From Croceivirga thetidis (lineage in GTDB: Bacteria > Bacteroidota > Bacteroidia > Flavobacteriales > Flavobacteriaceae), in NCBI RefSeq assembly GCF_012272815.1, contig NZ_JAAWWL010000001.1, positions 1,551,146-1,615,145 on the forward strand: a stretch of 64,000 nt of DNA, written 5' to 3'. Numbering within the stretch: the first letter of the stretch is position 1; every line of letters starts with the position of its first letter. The notes beneath the pieces were generated by a model. The model was given only the letters and a program-made list of their open reading frames with translations. It did not search any database and was not told the origin of the DNA. The translations under genes and the position numbers were made by a program. Below, in pieces: positions 1 to 64,000 of this stretch.

Positions 1-1
1 A

Positions 2-1432
2 GAAATTTCAAAGGTGGATTTGAGAGCGCCTTATTACATTCCAAGGATTAACTGGATGAACAATCCGAATTACTTGAGTGTTCAGACCATTAATCGACAT
101 CAAAACCATTTGATTTTGCACCAGGTTAATGCCAAAGACAATTCAGTGGTTACCTTATTGGAAGAAAAAGATGATGCCTATGTAGATATTCATGACAACC
201 TTACATTCTTGGCAGACGATAGTTTTATTTGGACCAGCGAGCGTGATGGATTCAACCATATTTATCTGTACGATGAAGACGGCAAACTGATGAATCAAAT
301 TACAGAAGGCCCTTGGGAGGTTACCAATTATTATGGTTATGATCAAAAGAATGACCGTATCTACTATCAATCTGTTGAAAACGGATCTATTAATCGTGGT
401 GTTTACAGTATTTCTAGTTCTGGTAATAACAAAAAAGAGTTGGTAGCAAAAGAAGGAACAAATTCTGCATCTTTTAGCACAGATTTCACCTATTTCATCA
501 ATACCTATTCCAGTTCAACGACTCCTAATAAATTCACCTTGCACAATGCGGCCAACGGAAAAAAAGTTGCTGACATTAAGAATAATGAAGCATTATTGGA
601 AAAACTCAATGGGTACGAACTAAGTGAAAAAGAGTTTTCTACTATAAACATCAATGGCAATGACCTGAACATGTACATGATAAAACCGAAGGATTTTGAC
701 CCTAATAAAGAGTATCCTTTGTTGATGTACCAATACAGTGGGCCTGGCTCACAATCGGTTGCCAATCGATGGATGGGAGCCAATGATTATTGGCATCAAA
801 TGTTGGCCCAAGAAGGTTATATTGTGGCCTGTGTAGATGGTCGTGGTACCGGTTTAAAAGGGCGGGACTTCAAGAAAGTGACCTATTTGAACCTGGTTAA
901 GTACGAGACCGAAGACCAAATTGCGGCGGCAAAGAAGTTGAGTGAGTTGCCTTATATCGATGAAAATAGAACAGGAATTTGGGGTTGGAGTTTCGGAGGC
1001 CATATGAGTACCAATTCTTTGTTAAAAGGCAATGATACTTTTGAAATGGCCATAGCCGTTGCACCGGTTACTAGCTGGCGTTTTTACGATACTATTTATA
1101 CAGAGCGATTTATGCGTACCCCGCAAGAAAATCCTGAAGGTTATGATAACGAGTCTCCGTTCAATTATCCTGAATTGTTAAAGGGAGATTACCTATTGGT
1201 CCATGGCTCTGGGGATGACAATGTACATGTACAAAACAGTATGCGAATGATAGAAGCCTTGATTCAAGCCGATAAACAATTCGACTGGGCTGTGTATCCT
1301 GATAGAAATCACGGTATTTATGGCGGAAACACCCGTAAGCACCTCTACCGAAAAATGACCAATTTTGTTTACGATAAATTAGGAAATCGCCCTAAAAAGG
1401 AAGAGCCAGTAGTGGACAAAATCAAAGGATAA
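2..1432 (+). CDS. Dipeptidyl peptidase IV family (S9) serine peptidase, 5' end cut off by window
   Basis: Prolyl-oligopeptidase-type serine peptidase that removes dipeptides from peptide N-termini, probably periplasmic. The visible part holds the end of the beta-propeller domain and the whole alpha/beta-hydrolase domain. The nucleophile lies in GWSFGG (about nt 982-999), the acid in GSGDDNVH and the histidine in DRNHGIYGG near the C-terminus. The reading frame is open to base 2 and upstream codons (E-I-S-K) continue the family sequence, so the GTG at 14 is an internal codon and not the start. Family members are usually above 700 residues; about 476 are seen here, and the signal peptide and first propeller blades lie outside the window. 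A POT peptide transporter follows 25 bases downstream, which fits a role in peptide use. Family assignment is firm; exact specificity is inferred. Confidence 0.9.
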   Translation, partial: EISKVDLRAPYYIPRINWMNNPNYLSVQTINRHQNHLILHQVNAKDNSVVTLLEEKDDAYVDIHDNLTFLADDSFIWTSERDGFNHIYLYDEDGKLMNQITEGPWEVTNYYGYDQKNDRIYYQSVENGSINRGVYSISSSGNNKKELVAKEGTNSASFSTDFTYFINTYSSSTTPNKFTLHNAANGKKVADIKNNEALLEKLNGYELSEKEFSTININGNDLNMYMIKPKDFDPNKEYPLLMYQYSGPGSQSVANRWMGANDYWHQMLAQEGYIVACVDGRGTGLKGRDFKKVTYLNLVKYETEDQIAAAKKLSELPYIDENRTGIWGWSFGGHMSTNSLLKGNDTFEMAIAVAPVTSWRFYDTIYTERFMRTPQENPEGYDNESPFNYPELLKGDYLLVHGSGDDNVHVQNSMRMIEALIQADKQFDWAVYPDRNHGIYGGNTRKHLYRKMTNFVYDKLGNRPKKEEPVVDKIKG

Positions 1433-1457
1433 TCAACTAAACTAAACCAATATAATT

Positions 1458-2990
1458 ATGTCTGATGTAGCCAAAGCAGCCGACCAAAAACAAATTTTGG
1501 GCCACCCCCAGGGACTTTTTTATCTGTTCTTTGCCGAACTATGGGAACGCTTTAGTTTCTATGGAATGCGAGCCCTCTTGACCTTATACATGGTCAAGGT
1601 AATATTTGAAGCCTTAGCAACAAGAGATTATGCGGCAGCTGCAGTTTATGCGTCATATGGTTCTTTGGTCTATGCATCAACAGTGATTGGTGGGCGTATT
1701 TCAGATACGATTTTAGGTATGCGAAGCTCCATTTTTCTCGGAGGTATATTAATGGCGCTTGGGCATTTCGTATTGGCTATTGAGAATAATATGGCCTTTT
1801 TCTTGGCATTGGCCTTTATAGTAGTTGGAAATGGATTCTTTAAACCGAACATTTCAACTTTTGTGGGGACCCTATATAAAGACGGGGATCCGCGAAAAGA
1901 TTCAGGATTTACCATTTTCTACATGGGGATTAACATTGGAGGTTTTATCTCGCCACTTTTATGTGGTTGGTTGGGTGAAACCTATGGTTGGCATTATGGA
2001 TTTGGTCTTGCAGGAATAGGAATGTTGACAGGGCTTTTATTCTTCTGGAGCGGAATTAAAAAAAATGTATTCGGAGACGGAGGTAGACCACCTAGTATTG
2101 AAGTATATCAGAAAAAGGTGATGGGTTTACCGCAACATCTATTGGTCAAGATATTGGCTTTTTTGTCTGCCCCTTTGGTTGCCTATCTCCTATATTCTTA
2201 CAAAGCCGTTTTTGATGAAGGTTCATTTTTTGGCGGAATTAATTTGGTGACTCTTTTATTCTATGTAATTGGCATTGCGGTACTCGCTTTTATTGCTAAA
2301 ATTATGGTTGGAGCTACCCCTGATGAGCGAAAGAAACTTTTCATGGCTTTGCTGATTACCTTTTTTATGACAATTTTCTGGGGCTTTCACGAATTACATG
2401 GTAGTGTCATTACTTTATTTGCAGCAAGGAATGTAAATCTTTCGTTGATTAATGCTAGTCAAACCAATGCACTAAACTCCATGTTCATTGTGATTTTGTC
2501 TATCCCTATTTCCTTAATGTGGACCTATTTGGCAAAGAAAAAATTGAACCCAAGAACTCCTTACAAATTTGGAATGGGCCTTCTCTTAGCTGGTTTGAGT
2601 TTTTATATCGTTTCACTTAGTGGAGCTAGTGCAGATGAAAATGGAATGGTACCATTTTCATATTTGTTGGCCTTGTATTTCATAATTTCCGTTGGTGAGT
2701 TGTTTATGTCACCAGTGGGCTTATCGAAGATTACCGATTTATCACCTAAGCGCATTGTAGCTTTTATGATGGGGGTTTGGTTCTTGTCTTCGGCCTATGC
2801 ATTTCAGATAGTTGGGTTTATCTCAAAACAATTGGCAATCGAAAGCACGGATAGTAATGTTGGAGGTTTTGATACGTTGAATGTTTATTTAGATGGCTTT
2901 AGGTTGATAGCAATTTATGCCTTGGTCGCTGGAGCTGTGGTCATTGTCTTTGGGCCACTTATGAAACGCTTAATGGGTAACGTGCATTAA
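1458..2990 (+). CDS. POT/PTR2-family proton-dependent oligopeptide transporter
   Basis: Inner-membrane major-facilitator protein expected to import di- and tripeptides with protons. It is 510 residues long with many hydrophobic segments. The POT hallmark ExxER is present at E27-E30-R31, followed by F-S-F-Y-G, and the second PTR2 signature (FYMGINIGG, then SPLLCG) is near residue 155. It sits 25 bases after the S9 peptidase gene on the same strand, so peptidase and importer are probably co-transcribed: peptides are trimmed outside and taken up here. The stop codon directly abuts the stop of the convergent comEC-like gene, and no terminator hairpin lies between them. Confidence 0.93.
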   Translation: MSDVAKAADQKQILGHPQGLFYLFFAELWERFSFYGMRALLTLYMVKVIFEALATRDYAAAAVYASYGSLVYASTVIGGRISDTILGMRSSIFLGGILMALGHFVLAIENNMAFFLALAFIVVGNGFFKPNISTFVGTLYKDGDPRKDSGFTIFYMGINIGGFISPLLCGWLGETYGWHYGFGLAGIGMLTGLLFFWSGIKKNVFGDGGRPPSIEVYQKKVMGLPQHLLVKILAFLSAPLVAYLLYSYKAVFDEGSFFGGINLVTLLFYVIGIAVLAFIAKIMVGATPDERKKLFMALLITFFMTIFWGFHELHGSVITLFAARNVNLSLINASQTNALNSMFIVILSIPISLMWTYLAKKKLNPRTPYKFGMGLLLAGLSFYIVSLSGASADENGMVPFSYLLALYFIISVGELFMSPVGLSKITDLSPKRIVAFMMGVWFLSSAYAFQIVGFISKQLAIESTDSNVGGFDTLNVYLDGFRLIAIYALVAGAVVIVFGPLMKRLMGNVH

Positions 2991-5012
2991 TTACTTATTC
3001 AATTTAAAATAATAAGCTCCCTTTTCGCCAGTATGGTGAAAAGGGACTTTTCTTTTAAGGCATGTGGCTTCCCATCGGTGAACATAGCTTTTATAGTTGC
3101 TCCCATCTGCCAAAACTACCTTCGGCTTTATGGAATCTAACAGGCGTTCTAAATTAATTTTCGGCGATTCGGTAAGCAATACGTAATCCAAATGTAATTG
3201 GTTTGGGTAAACACCTGTGCTATCCAATATGACCAAGGATTTCCCATCAATACTGTAACTGTTTCGTAGATCACTCGACTTGACTTCAGTAATTCGCTCC
3301 GCAACTCTAAAATCGTTGACTATTTTTTGATTCAAATTTTCATTTCGGTGCAAAACCGTAAGATTTTCAGCTGTTTGATGAATTATAACTGAATTTCTTG
3401 TCTGATGAAGCAATATGAGCCGTTCCTCGGTCTTTAATGAATATTGGTTGAAAATACCCCAAATTAAGAGCCCGCTCAAAGAACCCAAAAACATTACAAT
3501 ATTTTTGAATTTGGGTTTTGTAAGGTAAAGTACCATACCAATTATAAAAGCGTATCCCAATATTAATTGTACTTGATCATAAGGAATATCACGAAAAACA
3601 AACCCCTCTTGATTTCCAACCCAGCTAATAATGGCATTCATTTGCGTGATTAGATAGTTGTAAGCCTCTACCAAAAATTCGGGTAATGCCTTCATAGCGG
3701 CAAGGACTACAACTAAAACTCCAATGCCAAGTATAAGACCTAAAAAGGGTACCACGATTAAATTGGTTATGAAGAATAAGGAAGGAAATTGATGAAAGTA
3801 AAAAAGACTTAATGGTAATACTCCGAGTTGTGCCGAAAGACTGACTGAAAGTAATTGCCATAGTTTTCTTATCAACCAATTATCAGGATACCAAAACCGC
3901 TGAAGTTTAGGGTAAATCCAAACTATGGCAAGTACAGCCAAATAACTCATTTGAAACCCAACTTGAAATAAAAAAAGCGGTTTGAACAAAAGAATGAAGA
4001 AGATTGATAGCGCAATGATGTTAAAAGTATTGGTTGGGCGATTCAGATTCATCGCATACGCCAAAAACGAGAACATGGTTACAGCTCGAACAACAGAAGG
4101 CGAAAGTCCAGCAATAACCGCGAATACCCAAAGTGCTGTAATCACTAGAACTGTTTTTAGCTGTTTCCCTTTTCGAAGAACCTCAAGGGGTTTAAAAAGA
4201 AATTGTAGAATGATCAAAAGGATTCCGATGTGCAGCCCTGATACTGCAAGAATATGAACAGCTCCAGCGTTTTTGTAATCATTATAGGTTTCATTTGAAA
4301 TATCGTCACGTTTACCAAGAATTAGTGCTTGTATTACACTAAGTTCTGCTTCGCCGAAATTGTAAGTTTTTAAATTTTTGATGAGATCATCACGGAAATT
4401 TGATGCTATTCCCACAAGGGTTTTAGATGGTTTAGGAATTTTAACCAAAGGCGCTTTCTCCAATCGAATCTGGTGCGATATACCCTGCTTTTTCAGATAG
4501 TCTTTGTAATCAAACTGATGAGGATTTAATGGTTTTTTGACCAATTCTGGCGCCCCTATGAAAACGAATTCATCATCAATTTTGAATTCGTTTGTTATTG
4601 AATCCAATGGCAGGTTCAGAAGTAGTTTTCCAGATACTTTTGAGGAGTCACAGTATTTGACTGCAACTACGTAGCGCTCAGAAAATGAAGTTGGTTTTAG
4701 TACCGATTTGACCTTGATTTCAAACAACTGCTCCTGCCCACTTAACTGTTTGGCATAGTGATTTCGGTTGCTAAGTAGATTACTGAGAGTTACAACTAAA
4801 ATGCCTAAGCAAATAAGTAGTAATGCAGCGAGCAGACCAAAAATCGGAAAAGCATCTCTCTTTTCCTTTTTTTTGTAATACCCTAAAGCAATTAATAGGA
4901 AAGGAATTGAAATTCCTGGATAGATTGGGTTTATAGAGAAATAGTATCCGAGTAGGATTCCTGTTATAAGGCCAAGCGTGAGTTTAATTGAAATGAACTG
5001 AAAATTCCGCAT
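2991..5012 (-). CDS. ComEC/Rec2-family DNA-uptake membrane protein with degenerate C-terminal domain
   Basis: Multi-span membrane protein of the ComEC family, thought to form the inner-membrane channel for DNA import. The 673 residues contain an N-terminal hydrophobic region, a soluble DUF4131-like segment (about 95-200), and the competence domain with A-V-S-G-L-H-I-G at about 256-263 followed by many membrane spans. The C-terminal 150 residues occupy the place of the metallo-beta-lactamase domain, but I see no HxHxDH zinc motif, so nuclease activity is doubtful. The start ATG shares one base with the stop of the upstream NlpC/P60 gene (TAATG), indicating translational coupling. No other competence genes are in the window. 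Confidence 0.85.
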   Translation of the reverse strand: MRNFQFISIKLTLGLITGILLGYYFSINPIYPGISIPFLLIALGYYKKKEKRDAFPIFGLLAALLLICLGILVVTLSNLLSNRNHYAKQLSGQEQLFEIKVKSVLKPTSFSERYVVAVKYCDSSKVSGKLLLNLPLDSITNEFKIDDEFVFIGAPELVKKPLNPHQFDYKDYLKKQGISHQIRLEKAPLVKIPKPSKTLVGIASNFRDDLIKNLKTYNFGEAELSVIQALILGKRDDISNETYNDYKNAGAVHILAVSGLHIGILLIILQFLFKPLEVLRKGKQLKTVLVITALWVFAVIAGLSPSVVRAVTMFSFLAYAMNLNRPTNTFNIIALSIFFILLFKPLFLFQVGFQMSYLAVLAIVWIYPKLQRFWYPDNWLIRKLWQLLSVSLSAQLGVLPLSLFYFHQFPSLFFITNLIVVPFLGLILGIGVLVVVLAAMKALPEFLVEAYNYLITQMNAIISWVGNQEGFVFRDIPYDQVQLILGYAFIIGMVLYLTKPKFKNIVMFLGSLSGLLIWGIFNQYSLKTEERLILLHQTRNSVIIHQTAENLTVLHRNENLNQKIVNDFRVAERITEVKSSDLRNSYSIDGKSLVILDSTGVYPNQLHLDYVLLTESPKINLERLLDSIKPKVVLADGSNYKSYVHRWEATCLKRKVPFHHTGEKGAYYFKLNK

Positions 5013-5572
5013 TACAAAATGCGTGTGGCTTTAATAAAGGTGCTATTCCAAAAACCTTCACGAAGCGAAGAGACAATTACTCCCCTTGAAGAGGTAGAAT
5101 GAATAAAGCGTATTTCGTCACCTGTAACCTCGACTACTAACCCCACATGATTGATGCGTTTACCGTTTTTCGAAGTTCTGAAAAATAGTAGGTCACCACT
5201 TTTTACCTCTTTCAGGCTTATTCGTTTGCCTTCATCGGCCATTTGATACGAAACCCGGGGAAAGTCAATATCATGTTCTAAGAGCGAGGTGTATATCAAA
5301 CCTGAACAGTCCATTCCTTTGCGTGTCGTTCCGCCGTATTTGTATCTGACCCCTGAAAAGCCCAACGCCGTTCCAATCACCTTTTCGGCCTTACGACTAC
5401 GATATTCATTTTCAGTAGCTTCGGAGTTTGATTTTTCCTCAGATGCTTCAATCGTTACCGTCCTCTTTTTGGTGTAAGATGTTTTTTTCTTAGCTACACA
5501 ATTTACAAATAGAAAGAGGCTGGTAAAGCAGACTATTTTTAGGAGCGCAGATTTTATAATCTTCTTCACCAT
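5012..5572 (-). CDS. NlpC/P60-family peptidoglycan endopeptidase, lipoprotein
   Basis: Predicted cell-wall cysteine peptidase that cuts peptide stems of peptidoglycan. An N-terminal hydrophobic segment ends in a lipobox-like L-F-V-N-C25. After a lysine/serine-rich linker (about 28-60) comes the NlpC/P60 domain with nucleophile C89 in MDCSG, H142 in NHVGL and a third polar residue H158 in FIHST, the usual Cys-His-His arrangement. Length (186 residues) is normal for single-domain members. It lies between lpxB (6 bases away) and the comEC-like gene (one-base overlap), part of a run of envelope genes. Confidence 0.92.
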   Translation of the reverse strand: MVKKIIKSALLKIVCFTSLFLFVNCVAKKKTSYTKKRTVTIEASEEKSNSEATENEYRSRKAEKVIGTALGFSGVRYKYGGTTRKGMDCSGLIYTSLLEHDIDFPRVSYQMADEGKRISLKEVKSGDLLFFRTSKNGKRINHVGLVVEVTGDEIRFIHSTSSRGVIVSSLREGFWNSTFIKATRIL

Positions 5573-5578
5573 CTAAAT

Positions 5579-6688
5579 TTAGAGCTTTTCAATTATTAAG
5601 GTGGCTGTTTTATCACTTGCACCTGTACCACCAAGTTTCTCTTCTAGCACATCGTATGCTGCCAAAACCCGATTTCTATTTACAGGATCAAGAAGTTTGC
5701 CAAGTTCAATTTTTAGGTTTTCAGGTGTCAAATCACCTTGAATTAGTTCTTTGACCACTTCCTTCCCCATAATTAAATTGACCAAAGAAATATAGTCCAA
5801 GGTGATGATGCGTTTGGCAATTTGATAAGATACCCAGTTGCCTTTGTAGCATACAACCTGTGGCACTTTGAATAATGCGGTTTCTAGAGTTGCGGTGCCA
5901 CTGGTGACCAATGCCGAGTGTGAATTTTCGAGAAGACTGTAGGTTTGATTTGAAACAAAATGAACACTTTGGTTCGTGGTGAATTGTGCATAAAAGTCGT
6001 TTTCCAAACTTGGGGCACCTGCGATTACAAATTGATATTCTGAAAAATGGGGGACCGTGGTCAGCATTACCCCGAGCATTTTTTGAACCTCTTGTTTTCG
6101 ACTACCTGGGAGCAAGGCTATAATTGGTTTTTCGGGGTGCAGACCATTTTCTTGTCTAAATTGTTCTGACGACAGTTTCTCTCGATTTGATATCGCATCT
6201 AAAAGAGGGTGTCCCACAAATTCAACAGGGTATTGATACTTTTTGTAGAATTCCTTTTCGAACGGTAGTATAACATACATCTGGTTGATGTACTTTTTGA
6301 TTTTTTCAACACGACCAGCTCGTGAAGCCCAAACCTGAGGGGAAATGTAGTAGTTCGTTCTGAGTTTTTGTTGGTGCGCCCATTTGGCAATCCGTAGGTT
6401 GAAACCCGAAAAATCTATAAAAATGACAACATCAGGTTTGAACTTGCTAATATCTTGTTTGCAGAAGGAGATATTTTTGAAAATGGATGAAAGGTTCTTG
6501 ACGACTTCGATAAAACCCATGAAGGCCATGTCTTTATAATGCTTGGCCAATTCGCCTCCAGCTTCATGCATTAAATCACCACCCCAGCATCGTATGGTTG
6601 CTTGCGAATCATGCTTTTTTAAAGCTTTGATTAAGTTCGAACCATGAAGATCCCCTGATGCTTCTCCAGCAATTATATAGTATTTCAT
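5579..6688 (-). CDS. lpxB: Lipid-A-disaccharide synthase LpxB
   Basis: Glycosyltransferase (family GT19) that joins UDP-2,3-diacylglucosamine and lipid X into the lipid A disaccharide at the inner face of the inner membrane. The N-terminus reads YYIIAGEASGDLHGS, the family signature, and the C-terminal nucleotide-binding half has LLPGSRKQEV near residue 195. Length (369) matches the family. It follows a small membrane-protein gene and precedes the NlpC/P60 gene by 6 bases, so all are likely one transcript from upstream of surE. Confidence 0.96.
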   Translation of the reverse strand: MKYYIIAGEASGDLHGSNLIKALKKHDSQATIRCWGGDLMHEAGGELAKHYKDMAFMGFIEVVKNLSSIFKNISFCKQDISKFKPDVVIFIDFSGFNLRIAKWAHQQKLRTNYYISPQVWASRAGRVEKIKKYINQMYVILPFEKEFYKKYQYPVEFVGHPLLDAISNREKLSSEQFRQENGLHPEKPIIALLPGSRKQEVQKMLGVMLTTVPHFSEYQFVIAGAPSLENDFYAQFTTNQSVHFVSNQTYSLLENSHSALVTSGTATLETALFKVPQVVCYKGNWVSYQIAKRIITLDYISLVNLIMGKEVVKELIQGDLTPENLKIELGKLLDPVNRNRVLAAYDVLEEKLGGTGASDKTATLIIEKL

Positions 6689-6696
6689 TTACCGAT

Positions 6697-6984
6697 TTAG
6701 AACAGCTTGTAATACAAAATTACCAAAGCTGTTAAAATAGTTGCAATCATAACACCTCTTGCCCTATAGTCCCTTTTAATCCTAAGAAAACCGAAAAAGG
6801 CCACAAGATTTAAAATGGCACCAAGGGCCAATAAACTTCCGATGTGTTCTTGTTCCACCGCTGCATTGTAGGTTTCTACAATACCTAAATCGGAAAAAAA
6901 TAAAATGTAAAGTAGCGTTCCAAAAGTATTGGCAATAACCCCGACAATAAAACCAATGAGGGTTTCTTTTTGAATTTTATTCAT
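6697..6984 (-). CDS. Small membrane protein of unknown function
   Basis: A 95-residue hydrophobic protein with three likely membrane segments (about 10-30, 48-66 and 76-94) joined by short charged loops. I do not recognise a named domain. Its start overlaps the end of surE by 8 bases, and lpxB begins 8 bases after its stop, so it is translated as part of the surE-lpxB unit. The tight packing suggests a real, co-expressed gene, perhaps linked to the envelope. No function can be read from the sequence. Confidence 0.75.
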   Translation of the reverse strand: MNKIQKETLIGFIVGVIANTFGTLLYILFFSDLGIVETYNAAVEQEHIGSLLALGAILNLVAFFGFLRIKRDYRARGVMIATILTALVILYYKLF

Positions 6985-7756
6985 TGAAATTCCATGAATT
7001 TAATTGTTGAATAGCGTGGTGAGCGGTCAAATCGAATTGTGTCGGAACCACGGAAACAAAGCCTTCTGATAGTGCGTGAATATCTGTATCTTCACCTTTG
7101 TCCAAAAGTTCAAATTCTCCAGTTAACCAGAAATATTCCCTGCCCGTTGGGCTTTTTCTTCTATCAAATTTCTCTCGCCAATTTGCACGAGCTTGACGGC
7201 AAATCTTAATGCCTTTTGGTTCAGCACCATCTGTTTTTGGAATATTTACATTCAACACCGTACCCCTTGGCATACCTTGGGTCAAGGCTTCTTGAACTAT
7301 TTTTTTAGCACTCCTGCCTACACCACTAAAATCAGCCTTCCATGAATAATCCAATAATGAGAAGCCAATAGCGGGAATACCTTCAATACCAGCTTCGATT
7401 GCGGCACTCATTGTACCAGAGTAAATTACGTTTATAGAGGCGTTCGAGCCGTGGTTAATTCCACTGACAACAATATCCGGTTTACGGTCTAATAGCTCTT
7501 GCAGGGCCAGTTTAACACAATCCGCGGGTGTACCACTACAACTGTATTCGGCAGGGGCCCCTTTATCTTTATCAATAATTACCTTTTTCGAATAAAGGGT
7601 ATTGTCTATGGTAATGGCGTGCCCCATTCCTGATTGCGGGCTATCGGGTGCTACGACCACCACATCCCCAATTTCCTTCATAAATTCTATCAAGCTACGT
7701 AGCCCTGGAGCAGTGATTCCGTCATCATTCGTGACTAATATTAAGGGATTTTTCAA
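6977..7756 (-). CDS. surE: 5'/3'-nucleotidase SurE
   Basis: Cytoplasmic metal-dependent phosphatase acting on nucleoside monophosphates. The family signature NDDG is at residues 10-13, the conserved serine at S42 and the metal-binding asparagine in SGINHGSNAS at N101. Length (259) matches SurE. It is the first gene of a minus-strand run (surE, small membrane protein, lpxB, NlpC/P60, comEC-like). A TATTTTTG box stands 20 bases before the ATG, a plausible promoter -7 element. Confidence 0.96.
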   Translation of the reverse strand: MKNPLILVTNDDGITAPGLRSLIEFMKEIGDVVVVAPDSPQSGMGHAITIDNTLYSKKVIIDKDKGAPAEYSCSGTPADCVKLALQELLDRKPDIVVSGINHGSNASINVIYSGTMSAAIEAGIEGIPAIGFSLLDYSWKADFSGVGRSAKKIVQEALTQGMPRGTVLNVNIPKTDGAEPKGIKICRQARANWREKFDRRKSPTGREYFWLTGEFELLDKGEDTDIHALSEGFVSVVPTQFDLTAHHAIQQLNSWNFNE

Positions 7757-7775
7757 GACACCATACTTTAAGCCG

Positions 7776-7783
7776 CAAAAATA
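7776..7783 (-). promoter_or_regulatory. Possible promoter -7 box for surE operon
   Basis: On the minus strand these bases read TATTTTTG, an exact match to the Bacteroidota -7 consensus TAnnTTTG, ending 20 bases before the surE ATG. No clear TTG is found at the usual 17-23 base spacing upstream, so the call rests on one element. Confidence 0.35.
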
Positions 7784-7955
7784 CGTTTTTCGTTAAGGAT
7801 AAAGGTGTGCTTTCGTTTAACACAAAATTATGTGAGGCTCAAATAGCTGGCATGATTTTTTCTGTATCTTAGATAATTACAAACAAAGTGTAGCTGGATA
7901 TTTAGATGTAGAACGAAAAATAGGATGCTAAATCCAGTCCCAAAAATACCATTTT

Positions 7956-10151
7956 ATGAAGAAGAATTTTGCGTTTGGTTTTGTTGTTATGCTTATTGCG
8001 GTTGCTTCATGCAGTTTTACCAACAAATCTTTTGAGAGTAATGATAAGGATAAACTTCTATTAGACCTTATTACCTACGTTTTAGAACGAGGTCACTATG
8101 AACCCAAAGACATAAACGATACATTTTCTGCGAATGTTTATGAAGATTTTATTGACATTCTAGACCCTACCAAGCGTTATTTTTTGGCATCTGATATTCA
8201 AGAATTTGAAACATACAAATATCAAATAGATGATGAATTGAAGAATACTGAGATTACGTTCTTCAATTTAGTTTATGATCGATTGATGACACGGATGAAT
8301 GAAGCAAAAGATATTTATGCCGAAGTCTTGGAAGAGCCATTTGATTTTTCAAAGCAAGAAGAAATCAATATTGATTACAAAGATGAATCTTATGCTCAAA
8401 ATCGACAAGAACTCAAGGAACGTTGGAGAAAACAATTAAAATACAATGCCCTAGGGGTTTACGATAATAAAATTTCAATTCGTAAAACTGCTGTTTCTGG
8501 TGGTTCGTCGGATACCCAAGGTCCTGACATGGTCAGTGTTGATGTTGAAGCAAACATCAATACAACCCCGATAGAATTAAAAGATGTTACTCTTGCTGAA
8601 GTAGAGGCTGAAGCCCGTAAGAGTACGAAGACCACTCTTGATGAGTTTTTTGATTTCGTAGACGATTTAGAACGCAAGGATTGGTTTGTACAATACGTAA
8701 ATACCATTGTTGACGAATTTGACCCTCATACTTTTTACTTTGCACCAGAAGAAAAAGATAAATTCGATATCAACATTTCAGGAAAGTTCGAGGGTATTGG
8801 AGCACGTCTTCAAAAGAAGCCTGAAGGGGCAAAAATTGTTGAGATTATATCTGGTGGCCCCGTATGGAGGGATAAAAGCCTAGAAGTAGGCGACGAAATC
8901 ATAAAGGTTGGTCAAGAGAATGAAGAGCCAATCGATATTGTAGGTATGCGTTTAGACGACGCCATTAAGTTAATTAAAGGTCCAAAGGGAACTACCGTTG
9001 CACTTACAGTGCGTAAAGTAGATGGAAGTGTTGAAATAGTTTCAATTACCCGTGATGTGGTTGAACTTGAAGAGTCTTATGCGAAATCTGCAACTGTAAT
9101 TAAAAACAGTAAGAAGTTCGGTCTTATTCATTTGCCGAAGTTCTATGTTGATTTTGAAGATTATACCGAACGAAATGCTGCAACGGATGTTGCTAAAGAA
9201 GTAGAACGTTTAAAGCAAGCAGGTGCCGAAGGACTTATCTTGGATTTACGCGATAACGGTGGAGGATCTTTAAAGACAGTAGTTGAAATGGCAGGACTAT
9301 TCATCAAAGATGGTCCGATTGTACAGGTGAAATCCTCTGACAAGCGTAAAGAAGTTCACGAAGATAAAGATGAGCGAATCCAATGGGATGGTCCTCTAGT
9401 CATATTGGTAAATGAATTATCTGCCTCTGCGTCTGAAATTCTAGCCGCTGCAATGCAGGATTATAAAAGGGCCATTGTGATAGGTAGTAAACAAACCTTT
9501 GGTAAAGGAACGGTTCAAAATGTAATTCCATTGGATAATATTGTTCGAAGCAATGAACATGGAAATTTAGGAGCTATCAAATTAACGACCCAAAAGTTCT
9601 ATCGAATTAATGGGGGTTCAACACAACTTGAAGGTGTTAAAAGTGATATCGTAGTTCCAGACAGGTATTCCTACATTGATATTGGAGAAAGAGATCAAGA
9701 CAACCCATTAGGGTGGGATAAAATTACCCCGGCCGACTACCAATTCTGGGATGGTTATATTGATTACGAAGGTACCATTGCAAAAAGTCAGGCAAGAATG
9801 TCAATGAATCCTCAGATTCAATTGATTGAGGAAAACGCAAAATGGTTAAGTAAACAACAAGACCAAACCTTGGTATCGCTTAACTATGATAGCTATAAGA
9901 CCGATAGAGACAACGATAAAAAACAGTCGGATTATTTCAAAAAAATCTATGAATACGATTCAAAGCTTACGTTTGAGTCTTTGAAGTACGAAAAAGAATT
10001 GTTTGCCCAAGATCCTATTTTACGTGAAAAGCGTGACCGTTGGCACCAAGATTTGGCTAAAGATGTTTATGTCGAAGAAGCCATTAACGTATTGGAAGAT
10101 TTAAAAATGGACGTTTTACGTAACAAGAACAAATCTTCAGTAAAGGGATAA
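7956..10151 (+). CDS. Tail-specific C-terminal processing protease (Prc/CtpA type, S41), lipoprotein
   Basis: Envelope protease that degrades or trims proteins from their C-termini. The 731-residue protein starts with a signal peptide ending in V-A-S-C19 (lipobox). After an N-terminal helical domain there is a PDZ domain (about 265-350, with F-E-G-I-G-A) and an S41 protease core: the nucleophile lies in the S-A-S-A-S run at 489-493 and the general base is K517 in TFGKGTVQ. A long C-terminal region typical of Prc (about 545-731) follows. It is transcribed alone, divergently from surE, and ends at a perfect 12-bp-stem terminator. Confidence 0.93.
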   Translation: MKKNFAFGFVVMLIAVASCSFTNKSFESNDKDKLLLDLITYVLERGHYEPKDINDTFSANVYEDFIDILDPTKRYFLASDIQEFETYKYQIDDELKNTEITFFNLVYDRLMTRMNEAKDIYAEVLEEPFDFSKQEEINIDYKDESYAQNRQELKERWRKQLKYNALGVYDNKISIRKTAVSGGSSDTQGPDMVSVDVEANINTTPIELKDVTLAEVEAEARKSTKTTLDEFFDFVDDLERKDWFVQYVNTIVDEFDPHTFYFAPEEKDKFDINISGKFEGIGARLQKKPEGAKIVEIISGGPVWRDKSLEVGDEIIKVGQENEEPIDIVGMRLDDAIKLIKGPKGTTVALTVRKVDGSVEIVSITRDVVELEESYAKSATVIKNSKKFGLIHLPKFYVDFEDYTERNAATDVAKEVERLKQAGAEGLILDLRDNGGGSLKTVVEMAGLFIKDGPIVQVKSSDKRKEVHEDKDERIQWDGPLVILVNELSASASEILAAAMQDYKRAIVIGSKQTFGKGTVQNVIPLDNIVRSNEHGNLGAIKLTTQKFYRINGGSTQLEGVKSDIVVPDRYSYIDIGERDQDNPLGWDKITPADYQFWDGYIDYEGTIAKSQARMSMNPQIQLIEENAKWLSKQQDQTLVSLNYDSYKTDRDNDKKQSDYFKKIYEYDSKLTFESLKYEKELFAQDPILREKRDRWHQDLAKDVYVEEAINVLEDLKMDVLRNKNKSSVKG

Positions 10152-10172
10152 TCCTTAGAAAAGCCTTTTGAT

Positions 10173-10200
10173 AAAGCCCTGTCAGTTTTGACAGGGCTTT
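10173..10200 (+). terminator. Rho-independent terminator after the Prc-like gene
   Basis: Perfect inverted repeat: AAAGCCCTGTCA at 10173-10184, loop GTTT, TGACAGGGCTTT at 10189-10200. The 12-bp GC-rich stem lies 21 bases after the stop codon. It separates the protease gene from the endonuclease gene. Confidence 0.85.
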
Positions 10201-10213
10201 GTATTTTGTGCCC

Positions 10214-11011
10214 ATGAAGCGAAAAACGGTTTATTCCATTTTACTTATAACTTGCATTGTCGGGTTTTGGCTCTTCGAAAACTTTTATACACCTGATACC
10301 TATTCGGATGAAGCTTTAGGTAATGAAATAGCACAAAATGACGAGTACTTCCCAAGCACAACAAGAGGAGTAATCATCAAACATAACTTTTATTCACTAT
10401 CCTACAGCGAACCCCATGAACAGGCCGAATGGGTTTATTATGAATTAAAGAAATCGCATCTAACAAACGATGATAGAAGGCGGCCCTATTTTATTGAAGA
10501 CCCAAAGGTTCCGTCAAAATCGGCAGACTGGCGCAATTATAAAAACTCTGGTTTTGACCGAGGGCATCTTTGTCCCGCTGGGGATCGAAGGTTTTCAGAA
10601 CAGGCGTACAATGAGACCTTCTATACGAGTAATATTTCCCCTCAAAAAAAGGATTTCAACGCAGGGGTTTGGAACCGCTTGGAGCAACAGGTTCGTTATT
10701 GGTGCAGACGTCATGGAGACTTAACGGTTATCACCGGTGGAGTGCTTACCGATAGTTTAAAAGAGATTGGTTCCGAAGATGTTGATGTTCCTGAACACTA
10801 TTACAAAATTATTTTTCGTGGCGTTGGTCAAGATTTAAAAGCACTTTGTTTTCTGGTTCCGCACGAAGAATCCGCTCGTTCGCTTGAGCACTTTTTGGTG
10901 CCTATTGATAAACTTGAACAATTAACAGGGATAGACTTTTTTGAAAGGCTACCAAAAACTATACAATCACATTTGGAACGAAATGTGAATTCAGAGGGAT
11001 GGAAATTCTAA
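10214..11011 (+). CDS. DNA/RNA non-specific endonuclease (NUC1 / Endonuclease_NS family), membrane-anchored or secreted
   Basis: Sugar-nonspecific nuclease of the Serratia nuclease type. The catalytic D-R-G-H motif is at 115-118, and the metal-ligand asparagine N149 stands in the N-x3-W-x2-LE arrangement typical of the family. An N-terminal hydrophobic stretch (about 5-22) acts as signal peptide or anchor, so the enzyme works outside the cytoplasm. I chose the ATG at 10214 (265 residues); the TTG at 10199 lies inside the preceding terminator stem and would add only five residues. It converges on rodA with one base between the stop codons. Likely use is scavenging of extracellular nucleic acid. 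Confidence 0.93.
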   Translation: MKRKTVYSILLITCIVGFWLFENFYTPDTYSDEALGNEIAQNDEYFPSTTRGVIIKHNFYSLSYSEPHEQAEWVYYELKKSHLTNDDRRRPYFIEDPKVPSKSADWRNYKNSGFDRGHLCPAGDRRFSEQAYNETFYTSNISPQKKDFNAGVWNRLEQQVRYWCRRHGDLTVITGGVLTDSLKEIGSEDVDVPEHYYKIIFRGVGQDLKALCFLVPHEESARSLEHFLVPIDKLEQLTGIDFFERLPKTIQSHLERNVNSEGWKF

Positions 11012-11012
11012 T

Positions 11013-12293
11013 TTAATTTTCCATTAGTCGTGAAGCGTCCAGTTTCAAAAAAATAAAGAGCATTGCCGTAAAGAATAATAGTCCTGAACCACCATAACTG
11101 AAAAAGGGTAGTGGAATTCCGATAGTAGGTAGTAGGCCGATGACCATTCCAATGTTAATAACATAATGAAAGAATAAAACTGAAATTACCCCATAGCCGA
11201 ACATTCTTGAGAAATCACGTTTTTGTCTTTCCGCAAGGTTCAATAGTCGAATAAAGAAGAGCGTGTAAAGAATGATAACAATCGAAGTTCCAAAAAAGCC
11301 CCATTCTTCACCTAAAGAACTAAAAATGTAATCTGTGTGCTGTTCAGGAACAAAGTTTCCTTTGGTGCGGGTGCCCTCTAGAAAGCCCTTCCCCCAAAAG
11401 CCCCCTGATTCAATTGCTTTTTCAGCCTGATAGGTATTGTAACCAATAGTCTTTTTTATCTGCTCCAATTTTCGTTCATCATCTTCTAGCCCTAGCCAAA
11501 GGTCGAAGCGATTACGATGTCTTTCCTCAAAGATTTCAGTATATACGAATCTTACGGAGAGTGAATAGAGTACACATATGGTCAAAAACACAGCCATAGG
11601 TAAGGTAGGCACTTTAAGTGTTGGCTTTTTGAATAGGTAAAACAAAGAGGTCAGCATTCCCAAGCCTATAACAATCCATACTACACCATAAATCAGGGTC
11701 AGTACGAAAAGGAGTACCAATAATAGCGCAATGCCCAAATAATAAATGGGAAGCCCTTCCCTAAACAGCACAAAAAAAAGTGCAAAATAGACCAAAGCAC
11801 TTCCAGGATCAGGTTGGGGCAATATCAGTACTACCGGTATGATAATAATCAAAATGGCATATAGCTGGTGCTTTCTTCTTTTGATATCGGTTTGAATGTC
11901 ACTTAAATATTTTGCAAGTGCCATAATGGTGGCCAATTTGGCCAACTCGGAGGGCTGGAGGTTCATAAAACCCAAATCGTACCATGAAGTTGCACCGCCG
12001 ATTGTTTTTCCAAATAAAAAAAGGCCCAGCAAGAGCACAAGCGAAATGATGTAAAAAATGCTTCCGAAACGTTCAAAAAAGGTAGAATTAAAAAAAAAGA
12101 TACTTATTCCAATTACAATTGAAAGCAGGATGAAGAACAATTGTTTGCCATATTCCGTGGCCAAGTTCAACAGTGCGACATTCTCCTCTTCTACCGTTGT
12201 GCTATAGATATTTGCCCAACCGGCCCCTACAAGAACCAAATATAAGAGTATGGTAATCCAATCGATTCGTCTTAATAGACTGTCACCATACAT
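11013..12293 (-). CDS. rodA: Rod-shape-determining protein RodA (SEDS glycosyltransferase)
   Basis: Peptidoglycan polymerase of the SEDS family, polytopic inner-membrane protein, partner of PBP2. The 426 residues have about ten membrane segments; the family signature region near the C-terminus (GLLPTIGIPLPFFSYGGSG) is intact. Its start overlaps the end of the PBP2 gene by 11 bases. Order on the minus strand is mreB, mreC, mreD, mrdA, rodA, the classic elongasome operon. There is a long cytoplasmic/periplasmic insert around residues 245-300, common in Bacteroidota members. Confidence 0.95.
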   Translation of the reverse strand: MYGDSLLRRIDWITILLYLVLVGAGWANIYSTTVEEENVALLNLATEYGKQLFFILLSIVIGISIFFFNSTFFERFGSIFYIISLVLLLGLFLFGKTIGGATSWYDLGFMNLQPSELAKLATIMALAKYLSDIQTDIKRRKHQLYAILIIIIPVVLILPQPDPGSALVYFALFFVLFREGLPIYYLGIALLLVLLFVLTLIYGVVWIVIGLGMLTSLFYLFKKPTLKVPTLPMAVFLTICVLYSLSVRFVYTEIFEERHRNRFDLWLGLEDDERKLEQIKKTIGYNTYQAEKAIESGGFWGKGFLEGTRTKGNFVPEQHTDYIFSSLGEEWGFFGTSIVIILYTLFFIRLLNLAERQKRDFSRMFGYGVISVLFFHYVINIGMVIGLLPTIGIPLPFFSYGGSGLLFFTAMLFIFLKLDASRLMEN

Positions 12294-14157
12294 ACTCGTT
12301 TATCTTAAATGGTTCGCCACTGAATGGTTTTTCATATTCTTTTTCTAGCGTGGTATTGAACATACGATACTCCAAGTCTTTTCTGGTTATATCACCCTTT
12401 AAATACTTTTCAATCATCAAGGATGCTATATGACCTGCATAACGTGCCCCATAATACCCATGTTCAATATAAACCGATATCGCGATTTTAGGGTTTTCAA
12501 CGGGAGCAAAAGCCACAAAAACCGAGTGGTCAGTGAGTTGTACTTTTTTACCATCAATACGGGTAAAGTTTTCTACCGTTCCAGTTTTTCCGGCAATGGT
12601 TATATCGGGAATTCTAAGGCGATTTGCCGTTCCGTACTTATAAACATTTGCCATTCCTTCAATAACGGGTTCAAAATGTTCTTTATCAATCGTAGTATAT
12701 CGACGTTCGGTAAACTTGGGGTCAATGGCACTTGAACCTCCAACCCTTTTTATCAAATGAGGGGTATAGAAATAACCACGGTTTGCTATGGCGGCAGTCA
12801 TATTAGCCAATTGTAATGGAGTAGCTGCGACCTCACCTTGGCCAATTGAATTTGAAATTATGGTTGGCGAATACCAACGGCCATCGCCGTACCACTTATC
12901 ATAAAACTCTTTTGTTGGAATTCTACCAGGCCTGCCCGTAGGTAAATCAATTCCCAGGTAGTTTCCAAGACCGAAACTTCGCATATGGTTTTCCCAAACA
13001 TCCATACCTTCATCGGTGGTTTCGTACTTGCCATAAATATTTCTGAAAGTTCCTGCGAAATAGGCATTGCAAGAAGTGAATATTCCAGAATTCATATTCC
13101 TTATACCACCACCACAATGGCAAAGCTTTTTTGTTTTTTTCTTTCCGACATAAAACCCGTTGTAGCAGGTAAATTTGGTTTTTGGCGTTATTACACCTTC
13201 TTGTAGAGCAACCAAGGCATTTAAGGCTTTAAAAGGAGAACCCGGTGATTGTTCTGATAAAATCGAACGGTCCCAGGTAGGTCTTGAAATGCTATCGTAA
13301 TGTAGTTTGCTGTAATTTCTTGACCGTTCACGACCCACTAATAATGCTGGGTCATATGATGGGCCTGAAATCATTGTCAATACTTCACCGGTCTTGGGTT
13401 CAATTGCAACAATACCACCCCGTTTTCCAACCATTAATTTTTCACCATACTCTTGAAGGGCTTTATCAATAGTGATGTGAATTTCAGTTCCTAATTCCGG
13501 TAAGGTGTCCAGCTTCCCTTCTTTATATGGCCCAATGGCGCGATTAAAGCGATCTTTTTGTATGAACTTTACACCTTTTCGTCCACGAAGGAATTCTTCG
13601 TATTGTTTTTCAATTCCCGTGCGACCAATAAGTTCCCCAGCAGTGTAATATTTATTGGTGCTCAAGTCGGTTTCATTTACCTCACTGATATAACCGAGTA
13701 CATTAGCAGAGGAATTCGTCTTGTAGTCCCTTAATGAACGTTTCTGAATATAAAAACCGGTATACTTTCGCATCTTCTCTTGAAGACTGGCATAATCTTC
13801 TTTGGAGAGTTGGGCTACCAGAACCGAAGGAAGTCTTGGAGAGTAGTTCCTGGCTTTTTCAAGTCTCTTTAGAAAATCACTTTTCGAGATTCCCAATAGT
13901 CCACAGAATTCAAGAGTGTCCAAAGGTTTTGTCTCCCTAGGTATCACCATAACATCATAGGCCGTTTGATTGCCGACCAATAAATTTCCATTGCGATCAT
14001 AAATGTATCCCCGTTCAGGATAATCGTAAACAGCTTTTACCGCAGAATCATCTAGCACACGGTTAGACGAGAAACTAAATAGCTGCATATACGAGAGCCT
14101 TCCGATATAAACGAAACCTATGACTATGACAAACGAAAAGAGAAGTAGTTTTTTCAT
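12283..14157 (-). CDS. mrdA: Penicillin-binding protein 2 (peptidoglycan D,D-transpeptidase)
   Basis: Class B PBP that cross-links peptidoglycan during cell elongation together with RodA. One N-terminal membrane anchor (about 4-22) is followed by the PBP dimerisation domain and the transpeptidase domain. Active-site motifs: S307-P-F-K310 (SxxK, in SPGSPFK), S-N-S-I-G-Q-G for the second motif, and K-T-G-T in IAGKTGTVEN. Length 624 is normal. It overlaps rodA by 11 bases and follows mreD after 22 bases. Confidence 0.95.
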   Translation of the reverse strand: MKKLLLFSFVIVIGFVYIGRLSYMQLFSFSSNRVLDDSAVKAVYDYPERGYIYDRNGNLLVGNQTAYDVMVIPRETKPLDTLEFCGLLGISKSDFLKRLEKARNYSPRLPSVLVAQLSKEDYASLQEKMRKYTGFYIQKRSLRDYKTNSSANVLGYISEVNETDLSTNKYYTAGELIGRTGIEKQYEEFLRGRKGVKFIQKDRFNRAIGPYKEGKLDTLPELGTEIHITIDKALQEYGEKLMVGKRGGIVAIEPKTGEVLTMISGPSYDPALLVGRERSRNYSKLHYDSISRPTWDRSILSEQSPGSPFKALNALVALQEGVITPKTKFTCYNGFYVGKKKTKKLCHCGGGIRNMNSGIFTSCNAYFAGTFRNIYGKYETTDEGMDVWENHMRSFGLGNYLGIDLPTGRPGRIPTKEFYDKWYGDGRWYSPTIISNSIGQGEVAATPLQLANMTAAIANRGYFYTPHLIKRVGGSSAIDPKFTERRYTTIDKEHFEPVIEGMANVYKYGTANRLRIPDITIAGKTGTVENFTRIDGKKVQLTDHSVFVAFAPVENPKIAISVYIEHGYYGARYAGHIASLMIEKYLKGDITRKDLEYRMFNTTLEKEYEKPFSGEPFKINEYVW

Positions 14158-14179
14158 TTAAGAATTCTTAAACCCTCAT

Positions 14180-14692
14180 TTACTCCCTATTCAAGGCGAA
14201 CAATGAACTTAACAGTAAGGATAAAATTAAACTAGCTATACCTATAAACAGAATCTTTTTCAAAATTAGCAGGAAATGGGAGAAACTTAAAATTTCGAGC
14301 GAATAGAAAATCGTATGGTGTATAAAAATCAAAACAGCCAAAAAGGTAACCCTTTGGACCAAGGTGGTATTCTTGAAGGTAAAGCCTTGAAAATCGACTG
14401 CTGCACCAAAGCTAAATCGCATGATAAGTGGTCTCAAAAAGGCAACAGTCAATAATGATGTTGAGTGTATTGCCAATGTATCCGAAAATACATCTATGGC
14501 AAATCCCAATAAAAAACTTGCAATTAGAAAAATTGACCTGTTCGTTCTCAGTGGATACCAATACACAAATAGCACATAGACCATTGGATTGATAAAACCC
14601 AAAAATCCCAAATCATTAAAAATTAGAACCTGGGCAAGGAGCAGCATTAGAAAACGCAAAGCAAGAACTAAGAAGGTGTTGTTAATTTGCAT
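14180..14692 (-). CDS. mreD: Rod-shape-determining protein MreD
   Basis: Small polytopic inner-membrane protein of the elongasome. I place the start at the ATG whose first base is 14692 (protein begins MQINNTFLVLAL, 170 residues), overlapping mreC by 11 bases. A longer reading from 14788 would add 32 residues inside mreC without membrane character. The protein has about five hydrophobic segments. Sequence identity of MreD is always low; the assignment relies on size, topology and position between mreC and mrdA. Confidence 0.88.
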   Translation of the reverse strand: MQINNTFLVLALRFLMLLLAQVLIFNDLGFLGFINPMVYVLFVYWYPLRTNRSIFLIASFLLGFAIDVFSDTLAIHSTSLLTVAFLRPLIMRFSFGAAVDFQGFTFKNTTLVQRVTFLAVLIFIHHTIFYSLEILSFSHFLLILKKILFIGIASLILSLLLSSLFALNRE

Positions 14693-15500
14693 TTCTAGTT
14701 GAATTTTCAAGTTGAATTTGCTCTCTTCGATACCGGCTTTTAATAACGTATATAGCGTTGAGGTTTGCCATATCATTAAAGAGCCCAACGTCTATTGTGT
14801 AAAAGCTCTTTGACGTATTCAAGTCGTATTTCTTTATCACTCCAATCGGAATGTTCTCTGGGAATATGCTCGACATTCCACCTGTTACTATAGTGTCACC
14901 CACAACCAAAGGCACTGATTTTGGAATGTCAACAAGTTGAACCTCATTATAATTTTCTGTATCCCATGTCAGGGAACCAAAATAATTGGTGTTTTTGATT
15001 TTGGCGTTAATGATTGATTTGGTATTCAAGAGGCTTTGAACCGTAGCAAAATTTAAGGATGTGTTTTCAACAATCCCCAAAAGTCCTTTTGAAGTAATAA
15101 CTCCCATATCTTGAACAAGACCGTGTTTTTTGCCTTTATTGATGGTTATGTAATTGTTCGGTGAATTGTAACTATTATTGATAACTACTCCACCAATTAC
15201 TTCGAATGACCAATTCTCCGAATCGGTATTTTCTTGTGGTCCGTTTTGCTGATTAAAAAGTTGGTTGCGCAAAAGTCTATTCTCTTCAAGTAATACCTCA
15301 TTAGCTTCACGTAAATCAAAGTAGGAGGTCAGGTTATTTGAAATTTGATAGACATTTCCGGTCAGCCATCGAGAGCTATTGAAAACTTTTGATTGATGAT
15401 AGGAATGGGAGCGAAAGGTTAATGTCAGCGAAATCAGTAAGAGAATACCAAATAAGAATGTATTTCTATTACTGAGTATATAGTCTAGTAATCGCTGCAT
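14682..15500 (-). CDS. mreC: Rod-shape-determining protein MreC
   Basis: Bitopic protein that links MreB to PBP2 in the periplasm. One N-terminal membrane segment (about 12-28), then a coiled-coil stretch rich in L, N and E (about 60-85), then the beta-domain with GLLGIVEN and the T-G-G-M-S-S-I-F-P segment. Length 272 is typical. It lies 12 bases after mreB and overlaps mreD. Confidence 0.95.
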   Translation of the reverse strand: MQRLLDYILSNRNTFLFGILLLISLTLTFRSHSYHQSKVFNSSRWLTGNVYQISNNLTSYFDLREANEVLLEENRLLRNQLFNQQNGPQENTDSENWSFEVIGGVVINNSYNSPNNYITINKGKKHGLVQDMGVITSKGLLGIVENTSLNFATVQSLLNTKSIINAKIKNTNYFGSLTWDTENYNEVQLVDIPKSVPLVVGDTIVTGGMSSIFPENIPIGVIKKYDLNTSKSFYTIDVGLFNDMANLNAIYVIKSRYRREQIQLENSTRNAN

Positions 15501-15512
15501 TCAATAGGATGA

Positions 15513-16541
15513 CTATTTTATAAGGATGTTCTTGTAACGCTCAATATTTTTCAAGGCAATTCCTGTACCACGTACTACCGCTCGTAAGGGGTCCTCGGCA
15601 ATATAAACTGGCAGGTCGGTTTTTTGCGACAGGCGCTTATCCAGACCTCGTAACATCGAACCACCACCGGCCATGTAAATACCTGTGTTGTATATATCAG
15701 CTGCAAGTTCTGGCGGTGTTTGCGAAAGGGTTTCCATTACTGCATCTTCAATTCGAAGAATACTCTTGTCAAGTGCTTTTGCTATTTCACGGTAAGAGAT
15801 GGATACCTGTTTTGGTTTTCCTGTCAATAAATCCCTTCCCTGAATTTGTTTATCATCAGGTGGTGACTGCAGATCTTCGGTAGCTGAACCTATTTCGATT
15901 TTGATTGCCTCTGCCGTACTCTCACCAACATAAAGGTTATGCTGCGTACGCATGTAATAGATGATATCATTTGTAAAAACATCACCTGCAATCTTAACCG
16001 ATTTGTCACACACAATTCCCCCTAAGGCGATAACTGCAATTTCAGTAGTACCACCTCCGATATCAACAATCATATTACCCTTGGGCTGCATTATATCCAA
16101 ACCAATACCTATGGCAGCCGCCATTGGTTCATGAATCAAATAAACCTCTTTTCCATTAACGCGTTCTGCAGATTCACGTACAGCGCGCATTTCAACTTCG
16201 GTAATACCTGACGGTATACAGATGACCATTCGCAGTGCAGGTGGAAACCACTTCTTTTTCAAGGCTGGAATGTTCTTGATAAACATGTTTATCATTTTTT
16301 CCGAAGCATCGAAATCAGCAATCACCCCATCTTTTAATGGGCGGATGGTTTTAATATTTTCATGGGTTTTTCCTTGCATCATATTGGCCTCACGACCAAC
16401 CGCAATGATTTTACCTGACATGCGGTCACGGGCCACAATAGAAGGGCTATCGACCACTACTTTATCCAAATGAATTATGAGGGTGTTTGCCGTACCTAGG
16501 TCAATCGCTATCTCCTCCGTCATGAAATCAAAGAATCCCAT
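15513..16541 (-). CDS. mreB: Rod-shape-determining protein MreB (bacterial actin)
   Basis: Actin-like ATPase that forms membrane-bound filaments and guides cell-wall elongation. Phosphate-binding loop 1 (DLGTANTLI) is at about 14-22 and loop 2 (DIGGGTTEIAVI) at about 165-176; the C-terminal adenosine motif (AGGGSMLRGL) is also present. Length 342 matches. It heads the mreBCD-mrdA-rodA operon, 49 bases after purH; a TACTTTTG box in that gap could give it its own promoter. Confidence 0.97.
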   Translation of the reverse strand: MGFFDFMTEEIAIDLGTANTLIIHLDKVVVDSPSIVARDRMSGKIIAVGREANMMQGKTHENIKTIRPLKDGVIADFDASEKMINMFIKNIPALKKKWFPPALRMVICIPSGITEVEMRAVRESAERVNGKEVYLIHEPMAAAIGIGLDIMQPKGNMIVDIGGGTTEIAVIALGGIVCDKSVKIAGDVFTNDIIYYMRTQHNLYVGESTAEAIKIEIGSATEDLQSPPDDKQIQGRDLLTGKPKQVSISYREIAKALDKSILRIEDAVMETLSQTPPELAADIYNTGIYMAGGGSMLRGLDKRLSQKTDLPVYIAEDPLRAVVRGTGIALKNIERYKNILIK

Positions 16542-16576
16542 ATAGTTTGGCTGTTTTAATTATTGTAAAATAACGG

Positions 16577-16584
16577 CAAAAGTA
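16577..16584 (-). promoter_or_regulatory. Possible promoter -7 box for the mre operon
   Basis: Minus-strand TACTTTTG, exact match to TAnnTTTG, 35 bases before the mreB ATG in the 49-base gap after purH. No TTG at standard spacing is seen, so weak evidence; it would let mreB be expressed apart from purH. Confidence 0.35.
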
Positions 16585-16590
16585 GTGAAA

Positions 16591-18123
16591 TTAGTGCTTA
16601 AAATGCCTAGTGCCAGTCATTACCATCGAAAGTCCGTTTTCATTGCAGTAATCAATGCTTAACTGGTCCTTTATGGAGCCTCCTGGTTGAATCACTGCTG
16701 CAATACCTGCTTTATGTGCAATTTCCACACAATCTGGGAATGGGAAAAACGCATCACTGGCCATTACCGCACCTTCTAATTCAAAGTTAAAGTGGCCTGC
16801 TTTGTGAATGGCTTGGTTCAATGCATCTACTCTTGAAGTTTGGCCTGTTCCACTGGCACACAACTGTTTGTTTTTTGCCAGTACGATTGTATTGCTCTTA
16901 GTGTGCTTGCATATCTTGGATGCAAACAACAAGTCTTCCAATTCTGCAGTTGTTGGTTTTTTGTCGGTTGCCTGGGTCAAATCAACCTGCGAATCGGTCT
17001 TAGCATCTTTTTCTTGCAATAGGGCTCCGTTCAAACAGGTTCTCACCAACATCTGGGGTAGTGCAACTGGTTTCTGAATTAAAATTATCCGATTCTTTTT
17101 TCCTTTTAAAATTTCGAGTGCATCAGAAGAATAGGAGGGAGCAATGACCACCTCGCAGAACAGTTGGTGTATTTCTTCAGCGGTTGCTTTGTCAATTTCG
17201 GTATTGCTGATTAAGATTCCTCCAAAGGCAGATACCGGGTCTCCAGCGAGGGAATCTACATACGCTTGTTTTATCGTTGGTCTTGTGGCTAAACCACAGG
17301 CATTGTTGTGTTTTAAAATGGCAAAAGTTGGATCGTCGTTTTTGAATTCCTCCATCAAATTAACCGCAGCATCAATATCAAGTAAATTATTGTAGGATAG
17401 TTCTTTACCATGTAATTTATCGAACATTGCTTCTAAATCACCAAAGAAGAACCCTTTCTGATGCGGGTTTTCTCCGTACCGAAGTACTTGACCTTTGGTC
17501 TCACTTAGTTTTAAAGCGGCCAGCTCGTGGTCTTGGTTGAAATAATTGAATATGGCGGAATCGTAATGCGAGGAAACATTAAAGGCTTTTGAGGCAAAAC
17601 GCTGACGTTGTTCCAAGGTGGTTTCACCATTACCTTCATTAATAATATTTAAAAATTCCTCATAGTCCTCCATAGAAGAAACACAAAGAACGTCTTTGTA
17701 ATTTTTTGCAGCCGCACGAATCAATGATATACCTCCGATATCAATTTTTTCAATAATATCTTGATTTGATGCACCACTGGCTACGGTTTTTTCAAAAGGA
17801 TATAAATCCACAATAACGATATCCAATTGCGGAATCTGGTATTCCTTCATTTGAGCCATGTCAGATGGGTTGTCCTGTCGGTTCAAAATGCCCCCAAATA
17901 CTTTCGGGTGAAGTGTTTTAACCCGACCACCTAAAATCGAAGGATAACTAGTGACCTCTTCCACTGCAAGTACAGGGATGTCCAAATCTTTGATAAATTT
18001 TTCTGTACCGCCTGTGCTGTAAAGAGTGACGCCTAATTCATGTAATTTTTTGACAATCGGTTCCAGACCATCTTTATGGAAAACGGAGATAAGTGCCGAG
18101 GTGGCTTTTTTAGAAGTATTCAT
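16591..18123 (-). CDS. purH: Bifunctional AICAR transformylase / IMP cyclohydrolase PurH
   Basis: Performs the last two steps of IMP synthesis in the cytoplasm: formylation of AICAR with 10-formyl-THF and ring closure to IMP. The N-terminal MGS-like domain (about 1-150, with LYSTGGTEKF and the R-V-K-T-L-H-P segment) carries cyclohydrolase activity. The C-terminal part carries the transformylase with the catalytic K-H-N-N-A-C-G motif (about residues 270-276). Length 510 is standard. It is followed by mreB after 49 bases on the same strand. Confidence 0.97.
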   Translation of the reverse strand: MNTSKKATSALISVFHKDGLEPIVKKLHELGVTLYSTGGTEKFIKDLDIPVLAVEEVTSYPSILGGRVKTLHPKVFGGILNRQDNPSDMAQMKEYQIPQLDIVIVDLYPFEKTVASGASNQDIIEKIDIGGISLIRAAAKNYKDVLCVSSMEDYEEFLNIINEGNGETTLEQRQRFASKAFNVSSHYDSAIFNYFNQDHELAALKLSETKGQVLRYGENPHQKGFFFGDLEAMFDKLHGKELSYNNLLDIDAAVNLMEEFKNDDPTFAILKHNNACGLATRPTIKQAYVDSLAGDPVSAFGGILISNTEIDKATAEEIHQLFCEVVIAPSYSSDALEILKGKKNRIILIQKPVALPQMLVRTCLNGALLQEKDAKTDSQVDLTQATDKKPTTAELEDLLFASKICKHTKSNTIVLAKNKQLCASGTGQTSRVDALNQAIHKAGHFNFELEGAVMASDAFFPFPDCVEIAHKAGIAAVIQPGGSIKDQLSIDYCNENGLSMVMTGTRHFKH

Positions 18124-18149
18124 GATGCTTTTGCGGAAAAATTAAGCTC

Positions 18150-18157
18150 CAAAAATA
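18150..18157 (-). promoter_or_regulatory. Possible promoter -7 box for purH
   Basis: Minus-strand TATTTTTG, an exact TAnnTTTG match 26 bases before the purH ATG. No TTG element at 17-23 base spacing. No purine riboswitch-like structure was recognised in the 86-base gap. Confidence 0.35.
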
Positions 18158-18209
18158 CTTTTTTTAAGGGGAGGATTTTTATTGTGTTATTAACAAAACC
18201 ATGTAAGTT

Positions 18210-18659
18210 TTAAAGAATCTCGGCCACTTTTGCATTGACCCATTCCAAAAAACGTTCGTCTTCTTCAGAAAAGGGGTCAGGGGTATTGCTATCAATATCA
18301 ATTTGCCCAATGTTCTCCCCATTTTTAAATAAGGGAACTACGATTTCAGATTTGACAGTCAGGCTACAAGCAATATAGTTGTCTTGCGCCGCTACATCAG
18401 GCACCACAAAGTTTTGATTGCTTTCTGCAACTTGACCACAGATTCCCTTTCCAAAAGGAATAATGGTGTGGTCTGTAGGTTCTCCAACATAAGGGCCTAA
18501 TTTCAGCTCACGTTTGTTCCCATTCTTAAAGTAAAAACCGACCCAATCGTAGTAGTCGACCGCATCTTGTAAAGCTTGACAAATGGCAAGCATCTTATCT
18601 TCTGCTGTCTTGTTTGATTGTAGTATTTCTTCAACCGATGATTTTAGGGCTTCGAACAT
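18210..18659 (-). CDS. GAF-domain protein, probable free methionine-(R)-sulfoxide reductase
   Basis: Single-GAF-domain cytoplasmic protein of 149 residues, the size of fRMsr (E. coli MsrC/YebR), which reduces free methionine-R-sulfoxide. The motif GKGICG gives C74 and YIAC gives C98, spaced 24 residues apart as in the E. coli enzyme's C94 and C118; the SEIVVPL stretch after it also fits. The position of the third family cysteine (ten residues before C74) is H64 here. The gene lies 55 bases after the large exported-protein gene on the same strand. The enzyme function is inferred from these cysteines. Confidence 0.82.
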   Translation of the reverse strand: MFEALKSSVEEILQSNKTAEDKMLAICQALQDAVDYYDWVGFYFKNGNKRELKLGPYVGEPTDHTIIPFGKGICGQVAESNQNFVVPDVAAQDNYIACSLTVKSEIVVPLFKNGENIGQIDIDSNTPDPFSEEDERFLEWVNAKVAEIL

Positions 18660-18714
18660 TTAAAAATTTTTGAAGGGTAAAAGTCGATATATTCTTTGAT
18701 TACTTACAACTTTT

Positions 18715-21060
18715 TTAGTTCAAAGAAACCAAGTGGTTTTCAGAGATTATGGTTCCGGAATCAGAGAATCCTTCTATAATGACCAAGATTTCTTCTTCAC
18801 TTTCAAAGGGAACCTTAAATTCAGGAATAGTATCATTTCGATTGGAAATCGATTGCCAACCTAATATTCCGAAGTGTTTAAAGCTTGAAATACTCGTTTC
18901 AAAATAATCAGGTCTTTTGAATCGTGAAGGTGGATCGAACCCTCTATCAACTAAAATTTCCTCACTAGTAATTTGTTTATCGGACTTAGGTCTGTTTTTA
19001 AATTTATCATTTGTAAAAACAACAATGATCATTCCGCAGGCGCCAGGTCGGTCCCAGTAAATTTCGTCCACATATTCCAAACTAATATCTTTATAGGGGT
19101 CCAAGAATTCATCATAGATACCATCAAATACTATTGCTGGGAAAACAGTGCCACACCTATTGTTCCTCTTGGCCAATTGCAAGGTGCCCGCCCTTCTGTC
19201 ACGCCACATTGGACTTATCAAAATTGGAATGAACCCTTGTCGCTGCATAAAATCACCTATTGTCATTTTGGTTAGCGTACTATCAATTTTGGTGGCTTGA
19301 TACGTCGGAAAAAATCGTTGATACTTTAGTCGTTTTGCCGTTACCACTACTTCTTCCAGGTTTTGGGTGTCGCTTCCATTGTTTGAAAGTGGATTTTGTT
19401 CGTTAATGAATTTCGAAGATTCATGAATATCGTTTGTACTAAAGCGGTGTCTAAATTTTTCAATAACCGGTTTGATGGCATAGCTAAAATTGGCTTTGTA
19501 AGGTTTGCCGTTTTGGGCAATAAGTGACAGATTTAACTTGCTGCCTTTTTCCAATGCTAAATCTTTGAATTGAAATTTTGAATCGATGACCTCAGAATTG
19601 AGAAGAAGTTCGTTGCTTTTAGAATAAAGTACAACCATTTTTGGTTTAATTGTTTTGTCTCGTGGCTCAACCACCCCTTCAATTGTCGCCGTGTAGGAAT
19701 TGGGTTCTGGTACTACCAAATTTTTATTCAAAATGGTATTCCAACTGTACTTCGGTTGGGCCAAAATTGAAATCTCATCCATAAAGTTTAAGTCTTCATA
19801 CGAAACAATTTCTTTTGCCCATAAATCACGCCATTCGGCATTTTTAAAATGCGGCTCGAGGTAGAGTGCAAATAGCGCTTTTTTTCTGAATTCTTGGGTT
19901 CTTGTTTTCGCGGGCAAAATAGAGATACTTAGACTCTCAGTTCTCTTCTTGGTCATAAGAGGTTTGAGTGCAAGCGCTACGGAATCGGTAGTTCTCTTTT
20001 TGTTGTTGACATTGTATTTCTTTAGTTGTAGATTATCACTGTGAAAAAGAAAACGATTGGCAAGAATTTGACCATTGCCATCCACTATGGTAAGTTCATT
20101 CATACCGTTAGAAAGCACATCATAGTTGATTTTGAAATCAAATTTGGTCTTTGGTTCGCCTAATGAAAATCCGTTAATATTTTGGTCTTTGTGAACAAGC
20201 AGTGTTAATTTCGATTCAGGCCGATTAGAATTATTTCGGATATCAAAAACCTGAACTGCAAGCTCATTTTTATAGGGGTTTCTGGCAATAGAAAAGGAAA
20301 CCCCGTTCTTTTTTATTTCAGGTAATTTTTCAGAGGTTAAATTGCCGTTTTTGTATAATTTCAACTTATAGTCAGTGCCGAAATCTGGCAAGAAGGTGAA
20401 TACATCGAATCCATTCTCGTTCAATTTTATTTCAGAGATTTTTTTATTTTTTTTACCAACCAAAAATGCGGAATCTGCAACCATAGGAACTCCCGCACTA
20501 TCAAGTACCCTAACGATACATTTGTTAAATACCCCGGCCAAAAGTTGCCCGCTCTCTGCGGTAATTTTGATTAACGGTTCGTCCATTTTCATTCTGTAAT
20601 CAAAAGAAACGAAATCGGCGGTTGTATTGTTCTTTATCAGAACGGGGTATTTCGTTGAATTGTCCTCTTCAAAATTTTGCATAGCGGCCGTATACACTTG
20701 TAAAAAGTACAATCCGGAATTCAGCGTGTTTGTCAGAAAGATGTCGCCACTTGCTTTTCCTTCGCTAAAAAGAATGGTTTTGCGAGTTATGACTTTGCCT
20801 TCGCCATCTATAAGGTCAACGTAAATGAACTCATCTTCCTTACTTGGTAAATTTTTGGAATGTTCAAGAACATAAGCATTGAACCAAATGTGCTCCCCTG
20901 TGAAAAAGACGGTTTTGTTTAAATGCAAATGCACACTTTTTCGGGCGGTCTTAAAATAATCCTTATAGTCTTCGACCAATTGCTGAACAGCAGTATTTTC
21001 TGCTTGGGCATAAAATTGAAGGGTAAAAAGCCAGGCAGCAAGAAAAAGTCGTGTTTTCAT
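18715..21060 (-). CDS. Large exported protein with macroglobulin-like N-terminus and TonB plug-like C-terminal region
   Basis: A 781-residue protein with a clear signal peptide (about 1-20, ending Y-A-Q-A). The N-terminal section (L-N-K-T-V-F-F-T-G-E-H-I-W-F, about 45-60) resembles MG2-type domains seen in Bacteroidota surface proteins. From about residue 565 there is E-E-V-V-V-T-A-K, as at the start of TonB-receptor plug domains, and near 675 the plug-end-like V-D-E-I-Y-W-D-R-P-G-A-C-G-M-I-I-V-V-F-T-N. No beta-barrel follows: only about 85 residues remain. It might be a periplasmic or outer-membrane accessory that uses a plug fold. The precise function is unknown. Confidence 0.7.
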   Translation of the reverse strand: MKTRLFLAAWLFTLQFYAQAENTAVQQLVEDYKDYFKTARKSVHLHLNKTVFFTGEHIWFNAYVLEHSKNLPSKEDEFIYVDLIDGEGKVITRKTILFSEGKASGDIFLTNTLNSGLYFLQVYTAAMQNFEEDNSTKYPVLIKNNTTADFVSFDYRMKMDEPLIKITAESGQLLAGVFNKCIVRVLDSAGVPMVADSAFLVGKKNKKISEIKLNENGFDVFTFLPDFGTDYKLKLYKNGNLTSEKLPEIKKNGVSFSIARNPYKNELAVQVFDIRNNSNRPESKLTLLVHKDQNINGFSLGEPKTKFDFKINYDVLSNGMNELTIVDGNGQILANRFLFHSDNLQLKKYNVNNKKRTTDSVALALKPLMTKKRTESLSISILPAKTRTQEFRKKALFALYLEPHFKNAEWRDLWAKEIVSYEDLNFMDEISILAQPKYSWNTILNKNLVVPEPNSYTATIEGVVEPRDKTIKPKMVVLYSKSNELLLNSEVIDSKFQFKDLALEKGSKLNLSLIAQNGKPYKANFSYAIKPVIEKFRHRFSTNDIHESSKFINEQNPLSNNGSDTQNLEEVVVTAKRLKYQRFFPTYQATKIDSTLTKMTIGDFMQRQGFIPILISPMWRDRRAGTLQLAKRNNRCGTVFPAIVFDGIYDEFLDPYKDISLEYVDEIYWDRPGACGMIIVVFTNDKFKNRPKSDKQITSEEILVDRGFDPPSRFKRPDYFETSISSFKHFGILGWQSISNRNDTIPEFKVPFESEEEILVIIEGFSDSGTIISENHLVSLN

Positions 21061-21129
21061 TCCATCAGTGTCTTCTTAAAGCTAAGAATTTTTGAAAGAC
21101 GCCTCTCAAATGAAGTGTTAAAGACCATA

Positions 21130-21157
21130 TTGCGAATCTGATTATAAAGTATCTTTG
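21130..21157 (+). promoter_or_regulatory. Promoter candidate for the cysteine-rich metal operon
   Basis: TTG at 21130-21132, 17-base spacer, TATCTTTG at 21150-21157: both Bacteroidota promoter elements at permitted spacing. Transcription would start at about 21162-21165, which is where the GTG start codon of the first gene lies (21162). The mRNA would therefore have little or no leader. Confidence 0.5.
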
Positions 21158-21161
21158 CATC

Positions 21162-21569
21162 GTGAAGTCATTGACACACAAAATAGTATCCCCTTTTTTA
21201 GCACTACTTGTACTATTATCAACTGTCTCTTGGACTGTAGACAAACACCTTTGCATGGGCCGTGTAATGGATACCTCATTCTTTGTTCCTGCCGAAGACT
21301 GTGGAATGGAGATGGCTATGAAGGTGTTGGACAAAAAGGGAGAAAACAACTGTTGTGATGATGAGTCCTTTACTATTGAGGGGCAAGATGACTTAAAACT
21401 CAGTTGGGAACAACTTTCCCTAGGGGCACAGGTATTTGTTGTGAGCTTTTTACAATCAAGCTTTCAAATAAATCTTCTTCCCGAGAAAAATTCCGCTCCA
21501 GAACAAATACATCCTCCGCCACTGATAGTTGAGGATTTAAACCTTGTTTACGAGGTCTTTTTGATTTGA
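21162..21569 (+). CDS. HYC_CC_PP-type small exported protein
   Basis: A 135-residue protein with an N-terminal hydrophobic segment (about 8-25). It shows the spaced motifs that define the HYC_CC_PP family of Bacteroidota: H29-L-C31, C64-C65 and P118-P119-P120, with a further cysteine at C47. The start is GTG at 21162; no other start would keep the signal segment. It is the first gene before a TonB-dependent receptor and two HMA proteins, so a metal-related role is inferred. The biochemical function of the family is not known to me. A short palindrome (21588-21607) lies between it and the receptor gene. Confidence 0.78.
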   Translation: MKSLTHKIVSPFLALLVLLSTVSWTVDKHLCMGRVMDTSFFVPAEDCGMEMAMKVLDKKGENNCCDDESFTIEGQDDLKLSWEQLSLGAQVFVVSFLQSSFQINLLPEKNSAPEQIHPPPLIVEDLNLVYEVFLI

Positions 21570-21587
21570 TATAACCCTTCAAATTGG

Positions 21588-21607
21588 ATTCCTGCTTTCG
21601 CAGGAAT
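21588..21607. repeat. Short REP-like palindrome
   Basis: ATTCCTGC at 21588-21595, loop TTTC, GCAGGAAT at 21600-21607. No T-run follows on either strand, so it does not look like a terminator. A related palindrome with the same outer TCATTCC/GGAATC frame occurs at 30849-30868. Such dispersed hairpins resemble the REP-type repeats common in bacterial genomes. Confidence 0.6.
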
Positions 21608-21641
21608 GACAAAAAAGAAGTAGTTATCAAATCTAATTTCA

Positions 21642-23885
21642 ATGAAAACAGTTTACGGTTTACTTATTTCCACAATAATAAGTATCAATTTCATCAGTGC
21701 TCAAGATAAAATTGAGGGCATGGTTATGGAAGCCAATTCCGAAGGCAAGCATATTGGCTTGGCAGGAGCTAATGTGTATTGGTTGAATTCGCCCATTGGT
21801 ACCATAACAAACGAAGACGGTCTCTTTGCTATTCCGTATAGCAAGGAATACAATAAGTTGGTCATCAGTTTTGTTGGTTTTAAAACCGATACCCTGACAA
21901 TTAAGGAACCGAAGATGGTTCATCATTGGTTGAAGCCTGCCAACGAATTGGATGAGGTCGTGCTAGAGCAGCAACGTGAAGCACTGGAGAAAACCTATTT
22001 TAGTTCACAGAATATAGTAACCATCAATAGTGCTGAATTGCTCAAAGCGGCTTGTTGTAATCTCTCGGAAAGCTTTGAAACCAATCCATCTATCGATGTA
22101 AATTTCAACGACGCGTTAACGGGTACGAAGCAGATAGAAATGTTAGGATTGACCAGTCCTTATTTGCTGATTACACAAGAGAATATTCCCATGGTCAGGG
22201 GAGCATCGCAAACATTTGGTTTGACCTTTACACCAGGTACTTGGGTCGAGAGCATTCAAATCACCAAAGGAGCTGGCAGTGTGGTCAATGGGTATGAGAG
22301 TATATCGGGGCAGATAAATGCTGAATTGGTGAAACCTTTGACGGACCAACCCTTGTTCTTAAACCTATATGGCAATCGCAACGGTCGGTTGGAGTTGAAT
22401 ACCCACTTTAATAAAATACTTTCTGACAAATGGAGTACAGGCTTGTATTTTCATACGAATAGGCGTGATATTGAAGTCGATAACAATGGAGATGGCTTTT
22501 TGGATGCCCCTTTAGCGAATCAAATCAATATCATGAACCGTTGGCAATTTCAAAATGCTGAAACCGGTTGGGTCAGTTTTATCAACTTTAGATATTTAAC
22601 TGACGACAAGCAATTAGGGCAAGAGGGTTTTGAGCCCGACCAAGACAGGTTCAGTAACGGAATTTGGGGCAGTGAAATTGATACGCGTAGGTTTGATTCT
22701 TCGGTAAAGGTGGGGTATGTTTTTCCAGACCTGCCCTTTCAAAGTATAGGTTTTCAAGCATCGTACAGTACCCATAACCAGGAATCTTATTTTGGTCCAA
22801 ACCAATACAATATTGACCATCAAAGTGCATACTCAAATTTAATTTTTAATTCGATTATCGGGAATACCCAGCACAAGTTCAAAACTGGACTAACCGTTGC
22901 GGTTGACGATTATGATGAATTGGTGAACAATGTGAACTATGCTAGAACTGATGGTTCTTTTGGAGGGTTTTTTGAATACAGCTATACCAACCTTGAAAAG
23001 TTGAGTTTAACAGCTGGGCTTCGTTTTGATAGTCATAATCGTTTGGGTGAGTTTATTACCCCACGCCTTCATGTACGGTATACCCCATGGGAACGTGGTA
23101 GTCTTCGTGGTTCATTTGGTATAGGGCGCAGGGCTCCTAATTTCTTTGCTGAGAACCAACGTTTGTTTGGCTCTTCAAGACGGATTAATTTGGTGAATTC
23201 GGGGGGCAGTATTTATGGTCTTGACCCTGAAAAGGCCACGAATTTTGGCTTAAGTTTTTTACAGGGCTTTGACTTATTTGGTCGACAAGCTGATTTTACT
23301 GTGGATTTTTACCGTACTGATTTTGAAAACCAAGTGGTGGTCGATTGGGAGAATCCCAGAGAAGTTACGTTTTCTAATCTAGACGGCGAAAGTTATGCCA
23401 ATAGTTTGCAGGTGGAATTGAATTTTGAACCATTGGAACGACTTAAAATGCGTTCGGCCTATAAATTCTATGATGTAAAGACCCAATACCAAACTGGGCT
23501 ATTACAAAAACCTTTATTGGCCCAAAACAGATTCTTCTCCAATGTGGAATATATTACAGAAGCCAAAGAAAATGGCAGCCAATGGAAGTTTGATTATACA
23601 CTACATGCTGTTGGTGAGCAGCGATTACCAAGTACAGAGGCTAACCCAGGACCTTTACAGCTAGGCGACTTTGTTGATGCTTATGCGCTAATGAATGCGC
23701 AGGCTACCCGAGTATTTTCAGACAAGTTTGAGGTATATTTGGGAGGGGAAAATTTGACCAAAGTCACTCAAAATAATCCTGTTTTAGGAGCAAATGATCC
23801 TTTTGGACCAAATTTTGATACTACAATAGTATATGCCCCAATTATGGGTCGTATGTTTTATTTAGGATTACGACTAAAAATCTAA
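21642..23885 (+). CDS. TonB-dependent outer-membrane receptor, probably for a metal ligand
   Basis: A 747-residue outer-membrane transporter. Signal peptide about 1-20 (ending I-S-A), then a carboxypeptidase-regulatory-like domain (about 23-98), then a plug domain (about 105-235) and a 22-strand-type barrel ending in an aromatic/charged C-terminus. The plug contains C138-C139 (A-A-C-C-N-L-S-E-S-F), a cysteine pair found in receptors that sit next to HMA proteins. It follows the HYC_CC_PP-type gene by 72 bases and precedes an exported HMA protein by 11 bases. Import of copper or another soft metal, or of a metal chelate, is inferred from these neighbours. Confidence 0.9.
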   Translation: MKTVYGLLISTIISINFISAQDKIEGMVMEANSEGKHIGLAGANVYWLNSPIGTITNEDGLFAIPYSKEYNKLVISFVGFKTDTLTIKEPKMVHHWLKPANELDEVVLEQQREALEKTYFSSQNIVTINSAELLKAACCNLSESFETNPSIDVNFNDALTGTKQIEMLGLTSPYLLITQENIPMVRGASQTFGLTFTPGTWVESIQITKGAGSVVNGYESISGQINAELVKPLTDQPLFLNLYGNRNGRLELNTHFNKILSDKWSTGLYFHTNRRDIEVDNNGDGFLDAPLANQINIMNRWQFQNAETGWVSFINFRYLTDDKQLGQEGFEPDQDRFSNGIWGSEIDTRRFDSSVKVGYVFPDLPFQSIGFQASYSTHNQESYFGPNQYNIDHQSAYSNLIFNSIIGNTQHKFKTGLTVAVDDYDELVNNVNYARTDGSFGGFFEYSYTNLEKLSLTAGLRFDSHNRLGEFITPRLHVRYTPWERGSLRGSFGIGRRAPNFFAENQRLFGSSRRINLVNSGGSIYGLDPEKATNFGLSFLQGFDLFGRQADFTVDFYRTDFENQVVVDWENPREVTFSNLDGESYANSLQVELNFEPLERLKMRSAYKFYDVKTQYQTGLLQKPLLAQNRFFSNVEYITEAKENGSQWKFDYTLHAVGEQRLPSTEANPGPLQLGDFVDAYALMNAQATRVFSDKFEVYLGGENLTKVTQNNPVLGANDPFGPNFDTTIVYAPIMGRMFYLGLRLKI

Positions 23886-23896
23886 GAATTAATAAG

Positions 23897-24259
23897 ATGA
23901 AAAAAATAATAGCAATTATATGTATAGCTATGGTGACCAATTTCACTATGGCGCAAAGCAAGAATAAAAAACTAAGTTTTGAAGTTGATGGCGTTTGCCA
24001 AATGTGTAAAATGCGTATTGAAAAAGCGGCACTTGACGTTTCTGGTGTAAAGTTTGCCGATTGGAATATTCCATCCCATGAATTGGTATTGGTAATTGAT
24101 GAGCGCAAGACCAATCCTATGGCCGTTAAAATGGCTTTGGCAGAAGCTGGCCATGACTCCAAAGAATTGAAAGCAACTCAAAAGGCCTATGAAAAAGTTC
24201 ATGCCTGTTGCCGTTATCGCGACATCGAAGACCATGATGCTATGAAACACCAGCGCTAA
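23897..24259 (+). CDS. Exported heavy-metal-associated (HMA) domain protein
   Basis: A 120-residue protein with a signal peptide (about 1-19, ending T-M-A) and one HMA domain. The metal-binding C34-Q-M-C37 is in the usual loop position (GVCQMC). The C-terminal tail adds another cysteine pair and several histidines (H-A-C-C-R-Y-R-D ... H-D-A-M-K-H), possible extra ligands. Placed in the periplasm it could receive metal from the TonB receptor encoded just before it. Its stop codon overlaps the next ATG (TAATG). Confidence 0.88.
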   Translation: MKKIIAIICIAMVTNFTMAQSKNKKLSFEVDGVCQMCKMRIEKAALDVSGVKFADWNIPSHELVLVIDERKTNPMAVKMALAEAGHDSKELKATQKAYEKVHACCRYRDIEDHDAMKHQR

Positions 24260-24969
24260 TGGTCAAAACCTACCAGGTTTCAGGAATGACCTGTATGGGC
24301 TGTGTCAGTTCTGTAAAGGAAAAACTGAATTCAATTGAAGGTGTTGAAAAGGTTCAGGTCGATTTGGAGAAGGCTCAAGCTGAAATCAATGCAAATCGAC
24401 CTCTCTCACTTGCTGAACTTAGAGGTGCTTTGCCATCAAAATATACTATTGAAGAAAACCAAGAGCCTCTTCAGGTATCGGATGCTCCAGTGACCAAAAG
24501 CAAACTGCAACAGTTAAAACCCCTGTTCTTGATATTTGCCTACCTTTTTGGGGCAGCCATCTTGTTGAATTACAAGGAGTGGTCAATGCAAGAGGCCATG
24601 CTTGATTTTATGGGGCTCTTCTATATCGTATTTAGCTTCTTTAAATTTTTGGATTTAAAGGGTTTTCCCGAGAGTTTTAAAATGTACGACCCATTGGCTA
24701 AAGTTCTACCAGCTTATGGTTGGATTTATCCCTTTTTAGAATTGGGTTTGGGATTACTTTTTTTGATGCGGTTTCAAATTCAATTGGCACTGATTGTCAC
24801 CATAATTATCTTGGGCATCACCACCATCGGGGTAACCAAAACCCTATTAGACAAAAAGAGTATTCGCTGCGCCTGTTTAGGTACCGCCCTAAACCTGCCG
24901 ATGACAGAGGCAACTTTTATTGAAAATGCGATTATGCTTTTAATGGCGATTGCTATGTTGGTGTTGTAA
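24259..24969 (+). CDS. HMA domain fused to MauE/DoxX-like membrane protein
   Basis: A 236-residue fusion. Residues 1-65 form an HMA domain with C12-M-G-C15 (GMTCMGC). After a short linker (about 66-85) come four hydrophobic segments and a MauE-like region containing R-C-A-C-L-G-T with a further cysteine pair. MauE-type proteins are linked to redox or disulfide handling; combined with HMA, metal transfer across or at the inner membrane is a reasonable inference. Translationally coupled by TAATG to the exported HMA gene, last of the four-gene operon. No terminator hairpin was found after it. Confidence 0.83.
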   Translation: MVKTYQVSGMTCMGCVSSVKEKLNSIEGVEKVQVDLEKAQAEINANRPLSLAELRGALPSKYTIEENQEPLQVSDAPVTKSKLQQLKPLFLIFAYLFGAAILLNYKEWSMQEAMLDFMGLFYIVFSFFKFLDLKGFPESFKMYDPLAKVLPAYGWIYPFLELGLGLLFLMRFQIQLALIVTIIILGITTIGVTKTLLDKKSIRCACLGTALNLPMTEATFIENAIMLLMAIAMLVL

Positions 24970-25067
24970 TACCATATTTATATAGATATTCGTGATCTTA
25001 ACCCTTGTTGCCTTAACATTTATAAAAGCATTATGAAGATTCGTAGATTCGGGAAATTTTACACATA

Positions 25068-25535
25068 ATGGATAAAAACTCCAAAGGAAATAAGAACTGC
25101 TTAAGACTAATAGTTCTGTTTTTAACCCTATCCGCCTATGCTCAAAATCCTACAATAATGACAACACCTGAAAATGCTCATGAAAAATTTGTGGAGTTTA
25201 TGGCTAAGAAAAAGTTCTACGCCGAAAATTATTCCCCAAATATTTCAGATGAAAAACTCAGACCCATTTTAACTCAAAAAATAAATGAGGTCGCATTAGA
25301 TTTTAAAAAAATCTCAGAATCAAATAATCCTACCAATGAAAAATATCAGGAAGCAATCAGAATAGGACTCTTAAAATTCCCCGAAATGGAACTTGGATAT
25401 GATTCAGAAGATAGAGAACGTATTCTTCTTTACTTTCAAGAAATAATGGATATTGTTGGTCTTCAAAGTTCAAATGGACAACTGAACAATTTTTATTACG
25501 GATTTGACCCTAGTAGTTCGGACAAAAAGAACTAA
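25068..25535 (+). CDS. Small secreted protein, resembles DUF4844
   Basis: A 155-residue protein with a signal peptide after a polar n-region (hydrophobic about 12-24, ending A-Y-A-Q). The mature part is charged and helical. The stretch D-S-E-D-R-E-R-I-L-L-Y-F-Q-E-I-M-D-I-V-G and the end Y-Y-G-F-D-P resemble what I recall of DUF4844, a family of unknown function in Bacteroidota. It is isolated between the metal operon and convergent groEL, and ends 74 bases before a shared hairpin terminator. No role can be given. Confidence 0.7.
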   Translation: MDKNSKGNKNCLRLIVLFLTLSAYAQNPTIMTTPENAHEKFVEFMAKKKFYAENYSPNISDEKLRPILTQKINEVALDFKKISESNNPTNEKYQEAIRIGLLKFPEMELGYDSEDRERILLYFQEIMDIVGLQSSNGQLNNFYYGFDPSSSDKKN

Positions 25536-25609
25536 TAAAACATAATCGAGCATTACTGCAATACTTTGTTCTAACCTAAATCCATAGCTTAAAGCCCAAC
25601 CCAACAAAA

Positions 25610-25635
25610 AAACGCCCCGATTTATCAGGGCGTTT
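25610..25635. terminator. Bidirectional terminator between the DUF4844-like gene and groEL
   Basis: Left arm AAACGCCC (25610-25617), right arm GGGCGTTT (25628-25635), loop of ten bases with a further GAT/ATC pairing inside. A-rich sequence before the left arm gives a U-run for minus-strand transcripts coming from groEL. It can serve both convergent units. Confidence 0.75.
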
Positions 25636-25686
25636 AAACTATTATCCAAAAACAAGCTAAAATACTCGCTTGTCGGTGCTACCTCC

Positions 25687-27321
<1,635 letters not shown>

Positions 27322-27341
27322 TTAAATTTTTTAAAAAAATT

Positions 27342-27373
27342 AAAATTCCAATATTCAATTTTCAAATTCCAAT
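27342..27373. repeat. AT-rich short repeat in the groES-groEL gap
   Basis: The segment carries AAATTCCAAT-like units twice (ends at about 27351 and 27373) with TTCAATTTTCA between, and an inverted relative (ATTTGGAATT) around 27418-27427 just after the groES stop. It looks like a short dispersed AT repeat, not a coding sequence. No promoter element with exact TAnnTTTG was found in this gap. Confidence 0.4.
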
Positions 27374-27432
27374 AAGGTGGCAGTCGAAATGAATATTTTG
27401 GATTTTGTGATTTGTTTATTTGGAATTCGCGA

Positions 27433-27711
27433 TTAAACTATCGCCAAAATATCGCTCTCTCTCATGATGAGGTAATCCACACCATCCAATTTAAGGTCTG
27501 TACCGGAGTATTTGCCGTAAAGCACTGAATCACCCACTTTAACGGTCATGTCTTCGTCTTTGGTGCCAGGACCTACGGCAACAACTTTACCCTTTTGTGG
27601 TTTTTCTTTGGCCGTATCTGGAATGATGATGCCTGAGGCAGTTGTGGTTTCTGCGGCCATCGGCTCGACAAGTACGCGGTCTGCCAATGGTTTGATATTA
27701 ACGTTAGCCAT
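27433..27711 (-). CDS. groS: Co-chaperonin GroES
   Basis: Seven-subunit lid of the GroEL chamber. Begins [13 protein letters not shown], the family N-terminal signature, and has the mobile-loop region [11 protein letters not shown]. Length 92 is normal. It is the first gene of the groES-groEL unit; the upstream 90 bases separate it from the secG terminator and must contain the heat-shock promoter. No CIRCE-type inverted repeat was found there. Confidence 0.97.
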
Positions 27712-27804
27712 TTGTTATGATTTTTAGTTTTATTTTTTCAAATTCTGTTTTCATTTTGGCAGAAATTATGCCATCCCCAAAAAACTGACAGCTTGTAAAA
27801 CAAA

Positions 27805-27836
27805 AAATGCCAGCTTGTCATTATAAGCTGGCATTT
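27805..27836 (-). terminator. Terminator after secG
   Basis: AAATGCCAGCTT (27805-27816), eight-base loop, AAGCTGGCATTT (27825-27836): perfect 12-bp stem. On the minus strand it is followed by a T-run (the A-run at 27802-27807 on the plus strand), and lies 22 bases past the secG stop. It ends the miaB/sigma-54 activator/lptE/secG run before groES. Confidence 0.85.
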
Positions 27837-27857
27837 ATAGTATTTTTTGCGCTAGTC

Positions 27858-28226
27858 TTAGTTTATTGTATCCAAAGGATTGGTAGAATTGTCAGCAGGT
27901 ACTTCTTCTGGAACTTCCTCCGGAATTGTTTCAGGTACCGATGTTTCAATATCCTCACCATCCAATACTCTTGATTCGGCCTGGCCGAAATTTCCTTTTA
28001 ATGAAATGTTCGATAACAAGATCAATACAATCAAAAGGGTAGCCAAGGTCCAAGTACTTCTATCTAAAAAGTCACCAGTTTTTTTCACACCACCAACTAT
28101 TTGGTTGCCACCGCCGCCAAAAGAAGATGACAATCCACCACCTTTAGGGTTTTGCACCATAATGACCAAAACCAACAATAGGCAGACAACTATAATCAGA
28201 ATCAAAAAGATGGTAAACGTATTCAT
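27858..28226 (-). CDS. secG: Preprotein translocase subunit SecG
   Basis: Small inner-membrane component of the SecYEG channel. Two membrane segments (about 3-23 and 52-70) flank the family motif V-Q-N-P-K-G-G-G-L and a glycine-rich loop. The C-terminal tail (about 80-122) is acidic and proline-rich, longer than in E. coli but usual in Bacteroidota. It lies 2 bases after the TPR-like gene and ends at a strong terminator. Confidence 0.95.
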   Translation of the reverse strand: MNTFTIFLILIIVVCLLLVLVIMVQNPKGGGLSSSFGGGGNQIVGGVKKTGDFLDRSTWTLATLLIVLILLSNISLKGNFGQAESRVLDGEDIETSVPETIPEEVPEEVPADNSTNPLDTIN

Positions 28227-28228
28227 GT

Positions 28229-29032
28229 TCAGTCCTTCGCTTTTTGCAGTTTTTTGACCGCTTTAATTTGGTCGGCAAAGAAACTACTTTTTTCTGGATT
28301 TTTCAAACGTAATATTTCGTAGGCTTTTATAGCTTTTTTATACTTCTTCTGTTCCAAATAAACGCGGGCCAAGGTTTCGGTCATAACTTCTTCCTTGTCC
28401 AGCTTCAATGATTCTTTTATGTTGACTTCCAACTCTTTACCATTATCGTTCTTTGTCGGAACTATTTTCGGATTGCTCTGAATGAACTTATCCAATAAAT
28501 CGAATTTCTTCTTTTTCGTTTCGGAAGGCTCGGGGCGGTCATCTTCTGTTTTTCGTTCGGTGGTTAGCTGCAGCCATTCTAAAAAGCTATGTTTTTCGCT
28601 TAGGTCGAACTCCAAAGGTTTGCCTATCGACAATTGTTCTTCGGCAGTATCCTCGATTTCAACCACTTCATGGTTCACTTCAATCTTAGCCGATTGATCA
28701 ACTTCAAAGTCTGGGGTAGTCAGTTCCGAACTTATTTGTTCTGCTTCTGGAGGTGTAGCAGTTACAGGAGCTGGAGTTTCAGTTTTCTTATTGAAGCTCT
28801 CTGATGTTATGAATTTGAACAAGACCTCGCGGTCAGTAGTGTAGGCGGCTGTACGTTTTAATTCGCTGTTGTACTTATAACTGCCTTGATGTTTCAATCC
28901 CTTTAAACGAAGGGCTCGTGCCGCTTGAAAATAGGGGTACTCTTTCAAGAGCTCTCCGAGTTCTTTGGTCGTCTCAGCCGAAAGTCCTTCCTCGGGGTGT
29001 TTTAATATGTTCAAAAACTTTGAGACGTTCAT
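28229..29032 (-). CDS. TPR-like protein of unknown function between lptE and secG
   Basis: A 267-residue cytoplasmic protein without signal peptide. The N-terminal part (about 1-80) is helical and basic; the middle (about 90-170) is acidic and low in complexity, rich in E, T and P; the C-terminal part (about 215-265) has a tetratricopeptide-like helix pair (A-R-V-Y-L-E-Q-K-K-Y-K-K-A-I-K-A-Y-E). It is packed between lptE (1-base gap) and secG (2-base gap), so translation is coupled to both. A role in envelope assembly or secretion is only suggested by position. Confidence 0.72.
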   Translation of the reverse strand: MNVSKFLNILKHPEEGLSAETTKELGELLKEYPYFQAARALRLKGLKHQGSYKYNSELKRTAAYTTDREVLFKFITSESFNKKTETPAPVTATPPEAEQISSELTTPDFEVDQSAKIEVNHEVVEIEDTAEEQLSIGKPLEFDLSEKHSFLEWLQLTTERKTEDDRPEPSETKKKKFDLLDKFIQSNPKIVPTKNDNGKELEVNIKESLKLDKEEVMTETLARVYLEQKKYKKAIKAYEILRLKNPEKSSFFADQIKAVKKLQKAKD

Positions 29033-29033
29033 C

Positions 29034-29549
29034 CTACCAATCCGCTAATGAGGCATTAAAAATATCTTGGGTTATCCGTTCAAATAACTCTTCATGGGCT
29101 TCGCTCTGAATCGCACTCAAGAGGGTCGTTGCAGGAAAATCATAAAAGAAGGAGAAGCGCTGGTCAAAATCAGCATCCTCCTTGGTTTTATTGAAAAACC
29201 TGACTTGTACCGTCATCGTCAATCGGTTTTGTGCAGCGGTCTGCTGGGCCGTTGCTGTCATTGGTGAGACCCGATATTCAATGATTTCACCTTCATAGAC
29301 CAAGTCAGCATCAGTACTAGCAAGATTCAAGCTTGTAAGGTTAGTAATTTGATCCTGTAGCGCATTGGTAAAATCCCTATCAAGACCTGGTTCAAAAGTG
29401 GAGCCCGGATTTTGTGCGGCAAAATTCTCGAAGAAATCCACCTGAAAAGAGGTGGCTGTACCAACATTTCCTCCTGTAAAATTATAGATTCCACAGCTTT
29501 GGAAGAACGCCAAAAAACAAATGGCGAATAACCCTACTACTTTTTTCAT
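29034..29549 (-). CDS. lptE: LPS-assembly lipoprotein LptE
   Basis: Outer-membrane lipoprotein expected to plug and assist LptD in LPS delivery. I start it at the ATG with first base 29549, giving a clean signal peptide with lipobox F-F-Q-S-C19-G-I-Y (171 residues); an ATG 21 bases upstream is possible but adds an acidic n-region and overlaps the previous gene. The C-G-I-Y-N-F-T-G start of the mature protein is typical for Bacteroidota LptE. It follows the sigma-54 activator gene by 10 bases. Confidence 0.88.
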   Translation of the reverse strand: MKKVVGLFAICFLAFFQSCGIYNFTGGNVGTATSFQVDFFENFAAQNPGSTFEPGLDRDFTNALQDQITNLTSLNLASTDADLVYEGEIIEYRVSPMTATAQQTAAQNRLTMTVQVRFFNKTKEDADFDQRFSFFYDFPATTLLSAIQSEAHEELFERITQDIFNASLADW

Positions 29550-29559
29550 TTTGCTACCA

Positions 29560-30834
29560 TCATAAATCATACTGCTTAATTTTTCTATATAGTGTTCGTT
29601 CTGAAATACCTAGCTCAGCGGCTGCGGCCTTTCGTTTTCCTCGATTTCGTTCCAAAGCCTTTTTAATCAGTTCAATTTCCTTTTCTTGAAGTGATAGCGT
29701 CTCTTCTTCTTCAATTTCTTCAGCAAAATGATAGCGATCTTCTGGCTCTGGTCTACTATAGGTTTCTTGTTCTAAAATAGGTTCAGGTAAGTGCAGTACT
29801 TCGGCTTCCGAAGCAGGTTGTTTTTCAAACTCTTCTTCCCCATTACCGTAAATTTTACGGATCAGTGTTTCATTTTCTTCTTGAACCTTATTCGTGTCGT
29901 TGTTGTTCAACAGCTCTAAGGTCAATTTTTTAAGGTCGTTCAGGTCGCCCTTCATATCAAAAAGCACCTTGTACAAAATCTCTCGTTCGTTGCTAAAGTC
30001 ACCTTGTGCTTTTTGTGCACCGACAACAGCAGGTAGGTTGGAGGAACTAGCACTGGCCGGGAGGTAAGAGTGCAGTACCGCCGCATTAACAGTACGGTTC
30101 TCTTCAAGAACGGATATTTGCTCGGCAATATTCCGTAATTGTCTAATGTTACCTGGCCATCGGAATTTTAAAAGCAAATCGATGGCATCGTCGGTTAGCC
30201 TGATTGTGGGCATTTTGTATTTCTGACCGAAGTCTGAAGCAAATTTTCGAAATAACAAGTGAATGTCATTCTGCCGTTCGCGCAAGGGTGGGATATTGAT
30301 TTCAACAGTGCTTAAACGATAGTAGAGGTCCTCTCGAAACTTTTCGTTCTTGATGGCCTCGAACATTTTGATGTTCGTGGCGGCGACAATTCGAACATCG
30401 GTTTTTTGAACTTGTGAAGAACCTACTTTTAAAAATTCTCCATTCTCCAAAACTCGAAGCAACCTAACTTGGGTGGTTAATGGTAGTTCGCCAACTTCAT
30501 CCAAAAAAATGGTACCGCCATCGGCTACTTCAAAATAACCACTTCTAGTTTGGGTCGCTCCAGTAAAGGCTCCTTTTTCATGACCGAACAATTCACTGTC
30601 TATGGTCCCTTCTGGTATGGCCCCGCAGTTGACCGCAATATATTTTGCATGCTTTCTGTGCGATAATGAATGTATTATTTTGGGTATCGATTCTTTACCT
30701 ACACCACTTTCACCTGTTACCAGTACTGAAATGTCGGTAGGGGCAACTTGCATGGCCTTGCCCAATGCACGATTGAATTTTTCATCATTACCGATGAGCT
30801 CAAATCGTTGTTTTATTGCCTGTACGTTCTCCAT
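29560..30834 (-). CDS. Sigma-54-dependent transcriptional activator without sensor domain
   Basis: AAA+ enhancer-binding protein that remodels sigma-54 RNA polymerase. Walker A G-E-S-G-V-G-K-E is at 41-48, the sigma-54-contacting loop G-A-F-T-G-A at 88-93, Walker B with D112-E113. The AAA+ domain begins almost at residue 1, so there is no receiver, PAS or GAF input domain. A linker (about 265-390, acidic) leads to a Fis-type helix-turn-helix (about 395-424, with A-A-A-E-L-G-I-S-E-R-T-L-Y-R). It lies between miaB and lptE. What controls it cannot be seen here; control by partner protein or by abundance is likely. Confidence 0.93.
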   Translation of the reverse strand: MENVQAIKQRFELIGNDEKFNRALGKAMQVAPTDISVLVTGESGVGKESIPKIIHSLSHRKHAKYIAVNCGAIPEGTIDSELFGHEKGAFTGATQTRSGYFEVADGGTIFLDEVGELPLTTQVRLLRVLENGEFLKVGSSQVQKTDVRIVAATNIKMFEAIKNEKFREDLYYRLSTVEINIPPLRERQNDIHLLFRKFASDFGQKYKMPTIRLTDDAIDLLLKFRWPGNIRQLRNIAEQISVLEENRTVNAAVLHSYLPASASSSNLPAVVGAQKAQGDFSNEREILYKVLFDMKGDLNDLKKLTLELLNNNDTNKVQEENETLIRKIYGNGEEEFEKQPASEAEVLHLPEPILEQETYSRPEPEDRYHFAEEIEEEETLSLQEKEIELIKKALERNRGKRKAAAAELGISERTLYRKIKQYDL

Positions 30835-30848
30835 TTACACTTTTTATC

Positions 30849-30868
30849 ATTCCCACTGAGGTGGGAAT
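30849..30868. repeat. Short REP-like palindrome between miaB and the sigma-54 activator gene
   Basis: ATTCCCAC (30849-30856), loop TGAG, GTGGGAAT (30861-30868). Flanks read TC before and CT after, matching in frame the palindrome at 21588-21607 read on the other strand. It fills most of the 36-base gap and might weaken read-through. On the minus strand the bases after the hairpin (ATGATAAAAAG) contain no proper U-run. Confidence 0.6.
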
Positions 30869-30870
30869 CT

Positions 30871-32337
30871 CTAATTGTTCTCACTGTAACCAACCGCTTC
30901 ACCAAGCAGTGTGGCAGAAGTACAATCATTTATTTTAACATTCACGAATTCACCCACTTTATAGTTTTCCTTTGGAAATACCACGACAGTGTTCTGTGAG
31001 TTTCTACCCATCCAATGGGCGTCAGATTTTTTCGATGTCCCTTCAATCAGTACTTCTTCCGTTTTTCCAACATGCTGTTTGGTGCGATAAAGGCCATGTT
31101 CTTGCTGCAAAGCTATAATCTCGCGTAACCTTCTTTTTTTCGTTTCCTCAGGAATGTCGTCTTCTAGCTTGCGTGCGGCCAAGGTACCTGGTCTTTCAGA
31201 ATAAGCGAACATAAAACCAAAGTCATATTTCACATATTCCATTAACGAAAGTGTGTCTTGATGGTCTTCTTCGGTTTCTGTTGGAAATCCTGCGATCATG
31301 TCTTGACTAATGGCACAATCAGGAATGATTCTTTTGATATTGTCAATCAACTCAAAATACTCCTCACGGGTATGTAAGCGATTCATAGCCTTTAAAATGC
31401 GGTTGCTACCACTTTGTACCGGTAGGTGTATATAATTGCAGATGTTATTGTATTTGGCCATGGTTTCAATAACATCCAAAGTCATGTCTTGAGGATTGGA
31501 TGTTGAAAATCGAATACGCATTTTTGGTTGTGCCTTCGCAACCAATTGCAATAGTCTGGCAAAATTTACAGCAGTTGCTTTCTGCATGTCTGAGGCCTTT
31601 TCAAAGTCTTTTTTGAGTCCACCTCCATACCAGAGATAACTATCCACGTTTTGGCCCAACAAGGTGATTTCTTTAAAACCACGTTCCCACAAATCATTCA
31701 CTTCTTCCAATATCGATTTTGGGTCACGACTCCGCTCTCTACCGCGTGTAAAGGGTACCACGCAAAAGGTGCACATATTATCGCATCCCCTTGTTATGGA
31801 CACAAATGCTGTAACACCGTTTGAGTTCAATCGAACCGGGGCCACATCGCCATAAGTCTCATCTTTTGAAAGAATAACATTGACTGCATTTCTACCTTCA
31901 TCAATTTCTTGAATTAGGTTAGGAAGGTCCTTGTAGGCATCTGGACCTACGACCATGTCTACAATTTGCTCTTCCTCTAGGAATTTACTTTTCAATCGTT
32001 CAGCCATACAGCCCAATACGCCGACTTTGACATTGGGATTCTCTTTTTTCAAGCGATTGAAATGAACCAGTCGATTGCGTACGGTTTGTTCCGCTTTTTC
32101 TCGAATAGAACAGGTATTCACCAAAACCAAATCTGCCTCTTCAAGTTTTTGAGTAGTATCAAAACCTTCTTTGGCCAAAATGGAAGCTACAATTTCGCTA
32201 TCTGAAAAATTCATTTGACAGCCGTAGCTTTCAATAAAAAGCTTGCGGGTGTTTCCTGCCTTTGCATGTAGTTCCAAAGAGGAACCCTGCATGCTTTCAT
32301 CCATCATTTTTTCTGTAGTCGTGCTCTGAGACATCAT
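30871..32337 (-). CDS. miaB: tRNA-2-methylthio-N6-dimethylallyladenosine synthase MiaB
   Basis: Radical-SAM methylthiotransferase that modifies A37 of tRNAs reading UNN codons. Three domains are visible: the N-terminal UPF0004 domain with cluster cysteines in Y-G-C-Q-M-N, N-T-C-S-I-R and L-G-C-M-A-E; the radical-SAM core with C-D-N-M-C-T-F-C (CxxxCxxC); and a C-terminal TRAM domain. Length 488 is slightly longer than usual owing to a 30-residue N-terminal extension, with an M-M start. Promoter elements lie directly upstream (32354-32385). Confidence 0.97.
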
Positions 32338-32353
32338 TCGTTAATTGCGAGGG

Positions 32354-32385
32354 CAAAGATAATCCTTCCTAAAGGTTTATGACAA
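32354..32385 (-). promoter_or_regulatory. Promoter candidate for miaB
   Basis: On the minus strand: TTG (32385-32383), 21-base spacer, TATCTTTG (32361-32354), both Bacteroidota promoter elements at allowed spacing. The miaB ATG begins 16 bases downstream, so the leader would be short (about ten bases). This would drive the miaB to secG run. Confidence 0.5.
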
Positions 32386-32475
32386 ATTGACAGGAAAATT
32401 TTAAGAATCGAACACGCAACTTTGTTTAACGAAAGTCCTCTTTAAGACAAACTTCCATCAATTAAATTAAACAAA

Positions 32476-33720
32476 ATGAAAAAGTATGCCCCAATTTTAG
32501 TGTTTGCCTTATTCTTCGTCTTCACCTCTTGTAATGACGACAATGAACCTGAAGGCGAGTTTGCCGACTTCTTGGTCGCAAGACCATTGGTCATGACTCA
32601 GGAAGAATTTGAAAACAGTGTTGATATTATTACCCCACAACCAATTGAGGAGTCGGGCAAAATCTATGCCTATCAAGACTACATCTTTATCAATGATAAG
32701 TTCAAGGGGGTACATGTTATCGACAATTCCAATCCTGCAAGTCCACAAAAGTTATCCTTCATTACCATAGCTGGTAATGTTGATATTTCAATAAAAGACA
32801 ATTTCTTGTATGCCGATAGTTTAACCGATTTGGTGATCCTAGATATTTCCGATATCAATAGTATTCAATTGGTAGACCGCTTGGAAGATGTATTACGGGA
32901 AAACGTGATTTGGCCTGCCGCTGATATTTTTGAATGGGAAGAAATTGACTATGAAACCGAAGTTTTGGTCGGTTGGGAAGTGGTTTCCGAGCGAAGACGA
33001 ATAGATGAGGTACAAAGGGATGATATTTTGGTTGATTTTGCCGAAGCAGCCAATGATGCTGGTGGTGATACCGGTCAAGGAGGTTCCTTGGCGCGATTCA
33101 AAATCGTGGATAATTATTTATATGCTGTCGATAGTCATAATATCAACATCTTTGATATTTCCAATCTAGACGCACCTGTAGTGCAAGATCCTGTGTTTGC
33201 AGGTTTTGATATTGAAACCATCTTTAATAGAGGAGAGCATTTGTTTTTGGGTAGTATGCGCGGAATGTACATTTATAATATAGCCAATCCTGCGACTCCG
33301 ACATTTGTTTCCGAATTTCAGCACGGAACTGCCTGTGACCCCGTTGTGGTAGATGAGAATTATGCGTATGTCACCTTAAGAGGCGGAAACTTTTGTGGAG
33401 CCACCGAAAGTGGTCTTTACATTGTAGATATTACTGATTTGACAAATCCAGAGCTTGTGGTGATTTATCCGATGGATGAACCTTACGGACTTGGTATTAA
33501 AGATGACAAACTCTTTGTGTGTGACGGAAGTTCAGGATTAAAGGTTTATGATAAAAGTGAAGTTCCTGATTTACCGCAATTGAGTCATTTTGAAGACATT
33601 GTTACATTCGATGTGATTCCTATGGAAGATCAATTGTTGATGGTGGGTGACGGTACCTTATACCAATATGAGTACTTGGAAACTGAGATTCGATTGATTA
33701 GTAGTTTAAGCCTGAATTAA
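32476..33720 (+). CDS. LVIVD-repeat beta-propeller lipoprotein
   Basis: A 414-residue lipoprotein (signal peptide with F-T-S-C19-N-D-D). The mature part repeats the unit V-x-V-I-D-N-S-N-P-x-x-P followed by Y-x-Y-V, the LVIVD pattern that forms a propeller (visible near residues 80, 220, 270 and 325). A charged insert around 145-190 breaks the repeat pattern. It should be on the cell surface or in the periplasm. Two bases separate its stop from the Kunitz-domain lipoprotein, so the two are co-translated and may act together. LVIVD proteins have no agreed function. Confidence 0.88.
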   Translation: MKKYAPILVFALFFVFTSCNDDNEPEGEFADFLVARPLVMTQEEFENSVDIITPQPIEESGKIYAYQDYIFINDKFKGVHVIDNSNPASPQKLSFITIAGNVDISIKDNFLYADSLTDLVILDISDINSIQLVDRLEDVLRENVIWPAADIFEWEEIDYETEVLVGWEVVSERRRIDEVQRDDILVDFAEAANDAGGDTGQGGSLARFKIVDNYLYAVDSHNINIFDISNLDAPVVQDPVFAGFDIETIFNRGEHLFLGSMRGMYIYNIANPATPTFVSEFQHGTACDPVVVDENYAYVTLRGGNFCGATESGLYIVDITDLTNPELVVIYPMDEPYGLGIKDDKLFVCDGSSGLKVYDKSEVPDLPQLSHFEDIVTFDVIPMEDQLLMVGDGTLYQYEYLETEIRLISSLSLN

Positions 33721-33722
33721 TA

Positions 33723-34262
33723 ATGAAAGAACTACAGGTTTTTATAGCATGTGTGCTTTTCATGTCATTGGGGTTATTTTCTTGTTCGTCCGATGATGAA
33801 GGTACAGCAGCACTTCAAGAGCAGCTAAGAGCACTGGAGCTGCTTTCAGAAAGTGTGCTTTGTGAAGATATTTCAGAATGGCGCATCGCTGGATTAGGTG
33901 CCAAAGCTTGTGGTGGACCATCTGGGTACATTGCCTATTCAACCCAAATAGATACCGTAGACTTTTTAAGCCGTCTGCAACAATATAATGATGCGGTTCG
34001 GGAGAGAATAGAAAGGGAGGGTCTGATTTCAGATTGTATGGTGGTCACACCGCCGTCACAAATTCAATGTCAGGATGGAAAAGCAGTTCTAATATACAGT
34101 CCTTGTGAATTGGAACCTGAACCAGGACCTTGTTTCGCGGCCATCCGCCGGTTTTATTTTGATGAGGTTGATCAGGAGTGTAAAGAGTTTATCTGGGGTG
34201 GTTGCGGAGGAACCGTTCCATTTGAAACCTTAGATGAATGCTTGTTGTGTGAAGGTCGTTGA
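33723..34262 (+). CDS. Lipoprotein with C-terminal Kunitz/BPTI-type protease-inhibitor domain
   Basis: A 179-residue lipoprotein, lipobox L-F-S-C21. The middle part (about 40-118) has four cysteines (C47, C63, C105, C116) and the segment A-C-G-G-P-S-G-Y-I-A-Y-S. Residues 128-176 match the Kunitz fold: C128-x8-C137 with G-P-C, then A-x-I-R-R-F-Y-F, C153, F-x-W-G-G-C161, C173 and C176. Aligned to BPTI all six cysteines are kept; the P1 residue is F138, which points to chymotrypsin-like targets. Two single-residue deletions lie near the C-terminus (12 instead of 13 residues from the fourth to fifth cysteine, CxxC instead of CxxxC). Protease inhibition at the cell surface is inferred. Confidence 0.85.
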   Translation: MKELQVFIACVLFMSLGLFSCSSDDEGTAALQEQLRALELLSESVLCEDISEWRIAGLGAKACGGPSGYIAYSTQIDTVDFLSRLQQYNDAVRERIEREGLISDCMVVTPPSQIQCQDGKAVLIYSPCELEPEPGPCFAAIRRFYFDEVDQECKEFIWGGCGGTVPFETLDECLLCEGR

Positions 34263-34306
34263 GCATACAACGAAAGGAAAAAAATCTCCCCAAAAATCGA
34301 ATAAGG

Positions 34307-34335
34307 TATCCCGTTTTTCAACGGGATATTTTTTT
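34307..34335 (+). terminator. Terminator after the LVIVD/Kunitz operon
   Basis: TATCCCGTT (34307-34315), loop TTTC, AACGGGATA (34320-34328), followed by a run of seven T. Classic intrinsic terminator 44 bases after the stop codon, isolating this pair from topA. Confidence 0.85.
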
Positions 34336-34376
34336 GAATGCACCGCAATCACAAAACTTCAAATTAAAAAATCCTC

Positions 34377-34384
34377 TACATTTG
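34377..34384 (+). promoter_or_regulatory. Possible promoter -7 box for topA
   Basis: TACATTTG, exact TAnnTTTG match, 19 bases before the topA ATG. No TTG at standard spacing; the region upstream is A-rich. Confidence 0.35.
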
Positions 34385-34403
34385 TTACCTCAAAACCAAT
34401 CGA

Positions 34404-36893
34404 ATGCCCAAGAATCTTGTCATCGTTGAGTCGCCCGCAAAGGCAAAAACCATAGAAAAATTTTTAGGAAAAGATTTTCAGGTGGAGTCCAGTTTCGGAC
34501 ATATTGCCGATTTGCCATCCAAAGAATTGGGCGTTGATGTAGAAAATAATTTTGAGCCAAAATATATTGTAGATAAAGACAAGAAACCCTTGGTCAAAAA
34601 ACTGAAAGATTTGGCCAATAAGGCCGAAACCATTTGGTTGGCCAGTGATGAAGACCGTGAGGGAGAAGCCATTTCATGGCACTTAGCCGAAGAGCTGGGA
34701 TTGAACAATAAAAATACGAAACGCATTGTCTTCAATTCAATCACAAAGTCTGCAATTCAAAAGGCAATCGAGAATCCTCGAGACATCAACTATAACTTGG
34801 TCAATGCGCAACAAGCAAGAAGGGTGTTGGATAGATTGGTTGGTTATCAACTTTCACCGGTCTTGTGGAAAAAGATTAAACCAGGACTTTCTGCTGGTCG
34901 CGTGCAGTCCGTTGCAGTGCGACTTATTGTAGAACGTGAACGTGAAATAGAAGCTTTTGATCCTGAAGCTTCCTATAGGATTAGGGCAGAATTCAAAACA
35001 ATAAAAGGTGAGGCTTTTTCGGCAAAACTGAACAAAACCTTCCCAACAAAAGAAAAGGCTGAAGATTTTTTACAATCCAATATTGGAGCTGATTTTTCCA
35101 TTGCCAATCTTGATAAGAAGCCAGCAAAGAAATCGCCCGCAGCACCTTTTACCACATCAACTTTGCAGCAAGAGGCTTCTAGGAAGCTGTACTTTAATGT
35201 ATCGAGAACCATGCAAGTGGCGCAGCGATTATACGAAGCAGGTCTAATAACCTACATGCGAACCGATAGTGTCAACCTATCGAATGAGGCGATTAATGCT
35301 GCCAAAGAAGCTATAGTCTCAAACTACGGCGAAAAGTACAGTAAGGTTAGAAACTATACAGGTAAATCTAAGGGGGCACAAGAAGCTCATGAAGCGATTC
35401 GACCAACAAATATGGCTATGCAAAGCCCTAACCTAGAGCGAGATCAGGCTAAATTATATGAGCTAATTTGGAAAAGAACCTTGGCTTCTCAAATGAGTGA
35501 CGCTGAATTAGAACGCACCAATGTTAAGATTCAGGCTTCTTCGCACAAAGAACTATTCTCTGCCAATGGTGAGATGATAAAATTCGATGGTTTTCTAAAA
35601 GTCTATCTAGAAGGGGTTGACGAAGAAGACAGAGCAGAAGAGCAAGATGGGCTGCTGCCAGAGATGAAAGTTGGTGACGCCTTGACAAATAGTTTCATTA
35701 CTGCTACAGAACGCTTTACAAGGCCGCCGTATCGGTATACAGAGGCCTCCTTGGTTAAAAAATTAGAAGAGTTGGGTATAGGCCGTCCCTCAACATATGC
35801 ACCGACGATTTCAACTATTCAGAATCGTGGCTATGTTGAAAAAGGCAGTTCTGAAGGTACCGAGCGCAAGTATCTACAATTGGAATTGAAAAGTGGTTCA
35901 ATCAATTCAACCACCCTTACTGAAACTGTAGGTTCTGAAAAAGGAAAGTTGGTTGCCACGGATATTGGTATGGTGGTCAATGATTTCTTAGTTGAACATT
36001 TCACCAACATTCTTGATTACAATTTTACGGCCAAAGTTGAAGAAGATTTCGATGAAATTGCCACCGGTGACGAAGATTGGCAAAAGGTAATGAAGGAATT
36101 CTACAAAGACTTTCATCCTACGGTGAAAGATGTAGAAGAGAATGCCGAACGTGCCAGTGGCGAACGTGTTTTGGGTATGGACCCAAAAACAGGAAGACAA
36201 GTATCCGCAAGATTGGGTAGGTTCGGTCCAATGGTGCAAATAGGAACTTCTGAAGAAGAAGAAAAACCACAATTTGCAAGCTTATTGCCAGAACAGTCAA
36301 TCAATACCATAACCTTTGAAGAGGCCATGGCACTATTTGAGCTTCCTAGAAAGCTTGGGGTTTATGAAGGTGAAGAAGTTGAGGCAAATGTAGGGCGCTA
36401 TGGACCTTATGTTCGGTTCGGTAAAAAGTTCATTTCATTGGCAAAAGGTGAGAGTGCTTTTGATGTAGATATGGATAGGGCCATTGAACTTATCAAAGAA
36501 AAGCAAAAGGCAGATGCACCCATTGCAGCTTATGAAGGAAAAGATGTGACCAAAGGTGTTGGTCGATTTGGGCCTTTTTTAAAGTGGGATGGAATGTTCA
36601 TCAATGTGAATAAGAAATACGATTTTGACAATCTTTCCCAAGCTGATATTGAAGAATTGATTGAAGCCAAAAAGAAAAAGGAAGCGGAAAAAGTAGTTCA
36701 AGAATGGGCCGATGAAGGAATTAGGATTGAAAAGGCCCGTTGGGGACGACACAACATTATTCAAGGAAAAATAAAAGTTGAAATTTCAAAAGATGTTGAT
36801 GCCGTCACCCTTTCGTTAGACGAAGCGAAAGCGTTATTGGAACAAAAGGCGCCTAAAAGAAAAACTAGAAAGAAGACAAAAGCTAAAAAATAG
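34404..36893 (+). CDS. topA: DNA topoisomerase I (type IA)
   Basis: Relaxes negatively supercoiled DNA. The TOPRIM domain opens the protein (V-I-V-E-S-P-A-K-A-K-T, with D-E-D-R-E-G-E near 78). The catalytic tyrosine is Y284 in I-T-Y-M-R-T-D-S. The C-terminal third has no zinc-finger cysteines; instead it has repeated units of the form Y-E-G-x-x-V-x-x-x-V-G-R-[FY]-G-P-[FY]-[VL] (near residues 590, 652 and 710), followed by a lysine-rich tail. Length 829 fits Bacteroidota enzymes. Confidence 0.97.
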   Translation: MPKNLVIVESPAKAKTIEKFLGKDFQVESSFGHIADLPSKELGVDVENNFEPKYIVDKDKKPLVKKLKDLANKAETIWLASDEDREGEAISWHLAEELGLNNKNTKRIVFNSITKSAIQKAIENPRDINYNLVNAQQARRVLDRLVGYQLSPVLWKKIKPGLSAGRVQSVAVRLIVEREREIEAFDPEASYRIRAEFKTIKGEAFSAKLNKTFPTKEKAEDFLQSNIGADFSIANLDKKPAKKSPAAPFTTSTLQQEASRKLYFNVSRTMQVAQRLYEAGLITYMRTDSVNLSNEAINAAKEAIVSNYGEKYSKVRNYTGKSKGAQEAHEAIRPTNMAMQSPNLERDQAKLYELIWKRTLASQMSDAELERTNVKIQASSHKELFSANGEMIKFDGFLKVYLEGVDEEDRAEEQDGLLPEMKVGDALTNSFITATERFTRPPYRYTEASLVKKLEELGIGRPSTYAPTISTIQNRGYVEKGSSEGTERKYLQLELKSGSINSTTLTETVGSEKGKLVATDIGMVVNDFLVEHFTNILDYNFTAKVEEDFDEIATGDEDWQKVMKEFYKDFHPTVKDVEENAERASGERVLGMDPKTGRQVSARLGRFGPMVQIGTSEEEEKPQFASLLPEQSINTITFEEAMALFELPRKLGVYEGEEVEANVGRYGPYVRFGKKFISLAKGESAFDVDMDRAIELIKEKQKADAPIAAYEGKDVTKGVGRFGPFLKWDGMFINVNKKYDFDNLSQADIEELIEAKKKKEAEKVVQEWADEGIRIEKARWGRHNIIQGKIKVEISKDVDAVTLSLDEAKALLEQKAPKRKTRKKTKAKK

Positions 36894-36953
36894 AATTGAA
36901 CTTTTTTATTGAAAGATTAAAAAGTTTATTCACCCCCAAACATTCTTAAGTTT

Positions 36954-38111
36954 ATGGCATTTGATTTTTTGGTCCCTGTAAAGGACAAGGTCCTTGCGTT
37001 TACCGAGTTTCTACCTCCGCAAGCCATCGGTAAAAGTATCCACATTCATACCGAGAAAAAAGGAATGCCAGTATTCGCTAATGCTACTGTTGCAATCTTT
37101 GGGGTATTGGAATCTCGAAACGCTTTTGAAAAAAAGCCCAATAAGCTCGATGTTGATGGTATACGTTTAGAGTTATACAAGCTTATGCTTGGAAATTGGG
37201 ATGTTACCATGTTGGATCTCGGTGATATCGAACCTGGGGAGACGGTTGAAGATACTTACTTTGTCGTCAAGGAGGTCGCTGCGGGTCTTCTTGAAGAAGG
37301 AATCATACCTATAATAATAGGTGCTACCCAAGATATTACCTTTTCATCATATCGCGCTTTTGATCAGATAAAATCAATGGTCAATATTGTGGCAATTGAT
37401 AGTCGTTTTGACTTTGGTGAAGATGACGAGTTGATTTCTTCCCACTCTTATATGAGTAAAATAATTACTGAAAAACCGAACAACCTTTTCAATTTTTCCA
37501 ACATAGGCTATCAAAGTTATTTCAATGCCCAAGAGGAAATAGATTTAATGGAGCGCTTGTTTTTTGATGCGTATCGTTTGGGTCAAATCGCCAATGACCT
37601 TGCCTTGGCCGAACCCGTTTTACGTAATGCTGATTTGGTTAGTTTGGATGTTAGGGCAATTCGCGCCAATGAAATGGGAATGACAAAGAATTTTTCACCC
37701 AACGGCTTTTCCGGTCGTGAAATTTGCACCTTAGCCCGATATGCAGGTTTGAGCGATCAAGTTGCGCTATTTGGTATTTACGAAATCGAAAATTCAAATC
37801 TTTCGTTTCAATTGGTTGCCCAGATAATCTGGTACTTTATTGAAGGACTAAGCTTCAGGGTTAAAGAATCTCCAGATATTAAAAACGAAGACTTTTCAAA
37901 ATTTACCATACCGACCGATACTGAAGAACTGGTTTTTTTTAAGAGCCATATTACCGAACGTTGGTGGGTTGAGGTTCCTGCAATACTTCCTGAGAATAAT
38001 AAATCAAAATCAGTATCGTTATTACCATGCACTGAACAGGACTATTTAGATGCTTGCAACCAAAATATTCCTGAACGGTGGTACAAAGCCTACAAAAAAG
38101 GATTTAATTAA
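36954..38111 (+). CDS. Arginase/formiminoglutamase-fold protein with degenerate metal site
   Basis: A 385-residue cytoplasmic protein with the ureohydrolase fold pattern. The three metal motifs are present in position but altered: G123-A-T-Q-D127 in place of GGDHS (histidine missing), D149-S-R-F-D153 in place of DAHxD (histidine replaced by R), and S230-L-D-V-R234 in place of SxDxD (second aspartate replaced by R). Three of six ligands are lost, so hydrolysis of arginine or formiminoglutamate is unlikely. It is 60 bases after topA and 119 before gldK; this position next to gldKLMN is, as far as I recall, conserved in flavobacteria. A structural or regulatory role linked to type IX secretion is my inference. 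Confidence 0.82.
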   Translation: MAFDFLVPVKDKVLAFTEFLPPQAIGKSIHIHTEKKGMPVFANATVAIFGVLESRNAFEKKPNKLDVDGIRLELYKLMLGNWDVTMLDLGDIEPGETVEDTYFVVKEVAAGLLEEGIIPIIIGATQDITFSSYRAFDQIKSMVNIVAIDSRFDFGEDDELISSHSYMSKIITEKPNNLFNFSNIGYQSYFNAQEEIDLMERLFFDAYRLGQIANDLALAEPVLRNADLVSLDVRAIRANEMGMTKNFSPNGFSGREICTLARYAGLSDQVALFGIYEIENSNLSFQLVAQIIWYFIEGLSFRVKESPDIKNEDFSKFTIPTDTEELVFFKSHITERWWVEVPAILPENNKSKSVSLLPCTEQDYLDACNQNIPERWYKAYKKGFN

Positions 38112-38230
38112 TCGCTTTTTTTAACAGGAACAATTTCCATAGGCACAATATTATAATCAAAATTCAGTTTTAGGATAGTGAAAATGTATTGCTCTAATAA
38201 AATTCTTAAACCGAATTTATAACCTAAAGT

Positions 38231-39616
38231 ATGAGAAAACTATTGTTATCATCCTTAGTACTTGGTTTCTTAGTAGCCAGTTGTGGATCTAAATCGAGAT
38301 CTAAAGGTGAGTTAGTTGGTGTTCAAGGGAAGAAATGGTATCCCGAAAAACCTTATGGAATGGAACTTATTCCTAGAGGTTCATTTATCATGGGTAAATC
38401 AGAAGAAGACCAAGGAAAACTTTTGAACGCACCTACCAGAACCGTAACTGTTCGTTCCTTTTATATGGACGACACTGAAATAACCAACAGTGAGTATAGA
38501 CAGTTCGTTGAGTGGGTAAAAGACTCAGTAACTAGAACCAAGTTGGCAATTTTAGCTGACAATTTAGGTTTGGGTCCAGAAGATGAGGATTCCATTGGTG
38601 AATTTGCTTTTCAAAGTGCAGATACTACCGATCTTTCCGTTTGGGAAAAATATAAAATAGATAATTACCTAGGTTTTGGGGACGACCCTTACGAAAAAGA
38701 AAAGTTGAACAAGAATATTGACCTGGTCTGGGAGACCGATGAGTATGTAGATGAGTATTATGCCGAAATCATGGATTCCTTATACCTGTCTGAAGAAGAG
38801 ACTTACAATGGTCAACGTACTATCGATGTAAAACAATTGAAATACAAGTACAACTGGATGGATATTGAGGCAGCTGCAAGATCAAAATCGGGCAAGCGAA
38901 GTGATTTCATACGTTCAGAACAGCTGGAAATTTATCCTGATACTACTGTTTGGATTCGTGATTTTGAATATTCATACAATGAGCCCATGCACAACGACTA
39001 TTTCTGGCATGATGCTTACAGCGATTATCCTGTAGTTGGGGTAACCTGGAGGCAGGCCAAAGCCTTTTGTCATTGGAGAACCAAGTTCAAAAATGACGAT
39101 CAGAAAAGCCGTGGAAAGCAATTCGTAAACCAGTTTCGTTTACCTACCGAAGCTGAATGGGAATATGCTGCTCGCGGTGGAATTGAAGGAGGGACTTACC
39201 CTTGGGGTGGACCTTACGTAATCAGTGATACCGGATGTTTCATGGCGAACTTTAAACCGCAACGTGGTGACTATGCTGCTGACGCTGCGTTATACACAGT
39301 CGAAGCAAAGTCTTATGAGCCAAACGATTACAACCTGTATAACATGGCTGGGAATGTGTCTGAATGGACAAACTCAAGCTATGATCCTGGAGCGTATGAA
39401 TTCGTTTCGACCATGAACCCAAATGCTGGGACAGGTCAGAACCAAAGAAAAGTAATTCGTGGTGGATCATGGAAAGATGTTGCTTATTTCTTGCAGGTAA
39501 GTACACGTGATTATGAATATCAAGACTCGGCGAGATCCTATATAGGGTTTAGAACCGTACAAGATTATATGGGCGAAGAAGATTCAGAACAACAACGAAG
39601 AAGAAGCTCACGATAA
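38231..39616 (+). CDS. gldK: GldK, type IX secretion/gliding lipoprotein
   Basis: Outer-membrane lipoprotein that with GldN forms the periplasmic ring of the type IX secretion system. Signal peptide ends with L-V-A-S-C18. The protein has the formylglycine-generating-enzyme fold (F-I-M-G near 55, R-L-P-T-E-A-E-W-E-Y-A-A-R-G-G, N-M-A-G-N-V-S-E-W, V-I-R-G-G-S-W and G-F-R-T-V) but no catalytic cysteine pair after GGSW, as expected for a structural homologue. There is an insert of about 130 residues (95-255). Length 461 and the position before gldL support the name. Confidence 0.96.
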   Translation: MRKLLLSSLVLGFLVASCGSKSRSKGELVGVQGKKWYPEKPYGMELIPRGSFIMGKSEEDQGKLLNAPTRTVTVRSFYMDDTEITNSEYRQFVEWVKDSVTRTKLAILADNLGLGPEDEDSIGEFAFQSADTTDLSVWEKYKIDNYLGFGDDPYEKEKLNKNIDLVWETDEYVDEYYAEIMDSLYLSEEETYNGQRTIDVKQLKYKYNWMDIEAAARSKSGKRSDFIRSEQLEIYPDTTVWIRDFEYSYNEPMHNDYFWHDAYSDYPVVGVTWRQAKAFCHWRTKFKNDDQKSRGKQFVNQFRLPTEAEWEYAARGGIEGGTYPWGGPYVISDTGCFMANFKPQRGDYAADAALYTVEAKSYEPNDYNLYNMAGNVSEWTNSSYDPGAYEFVSTMNPNAGTGQNQRKVIRGGSWKDVAYFLQVSTRDYEYQDSARSYIGFRTVQDYMGEEDSEQQRRRSSR

Positions 39617-39704
39617 TAGAACACAAACAAACGAGAAGAGAATGGGAACGCTACCAAACCTTGTAACCAAATTCTTATTATATACTTAATTTAAAACTAA
39701 AATT

Positions 39705-40355
39705 ATGGCACAGTCAAAATCAACGAAAAAGCTGTTCAACATGGCCTATGGCCTAGGAGCGTCGGTAGTAATTATCGGTGCATTATTTAAAATCCTTCAC
39801 TGGGAGTTCGGTCCATTAACAGGTGGTTTACTTCTTGCGGTTGGTCTTATTACCGAAGCATTAATTTTTGCAATCTCTGCCTTTGAACCGGTAGATGATG
39901 AATACGATTGGTCTTTGGTATACCCTGAATTGGCAAACGGACAATCGAAAGGAAACAAAAATGATGTTGAGCAAGCTAAAGAAGCTGAAGGCTTACTTTC
40001 AAGAAAATTGGATGATTTATTGCAAGAGGCAAACATTGATTCTCAGTTGTTCGAAAGCCTTGGTGAAAGCATCAAAAGTTTCGAAGGTGCTGCTAAGAAC
40101 ATTGCACCAACTACAGATGCAATTCAACACACTAAAAAATACTCTGAAGAGTTGTCACACGCCGCTGCCCAAATGGAGTCTTTGAACAGCTTGTACAAAG
40201 TACAGTTGGAAAGCGCAAGCCGTCAAGCTTCCATCAACGAAGAAGTAGTGCAAAATGCAGGTGCATTGAAAGAACAAATGGAGTCTTTAGCTACTAACCT
40301 TTCTTCTTTGAATGGTGTATACGGTGGTATGTTAACTGCAATGGGCGGGAAATAA
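39705..40355 (+). CDS. gldL: GldL, type IX secretion motor inner-membrane subunit
   Basis: Forms, with GldM, the proton-driven motor of type IX secretion and gliding. Two membrane helices (about 13-32 and 37-60) contain the ionisable residues known to matter in Flavobacterium johnsoniae GldL, each shifted by two: K29, H32 and E51 (K27, H30, E49 in that protein). A long cytoplasmic coiled-coil-like region (about 85-210) follows. Length 216 is usual. It lies 88 bases after gldK. Confidence 0.96.
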   Translation: MAQSKSTKKLFNMAYGLGASVVIIGALFKILHWEFGPLTGGLLLAVGLITEALIFAISAFEPVDDEYDWSLVYPELANGQSKGNKNDVEQAKEAEGLLSRKLDDLLQEANIDSQLFESLGESIKSFEGAAKNIAPTTDAIQHTKKYSEELSHAAAQMESLNSLYKVQLESASRQASINEEVVQNAGALKEQMESLATNLSSLNGVYGGMLTAMGGK

Positions 40356-40413
40356 TTGGAATGCTAATTAAAACCAATCCCAAATCATTAATTATTAATT
40401 CTAATTAAAAAAC

Positions 40414-41982
40414 ATGGCAGGAGGAAAACAAACCCCACGTCAGAAGATGATCAACTTGATGTATTTGATCTTCATCGCGATGTTGGCCTTAAATATGAGC
40501 AAAGAGGTTCTTGCAGCTTTCGGTCTTATGAACGAAAAGTTGGAGACTTCCAATGCTAAAATGACAGAAAATAACTTGGCTTTCTTCGAAGGGCTTGAAA
40601 CCAAAGCTTCAGAAAACGCTGAGGAATACGGAAAGCTATTCGCAAATGCGCAAAAAGTATCAGAGCTTTCCAACGAATACTACCAGTACTTGGAAGAATT
40701 GAAGACTGGTATGACTGCAGACTTGGAAGATCCCAAGGATTATGTTGTAATGGATAAGTCAGACTTTTTAGATCAAAAATTCTTTCAAGGTGATAATTTA
40801 AAACCTGAAGGTCAGAAGTTCTTAGACATGATCAACAATTACCGTGAAGGTGTTGCTAAAGCATTGCCTGAAGAAATGAAGGAAGTTAAAGCTGCGGTTG
40901 AAACACGTTTTGCTACAGGTGATAAAGATGGTAAAGTTGAAAAAAGAGACGGAACTCGTCAAGACTGGATTAACTATCACTACGAAGGATTTCCTTTGGT
41001 AGCTTCTTTAACTAAGATTACGCAACTTCAATCAGACATTAAAACTACTGAACAAGACGTTTTAAAAAGTCTATTGGAAGGTAACTTGACAGCTGCTGTT
41101 TCTCTTGAAAACTTCAAAGCGAAACTATTTGCGAGTAAGTCTGCCTTTTACAGTGGTGAGAAGTATGATGGTAAGCTTGTAGTAAGTAAGACTGACAAAA
41201 CATCTACGCCGGTTAAAGCAGATTTAACGCTGGACGGAAGAAAATTGGTAGAAGGTCAAGACTTTAAATTAGAAGCTGGCGGAATTCAGTTATTGATTGG
41301 TGCAGGTGCTCCTGGTGACCATAAAGTGACTGGAACAATGTTCTTCATGCAAGATGGTAAAGAAGTTCCTGTAGAAGTGGAAGATTCTTTTGCAACGATT
41401 TCAAAGCCAAATGCAGCAGTAATAGCTGCTGACAAAATGAATGTTGTTTATCGTGGTGTATCAAACCCAATGACTATTTCAATCCCTGGTATTCCTGACA
41501 ATAAGGTAACTGCTTCAGCCCCTGGTTTGAGCAAAAGAAGCGGTAGCCAATATGTTATGAATCCTGGTACAGGAAGAACGGTTACGATTAATGCTTCAGG
41601 TATTTTACCTGATGGTCAAAGAATCAATACGCCTGCGACTTTTCGTATTAAAGATATTCCAAGACCTAGCGGTGCCGTTCGTGGTGAGGCAGGTAGCCTA
41701 AAAATGCCTAGAAAGAACTTAGAGATTTCTACGGTTAGCGCTATGTTGGAAGACTTTGATTTTGATCTTAACCTTGGTGTTAGCGGATTCAAATTCAAAG
41801 TTCCAGGTCAGCCTACTGTAACGGTTAATGGAAACAAATTGAACGCACAGGCCAAATCAGCATTGAAAAGAGCTAGAAGAGGTGATGCTGTTCAGATATT
41901 TGATATTAAAGCGTATATCAGCAATAACAGAAGCTACAAACTGAAAAAGGTGTCGCCTGTTGTAGTTGAATTGACAAACTAA
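40414..41982 (+). CDS. gldM: GldM, type IX secretion motor periplasmic subunit
   Basis: Dimeric protein with one membrane helix and a long periplasmic stalk that transmits motor rotation to GldK/GldN. The N-terminus M-A-G-G-K-Q-T-P-R9-Q keeps the arginine known to pair with the GldL glutamate, followed by the helix (about 13-32). The remaining 490 residues form four stacked periplasmic domains ending in D-I-x-A-Y-I-S-N-N-R. Length 522 is standard. It is 58 bases after gldL and 7 before gldN. Confidence 0.97.
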   Translation: MAGGKQTPRQKMINLMYLIFIAMLALNMSKEVLAAFGLMNEKLETSNAKMTENNLAFFEGLETKASENAEEYGKLFANAQKVSELSNEYYQYLEELKTGMTADLEDPKDYVVMDKSDFLDQKFFQGDNLKPEGQKFLDMINNYREGVAKALPEEMKEVKAAVETRFATGDKDGKVEKRDGTRQDWINYHYEGFPLVASLTKITQLQSDIKTTEQDVLKSLLEGNLTAAVSLENFKAKLFASKSAFYSGEKYDGKLVVSKTDKTSTPVKADLTLDGRKLVEGQDFKLEAGGIQLLIGAGAPGDHKVTGTMFFMQDGKEVPVEVEDSFATISKPNAAVIAADKMNVVYRGVSNPMTISIPGIPDNKVTASAPGLSKRSGSQYVMNPGTGRTVTINASGILPDGQRINTPATFRIKDIPRPSGAVRGEAGSLKMPRKNLEISTVSAMLEDFDFDLNLGVSGFKFKVPGQPTVTVNGNKLNAQAKSALKRARRGDAVQIFDIKAYISNNRSYKLKKVSPVVVELTN

Positions 41983-41989
41983 AGCGATA

Positions 41990-42895
41990 ATGAAAATGAA
42001 TTGGAAAAACGTAATTTTAGTTGTAGCCCTAGGTTTTCTTCCGATTACCCTAATGGCTCAGGCAAACATTCTAAATGCCAAATTGCCTGAAGACATTGGT
42101 AAGAAGACAGAAGCGCAAATGGAGGCAGATAATGACAAACCATTGGATTATGGTTACGTCGATGACCGAGACATTCTTTGGTCAAAAACTGTCTGGGAGG
42201 TCGTTGACTTGGATGAGCGTGTAAACTTTCCGTTGTATTACCCAACTGATACCATTGGTATCGGTGCAGACAGAAGGTCTTTGTTTCATGTATTGATGAA
42301 AGCCTTTAAAAGTGATAAAATAGACGTTTACACAGACTCATACTTCACTGAAAAGCGAAAGTATAGTGAGTTAACTGCAACCTTGAGCAAGGTCGATACC
42401 ACAGACCTTGGTTACGAGCAATTAAATGCTGGGGAGCAAATTTCTCCGGAATTTATCAACCAACGCGATTTGACCGCCGCCGATATTGAAGAATACCGTG
42501 TTAAAGGAATATGGTATTTTGATAAAAGGCAAGGCGAACTAAAGTATCGTTTGCTGGGTATTGCTCCCGTTGCTCCTGATGTAAACTTTATTGATGACGA
42601 ATCAATGGATCCAGGTGAAAACAAGGTGGCCTTATTTTGGGTGTGGTACCCAAGTGCCAGGGAAATACTGCACAAAGCCAAGGTTTTCAACCAGCGTAAT
42701 TCAGCACAGCCAATTTCGTTCGATATGTTGTTGAACGCTCGTAGATTTAATGGTACCATATACAAAGAAGATAATGTACATGGCGATCGTAAAATTGATG
42801 ATTACGTTTTTGACAATGCCCTTTTCCAGTTATTGGAAGCCAATCGTATAAAAGAAACGATTCGTGATAGGGAACAAGATATGTGGGCCTATTAG
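41990..42895 (+). CDS. gldN: GldN, type IX secretion periplasmic ring subunit
   Basis: Periplasmic partner of GldK. Signal peptide about 1-22 (ending L-M-A-Q-A). The body contains D-D-R-D-I-L-W-S-K-T-V-W-E near residue 58 and the C-terminal R-D-R-E-Q-D-M-W, both typical of GldN. Length 301 fits. The operon closes with a perfect hairpin terminator 29 bases downstream. Confidence 0.95.
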   Translation: MKMNWKNVILVVALGFLPITLMAQANILNAKLPEDIGKKTEAQMEADNDKPLDYGYVDDRDILWSKTVWEVVDLDERVNFPLYYPTDTIGIGADRRSLFHVLMKAFKSDKIDVYTDSYFTEKRKYSELTATLSKVDTTDLGYEQLNAGEQISPEFINQRDLTAADIEEYRVKGIWYFDKRQGELKYRLLGIAPVAPDVNFIDDESMDPGENKVALFWVWYPSAREILHKAKVFNQRNSAQPISFDMLLNARRFNGTIYKEDNVHGDRKIDDYVFDNALFQLLEANRIKETIRDREQDMWAY

Positions 42896-42924
42896 ACCAC
42901 GATAATTTTCCAATTCAATAGAAT

Positions 42925-42955
42925 AACGTCCCGAGCAATCGGGACGTTTTTTTTT
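42925..42955 (+). terminator. Terminator after gldKLMN
   Basis: AACGTCCCGA (42925-42934), loop GCAA, TCGGGACGTT (42939-42948), then a T-run to 42955. Ten-bp perfect stem, strong intrinsic terminator. Confidence 0.9.
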
Positions 42956-43035
42956 AAACATATTGAAATTACAGTCAATTTGTTCTCCAATCAAAACCCT
43001 AGTATCATAAAAATGAAAATTAGTAAATGCTTACT

Positions 43036-43043
43036 TACTTTTG
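43036..43043 (+). promoter_or_regulatory. Possible promoter -7 box directly before the FAD-oxidoreductase start
   Basis: TACTTTTG, exact TAnnTTTG, ending four bases before the ATG at 43048. If used, transcription would begin at the start codon and the mRNA would be leaderless. No TTG element at proper spacing. Confidence 0.35.
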
Positions 43044-43047
43044 ACCA

Positions 43048-44103
43048 ATGACAGATTATCTCATAGTCGGATTGGGATTGGCTGGGATTTCTTTTTGTGA
43101 GCAACTCGAATCCAATGGAAAATCCTTTTATGTAGTTGCGGATGATTCTCAGCAAGCCTCATTGGTTGCCGGAGGTCTCTACAACCCTGTTATTCTCAAG
43201 CGATTTACAATGGCTTGGAAGGCCCATGAACAAATGGGTTTGGTAGATGATTTTTATACCAAACTCGAAAGTAAGTTGGGGACAAAACTGGATTATAAAG
43301 TACCTGTTCTTCGTCGCTTTGCTTCTATAGAAGAGCAAAATATGTGGTTTGAGGCCGCTGATAAACCGGTTTTGAACAAATATCTATCCACAGATTTAAA
43401 AGTAAACCACAACCCGGAAATAAACGCACCATTTGGCTATGGTGAGGTTCTTTACACGGGTCGAATCGATACTAAATTACTACAGTCTAAGTATCAGGAG
43501 TTCCTTGAAAAAAACGAGAGGTTTTCAAAATCAAGTTTCGATTTTGAATCACTTGAGATAAATGAAGATAGCTTTAGATACCAATCGAGAACTTATAAAA
43601 AGATTGTTTTTGCAGATGGTTTTGGATTAAAGTCGAATCCTTTTTTTAATTACCTTCCTTTGAATGGAACCAAAGGAGAGTTGCTTACCATACGTGCACC
43701 CAAACTTACAGAATTGAATGTCATTAAGTCTTCCGTTTTTATTATTCCTCTAGGAGATGACTTATACCGCATTGGTGCTACCTACAAATGGAAGGATAAG
43801 ACCAATGAACCTACCGAGGCTTCTAAAAATGAACTACTGGAAAAACTAGAAACCTTTCTCAAAAGTGATTACGAAGTTGTGAAACATGTGGCCGGTGTTC
43901 GGCCAACTGTAGCTGATAGAAGGCCTTTATTGGGCGAACACCCAACACAAAAGAGTTTATACACGCTAAACGGGTTTGGTTCAAGGGGAGTGTTGATAGC
44001 ACCTTATGCCTCAGACTACCTGTACAATTTCATTGAAAAGGGAGCTCAATTACCTTCAGAAATAAACATTGAAAGATTTAAGTCAGCTTACAAAAAGGCT
44101 TAA
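43048..44103 (+). CDS. FAD-dependent oxidoreductase (DAO family)
   Basis: Flavoprotein of the D-amino-acid-oxidase/DadA superfamily. The dinucleotide-binding motif G-L-G-L-A-G is at about 8-13, the family's second conserved stretch (G-G-L-Y-N-P) near 47, and the C-terminal FAD-contact G-F-G-S-R-G-V near 312. Length 351 is normal. Substrate unknown. It follows the gldKLMN operon, separated by a terminator, a neighbour that I recall being common in flavobacteria. Its end overlaps the convergent DUF983 gene by 4 bases. Confidence 0.85.
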   Translation: MTDYLIVGLGLAGISFCEQLESNGKSFYVVADDSQQASLVAGGLYNPVILKRFTMAWKAHEQMGLVDDFYTKLESKLGTKLDYKVPVLRRFASIEEQNMWFEAADKPVLNKYLSTDLKVNHNPEINAPFGYGEVLYTGRIDTKLLQSKYQEFLEKNERFSKSSFDFESLEINEDSFRYQSRTYKKIVFADGFGLKSNPFFNYLPLNGTKGELLTIRAPKLTELNVIKSSVFIIPLGDDLYRIGATYKWKDKTNEPTEASKNELLEKLETFLKSDYEVVKHVAGVRPTVADRRPLLGEHPTQKSLYTLNGFGSRGVLIAPYASDYLYNFIEKGAQLPSEINIERFKSAYKKA

Positions 44104-44483
44104 GCAGTCGCCGCTTTAGAATCGTATTTTATAAAAAGGTTGATCCAAATATTACGAGACAGTCGAATGATTATCGGTAAGAGCACAACCAAGGTTATGA
44201 TAATTGCGATAAAACTATTTTTTAAACTTGTTTCTATAATCAGATAGCAGGTAACAAAAACGGCAATCGCAAAAGCAACCCCTACACCATAACTCACGTA
44301 CATTGCCCCATAAAAGAAAGAAGGTTCAATTTTATATCTGGTATTACAATGTGAACAGCGCTCATGCATTTTAAAAAGCTGTGAAAACAAATAAGGATTC
44401 TTATGAACGTACATACTCTCATTATGGCACTTAGGGCAAGTTCCTGTTAAAATGCTGTAGAGTTTAGAGCCTTTTTTTAACAT
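44100..44483 (-). CDS. DUF983-family membrane protein with zinc-ribbon-like cysteines
   Basis: A 127-residue protein with an N-terminal cytoplasmic part holding C16-P-K-C19 and C43-S-H-C46, a likely zinc ribbon, then two membrane segments (about 58-83 and 90-112). This layout is that of DUF983, a family of unknown function often near respiratory genes, though none are here. It is divergent from the ABC-F gene with 66 bases between, and convergent with the FAD oxidoreductase with a 4-base overlap. Confidence 0.83.
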   Translation of the reverse strand: MLKKGSKLYSILTGTCPKCHNESMYVHKNPYLFSQLFKMHERCSHCNTRYKIEPSFFYGAMYVSYGVGVAFAIAVFVTCYLIIETSLKNSFIAIIITLVVLLPIIIRLSRNIWINLFIKYDSKAATA

Positions 44484-44549
44484 TTGCAGCTATTTTGTAA
44501 TGTAAAATTACAACCTTGAACCTTTTATTTTAGAATTAAGGAATAGATT

Positions 44550-46454
44550 ATGCTGAACGTCCATAACCTTTCTATATCCTTCGGTGGTGAATTCCTATTT
44601 GAAGAAATTTCCTTTCGATTAGGAGGAGGTGATAAAGTTGGTCTGGTAGGAAAAAATGGTGCTGGAAAATCAACGATGTTGAAACTGTTATCTGGTGATA
44701 TACAAGCGGATACCGGCACATTGGCTCTTGAAAAGAACATGAAAATCGGATTCTTGAGGCAAGATATCGACTTCTTTTATGGACGTACAATTCTCGAAGA
44801 GGCCTATCAAGCATTTACTGAACTCAAGGACCTTGAATCCCAATTGGAAAAAATAAACCAACAGCTTGCTGAGCGTACTGATTACGAAAGCGAATCTTAC
44901 ACGCAGTTGATGGTTGATTTAAATGAAATCACCCATCGGTATGAAATTTTGGGAGGATACGACTATCAAGGAGAAACTGAAAAAATTCTTCAAGGCCTTG
45001 GCTTTGACCGACGAGATTTTAATAAGAAAACCGATACTTTTTCTGGTGGTTGGCGCATGCGAATAGAATTGGCTAAGTTGTTATTGGAGAAAAACGACAT
45101 TTTGTTGCTTGATGAGCCAACCAACCATTTGGATATTGAATCCATTATTTGGTTAGAAGAGTTTTTAAGGAATTATGCTGGTGCTGTAGTAATCGTCTCC
45201 CATGACAAAATGTTCTTGGATAATGTTACCAATAGAACGATAGAAATTTCATTGGGTAGAATTTATGATCACCCAAAGCCATATTCAAAATATCTGGTAT
45301 ATCGCGAAGAGATAAGGGTACAACAATTGAATTCCCAAAAAAATCAGCAAAAACAAATTGAACAGACCGAACGATTAATTGAAAAATTCAGGGCAAAAGC
45401 CAGCAAGGCATCAATGGCCCAATCGTTGATTAAAAAATTGGATAAAATCGACCGAATAGCAGTAGATGAGGTTGACAATGCAGTTATGAATGTGCGTTTT
45501 CCAGTTTCGGTAGTTCCAGGAAAGGTGGTGCTTGAGCTAGAAAATGTTTCAAAGAGTTATGGCGAAAAGCAGGTTCTAAACGAAATAGACTTGCTCTTGG
45601 AACGAGGTACAAAAACTGCCTTTGTAGGCCAAAATGGGCAAGGTAAGACTACACTGGCAAAAATAATGGTTGGTGAGCTTGAACATGCCGGGCAATGCAA
45701 ACTAGGTCACAATGTACAAGTAGGGTACTTCGCTCAGAACCAAGCTGACTATTTAGATGGAGAAAAAACGATTTTAGATACCATGATTGATGCTGCCAAT
45801 GAAGCTAACCGAAGTAAGGTCAGGGATATTTTGGGTTCTTTTTTGTTCAGGGGTGAAGATGTTGAGAAGCAGGTTAAGGTGCTTTCGGGAGGGGAACGAA
45901 ATCGTTTGGCATTGGCAAAAATGTTATTGCAGCCATTTAATGTACTTATGATGGATGAGCCAACCAATCATTTGGATATACAGTCAAAAAATGTACTTAA
46001 GGAAGCTTTGAAACATTTTGAAGGAACTTTAGTGCTAGTATCACATGATAGGGATTTCCTTCAAGATTTGACCAATCGAGTTTATGAATTCAGAGAAGGT
46101 AAAATAAAGGAATACCTAGGTGATATCAACTTCTTTCTGGAGCAGAAACAAGCTGATGATTTCAGAACTATCGAAAAGCAAAAGAAGGAGCAAAAGCAAG
46201 TGGTGGTGGATAGCGAAACCAAAATAGACTATGCAGCGCAGAAGAAAATAAAATCTTTAAAAAATAAATTGGGGAGTGTTGAGAAGAAGATAACTGTATT
46301 AGAGAGAGAGATAGCTGAAATGGATCATAACTTGTTAATGAACTATGACGAAACTGTGGCTAACCCTAACTTCTTCGACAGTTACCATGGAAAAAAGAAG
46401 ACTTTAGAAGATTTGATGCAAGATTGGGAGCAAATTTCATCAGAATTGGAATAA
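44550..46454 (+). CDS. ABC-F family ATPase
   Basis: Cytoplasmic twin-ATPase protein that acts on ribosomes, not a transporter (no membrane segments). Two Walker A loops, G-K-N-G-A-G-K-S-T (about 36-44) and G-Q-N-G-Q-G-K-T-T (about 360-368); two signature motifs, F-S-G-G-W-R-M-R and L-S-G-G-E-R-N-R; Walker B D-E-P-T-N-H-L-D twice. Between them lies the ABC_tran_Xtn linker (about 235-300), and a C-terminal coiled coil (about 555-634). Length 634 suits the Uup/YheS-like group. Exact subfamily and substrate state cannot be fixed. Confidence 0.93.
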   Translation: MLNVHNLSISFGGEFLFEEISFRLGGGDKVGLVGKNGAGKSTMLKLLSGDIQADTGTLALEKNMKIGFLRQDIDFFYGRTILEEAYQAFTELKDLESQLEKINQQLAERTDYESESYTQLMVDLNEITHRYEILGGYDYQGETEKILQGLGFDRRDFNKKTDTFSGGWRMRIELAKLLLEKNDILLLDEPTNHLDIESIIWLEEFLRNYAGAVVIVSHDKMFLDNVTNRTIEISLGRIYDHPKPYSKYLVYREEIRVQQLNSQKNQQKQIEQTERLIEKFRAKASKASMAQSLIKKLDKIDRIAVDEVDNAVMNVRFPVSVVPGKVVLELENVSKSYGEKQVLNEIDLLLERGTKTAFVGQNGQGKTTLAKIMVGELEHAGQCKLGHNVQVGYFAQNQADYLDGEKTILDTMIDAANEANRSKVRDILGSFLFRGEDVEKQVKVLSGGERNRLALAKMLLQPFNVLMMDEPTNHLDIQSKNVLKEALKHFEGTLVLVSHDRDFLQDLTNRVYEFREGKIKEYLGDINFFLEQKQADDFRTIEKQKKEQKQVVVDSETKIDYAAQKKIKSLKNKLGSVEKKITVLEREIAEMDHNLLMNYDETVANPNFFDSYHGKKKTLEDLMQDWEQISSELE

Positions 46455-46539
46455 AGTAAGAATTTTCACACATACAACAATTATCACTTCACCACGGCTT
46501 TATTTCCATACACAACAATTCTGAAAATTAAGACTGAGC

Positions 46540-46547
46540 TAATTTTG
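46540..46547 (+). promoter_or_regulatory. Possible promoter -7 box for the LRR gene
   Basis: TAATTTTG, exact TAnnTTTG, 52 bases before the ATG of the leucine-rich-repeat gene. No TTG at standard spacing. Confidence 0.3.
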
Positions 46548-46599
46548 CCATGTAACTTCATTCTTTTTAATTTGTAAGAGTATTCTTATAAATACTATT

Positions 46600-47505
46600 A
46601 TGTTTTCATCATTAAAAACAATAACAACAGTTCTTCTATCAGGGTTTATGATGACCGTTCAAATCATCAATGCCAAATCGATTATCGATGAGGAGCGAGA
46701 TGCGCTTGTTGACTTTTATGAGAACACAAACGGTGATAATTGGACCAATAGTTGGGATTTAAATAAACCGATTTCCAGTTGGAAAGGAGTTACCATTGTT
46801 GACGGTCACGTTGTGAAACTTGATCTTTTCAATAATAATCTCTCAGGGTCCATTCCTGCCAGTATTGGAAAATTATCACAGTTAATGCACCTGAATCTTG
46901 CCTTTAATAATATAACAGGGGTAATCCCGACAGATCTGGTGAACTTAGAAAAGTTAAAGGTGCTAAAGTTGGAAATGAACCGACTTAAAGGTTCTTTACC
47001 TGAAAACATGGGTAAGCTCAGTCAATTGGAAGAATTCTCCATATTCAATAACCTCATTTCTGGACCTATTCCAGAAAGTTTAGGAAGGATAAGAACCCTC
47101 AGGCTTTTAAATCTATCCAGTAATAATTTAAGTGGTATCATTCCTGAGTCTTTTGGCAACCTCAAAAAATTGGAAAGCCTTGGTCTTTTTGACAATGGTC
47201 TTGAAGGGGCAATTCCATCTCAAATGGGACAAATGGTACAGTTGAGGGAATTGGTCATGGCCAACAATAGATTAGGCGGTGATGTACCCCAAGAGTTTGC
47301 CCAGTTGACAAAACTTGAGGTATTTCAAATACAAAATAACCGTTTTGAAGGGTATACAGGCCTTGAAGCCATGAACAAAAATCAGTTTTTGGTTTTTGAT
47401 ACCGATGATTCAAAATCCAATAGCAGTTTTAAAGAAATTAATCTTCAAAAATTGAACAGTCGTTATGCCGACACCAAATTTGAAGATGTAGACGATAATG
47501 AGTAG
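46600..47505 (+). CDS. Secreted plant-type leucine-rich-repeat protein
   Basis: A 301-residue protein with a signal peptide (about 1-25). The mature N-terminus has the cap seen in plant receptor-like proteins: E-R-D-A-L-V-D-F-Y, then N-W-T-N and W-K-G-V. Eight or so LRR units of 24 residues follow (about 68-255) with the plant-specific consensus L-x-L-x-x-N-x-L-x-G-x-I-P. No type IX sorting domain, lipobox or membrane anchor is visible; the acidic tail (D-V-D-D-N-E) ends the protein. It is a single-gene unit with a strong terminator. Likely a binding or adhesion protein outside the cell. Confidence 0.9.
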   Translation: MFSSLKTITTVLLSGFMMTVQIINAKSIIDEERDALVDFYENTNGDNWTNSWDLNKPISSWKGVTIVDGHVVKLDLFNNNLSGSIPASIGKLSQLMHLNLAFNNITGVIPTDLVNLEKLKVLKLEMNRLKGSLPENMGKLSQLEEFSIFNNLISGPIPESLGRIRTLRLLNLSSNNLSGIIPESFGNLKKLESLGLFDNGLEGAIPSQMGQMVQLRELVMANNRLGGDVPQEFAQLTKLEVFQIQNNRFEGYTGLEAMNKNQFLVFDTDDSKSNSSFKEINLQKLNSRYADTKFEDVDDNE

Positions 47506-47532
47506 TTAGTTATACTTTAGTTTGTTTGGTTT

Positions 47533-47561
47533 GGGGACGCAGGGATGCGTCCCCTTTTTTT
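47533..47561 (+). terminator. Terminator after the LRR gene
   Basis: GGGGACGCA (47533-47541), loop GGGA, TGCGTCCCC (47546-47554), followed by seven T. Strong intrinsic terminator 28 bases after the stop. Confidence 0.9.
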
Positions 47562-47666
47562 GGTTTTGATTGGCCTTCGGTGTTGTTGACCCCTTTCAAT
47601 TTGATGTTGCCCCGATTTCATTCCACTTTTATGAAATTTTTAACCCCTATCAGCCTGTATTAGAAA

Positions 47667-47674
47667 TAGTTTTG
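47667..47674 (+). promoter_or_regulatory. Possible promoter -7 box for the RND efflux operon
   Basis: TAGTTTTG, exact TAnnTTTG, 31 bases before the ATG of the membrane-fusion-protein gene. No TTG at standard spacing and no repressor gene adjacent. Confidence 0.3.
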
Positions 47675-47705
47675 GGGCCTAATAATTTTCCAACCAATCC
47701 GTTTC

Positions 47706-48842
47706 ATGGATTCTAGAAAGATAATTTTTGCCGTCCTAGGCCTTTTAATAATTGTTGGTTCCTTTTTCGGGGCAAAAGCCATAGTAGCTAGTAAAAAAGA
47801 CCAAAGGCCAAAACCCAAGCGTGTTGTTAAAACCGTTTTTGTGGATACTGTTCAAAACGGTACCGTAGATATCATTGTTCCTGCCAACGGTAATTTGGTT
47901 GCCAAACGCCGAGTTGAACTCTTTGCTGAGGTTCAAGGTGTTTTCAAGCAGGGTAGTAAACTCTTTAAAACCGGTCAAGAATACCGGAAAGGACAGACGC
48001 TTATTAGAATAGATGCATCTGAATACTATGCCAATGTACAATCCGCGAAAAGCAACCTTTACAATCAGGTGACAGCCGTAATGCCAGACTTGCGCTTAGA
48101 TTATCCAGAGGTATTTCCGAAATGGCAAGCCTATTTAAGTGGTTTTGATTTGGAAAAAACCACCCCGGCTTTACCAAAATTTGATTCTGAAAAAGAAAAA
48201 TTCTTCATATCAGGTCGTGGAATTTTAACAACCTATTATAACGTCAAAAACCTAGAACAACGCCTCTCAAAATATTCGATAATCGCTCCTTTTAATGGCG
48301 TGCTTGCCGATGCTTTGGTTACCGAAGGCACATTGGTTCGAGCTGGTCAAAAATTAGGGGAGTTCATAAATACGGGCACTTATGAACTGGAAGTTTCGGT
48401 TACAAAGACTTACGGTGATTACCTAACTGTTGGTAAAGAGGTCAAATTGCATAATCTAGAGAAGACCAAAACCTACAAAGGCAAGGTAACCCGAGTCAAT
48501 GGCCGGGTCGACCAGGCTACCCAAACCATTACTACCTTTATTGAAGTAGCTGGGGATGACTTGCGTGAAGGACAATATCTTGAAGCGGCCCTTGATGCTA
48601 AACAAGAGCAAAATGCCTACGAGATAGACCGATCTCTTTTATTGGAAAACAACCAAATCTATGTTGTTCGAGATTCTGTACTTGATGTTTTGAATGTACG
48701 CCCGGTTTATTTTTCAGATAAGACCGTTGTGCTTAAAGATGTACCAAATGACGAAACAGTAATCTCAAAACCAGTTGCTGGGGCCTACCCTGGTATGTTG
48801 GTAAAGGTTTATCAAGGCGATTCAAACGAAACAGCAAAATGA
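47706..48842 (+). CDS. RND efflux periplasmic adaptor (membrane fusion protein)
   Basis: Links the inner-membrane pump to the outer-membrane channel. One N-terminal hydrophobic segment (about 5-24), then the biotinyl-lipoyl-like halves (V-P-A-N-G-N-L ... and S-I-I-A-P-F-N-G-V-L), a short alpha-hairpin (about 105-185) and beta-barrel and membrane-proximal domains. Length 378 is normal. The stop overlaps the pump gene's start (ATGA), so the three efflux genes are translationally coupled. Substrates are unknown. Confidence 0.93.
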   Translation: MDSRKIIFAVLGLLIIVGSFFGAKAIVASKKDQRPKPKRVVKTVFVDTVQNGTVDIIVPANGNLVAKRRVELFAEVQGVFKQGSKLFKTGQEYRKGQTLIRIDASEYYANVQSAKSNLYNQVTAVMPDLRLDYPEVFPKWQAYLSGFDLEKTTPALPKFDSEKEKFFISGRGILTTYYNVKNLEQRLSKYSIIAPFNGVLADALVTEGTLVRAGQKLGEFINTGTYELEVSVTKTYGDYLTVGKEVKLHNLEKTKTYKGKVTRVNGRVDQATQTITTFIEVAGDDLREGQYLEAALDAKQEQNAYEIDRSLLLENNQIYVVRDSVLDVLNVRPVYFSDKTVVLKDVPNDETVISKPVAGAYPGMLVKVYQGDSNETAK

Positions 48843-51800
48843 GAAAGGTAATATCTTACTTTATAAAATACCATGTTGCTGTTAATGTAATCATTATAGC
48901 CTTCATAATATTTGGAATTGTTGGTGCCAAATCTCTAAAATCATCGTTTTTTCCGCTCACTGATTCAAAAAACGTTTCCATAACTATTACCTATCCTGGA
49001 GCATCACCCCAAGAAATTGAAGAGGGTGTTGTGCTGAAAATTGAGGACAACCTTAAAGGATTACAAGGGGTGGAACGGGTTACTTCCACGTCGCGTGAAA
49101 ATAGTGGCAGTATAAATGTTGAAATTGAAAAGGGGCGTGATATAGATTTCATGCTGCTAGAGGTTAAAAATGCGGTAGACCGGGTACCTACCTTTCCTAC
49201 GGGCATGGAGCCTTTAGTTGTTTCGAAACTTGAGGCGGTCAGACAGACGATAACTTTTGCAATTAGTGGAGAGTCGATTTCGCTAGCTACCTTAAAACAG
49301 ATAGGTAGGCAAATAGAGAATGATTTGCGGGCCATTCCCGGTATTTCACAAATCGCAATATCTGGATATCCAGAAGAAGAAATTGAAATCGCCGTTAATG
49401 AGAATAACCTTTTGGCTTATGGAATTTCGTTTCAAGAGGTATCCAACGCCGTTGCTAACGCCAATATTTTGGTAACTGGTGGGAATATAAAAACGAGTGC
49501 GGAGGAGTATTTAATTCGTGCGAACAACCGCTCTTATTACGGTGATGAATTGTCCAATCTCGTGGTCCGTGCCGATGCATCAGGAAGAACCGTAAGGTTG
49601 AAAGACGTTGCTGAAATACGTGATCGGTTTTCTGAAACACCAAATGCCTCCTATTACAATGGTGATCTTTCAGTCAATGTGACCATAACCAGCACCAATA
49701 CCGAAGATTTAATTGGGTCGGCGGAAAATGTAAAAGCGTACATTGAAGAGTTCAACCAGAAAAACAATAACGTTCAATTGAACGTGGTTAGTGATTTATC
49801 TACCACACTAACACAACGAACACAGCTCTTAACTGAGAATGCCGTAATGGGAATGATTTTGGTTCTCATCTTTCTCAGTCTCTTTTTGAACACAAGATTG
49901 GCATTCTGGGTTGCATTTGGACTTCCCATCGCATTTTTGGGAATGTTTGTTTTTGCCCCAATGTTAAATGTGACCATCAACGTTCTCTCTCTCTTTGGAA
50001 TGATTATCGTTATAGGGATTTTAGTGGATGATGGTATCGTAATAGCCGAAAACATTTATCAACATTACGAAAAGGGAAAGACACCCATACAAGCTGCGAT
50101 TGATGGAACTATGGAAGTTATTCCACCAATCGTCTCTGCCATTATCACTACAATTTTAGCGTTTTCAATCTTTTTGTTCCTTGATGGTCGAATTGGCGAT
50201 TTCTTCGGAGAGGTATCGGTCATCGTGATTTTAACGTTAGTGGTTTCTTTGGTAGAAGCCTTGATTATCCTTCCAGCCCACTTGGCGCATTCAAAAGCGT
50301 TACGGGCTCAAAAAGAAGGACCAAAAACCGGATTGGCCCGTGTATTTTCAAAGCTACGGGTCATTAATGAAATGGGTGACAAAGCTATGGGCTGGATGCG
50401 TGATAGAATCTATAGCCCGGCTTTGCGGTTTACGATGCGCTATAAAGTTTTGGCATTTTCGTTTTTCATCCTAGCGCTATTTCTAACGTTTGGATCAATC
50501 GGAGGTGGTATCATTAGAACTGCGTTCTTTCCTCGAATTGCAAGTGACCGTGTAGCTATAGAATTGCAAATGCCGAACGGTACGAATGAAGCCGTAACAG
50601 ACTCTATCATTTCATTGATTCAAGACAAAGCCCAAATCGTAAATGAAGAACTGACCGAAAAGTATCTCAAAGGAACTGATAAGGTGCTCTTTGAAAATAT
50701 GTTGAAAAACGTTGGTCCTGGTTCTTCTTCAGCAGCATTGATCATTAATTTGTTGCCCGGTGAAGAACGGCCAGACGAAATCAGGTCAGATATGGTTACC
50801 AATCGTCTTCGCGAATTGGTGGGGCCGGTATTCGGGGTTGAGAGCTTAATTTATGGCTCCGGCGGAAATTTTGGTGGTGACCCTGTCTCTGTATCACTAT
50901 TAGGCAATAATATTACCGAATTAAAGGCGGCCAAAGATGAGTTGAAAACAAGTTTGGTCAACAATGATTTACTCAAAGATGTTGCGGATAATGACCCAGC
51001 GGGTATAAAGGAGATAAAGCTAGAACTAAAGGAAAACGCTTATTTGCTAGGGCTCAATTTGAGAACCGTGATGAATCAGGTTCGATCAGGATTCTTTGGT
51101 GTTCAGGCACAACGATTTCAAAGAGGTCAAGATGAAATACGAGTTTGGGTTCGGTATGATCGTCTAAATCGATCATCAATTAATGATTTGGATGAAATGC
51201 GAATCGCTACACCTGACGGTTCTAGAGTTCCCCTTAAAGAAATTGCGAGCTATACCATTGAACGTGGTGATGTTGCGATTAACCACTTGGATGGTCAACG
51301 GGAAATTCAGATTACAGCAGATTTAAAAGACCCAGATAATACCAGTGCACCAGATATCATGACTTGGATTAGGGAAGATATCATGCCTGAAATCCAATCA
51401 AAATATCCAACCATTACGGCATCATATGAAGGTCAGAATAGGGAACGATTGAAATTGATGAACTCTTTGAATTTTGTTGGATTGACCGTGCTGTTTTTGA
51501 TTTATGTTACCATAGCATTTACCTTCAGGAGCTTTAGCCAACCTTTAATGTTACTGCTTTTGGTTCCATTTAGCTTAACGGCCGTTTCTTGGGGGCATTG
51601 GATTCATGGTTTCCCAATAAACATTCTTTCGATGCTTGGCATCATTGCACTTATTGGAATCATGGTGAATGATGGCCTAGTCTTAATCGGAAAATTCAAC
51701 AGTAACCTTAGAGAGGGTATGAGTTTTGATAATGCCTTGTATGAAGCAGGTCGCTCTAGGTTTAGGGCCATATTCTTGACTTCGGTAACCACCATTGCCG

Positions 51801-52129
51801 GATTGGCGCCTCTACTATTGGAAAAGAGCCGACAAGCACAATTTTTAAAACCGATGGCTATTTCAATTGCTTATGGTATAGGATTTGCCACCATATTGAC
51901 ACTTTTAATGTTACCATTGTTCCTTTCGTTTAGTAATAAGGCCAAGGTATTCTTTAAGTGGCTTGGCACAGGAGACCCAACGACCAAAGAAGAAGTTGAA
52001 CGGGCCATAAAAGAGTTACATGAAGAAGAATTCATGGGTGGCCACATGGAATCAAAAAATTTAAACGGCCATTCCAACGGCCAAGAAGTTCAAATAGAAT
52101 CTGAGAATTTAGAAGACAATCTCGTATGA
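48839..52129 (+). CDS. RND-family efflux pump, inner-membrane permease
   Basis: Proton-driven exporter of 1096 residues with the typical duplicated plan: membrane helix, large periplasmic loop, six helices, repeated twice. Motifs include F-F-P-L-T-D near the first loop, Y-P-G-A-S-P-Q-E-I-E-E-G, and G-I-L-V-D-D-G-I-V-I-A-E-N in helix 4 with the proton-relay aspartates. The C-terminal 70 residues form an extra polar tail (about 1030-1096). ATGA overlaps at both ends tie it to adaptor and channel genes. Drug or metabolite export is inferred; HME metal type is not obvious. Confidence 0.95.
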   Translation: MRKVISYFIKYHVAVNVIIIAFIIFGIVGAKSLKSSFFPLTDSKNVSITITYPGASPQEIEEGVVLKIEDNLKGLQGVERVTSTSRENSGSINVEIEKGRDIDFMLLEVKNAVDRVPTFPTGMEPLVVSKLEAVRQTITFAISGESISLATLKQIGRQIENDLRAIPGISQIAISGYPEEEIEIAVNENNLLAYGISFQEVSNAVANANILVTGGNIKTSAEEYLIRANNRSYYGDELSNLVVRADASGRTVRLKDVAEIRDRFSETPNASYYNGDLSVNVTITSTNTEDLIGSAENVKAYIEEFNQKNNNVQLNVVSDLSTTLTQRTQLLTENAVMGMILVLIFLSLFLNTRLAFWVAFGLPIAFLGMFVFAPMLNVTINVLSLFGMIIVIGILVDDGIVIAENIYQHYEKGKTPIQAAIDGTMEVIPPIVSAIITTILAFSIFLFLDGRIGDFFGEVSVIVILTLVVSLVEALIILPAHLAHSKALRAQKEGPKTGLARVFSKLRVINEMGDKAMGWMRDRIYSPALRFTMRYKVLAFSFFILALFLTFGSIGGGIIRTAFFPRIASDRVAIELQMPNGTNEAVTDSIISLIQDKAQIVNEELTEKYLKGTDKVLFENMLKNVGPGSSSAALIINLLPGEERPDEIRSDMVTNRLRELVGPVFGVESLIYGSGGNFGGDPVSVSLLGNNITELKAAKDELKTSLVNNDLLKDVADNDPAGIKEIKLELKENAYLLGLNLRTVMNQVRSGFFGVQAQRFQRGQDEIRVWVRYDRLNRSSINDLDEMRIATPDGSRVPLKEIASYTIERGDVAINHLDGQREIQITADLKDPDNTSAPDIMTWIREDIMPEIQSKYPTITASYEGQNRERLKLMNSLNFVGLTVLFLIYVTIAFTFRSFSQPLMLLLLVPFSLTAVSWGHWIHGFPINILSMLGIIALIGIMVNDGLVLIGKFNSNLREGMSFDNALYEAGRSRFRAIFLTSVTTIAGLAPLLLEKSRQAQFLKPMAISIAYGIGFATILTLLMLPLFLSFSNKAKVFFKWLGTGDPTTKEEVERAIKELHEEEFMGGHMESKNLNGHSNGQEVQIESENLEDNLV

Positions 52130-53511
52130 GAGTATTATTCCTATTCGTTTCCCTAATATTTATTCAAAACCTTATAGCCCAAGATAATCTGCTATCTAAG
52201 CAAGAGGCAATAGATAAGGTTCTACAGAATAATTTCGGCGTTAAGATTGCTCAGAATAATGTTGCAATTGCTGAAAACAACAAGAGTTTGTTGAATTCAA
52301 ACTTCTTACCTTCCATTACCGGTTCTGCTGGTGCTAATTACCAAAGGGATGATTCTACATTTGAGTTTCCTGGGCAATTTCTTTTTGACCAAGAAACAGG
52401 TGAAGTATTGCTTGATGATGCTGGAAACCCGGTTCCAAGACCTGATACCAACCTCTACAAAGCAGAAGCACAACGTTACAATGCCCGTGTAACGGTAGAT
52501 TATTTACTATTTGATGGCTTAGGTAGAATTTTTGATTTGAAACGCCTAAAAGAAGAATACAATTTAAGTGAGCTACAGGCACGTGAAACAGTAGAGACTT
52601 CAATAGTGCAATTATTTTCAATTTACTACGAAGTAGCTCGAATTTCTGAAAATATTGATGTTTTGGCAGAAACCTATGCCAATACCCAAGAAAGACTTGA
52701 TCGCGCTGAATACGCTTTTGAATACGGGCAGAACAACAAGTTAGATGTTTTGAATGCAGAGGTAGATCTGGTAAACGACAGTATAAGTTTGATGACCGAA
52801 CGCCAATTGATAAAAAATACCCTACGCGATTTAAATGTGGTGATGAATACCGATTTAGAATCAACCTTTAAGGTTGATACTACTGTTGTATTCATAGACC
52901 CAATTGACTTGGACACCTTCTTTAAAGATGCTGAAGAAAATAATGTTAGCCTGCTTCAGGCGAAGACCAATATGTCAATTAATGATTACACCCTAAAATC
53001 AGCAAAATCAGTATTTCTGCCAACAGTGGGTTTAAGTGGGTTTTATGGCTGGAATTTAAATCAAAATGCCCCAGGGGCATTCTTTCCTGGTGTTAACGTG
53101 AACAATACCCGAAATTTTGGTCTTGGAGCGACACTTACTTGGAATATTTTTGATGGTGGTCGTGGAATTACCCAAGTCAAGAATGCAAAAATTTTGTTGG
53201 ATAGTCAAGACCTGGCGCAACAACAACTCTTGCAGCAAGTACGCCGAGACATCTCAAATGCAAGGGGAAACTATGAAAATAGCCTTAGGGTCTACCGGTT
53301 GCAAGAACAAAATGTTATTACAGCTTCGGACAATTTTGAACGTTCAAACGAACGATACAAATTGGGTCAAATTACCTCTGTTGAATTGCGCCAGGCACAG
53401 ATAAATCTTTTAAATGCCGAGACTAGTAAAAATCAGGCCAAGTATACCGCGAAGTTGGCCGAACTTCAATATTTACAGCAGGTAGGTCAATTACTAAATG
53501 TGCCGTTCTAA
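52126..53511 (+). CDS. TolC-family outer-membrane efflux channel
   Basis: A 461-residue outer-membrane protein with signal peptide (about 1-18, ending L-I-A-Q). Two internally related OEP halves of long helices are visible (about 25-230 and 245-455), including A-E-Y-A-F-E-Y-G-Q-N-N-K-L-D-V-L-N-A-E-V-D and its counterpart Y-K-L-G-Q-I-T-S-V-E-L-R-Q-A-Q. It overlaps the pump gene by ATGA and precedes a small cysteine protein by 3 bases. Confidence 0.94.
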   Translation: MRVLFLFVSLIFIQNLIAQDNLLSKQEAIDKVLQNNFGVKIAQNNVAIAENNKSLLNSNFLPSITGSAGANYQRDDSTFEFPGQFLFDQETGEVLLDDAGNPVPRPDTNLYKAEAQRYNARVTVDYLLFDGLGRIFDLKRLKEEYNLSELQARETVETSIVQLFSIYYEVARISENIDVLAETYANTQERLDRAEYAFEYGQNNKLDVLNAEVDLVNDSISLMTERQLIKNTLRDLNVVMNTDLESTFKVDTTVVFIDPIDLDTFFKDAEENNVSLLQAKTNMSINDYTLKSAKSVFLPTVGLSGFYGWNLNQNAPGAFFPGVNVNNTRNFGLGATLTWNIFDGGRGITQVKNAKILLDSQDLAQQQLLQQVRRDISNARGNYENSLRVYRLQEQNVITASDNFERSNERYKLGQITSVELRQAQINLLNAETSKNQAKYTAKLAELQYLQQVGQLLNVPF

Positions 53512-53514
53512 AAA

Positions 53515-53697
53515 ATGCTAGAGCACTTTTTTCAATGTCCTTATTGTTGGGAAGAAATTTCCATGCTTTTAGATACTTCGGTATCCAGCCAGATTTATGT
53601 TGAGGATTGTGAAGTGTGTTGTAATCCGATTGAAGTAAACGCACAATTTTCCAATCAAGAATTAATGGGTTTTGAAGTTGGTGAATTAGGACAGTAA
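53515..53697 (+). CDS. CPXCG-motif small cysteine-rich protein
   Basis: A 60-residue cytoplasmic protein with two cysteine knuckles: C8-P-Y-C11 and C32-E-V-C35-C36 in the context Y-V-E-D-C-E-V-C-C-N-P-I. This matches the CPXCG family of small zinc-ribbon-like proteins, function unknown. It begins 3 bases after the TolC-type gene, so it is probably the fourth gene of the efflux transcript. The following 203 bases hold no convincing gene. Confidence 0.82.
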   Translation: MLEHFFQCPYCWEEISMLLDTSVSSQIYVEDCEVCCNPIEVNAQFSNQELMGFEVGELGQ

Positions 53698-53900
53698 GTT
53701 GAATTATTGCATTCGGGTATATTTAAACTTGTTCATTCTCTTTTTCAATCTTACCTAATAGTGCAACTCAAATGCAACTTCGTCCGATTACCTTCCAAAA
53801 AACTTAATAAAATTTCCACAAATTCTAATGGTGTCATGCGAGAACAAATTTTATTTTGTGATGTCATGGCCAAGGTTAGAATTTATTAATCAAGAAAATT

Positions 53901-54872
53901 ATGAAGACAAGGATAACCGAGTTATTCGGAATTGAGCATCCAATCATGCAAGGGGGTATGCATTACGTAGGCTTTGCCGAATTAGCAGCTGCAGTTTCAA
54001 ATGCTGGCGGTTTAGGAACGATAACGGGGTTGACCCAAAAAACTCCCGAAGATTTAGCCAATGAGATTGCAAAATGTCGTACCCTTACAGACAAGCCTTT
54101 TGCAGTGAATTTGACCATTCTGCCAATGGTGAATACGCCCGACTATCCGGGTTATGTTAAGGCTATCATCGAAGGGGGTGTACGCATTGTTGAAACTGCA
54201 GGTAGAAGCCCAGAGCCATTTATGGCAGCCTTTAAACAATATGGAGTTAAAGTAATACATAAATGTACCAGCGTTAGACATGCGCTTAAAGCACAGAGCT
54301 TGGGTTGCGATGCCGTGAGTGTTGACGGTTTTGAATGTGGGGGCCACCCCGGAGAAGATGATATACCCAATTTTATTTTATTGTCACGTGCTGCTGAAGA
54401 GCTGGATATTCCCTTCGTAGCTTCTGGTGGAATTGCCACTGGCGCTCAATTGGTCGCTTCTTTAGCGCTAGGTGCCGATGGTATAAATATGGGAACGCGA
54501 TTTGTGGCTACAAAAGATGCTCCTGTTCATCAGAATGTAAAGGATGAAATCGTCAAAGCTACCGAGCTCGATACACGTTTGGTAATGCGTGGCCTGCGAA
54601 ATACGGAACGGGTTTTGAACAACAAGGCCGTTGAAGAATTGGTTGCTGTTGAAAAAGAAAAAGGTGATGCGATAACTTTTGAAGATGTAGCCCCTTTTGT
54701 AGTCAGTAAATATGCCGACATCATGAAAAATGGAATCATGGATGAAGGTGCGTGGAGCTGCGGAATGGTGGCCGGTCTAATTAATGATATTCCCACTTGT
54801 CAAGAACTGATAGATTCAATTATGAGTGAAGCAAACGAAATCATCAACAATAGACTTGTGAATCTAGCTTAG
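53901..54872 (+). CDS. Nitronate monooxygenase family FMN protein
   Basis: TIM-barrel flavoenzyme of the 2-nitropropane dioxygenase/nitronate monooxygenase family. Starts with I-E-H-P-I-M-Q-G-G-M and carries the FMN-phosphate region (V-D-G-F-E-C-G-G-H-P-G, A-S-G-G-I-A-T-G-A-Q, A-D-G-I-N-M-G-T-R-F). Length 323 is normal. Members oxidise nitronates or act in lipid metabolism as enoyl reductases; the sequence alone does not decide. A single gene ended by a strong terminator. Confidence 0.9.
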   Translation: MKTRITELFGIEHPIMQGGMHYVGFAELAAAVSNAGGLGTITGLTQKTPEDLANEIAKCRTLTDKPFAVNLTILPMVNTPDYPGYVKAIIEGGVRIVETAGRSPEPFMAAFKQYGVKVIHKCTSVRHALKAQSLGCDAVSVDGFECGGHPGEDDIPNFILLSRAAEELDIPFVASGGIATGAQLVASLALGADGINMGTRFVATKDAPVHQNVKDEIVKATELDTRLVMRGLRNTERVLNNKAVEELVAVEKEKGDAITFEDVAPFVVSKYADIMKNGIMDEGAWSCGMVAGLINDIPTCQELIDSIMSEANEIINNRLVNLA

Positions 54873-54887
54873 TAAAATTCTACCCTG

Positions 54888-54915
54888 AAAAACCCATCAA
54901 ATTAGATGGGTTTTT
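54888..54915 (+). terminator. Terminator after the nitronate monooxygenase-like gene
   Basis: AAAAACCCATC (54888-54898), six-base loop, GATGGGTTTTT (54905-54915), one further T follows. Eleven-bp stem 15 bases after the stop. Confidence 0.88.
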
Positions 54916-54975
54916 TCGTTATGGGTCGTAGGTCTCGATGAATTGTCCACTATCTTGTGATTTCAAATACGAAAT

Positions 54976-55914
54976 TTGAAGAAGCTTATATCCATATTGG
55001 TATTACTCGTTTTTTTTGGATGTCAAACAAGGAGTAAAAAATCTGTTGAGGCAGCAAATTCAAAACCTAATTTCACTTCGGTTGAAACCATTACAATTAG
55101 TGAGTCTGCTATACCCCTGGGTATGGTGTTTGTTCCCAGGGGACAAAATGGGTTTTTTATGGATTCAACTGAAGTTACCAATGCGGAATTCAAGGCATTT
55201 GTTGAAAGTACGGATTACATCACCATAGCAGAAAGGCATATTGATTGGGAGGAATTATCAAAACAGCTTCCTACCGGAACACCCAAACTACCCGATTCAT
55301 TATTGCAGCCTGGTTCTTTGGTCATTAGAAATGATTTGGAACAATTACCAAAAAACAGTTTACATCATTATACCCAATGGTGGCAATGGAAAATAGGGGC
55401 TAACTGGAGGCAACCCTATGGCCCAGGTTCTTCAATTGAAGGAAAAGACAATCATCCTGTTGTACATATTGCCCATGAAGATGCGCTTGCCTATTGTAAA
55501 TGGAAAGGAAACCGATTACCAACCAAAGAGGAGTGGCAATTTGCAGCTAAAGGTGGATCTACCACAAAATATGTGTGGGGTATTGACGAAGATGACCGCA
55601 TTTCGAATGCGAATACGTGGACGGGTTCTTTTCCATCAGAGAATAATGTTCAAGACGGTTATGAAAAAACTGCTCCGGTAGGGGGTTATCCGCCGAATGA
55701 TTTTGGACTATATGACATGGCCGGAAATGTCTGGGAATGGACTGCCACACGCGCTATGAAAGAACCCAATTTGGTGCAGTTCGTAATGAAAGGAGGATCC
55801 TACCTTTGTTCAAAGAACTACTGTGCCAATTATGCCATCGATTCGCAGATGGAAACTACTTCAGATTCGAGTTATGAACATTTAGGGTTTAGAACGGTTA
55901 GGGATACCAAGTAG
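54976..55914 (+). CDS. Formylglycine-generating enzyme (sulfatase-maturating), lipoprotein
   Basis: Copper-type FGE that converts a sulfatase cysteine into formylglycine. The protein starts at TTG 54976 and has a signal peptide with lipobox F-F-G-C16, so it acts outside the cytoplasm. FGE-fold motifs: R-L-P-T-K-E-E-W-Q-F-A-A-K-G-G (180-194), D-M-A-G-N-V-W-E-W (247-255). Unlike GldK it keeps the active cysteine pair C278 and C283 in G-G-S-Y-L-C-S-K-N-Y-C, plus S-D-S-S-x-x-H-L-G-F-R. The next gene, 35 bases on, is a sulfatase with a Cys-type active site, its likely substrate. Confidence 0.9.
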   Translation: MKKLISILVLLVFFGCQTRSKKSVEAANSKPNFTSVETITISESAIPLGMVFVPRGQNGFFMDSTEVTNAEFKAFVESTDYITIAERHIDWEELSKQLPTGTPKLPDSLLQPGSLVIRNDLEQLPKNSLHHYTQWWQWKIGANWRQPYGPGSSIEGKDNHPVVHIAHEDALAYCKWKGNRLPTKEEWQFAAKGGSTTKYVWGIDEDDRISNANTWTGSFPSENNVQDGYEKTAPVGGYPPNDFGLYDMAGNVWEWTATRAMKEPNLVQFVMKGGSYLCSKNYCANYAIDSQMETTSDSSYEHLGFRTVRDTK

Positions 55915-55949
55915 AATTCCTAACTTAAACAACCAAAACCGAACTAAAA

Positions 55950-57596
55950 ATGAAAAGGTCAATCTTCGGACTTTTTGCGGTGCTATTGATTTTCGGTTGT
56001 GCCGAAAATGCTTCAGACCAAAAAGTCGAGAAAAAGCGTCCAAATATTTTATTCATTATGTCTGATGATCATGCATATCAGGCCATTAGCGCATATAATG
56101 ACGCACTTATCCAAACACCAAATATTGATAGGATTGGACGAGAAGGAATCATTTTCACCAACGCTTCAGTAACAAATTCCATATGCGCCCCCTCAAGGGC
56201 CACAATTTTGACAGGTAAGCATACCCACATCAATGGCAAAACTGATAACAGAAGACCTTTTGATACTACCCAGGTTACCTTTCCAGAGTTATTTCAAAAA
56301 GCCGGTTATCAAACGGCCATGTTTGGAAAACTGCATTTTGGAAATAACCCGAAGGGTGTTGATGAATTTATGATATTACCTGGTCAGGGTAATTATATCA
56401 ACCCTGATTTTATAACAACATCCGGTGATACTACCCGTATTCAAGGATATGTCACTGATATCATAACCGATCTGACCTTAAATTGGTTGGAGAAAAAACG
56501 AGATACTGCAAAGCCGTTTCTATTGATGTATTTGCACAAAGCACCGCATAGACCATGGTGGCCTACTGTTGAGAAGTTTGAAGAATATCAAACCAAGACT
56601 TTTCCAGAACCGGAGACCTTATTTGATGACTACAGCAATAGGGGTACTGCAGCTAAAACTGCTGAGATGAACTTGCTCGCTGATATGATGTATAGTCATG
56701 ACAGTAAGATTAGACCGGAACTTGTTGAACAGATGAATCCACAACCGTTTGTACCTGAATATCCGAATGGTTTTAAAGGTCCATTTTCAGATCGTGCAAA
56801 TGAAGCGCAGAAAAAGGCCTATGATAACGTACTTGACAAAATAAATGCTGATTTCAAGGCCAATTGGCCCAATATGACGGACGACGAAAAGATGCGTTGG
56901 AAGTACCAGCGTTACATGCAAGATTACCTCGCGTGTATTTCTTCAGTCGATGATAACGTTGGTCGGGTACTATCGTATTTAGAAACGAACGATTTGGAAG
57001 AGAATACCCTGGTCGTCTATACTTCTGACCAAGGGTTTTATTTAGGGGAACATGGTTGGTTTGATAAACGCTTTATTTACAACGAATCGTTCAAAACCCC
57101 TTTATTGATTCGATGGCCAAATGAGATTAAACCGGGTATCACCAATGATGAAATGGTACAAAACCTTGATTTTGCCCAGACCTTTTTAGAAGCTGCACAG
57201 ATAGAAGCGCCAGATGACATGCAAGGGGAAAGTTTTATGCCCTTGTTAACCTCAAATGAATCAGAATGGGAAAGGGACGCTGCCTATTATCACTACTACG
57301 AATATCCCGCAGTGCATCAAGTAAAAAGGCATTATGGTATTGTTACCAAAAAATATAAACTCGCTCATTTTTATTACGATGTTGATGAATGGGAACTGTA
57401 TGATCGAATGAAAGATCCTAATGAAATGAACAATGAATATGATAATCCTGAGTATGCTGAAGTGGTGGAAGAACTAAAAGTGAAGCTTGAGGAACTACGT
57501 AAGCAATACGGTGATTCTGATGAGTTAAATCAGCATTACATTGATATACATTTACAAAACAGTATTGATTCCCCGCTAAAGGGCAAAAAACAATAA
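55950..57596 (+). CDS. Type I sulfatase (formylglycine-dependent), lipoprotein
   Basis: Hydrolyses sulfate esters, probably on a sulfated polysaccharide. Lipobox F-G-C17; metal ligands D39-D40 in S-D-D-H; the formylglycine site is C79 in S-I-C-A-P-S-R (CxPSR). The pattern A-Y-Q-A-I-S-A-Y-N and the L-P-G-Q-G-N-Y-x-N-P-D-F segment resemble the glucosamine-6-sulfatase-like group (SulfAtlas S1_11 as I recall it), with C-terminal sub-domain ending near 520. Length 548 fits. Preceded by its maturase and followed directly by a nucleoside-hydrolase-like protein. Exact sugar unknown. Confidence 0.93.
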   Translation: MKRSIFGLFAVLLIFGCAENASDQKVEKKRPNILFIMSDDHAYQAISAYNDALIQTPNIDRIGREGIIFTNASVTNSICAPSRATILTGKHTHINGKTDNRRPFDTTQVTFPELFQKAGYQTAMFGKLHFGNNPKGVDEFMILPGQGNYINPDFITTSGDTTRIQGYVTDIITDLTLNWLEKKRDTAKPFLLMYLHKAPHRPWWPTVEKFEEYQTKTFPEPETLFDDYSNRGTAAKTAEMNLLADMMYSHDSKIRPELVEQMNPQPFVPEYPNGFKGPFSDRANEAQKKAYDNVLDKINADFKANWPNMTDDEKMRWKYQRYMQDYLACISSVDDNVGRVLSYLETNDLEENTLVVYTSDQGFYLGEHGWFDKRFIYNESFKTPLLIRWPNEIKPGITNDEMVQNLDFAQTFLEAAQIEAPDDMQGESFMPLLTSNESEWERDAAYYHYYEYPAVHQVKRHYGIVTKKYKLAHFYYDVDEWELYDRMKDPNEMNNEYDNPEYAEVVEELKVKLEELRKQYGDSDELNQHYIDIHLQNSIDSPLKGKKQ

Positions 57597-58454
57597 ATGG
57601 TCGCAATGGGTTTTACCAAATTAAATAGCAGAAGAAAATTACTTGTTCTAATGTTGTTTGCATTTTGCATGACTTCATTTTGTAAGGGTCAAGAAACAAC
57701 TTTTAATCTGGACAAGGATTTACTATTGGCCCAGTATGACTGTAAGACTGATATTGATGATTTACATAGTGCTGCAGCCTTGGCCACTCTGCTTGCCCAT
57801 CCAAAATATGCTGATTTAAAATTCCATGCCGTGGTCGGAACTTATGGGTTTCAAGATGGATTGTATGTTCCTCCAAACGATTTAATGACATTGGCGTTTC
57901 AAGACAATTGGTCCGATGCGGATACTAAAAGGGAAGTGGCACTAAAATCAGTTTTGGAAAAGGTAAAATCGACCTTGAAAAATGGTGGCTCTATTTGGGT
58001 TGCTGAAGGAGGTCAATCTGATTTTACAGCACTTTGGGTAAAACAGTTACTTGAAACCCAACCAGATTTGGCTACAAAAAATAGGATTCATGTGGTTCAG
58101 CATAGCGATTGGAATGAAAAAGTGACGCATCCTGTTTTGTTGGATTATGTAAGTACCACAGCGAACTATCATAAAATACCTGATTGCAATGCCACAGGGA
58201 ATGGAACCCCAGGCTTTCGGTCAGATGTAGTTGTTGATTGGGAAACTTATTTGAAAAAAAATGCAGATTTAAAGGCCATATGGAAATTGGCTATTGATTT
58301 AGGGAATAGGTACAACGGAGTTGAAGGTCGCTATTTGAATAAATCGGTTAAAAGCGGCGGACTTGATTTTTCCGATTTTGGTGAGGTCTGTTATGTATTG
58401 GGTTTATCAAATTTGACCGACGCCAACGCCTTTTTTGAATTGATGTCCAATTAA
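57597..58454 (+). CDS. Secreted nucleoside-hydrolase-like protein of unknown function
   Basis: A 285-residue protein with signal peptide (about 12-30, ending C-K-G-Q). The start of the mature part, L-L-A-Q-Y-D-C-K-T-D-I-D-D-L-H, resembles the N-terminal aspartate cluster of inosine-uridine nucleoside hydrolases (DxDxxxDD) but is not exact. W-V-A-E-G-G-Q-S-D-F-T-A-L near 135 fits the same fold. ATG directly follows the sulfatase stop with no gap; an internal ATG nine bases on is possible. Linkage to the sulfatase suggests a role in carbohydrate breakdown, not nucleotide use. Function unknown. Confidence 0.7.
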   Translation: MVAMGFTKLNSRRKLLVLMLFAFCMTSFCKGQETTFNLDKDLLLAQYDCKTDIDDLHSAAALATLLAHPKYADLKFHAVVGTYGFQDGLYVPPNDLMTLAFQDNWSDADTKREVALKSVLEKVKSTLKNGGSIWVAEGGQSDFTALWVKQLLETQPDLATKNRIHVVQHSDWNEKVTHPVLLDYVSTTANYHKIPDCNATGNGTPGFRSDVVVDWETYLKKNADLKAIWKLAIDLGNRYNGVEGRYLNKSVKSGGLDFSDFGEVCYVLGLSNLTDANAFFELMSN

Positions 58455-58457
58455 AAA

Positions 58458-59534
58458 TCACTCTTCAGGCTCTTTTCCTTTCCAAATAGTGGCAAGGGAT
58501 GAACCGGTGATATTCATCAAAGGTCCGAATACCGCTGGGGCCAAGCCCATAGTTGCCAATCTACCCATCTCTAGCGCAATGCCCGATGCAAGACCGGCAT
58601 TTTGCATGCCTACTTCAAAAGCGATGGTTCTTGATGATTTTTCATCCAACCCAACAAGTCTTCCTCCGTAATAGCCTAAAAGGTAGCCGGAAAGATTGTG
58701 CGCGATTACTACCACAATTAAAATAAGACCAATAGAAAGCAATGAATCCCTACCAGACGCTGTGATTATTGTTATGATTATCGCGATGCCCGCCATTGAA
58801 ACCTTGGGCATTGCCTTGTCCAACCATTTGAATTTTCCATGAAAGAAATGATTGAATAGAAGCCCTGCCAGAATAGGTAGAATTACAATTTTGATGATAC
58901 TCCAAAACATGGCCAAAAAGTCTATGGGTACCAATTCGTTGGCCAATAACTGCATAAAAAAGGGAGTCAATAGCGGTGACAGCAAGGTCGATACTGCGGT
59001 CAAGGTCAACGAAAGAGCCAAATTAGCCCCAGAGATGTAGGCCATTACATTAGAGGCCAATCCACCCGGTGAGCAGCCGACAAGTATGATACCCGCAGCA
59101 ATTTCTGGTGGCAGTCCTGATAGCTTGGCCAAACCAAAACCAATAAATGGCATGACGGTAAATTGGGCCAAAAGCCCAACCAAAACCCCCTTTGGCATCT
59201 TGACCACGCCAACAAAATCCTTAATTCCAATTGAGGTCCCCATCCCGAACATAATGACTATCAGCAGGGGAACAATCAATCGATTCAATTTAAAGGAACC
59301 TATTTCAAGAAAAAACTGAGGATAAAATAAAGAAGCCGTGACAGCGGCGAAAATGAATATTGTAAAGGAGAAGCCTTGTAAGTGCTTGGAGGAACTAAAC
59401 ACCAGGGCCAGTGAAATCAAAAATAATATAACCGAAGGCGCAAGAAGTTCAATGTTCCCAAGAATCCAAAACAGTAGCGCTCCAAGTCCAAAAATTAGAC
59501 TGGAAATAGAGGCTAGTTTACCGAGTTTTTGCAT
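58458..59534 (-). CDS. Bile acid:Na+ symporter (BASS/SBF) family transporter
   Basis: Inner-membrane transporter with about ten membrane segments. The conserved G-C-S-P-G-G-L-A-S-N-V region (about 160-170) and the later E-V-G-M-Q-N-A-G-L-A match the SBF family's two Na+-site crossover motifs. I start it at the ATG with first base 59534 (358 residues); the TTG at 59555 would add seven. Family members move bile acids, pantoate, pyruvate or other organic acids with sodium. It is last in the minus-strand RraA-NCS1-dehydrogenase-DUF1080 cluster, so an organic acid from that pathway is a guess. Confidence 0.9.
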   Translation of the reverse strand: MQKLGKLASISSLIFGLGALLFWILGNIELLAPSVILFLISLALVFSSSKHLQGFSFTIFIFAAVTASLFYPQFFLEIGSFKLNRLIVPLLIVIMFGMGTSIGIKDFVGVVKMPKGVLVGLLAQFTVMPFIGFGLAKLSGLPPEIAAGIILVGCSPGGLASNVMAYISGANLALSLTLTAVSTLLSPLLTPFFMQLLANELVPIDFLAMFWSIIKIVILPILAGLLFNHFFHGKFKWLDKAMPKVSMAGIAIIITIITASGRDSLLSIGLILIVVVIAHNLSGYLLGYYGGRLVGLDEKSSRTIAFEVGMQNAGLASGIALEMGRLATMGLAPAVFGPLMNITGSSLATIWKGKEPEE

Positions 59535-59566
59535 GTTAAAAAGTGTAGATGACAAAGTACATAATT

Positions 59567-60142
59567 TTAGTGCTCACCTGATTTTAGCATAATATTCCGG
59601 AACTTGATTTTGCCATTTCCCATGGCCTGTAATGCAATATAACCTTCCGGTGGATGTAAAAAAGTGGAATCAGCAGTTTTGATGGTGTTCACCCAAACTT
59701 GAATTCGATTTTCCATAGCCAATATTTTATATGAATTCCATTTGTTCAATGTTTCGACATGGGCTTTTGGTATTCCTTTCGATACAATTGCCCCTGTGCG
59801 GTAATCTTGGTTGGGATGTAGGTCCCAGATATTTAGTTCATGGCAATTACTGGCGCTTAACTCTTTTTTCATACACCGAATGAACACCCCAGAATTAATT
59901 GTACTATCAGGATAAAACTCCAATTCCAAAGCAAAGTCTTTGTACGAATCTTTGGTCATTACAAAACCAGCCCCTTCTTCAATAGCCCCAATCAAATTAC
60001 CATTGGAAAATCGCCAATCAGCAGCTCCAAAAATTTCCCAATCGTCGGAGTTTTCTTGGAATAATATTGTTGTGGTATTGCAAGCCGAATTAAGGAACAA
60101 CACTAGTAAACTTGGCAGGATGTATTTCAATGCTCGTTTCAT
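59567..60142 (-). CDS. DUF1080 (3-keto-disaccharide hydrolase-like) lipoprotein
   Basis: A 191-residue lipoprotein (N-S-A-C21) with a concanavalin-like beta-sandwich of the DUF1080 family: I-F-G-A-A-D-W-R-F-S-N-G-N-L-I-G, F-A-L-E-L-E-F, N-S-G-V-F-I-R, then W-N-S-Y-K-I and G-Y-I-A-L-Q. Family members are found in sugar-degradation loci; some are 3-keto-glycoside hydrolases. Located 31 bases after the dehydrogenase gene and 32 before the symporter gene, hence likely co-transcribed. A surface or periplasmic carbohydrate role is inferred. Confidence 0.87.
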   Translation of the reverse strand: MKRALKYILPSLLVLFLNSACNTTTILFQENSDDWEIFGAADWRFSNGNLIGAIEEGAGFVMTKDSYKDFALELEFYPDSTINSGVFIRCMKKELSASNCHELNIWDLHPNQDYRTGAIVSKGIPKAHVETLNKWNSYKILAMENRIQVWVNTIKTADSTFLHPPEGYIALQAMGNGKIKFRNIMLKSGEH

Positions 60143-60173
60143 GTAAAACTTGAAAACTCATGAAAAATACAAA

Positions 60174-61658
60174 TTAGAAAGAAGAACCAAGTAATTCCTT
60201 CATTAAGGCCCTAATGTTCTTCCTTTTGTAAATCAATTGAACTGCAGTAGTGTATTCAGAAACAAAGCGTTGACTGTCAGTAAGTTTTCCAAAAATATCT
60301 TGTAGATTTAAAAAGGCAGTCCAGTTTGCTTCGGTGCGATTGGCGGCTTTTTGTAACTGTTCTTTTTGCGAATCAATAATCTCTAATGATAAACCATTTT
60401 CATTCTTACCCATATCACTATAATAGCACCAGGCGGCTAAAATGAAAGTTGCACATTTTATTTGCCCACGAGTTTTTAGGTTTTCTTCTATAGTAGGAAT
60501 CAAAAATTTTGGCAATTTGGCTGAACTTTCAGAACATATACGACTCACACCATCTTTTATATTCGGATTTGAAAATCGCTCTGTTAAGGTGTCTTTGTAC
60601 TTTTCAATATCGATTCCTTCAATTTCGCCAAGAATCGGAGTAACTTCCTCATCCATGAAATGACGCATAAATACCGCAAAGACTTTATCATTAATACAAT
60701 CATTAATAGTTAGATGACCATGAATTGCCCCAGGAATTCCCAAGACTGAATGTCCTGCATTCAGAAGTCGAATTTTCATCTTTTCATAAGGGGTAACATC
60801 ACTTACGAATTGGACCCCTACTTTTTCAAGGGGAGGCCTTCCATTAGAAAAATTATCCTCTACAACCCATTGTATAAAAGGTTCGCAAACCACTGGCCAT
60901 TGATCTTCCAAATTATGTACATCCTTTAAATCTGAGATGACTTCTTGGGTTGTAACCGGGGTTATTCTATCCACCATGGAATTTGGGAAGGCAACTTCCT
61001 TTTCAATCCAATCGGCGAGCTCTGAATCTTGTTTTTTGGCAAAAGCCAATAGCATTTTTCTTGCTATGGTACCGTTATGCTGAATGTTGTCGCAAGACAT
61101 TATTGTGAAAGGCGGTAATGAGTTGGAGCGTCTTTTTCGTAAGGCTGAAGTTAAATAGCCGTATACGGTTTTGGGTTCTTCAGGATGTGCCAATTCATGC
61201 CTCACATCAGGGTTTTCGAAATTAAATTCACCCGTTGTGGCATTAAAATTATAGCCTCCTTCGGTAATGGTCAAGGACACTATTTTTGTGTTTGGGTGGG
61301 CCATTTTTTCAATCACTTCTTGAGGCGTGTCCACAGCCAATAGGTATTCCGAAATGGAGCCTATTATTTCATTTTCAGTTGTTCCATTGGGATGCTGAGT
61401 AATCAGCGTGTATAGACCATCTTGACGATTTAATACATTGAACATATTTCGGTCTGCCTCTCTAAGGCCAACTCCGCAAATACCCCAGTCAGACTCCGTA
61501 TTTTCTTGTATTAGTCGATGAAGGTAAAAAGCTTGGTGAGAACGGTGAAAGCCACCTACACCGATATGAACAATACCTGTTTTAAGGGTTGACCTTTTAT
61601 ATTTCGGAATAGGAAGCGAAGCACCTATTGCACTTAAATTTTTTTCGTTTAAAATCAT
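60174..61658 (-). CDS. Mannitol-dehydrogenase-family polyol/hexuronate oxidoreductase
   Basis: NAD-dependent long-chain polyol dehydrogenase family (mannitol dehydrogenase, fructuronate reductase, tagaturonate reductase). The Rossmann start is I-G-V-G-G-F-H-R-S-H (about 32-41). Using the ATG with first base 61658 (494 residues), the catalytic residues fall at K295, N300 and H303, the numbering known for Pseudomonas mannitol dehydrogenase. This start overlaps the permease stop as ATGA; the longer reading from 61688 is not needed. The coupled NCS1 permease and nearby RraA protein suggest a sugar or sugar-acid route. Substrate not decided. Confidence 0.91.
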   Translation of the reverse strand: MILNEKNLSAIGASLPIPKYKRSTLKTGIVHIGVGGFHRSHQAFYLHRLIQENTESDWGICGVGLREADRNMFNVLNRQDGLYTLITQHPNGTTENEIIGSISEYLLAVDTPQEVIEKMAHPNTKIVSLTITEGGYNFNATTGEFNFENPDVRHELAHPEEPKTVYGYLTSALRKRRSNSLPPFTIMSCDNIQHNGTIARKMLLAFAKKQDSELADWIEKEVAFPNSMVDRITPVTTQEVISDLKDVHNLEDQWPVVCEPFIQWVVEDNFSNGRPPLEKVGVQFVSDVTPYEKMKIRLLNAGHSVLGIPGAIHGHLTINDCINDKVFAVFMRHFMDEEVTPILGEIEGIDIEKYKDTLTERFSNPNIKDGVSRICSESSAKLPKFLIPTIEENLKTRGQIKCATFILAAWCYYSDMGKNENGLSLEIIDSQKEQLQKAANRTEANWTAFLNLQDIFGKLTDSQRFVSEYTTAVQLIYKRKNIRALMKELLGSSF

Positions 61659-63373
61659 ATGGTCTTTTTCCCCCTTTGCATGACCCAATAGGCAGTTATA
61701 AAATAAGTTATAGTACCTATAAAACCGTAAAAATAGAATGTATCTCGATTGGTGTTGTAGGTCTCTTTATCAACGCTTCCCATAAGCACATTGATAGCTA
61801 AAAGCAAGGTGATGCCAAGTGCTACATAAGAAACCAATTTCAAGAGTTTTGAGAAAATAGAAGTATCCTTTTGTAATTGTGGTTCTAACTTGGCCTGTTC
61901 CTCTTGAAACGCTGTAACAGCAACATTAAATTCGTTTTCTTTGGCTTCCGCCTCCGGATACGTCTTTTTAGCACCATACTTTCCTGCTAAAACCGTGTAG
62001 ACTATAATGGTGAATATCCAAGTAGGTATGAATAGATAGTAAAAGGACATTACATTCAAGGCATTCAGGCCAAATCCAAATAATAGTCCCAATATCCAAG
62101 AAGCAATGGCAGGCAGGCTATGAACATAATCTTGATATTTGGACCAATAACGAGTATAGCCTATTCTGGGAAATATTTGGTGTTCTGCAAAAACTATGGC
62201 GCCCACTGGAGCAACCAATAGGCCCGCATAGGTCAATAGGGGTAAAATCTGCGAAAACACAAAAGGAAAGCATGCAATTAGCACCATGGCCAAACCTACT
62301 ACCAAGGTTGTATTTCGACGTGAATATTTTGAAAATATGGCTTGCGCCGCCAACCCTGCTCGGTATAGATTAGTGATAGCAGTCGTCCAACCCGCCACGA
62401 TAACAATGACAAAACCAGACCAGCCCAAAGCGTAATAGGCGACATCACCTGGATCAAGTTCAACAATTGTTTTTCCTAGAATTACGGCCGCACCGGCACC
62501 CATTATTCCTGCGGCAATCCAGGCGATATAATGCCCAAAGAGCATACCGGTGCTGGTTGCCAAACCATAGGTCTTTTTCTTGGCATAGCGCAAAAGGGCC
62601 ATGTCAATTAATCCAAAATGGGTTATCGTGTTAGCGGCCCAAGCAAAACCAATAACTTCCAGTAATCCTATACCTGGCTCACCATTACTGTTGACTCCAG
62701 TCCAAATCGATTGGCTTCCAATATGGACAAATTCAGACCAGCTTTGAGGAAGAACTTTACCCACCACCTCAAGAGACAAGGCAGGTAATAATACCAAGGC
62801 TCCACTTAAAAACATGACAAAGAGCCAAGGTGCACAGATTCCAGAAAAATCGGAAACAGCTTTAAAACCATAAATAGCCACAAAAACCACAAATAAGCCA
62901 ACAAGTATAACAATAAGTACGAACCAAAAATTTGTTGGATACCAATCAAGTTGGGCGGGAATATTAAAGGCAAATCTTACCGCCGTCGCAGACACCGTTA
63001 CCATGGCAGCTGAAATGACTGTAAAAATCAGAACATTTGCCCAATCATAAAGTTTTGACATGTTGGCACCTGCAATTTTTTTGAGATAGGTATAAAGACT
63101 TAATCTCGTTTCAACAGCAATGGGAGTTGTAATCAAGGTCCAACTAAGTATGGCCAGAACATTACCAATGAGCAAACCTATTATAATGTCCATGGTTTTT
63201 GCACCCAAGGCCACAAATGTTGCTCCAATTACAAATTCAGTTGCTGCTACATGTTCTGCAGCGTACAAACCTGCAAAATGTGTCCAGTCATGAAGTTTGT
63301 GTTTTGCAACGGGGAGCTGTTCTTCTTGAAGATTTTTAATTTGAGAAAAATCGTCAGTTTTCTTATTGGTCAT
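61655..63373 (-). CDS. NCS1-family (purine-cytosine permease type) cation symporter
   Basis: A 572-residue inner-membrane protein with about twelve hydrophobic segments. The region after the N-terminus (A-A-E-H-V-A-A-T-E-F-V-I-G-A-T-F-V-A-L-G) corresponds to helix 1 of NCS1 transporters. There is a soluble insert near 480-510 with an acidic stretch. NCS1 proteins usually carry nucleobases, hydantoins or vitamins with H+ or Na+, yet this one is ATGA-coupled to a polyol/hexuronate dehydrogenase, so its substrate may be different. It follows the RraA-like gene by 71 bases. Confidence 0.88.
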   Translation of the reverse strand: MTNKKTDDFSQIKNLQEEQLPVAKHKLHDWTHFAGLYAAEHVAATEFVIGATFVALGAKTMDIIIGLLIGNVLAILSWTLITTPIAVETRLSLYTYLKKIAGANMSKLYDWANVLIFTVISAAMVTVSATAVRFAFNIPAQLDWYPTNFWFVLIVILVGLFVVFVAIYGFKAVSDFSGICAPWLFVMFLSGALVLLPALSLEVVGKVLPQSWSEFVHIGSQSIWTGVNSNGEPGIGLLEVIGFAWAANTITHFGLIDMALLRYAKKKTYGLATSTGMLFGHYIAWIAAGIMGAGAAVILGKTIVELDPGDVAYYALGWSGFVIVIVAGWTTAITNLYRAGLAAQAIFSKYSRRNTTLVVGLAMVLIACFPFVFSQILPLLTYAGLLVAPVGAIVFAEHQIFPRIGYTRYWSKYQDYVHSLPAIASWILGLLFGFGLNALNVMSFYYLFIPTWIFTIIVYTVLAGKYGAKKTYPEAEAKENEFNVAVTAFQEEQAKLEPQLQKDTSIFSKLLKLVSYVALGITLLLAINVLMGSVDKETYNTNRDTFYFYGFIGTITYFITAYWVMQRGKKTI

Positions 63374-63412
63374 TTATTTGTGGTTAATCTGTTGAAGATA
63401 GTAGTGTTTGAC

Positions 63413-63420
63413 CAAACTTA
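63413..63420 (-). promoter_or_regulatory. Possible promoter -7 box for the NCS1 gene
   Basis: Minus-strand TAAGTTTG, exact TAnnTTTG, 39 bases before the permease ATG, in the 71-base gap after the RraA-like gene. No TTG at standard spacing. If used, the permease-dehydrogenase unit could be expressed apart from the RraA-like gene. Confidence 0.3.
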
Positions 63421-63444
63421 ATCATTCTAAAAAAGATTACTGAC

Positions 63445-64000
63445 TTAGTTTTGGGGTCTTTGCCATTCTTGAAATTCATCAAGAACAGCCGGATTGGTTG
63501 GCGGATACAGGCCTTTTATTGAGCTACCACCGTTCACTTTTTCCAATACAAATTCTTCAAAAAGTGTCATTTGTTTACATTCATTAGCGACCTCTTCTGC
63601 CATGTGCTGAGGAATGACCATTACCCCATCATCATCACCAACAATAACATCGCCAGGAAAAACGGCAACATCCCCACAAGCAATTGGTTCATTTACTGCA
63701 ATAGCTTGGTGGAGGGTCAAGTTTGTTGGCGCCGAAGGTTTTTGATGAAACGACGGAAAATCAAGTTCAGCGATTTCAGCCGAATCACGAAAACCACCAT
63801 CGGTGACCATTCCGGCCACACCACGTTTCATTAGTCTTGTGGCCAGAATTGAACCGGCAGAAGCTGCTCTCGCATCTTTACGGCTATCAATGACCAATAC
63901 ATAATTTTCAGGGCATTCTTCCACCGCGACACGTTGTAAATGTTTCGGGTCTTTAAAGACTTCTATGGTATTCAGATCTTCACGTGCCGGTATATATCTC
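63445..64000 (-). CDS. RraA / HMG-aldolase family protein, 5' end cut off by window
   Basis: Protein of the RraA-like fold that includes 4-hydroxy-4-methyl-2-oxoglutarate aldolases and regulators of RNase E. The visible part has G-M-V-T-D-G-G-F-R-D, which holds the R-D pair of the family's active site, and G-D-V-I-V-G-D-D-D-G-V-M-V-I-P. The frame is open to the right edge (I read ...R-Y-I-P-A-R-E-D-L before it), so the GTG at 63924 is internal and the true start lies outside. With the sugar-acid type neighbours, a metabolic aldolase/decarboxylase role is more likely than RNA regulation. At least 184 residues are seen. Confidence 0.85.
   Translation of the reverse strand, partial: RYIPAREDLNTIEVFKDPKHLQRVAVEECPENYVLVIDSRKDARAASAGSILATRLMKRGVAGMVTDGGFRDSAEIAELDFPSFHQKPSAPTNLTLHQAIAVNEPIACGDVAVFPGDVIVGDDDGVMVIPQHMAEEVANECKQMTLFEEFVLEKVNGGSSIKGLYPPTNPAVLDEFQEWQRPQN

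Follow-up and report, generated by a model that had tools for sequence, protein, structure and literature searches.

Here we describe a lipoprotein of the flavobacterium Croceivirga thetidis that ends in a Kunitz/BPTI-type domain. Anchored at the cell surface, it probably acts as a canonical inhibitor of serine proteases, chiefly those of foreign origin; we infer the surface display, the inhibition and the foreign target alike. The 179-aa protein is encoded at positions 33,723–34,262 of a 64,000-nucleotide window (the whole stretch of DNA that was analysed, to which coordinates refer unless a locus is named; all window features given below lie on the forward strand). Textbooks use BPTI as the standard example of a small protease inhibitor and present it as an animal protein. 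If prokaryotes have a broad branch of their own, in which the scaffold is fixed, P1′ is invariant and P1 changes fast, free-living microbes would possess a naturally varied collection of inhibitors on lipid anchors. Such a branch would also indicate that marine bacteria are under selection from proteolytic attack, and it would reopen the question of the origin of the animal Kunitz family. Natural P1 variants presented on one scaffold would also be well suited to direct testing by standard enzyme assays.

A Kunitz domain on a two-part lipoprotein

The Kunitz domain (residues 128–176, positions 34,104–34,250) takes up the last third of the protein, at its C-terminus, and the remainder is a lipoprotein domain unrelated to Kunitz. 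An earlier note on this DNA had proposed the same span, and the translation of the open reading frame bears it out: the six cysteines fall at residues 128, 137, 153, 161, 173 and 176, and G135-P-C137, R143-F-Y145 and W158-G-G-C161 lie exactly where they had been placed. The cysteine spacing is C-x8-C-x15-C-x7-C-x11-C-x2-C, as compared with x8-x15-x7-x12-x3 in BPTI; the six cysteines thus come in the same order and the first three spacings agree, while the last two, x11 and x2, show that the two one-residue deletions noted near the C-terminus are real.

The search with the Kunitz profile that had been suggested as a check yielded a significant PF00014 match (48.5 bits against a cut-off of 21, E-value 9.8e-13, profile positions 2–49 of 53). 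With phmmer, 109 distinct PDB sequences were matched at E ≤ 0.1, and among the 60 matches listed, headed by SmCI, TFPI and boophilin, all are Kunitz-type. Structure prediction, likewise suggested, also returned the Kunitz fold. The AlphaFold2 model, based on an alignment of 55 sequences (pLDDT 88.8, pTM 0.73), has strands at residues 141–147 and 152–158 and a helix at residues 170–174, i.e. the twisted β hairpin and C-terminal helix of BPTI. Every leading Foldseek match to the model is a Kunitz domain, and VIA-align superimposed residues 126–177 on APPI from its trypsin complex (1taw_B) with a Z score of 8.1 and 1.6 Å over 52 residues. We regard membership of the Kunitz fold family as firm, and by superposition disulfides 128–176, 137–161 and 153–173 would be expected.

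With the known members of the family (PF00014; MEROPS I2: BPTI/aprotinin, APPI, TFPI, boophilin, SmCI) the domain shares the six cysteines in order, a predicted fold within that same distance of APPI, the Gly12-Cys14-P1-Ala16 loop, Phe33 and the GGC turn. It differs from them in having one residue fewer between the fourth and fifth cysteines, Trp in place of Tyr35, V-P-F in place of the segment that contains Asn43 and a terminal CxxC in place of CxxxC, and in being part of a lipid-anchored bacterial protein, here a putative inhibitor.

The protein begins with a lipoprotein signal peptide (33,723–33,785) that ends in the lipobox L-F-S-C21. The residues after Cys21, S-S-D-D-E, are by motif comparison similar to the surface-export signal of Bacteroidota lipoproteins, the consensus of which is SDDFE in Flavobacterium johnsoniae and SDDDD in Bacteroides fragilis (PMC5080379); homologues carry SDDDNE, SNDDDN and similar motifs. 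Judged by this short export-like motif, the protein is probably a surface-exposed outer-membrane lipoprotein. Between the signal peptide and the Kunitz part lies the older N-terminal domain of about 80 aa (residues 47–126, positions 33,861–34,100), which is predicted with high confidence within the AlphaFold model and has no match in Pfam, NCBIfam or PHROGs. It contains Cys47, Cys63, Cys105 and Cys116 and the motif GxKxCGGPxxYIAYS...SDC, which in the wider family reads C..D..W...GxKxCGGPxxYIAYS...SDC...C, and many Flavobacteriaceae and other Bacteroidia encode this domain alone as a lipoprotein. One congener (G004) has a two-part homologue at the same locus that is 67% identical. Downstream of the Kunitz gene, at 34,303–34,336, there is a hairpin with a T tract that resembles an intrinsic terminator (RNA fold of 34,262–34,345, z −4.0).

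A constant contact frame around a changeable P1 residue

We scanned 84,980 species genomes with peptide patterns and an alignment of 13 domains, which returned 125 related stretches; these came from Bacteroidota, Marinimicrobia, Proteobacteria and archaeal metagenome-assembled genomes (MAGs). We kept 80: 58 from Bacteroidota, 10 from Marinimicrobia/Fidelibacterota, five from archaeal MAGs and seven from other bacteria (Pseudomonadota, Thermodesulfobacteriota, Myxococcota and Campylobacterota). The 80 domains examined below are 79 of these stretches plus the C. thetidis domain.

The reactive-site codons, at 34,131–34,139, encode C137-F138-A139, i.e. P2, P1 and P1′; the assignment of P1 to F138, made in the earlier note, follows from alignment to K15 of BPTI. 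The loop has the elements of a canonical inhibitor loop, namely G135 (residue 12 of BPTI), C137 as P2, F138 and the small P1′ residue A139. P1′ is Ala in all 80 domains and in 48 of 48 loci whose discovery did not depend on a pattern spanning P1′, and over the 78 regular domains the P2 Cys, Gly135, the P1′ Ala, Phe156 and the Trp-Gly-Gly-Cys turn are invariant. P1 is the second most variable of 46 columns: its entropy is 3.0 bits, ten different residues occur there, and it changes 39 times over the tree. K or R occupies it in 28 of the 80 domains, F, L, M or Y in 29, D or E in 12 and N or Q in 11, and even the close domains of Flagellimonas and Allomuricauda have F, L or E. Close pairs that differ at P1 have dN/dS of about 0.03–0.13 (about 0.05–0.13 for the Flagellimonas and Allomuricauda pairs), indicative of strong purifying selection, although with sequences this short the values are rough.

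A constant contact frame around a changeable P1 is the pattern of a standard-mechanism inhibitor under target change, a reading that does not formally test for positive selection. The loop has the look of one held under constraint for inhibition, and the domain likely belongs among working serine-protease inhibitors: the invariance of the P1′ Ala, the variability of P1 and the fusions to other inhibitor domains described below all back this assignment. Because the P1 classes are mixed over the 80 domains and change between close relatives, specificity would appear to be lineage-specific, and given the variety of P1 a single common target is unlikely. Phe at P1 suits chymotrypsin-like enzymes, so that for the C. 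thetidis protein such a target is one possibility among several.

Several relatives carry the domain together with others. In a MAG of a Nitrosopumilaceae archaeon (PL23a_bin.18), a 509-aa secreted protein combines Kunitz with a complete serpin (404.7 bits; L096:4779-6305); in an archaeal Methanophagales MAG, a lipoprotein joins a single Kunitz domain to about six of the Kazal type (L077:150-1466); and a Bacteroidota MAG has Kunitz and a thyroglobulin-1 repeat in one protein. In a Saprospiraceae MAG, six Kunitz domains stand in tandem in a 378-aa secreted protein (L083:4911-6044), and in Flavobacteriales TMED113 the Kunitz domain, immediately preceded by a weak pacifastin match, follows a Porphyromonas-type peptidyl-arginine deiminase domain (L054:3339-5312).

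Proposed role and target

Under the reading that we favour, the C137–C161 disulfide and the W158-G-G-C161 turn would hold out the loop G135-P-C137-F138-A139-A140-I141 to an S1-type protease. The loop would occupy the active site of that enzyme, F138 filling the S1 pocket, and would be cut only very slowly. The cell would be shielded from secreted serine proteases of competitors, grazers and animal or algal hosts, and P1 would change as the target proteases change. A functional analogue is ecotin (MEROPS I11), with which bacteria block S1 proteases of foreign origin at their envelope; ecotin is a periplasmic dimer and its fold is unrelated to Kunitz.

With regard to the cell's own proteases, the trypsin family PF00089 has a single match in the C. 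thetidis genome, a 469-aa open frame of a kind present in all congeners, which is probably HtrA/Do; the profile search of the genome found no S1 protease beyond it. This speaks against an own chymotrypsin-like target, in a survey of own proteases that covered PF00089 alone among serine-protease families, of which subtilisin, S41 and S9 are others. Nor does any protease gene stand out as recurrent beside the Kunitz genes at the 80 loci, where neighbours were clustered and not family-searched. With one PF00089 match and no recurrent protease neighbour, foreign proteases are the more likely target.

It is by comparison unlikely that the domain, as a canonical inhibitor, restrains secreted serine proteases of the cell itself or its kin at the cell surface, a self-protection like that of serpins beside subtilases. 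To judge from their names, many carriers (Runella, Hymenobacter, Marinimicrobia, Alcanivorax) live freely, the Kunitz–serpin fusion is compatible with either target, and the serpins of sponge Thaumarchaeota adjoin subtilisin-like proteases (PMC6790972). These bacterial and archaeal serpins, for which own or host targets have been proposed, are, as the present protein would be, prokaryotic inhibitors of serine proteases, and are secreted; they differ from it in being suicide inhibitors of about 370 aa, as opposed to the small reversible standard-mechanism inhibitors of the Kunitz type. Against an own target stand the lack of a protease gene that stands out among the recurrent neighbours, the lone PF00089 match, the kind of which is common to congeners with or without Kunitz, and the fast change of P1, which is less expected with a fixed endogenous partner.

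A second alternative, which we deem quite improbable, is that the domain now serves as a disulfide scaffold for binding (adhesion, receptor or substrate capture), with inhibition lost and P1 free of protease constraint. Kunitz domains of venoms and saliva have repeatedly been turned into non-inhibitory binders; animal Kunitz domains recruited for channel block or receptor binding are generally known, and such entries are among the fold matches. In this family, the N-terminal parts joined to the domain are unrelated, and some P1 residues are ill suited to trypsin and chymotrypsin: the acidic and amide residues found in 23 of 80 domains suit few known S1 proteases, which counts against the inhibitor reading. 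A free scaffold is nevertheless at odds with the fixed P1′ Ala, P2, Gly135 and secondary-loop G-G-C, a retained protease-contact surface pattern, with the 57 of 80 P1 residues that are K/R or F/L/M/Y, and with partners that include dedicated inhibitor domains.

A chromosomal slot in Flavobacteriaceae

The Kunitz gene occupies a slot between two conserved genes. On its left, separated by a 2-bp gap, lies a gene for an LVIVD-repeat lipoprotein (32,476–33,720; PF08309, 61.4 bits), which was found in 11 of 11 congeners, and on its right lies a topA-like gene (34,404–36,893), by sequence a type IA DNA topoisomerase, which also flanks empty slots. Among the loci returned by the genome scan, 13 from flavobacteria have the arrangement LVIVD–Kunitz–topA. 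In some of these loci (Flagellimonas, Allomuricauda, Maribacter and others) the slot holds a Kunitz lipoprotein of about 80 aa; in Croceitalea and Croceivirga, Kunitz stands behind the same N-terminal domain as here, and in two further loci (L102 and L118) behind another N-terminal part.

Within the genus, LVIVD and topA are directly adjacent in five of the 11 genomes, three have the N-terminal domain alone, two have the two-part gene and in one the slot is cut short. The syntenic gene of congeners G002, G003 and G007 stops at about 126–132 aa, before any Kunitz part, and no Kunitz remnant is recognisable in the ~120–140 bp that separate it from topA; G003 does have an EPGPGN tail, which is not long enough for a call. 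Since only two of the 11 genomes of the genus have kept it, the Kunitz domain is dispensable. On the LVIVD tree at least four changes are needed to account for Kunitz presence, and the slot of the nearest relative (G009) is empty. This history fits vertical inheritance with repeated loss, and a few regains of the gene are possible; the Kunitz domain would then be an accessory that is passed on by descent, is frequently lost and has its fixed chromosomal place behind the LVIVD gene.

Contamination was ruled out, as the flanking genes are identical in kind across 13 bacterial assemblies. A mobile or viral origin was considered and gave no match among plasmids, phages and viral contigs, and as a candidate for anti-phage defence neither the Kunitz gene nor its neighbour has a PADLOC match.

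A prokaryotic branch of the Kunitz family

The x11 spacing between the fourth and fifth cysteines (C161–C173 here) and W-G-G-C occur in all 80 domains, and V-P-F nearly always. As a check on ascertainment, WGGC/PF was present in 13 of 13 loci found by the other pattern alone. The terminal CxxC occurs in 39 of 58 Bacteroidota rows and in two of 22 others; x11 being universal and CxxC mostly confined to Bacteroidota, the two deletions are layered. The carriers include named strains (Runella limosa, Larkinella humicola, Hymenobacter busanensis, Flagellimonas, Alcanivorax sp. S71-1-4), which argues against a pure MAG artefact. In samples drawn without the patterns, the Pfam profile matched genomes of the family (12 of 397), a phylum sample (6 of 395), Pseudomonadota (3 of 398), Marinimicrobia (16 of 149) and the phylum to which the Methanophagales MAG belongs (2 of 247), counts that include seed genomes and a few weak or broken matches. 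The animal x12 spacing is absent from all profile-found domains that were read.

On the tree, 79 prokaryotic VPF domains are separated from 11 animal domains by a split supported at 100/96, and the prokaryotic domains are not nested inside the animal ones. The alignment has only 50 columns, the animal sample is small and the branches are long, which leaves root and direction unreadable. The earlier note had called for such a phylogeny and had left the choice between an old bacterial branch and a drifted transfer. The former is supported by the spread of x11, WGGC and VPF across phyla and by synteny in 13 loci, and the latter is unsupported in view of this split and of the GC3 of the Kunitz segment (0.36), which is as in neighbouring genes.

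The idea that this flavobacterium recently took up an animal Kunitz exon, which has since drifted, has in its favour that Kunitz is regarded in the literature as an animal family and that transfer from animals is suggested there for one bacterial case (PMC11511053). We dismiss it as hardly credible in view of a signature common to prokaryotic phyla, the absence of x12 spacing from the profile-found domains that were read, the separate branch, the inheritance-like synteny, the ordinary GC3 and the lack of any plasmid, phage or viral contig match. The bacterial case is F6W77 of Acinetobacter baumannii, the sole experimental report of bacterial Kunitz domains that our literature search found: it has five Kunitz domains, inhibits factors Xa and XIa, is said to resemble animal Kunitz peptides and has been proposed to be of animal origin (PMC11511053). 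Compared by description only, it differs from the C. thetidis lipoprotein in having five domains as against one. The same search found no described Bacteroidota Kunitz family or x11/VPF branch, which is no proof of absence. A more far-reaching proposition, which we put forward tentatively and with considerable doubt, is that prokaryotes, Bacteroidota and Marinimicrobia above all, may have their own ancient and rapidly re-targeted BPTI-type branch that serves as surface shields against foreign proteases, with the animal Kunitz family as its sister or even its descendant.

Several variants were seen among the related loci. Six Marinimicrobia domains (L182–L185, L191 and L193) have Asp at P1, Gly at P1′ and two extra cysteines (in P-C-D-G-x-C-P and W-G-C-C), which suggests a fourth disulfide. 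L036 and L037, near position 1500, represent a second bacterial Kunitz-like type with YSGC and x10 to the fifth cysteine, in other Bacteroidota families. Near position 1500 of L038 (G561) the Kunitz gene is split across two frames, as a decayed copy or an assembly error. A close relative in the uncultured Flavobacteriaceae FRAM18_bin214 (L060) has Tyr at the first Kunitz cysteine, and Chryseosolibacter histidini (L049; G809:C63 34222-34662) has two adjacent Kunitz genes.
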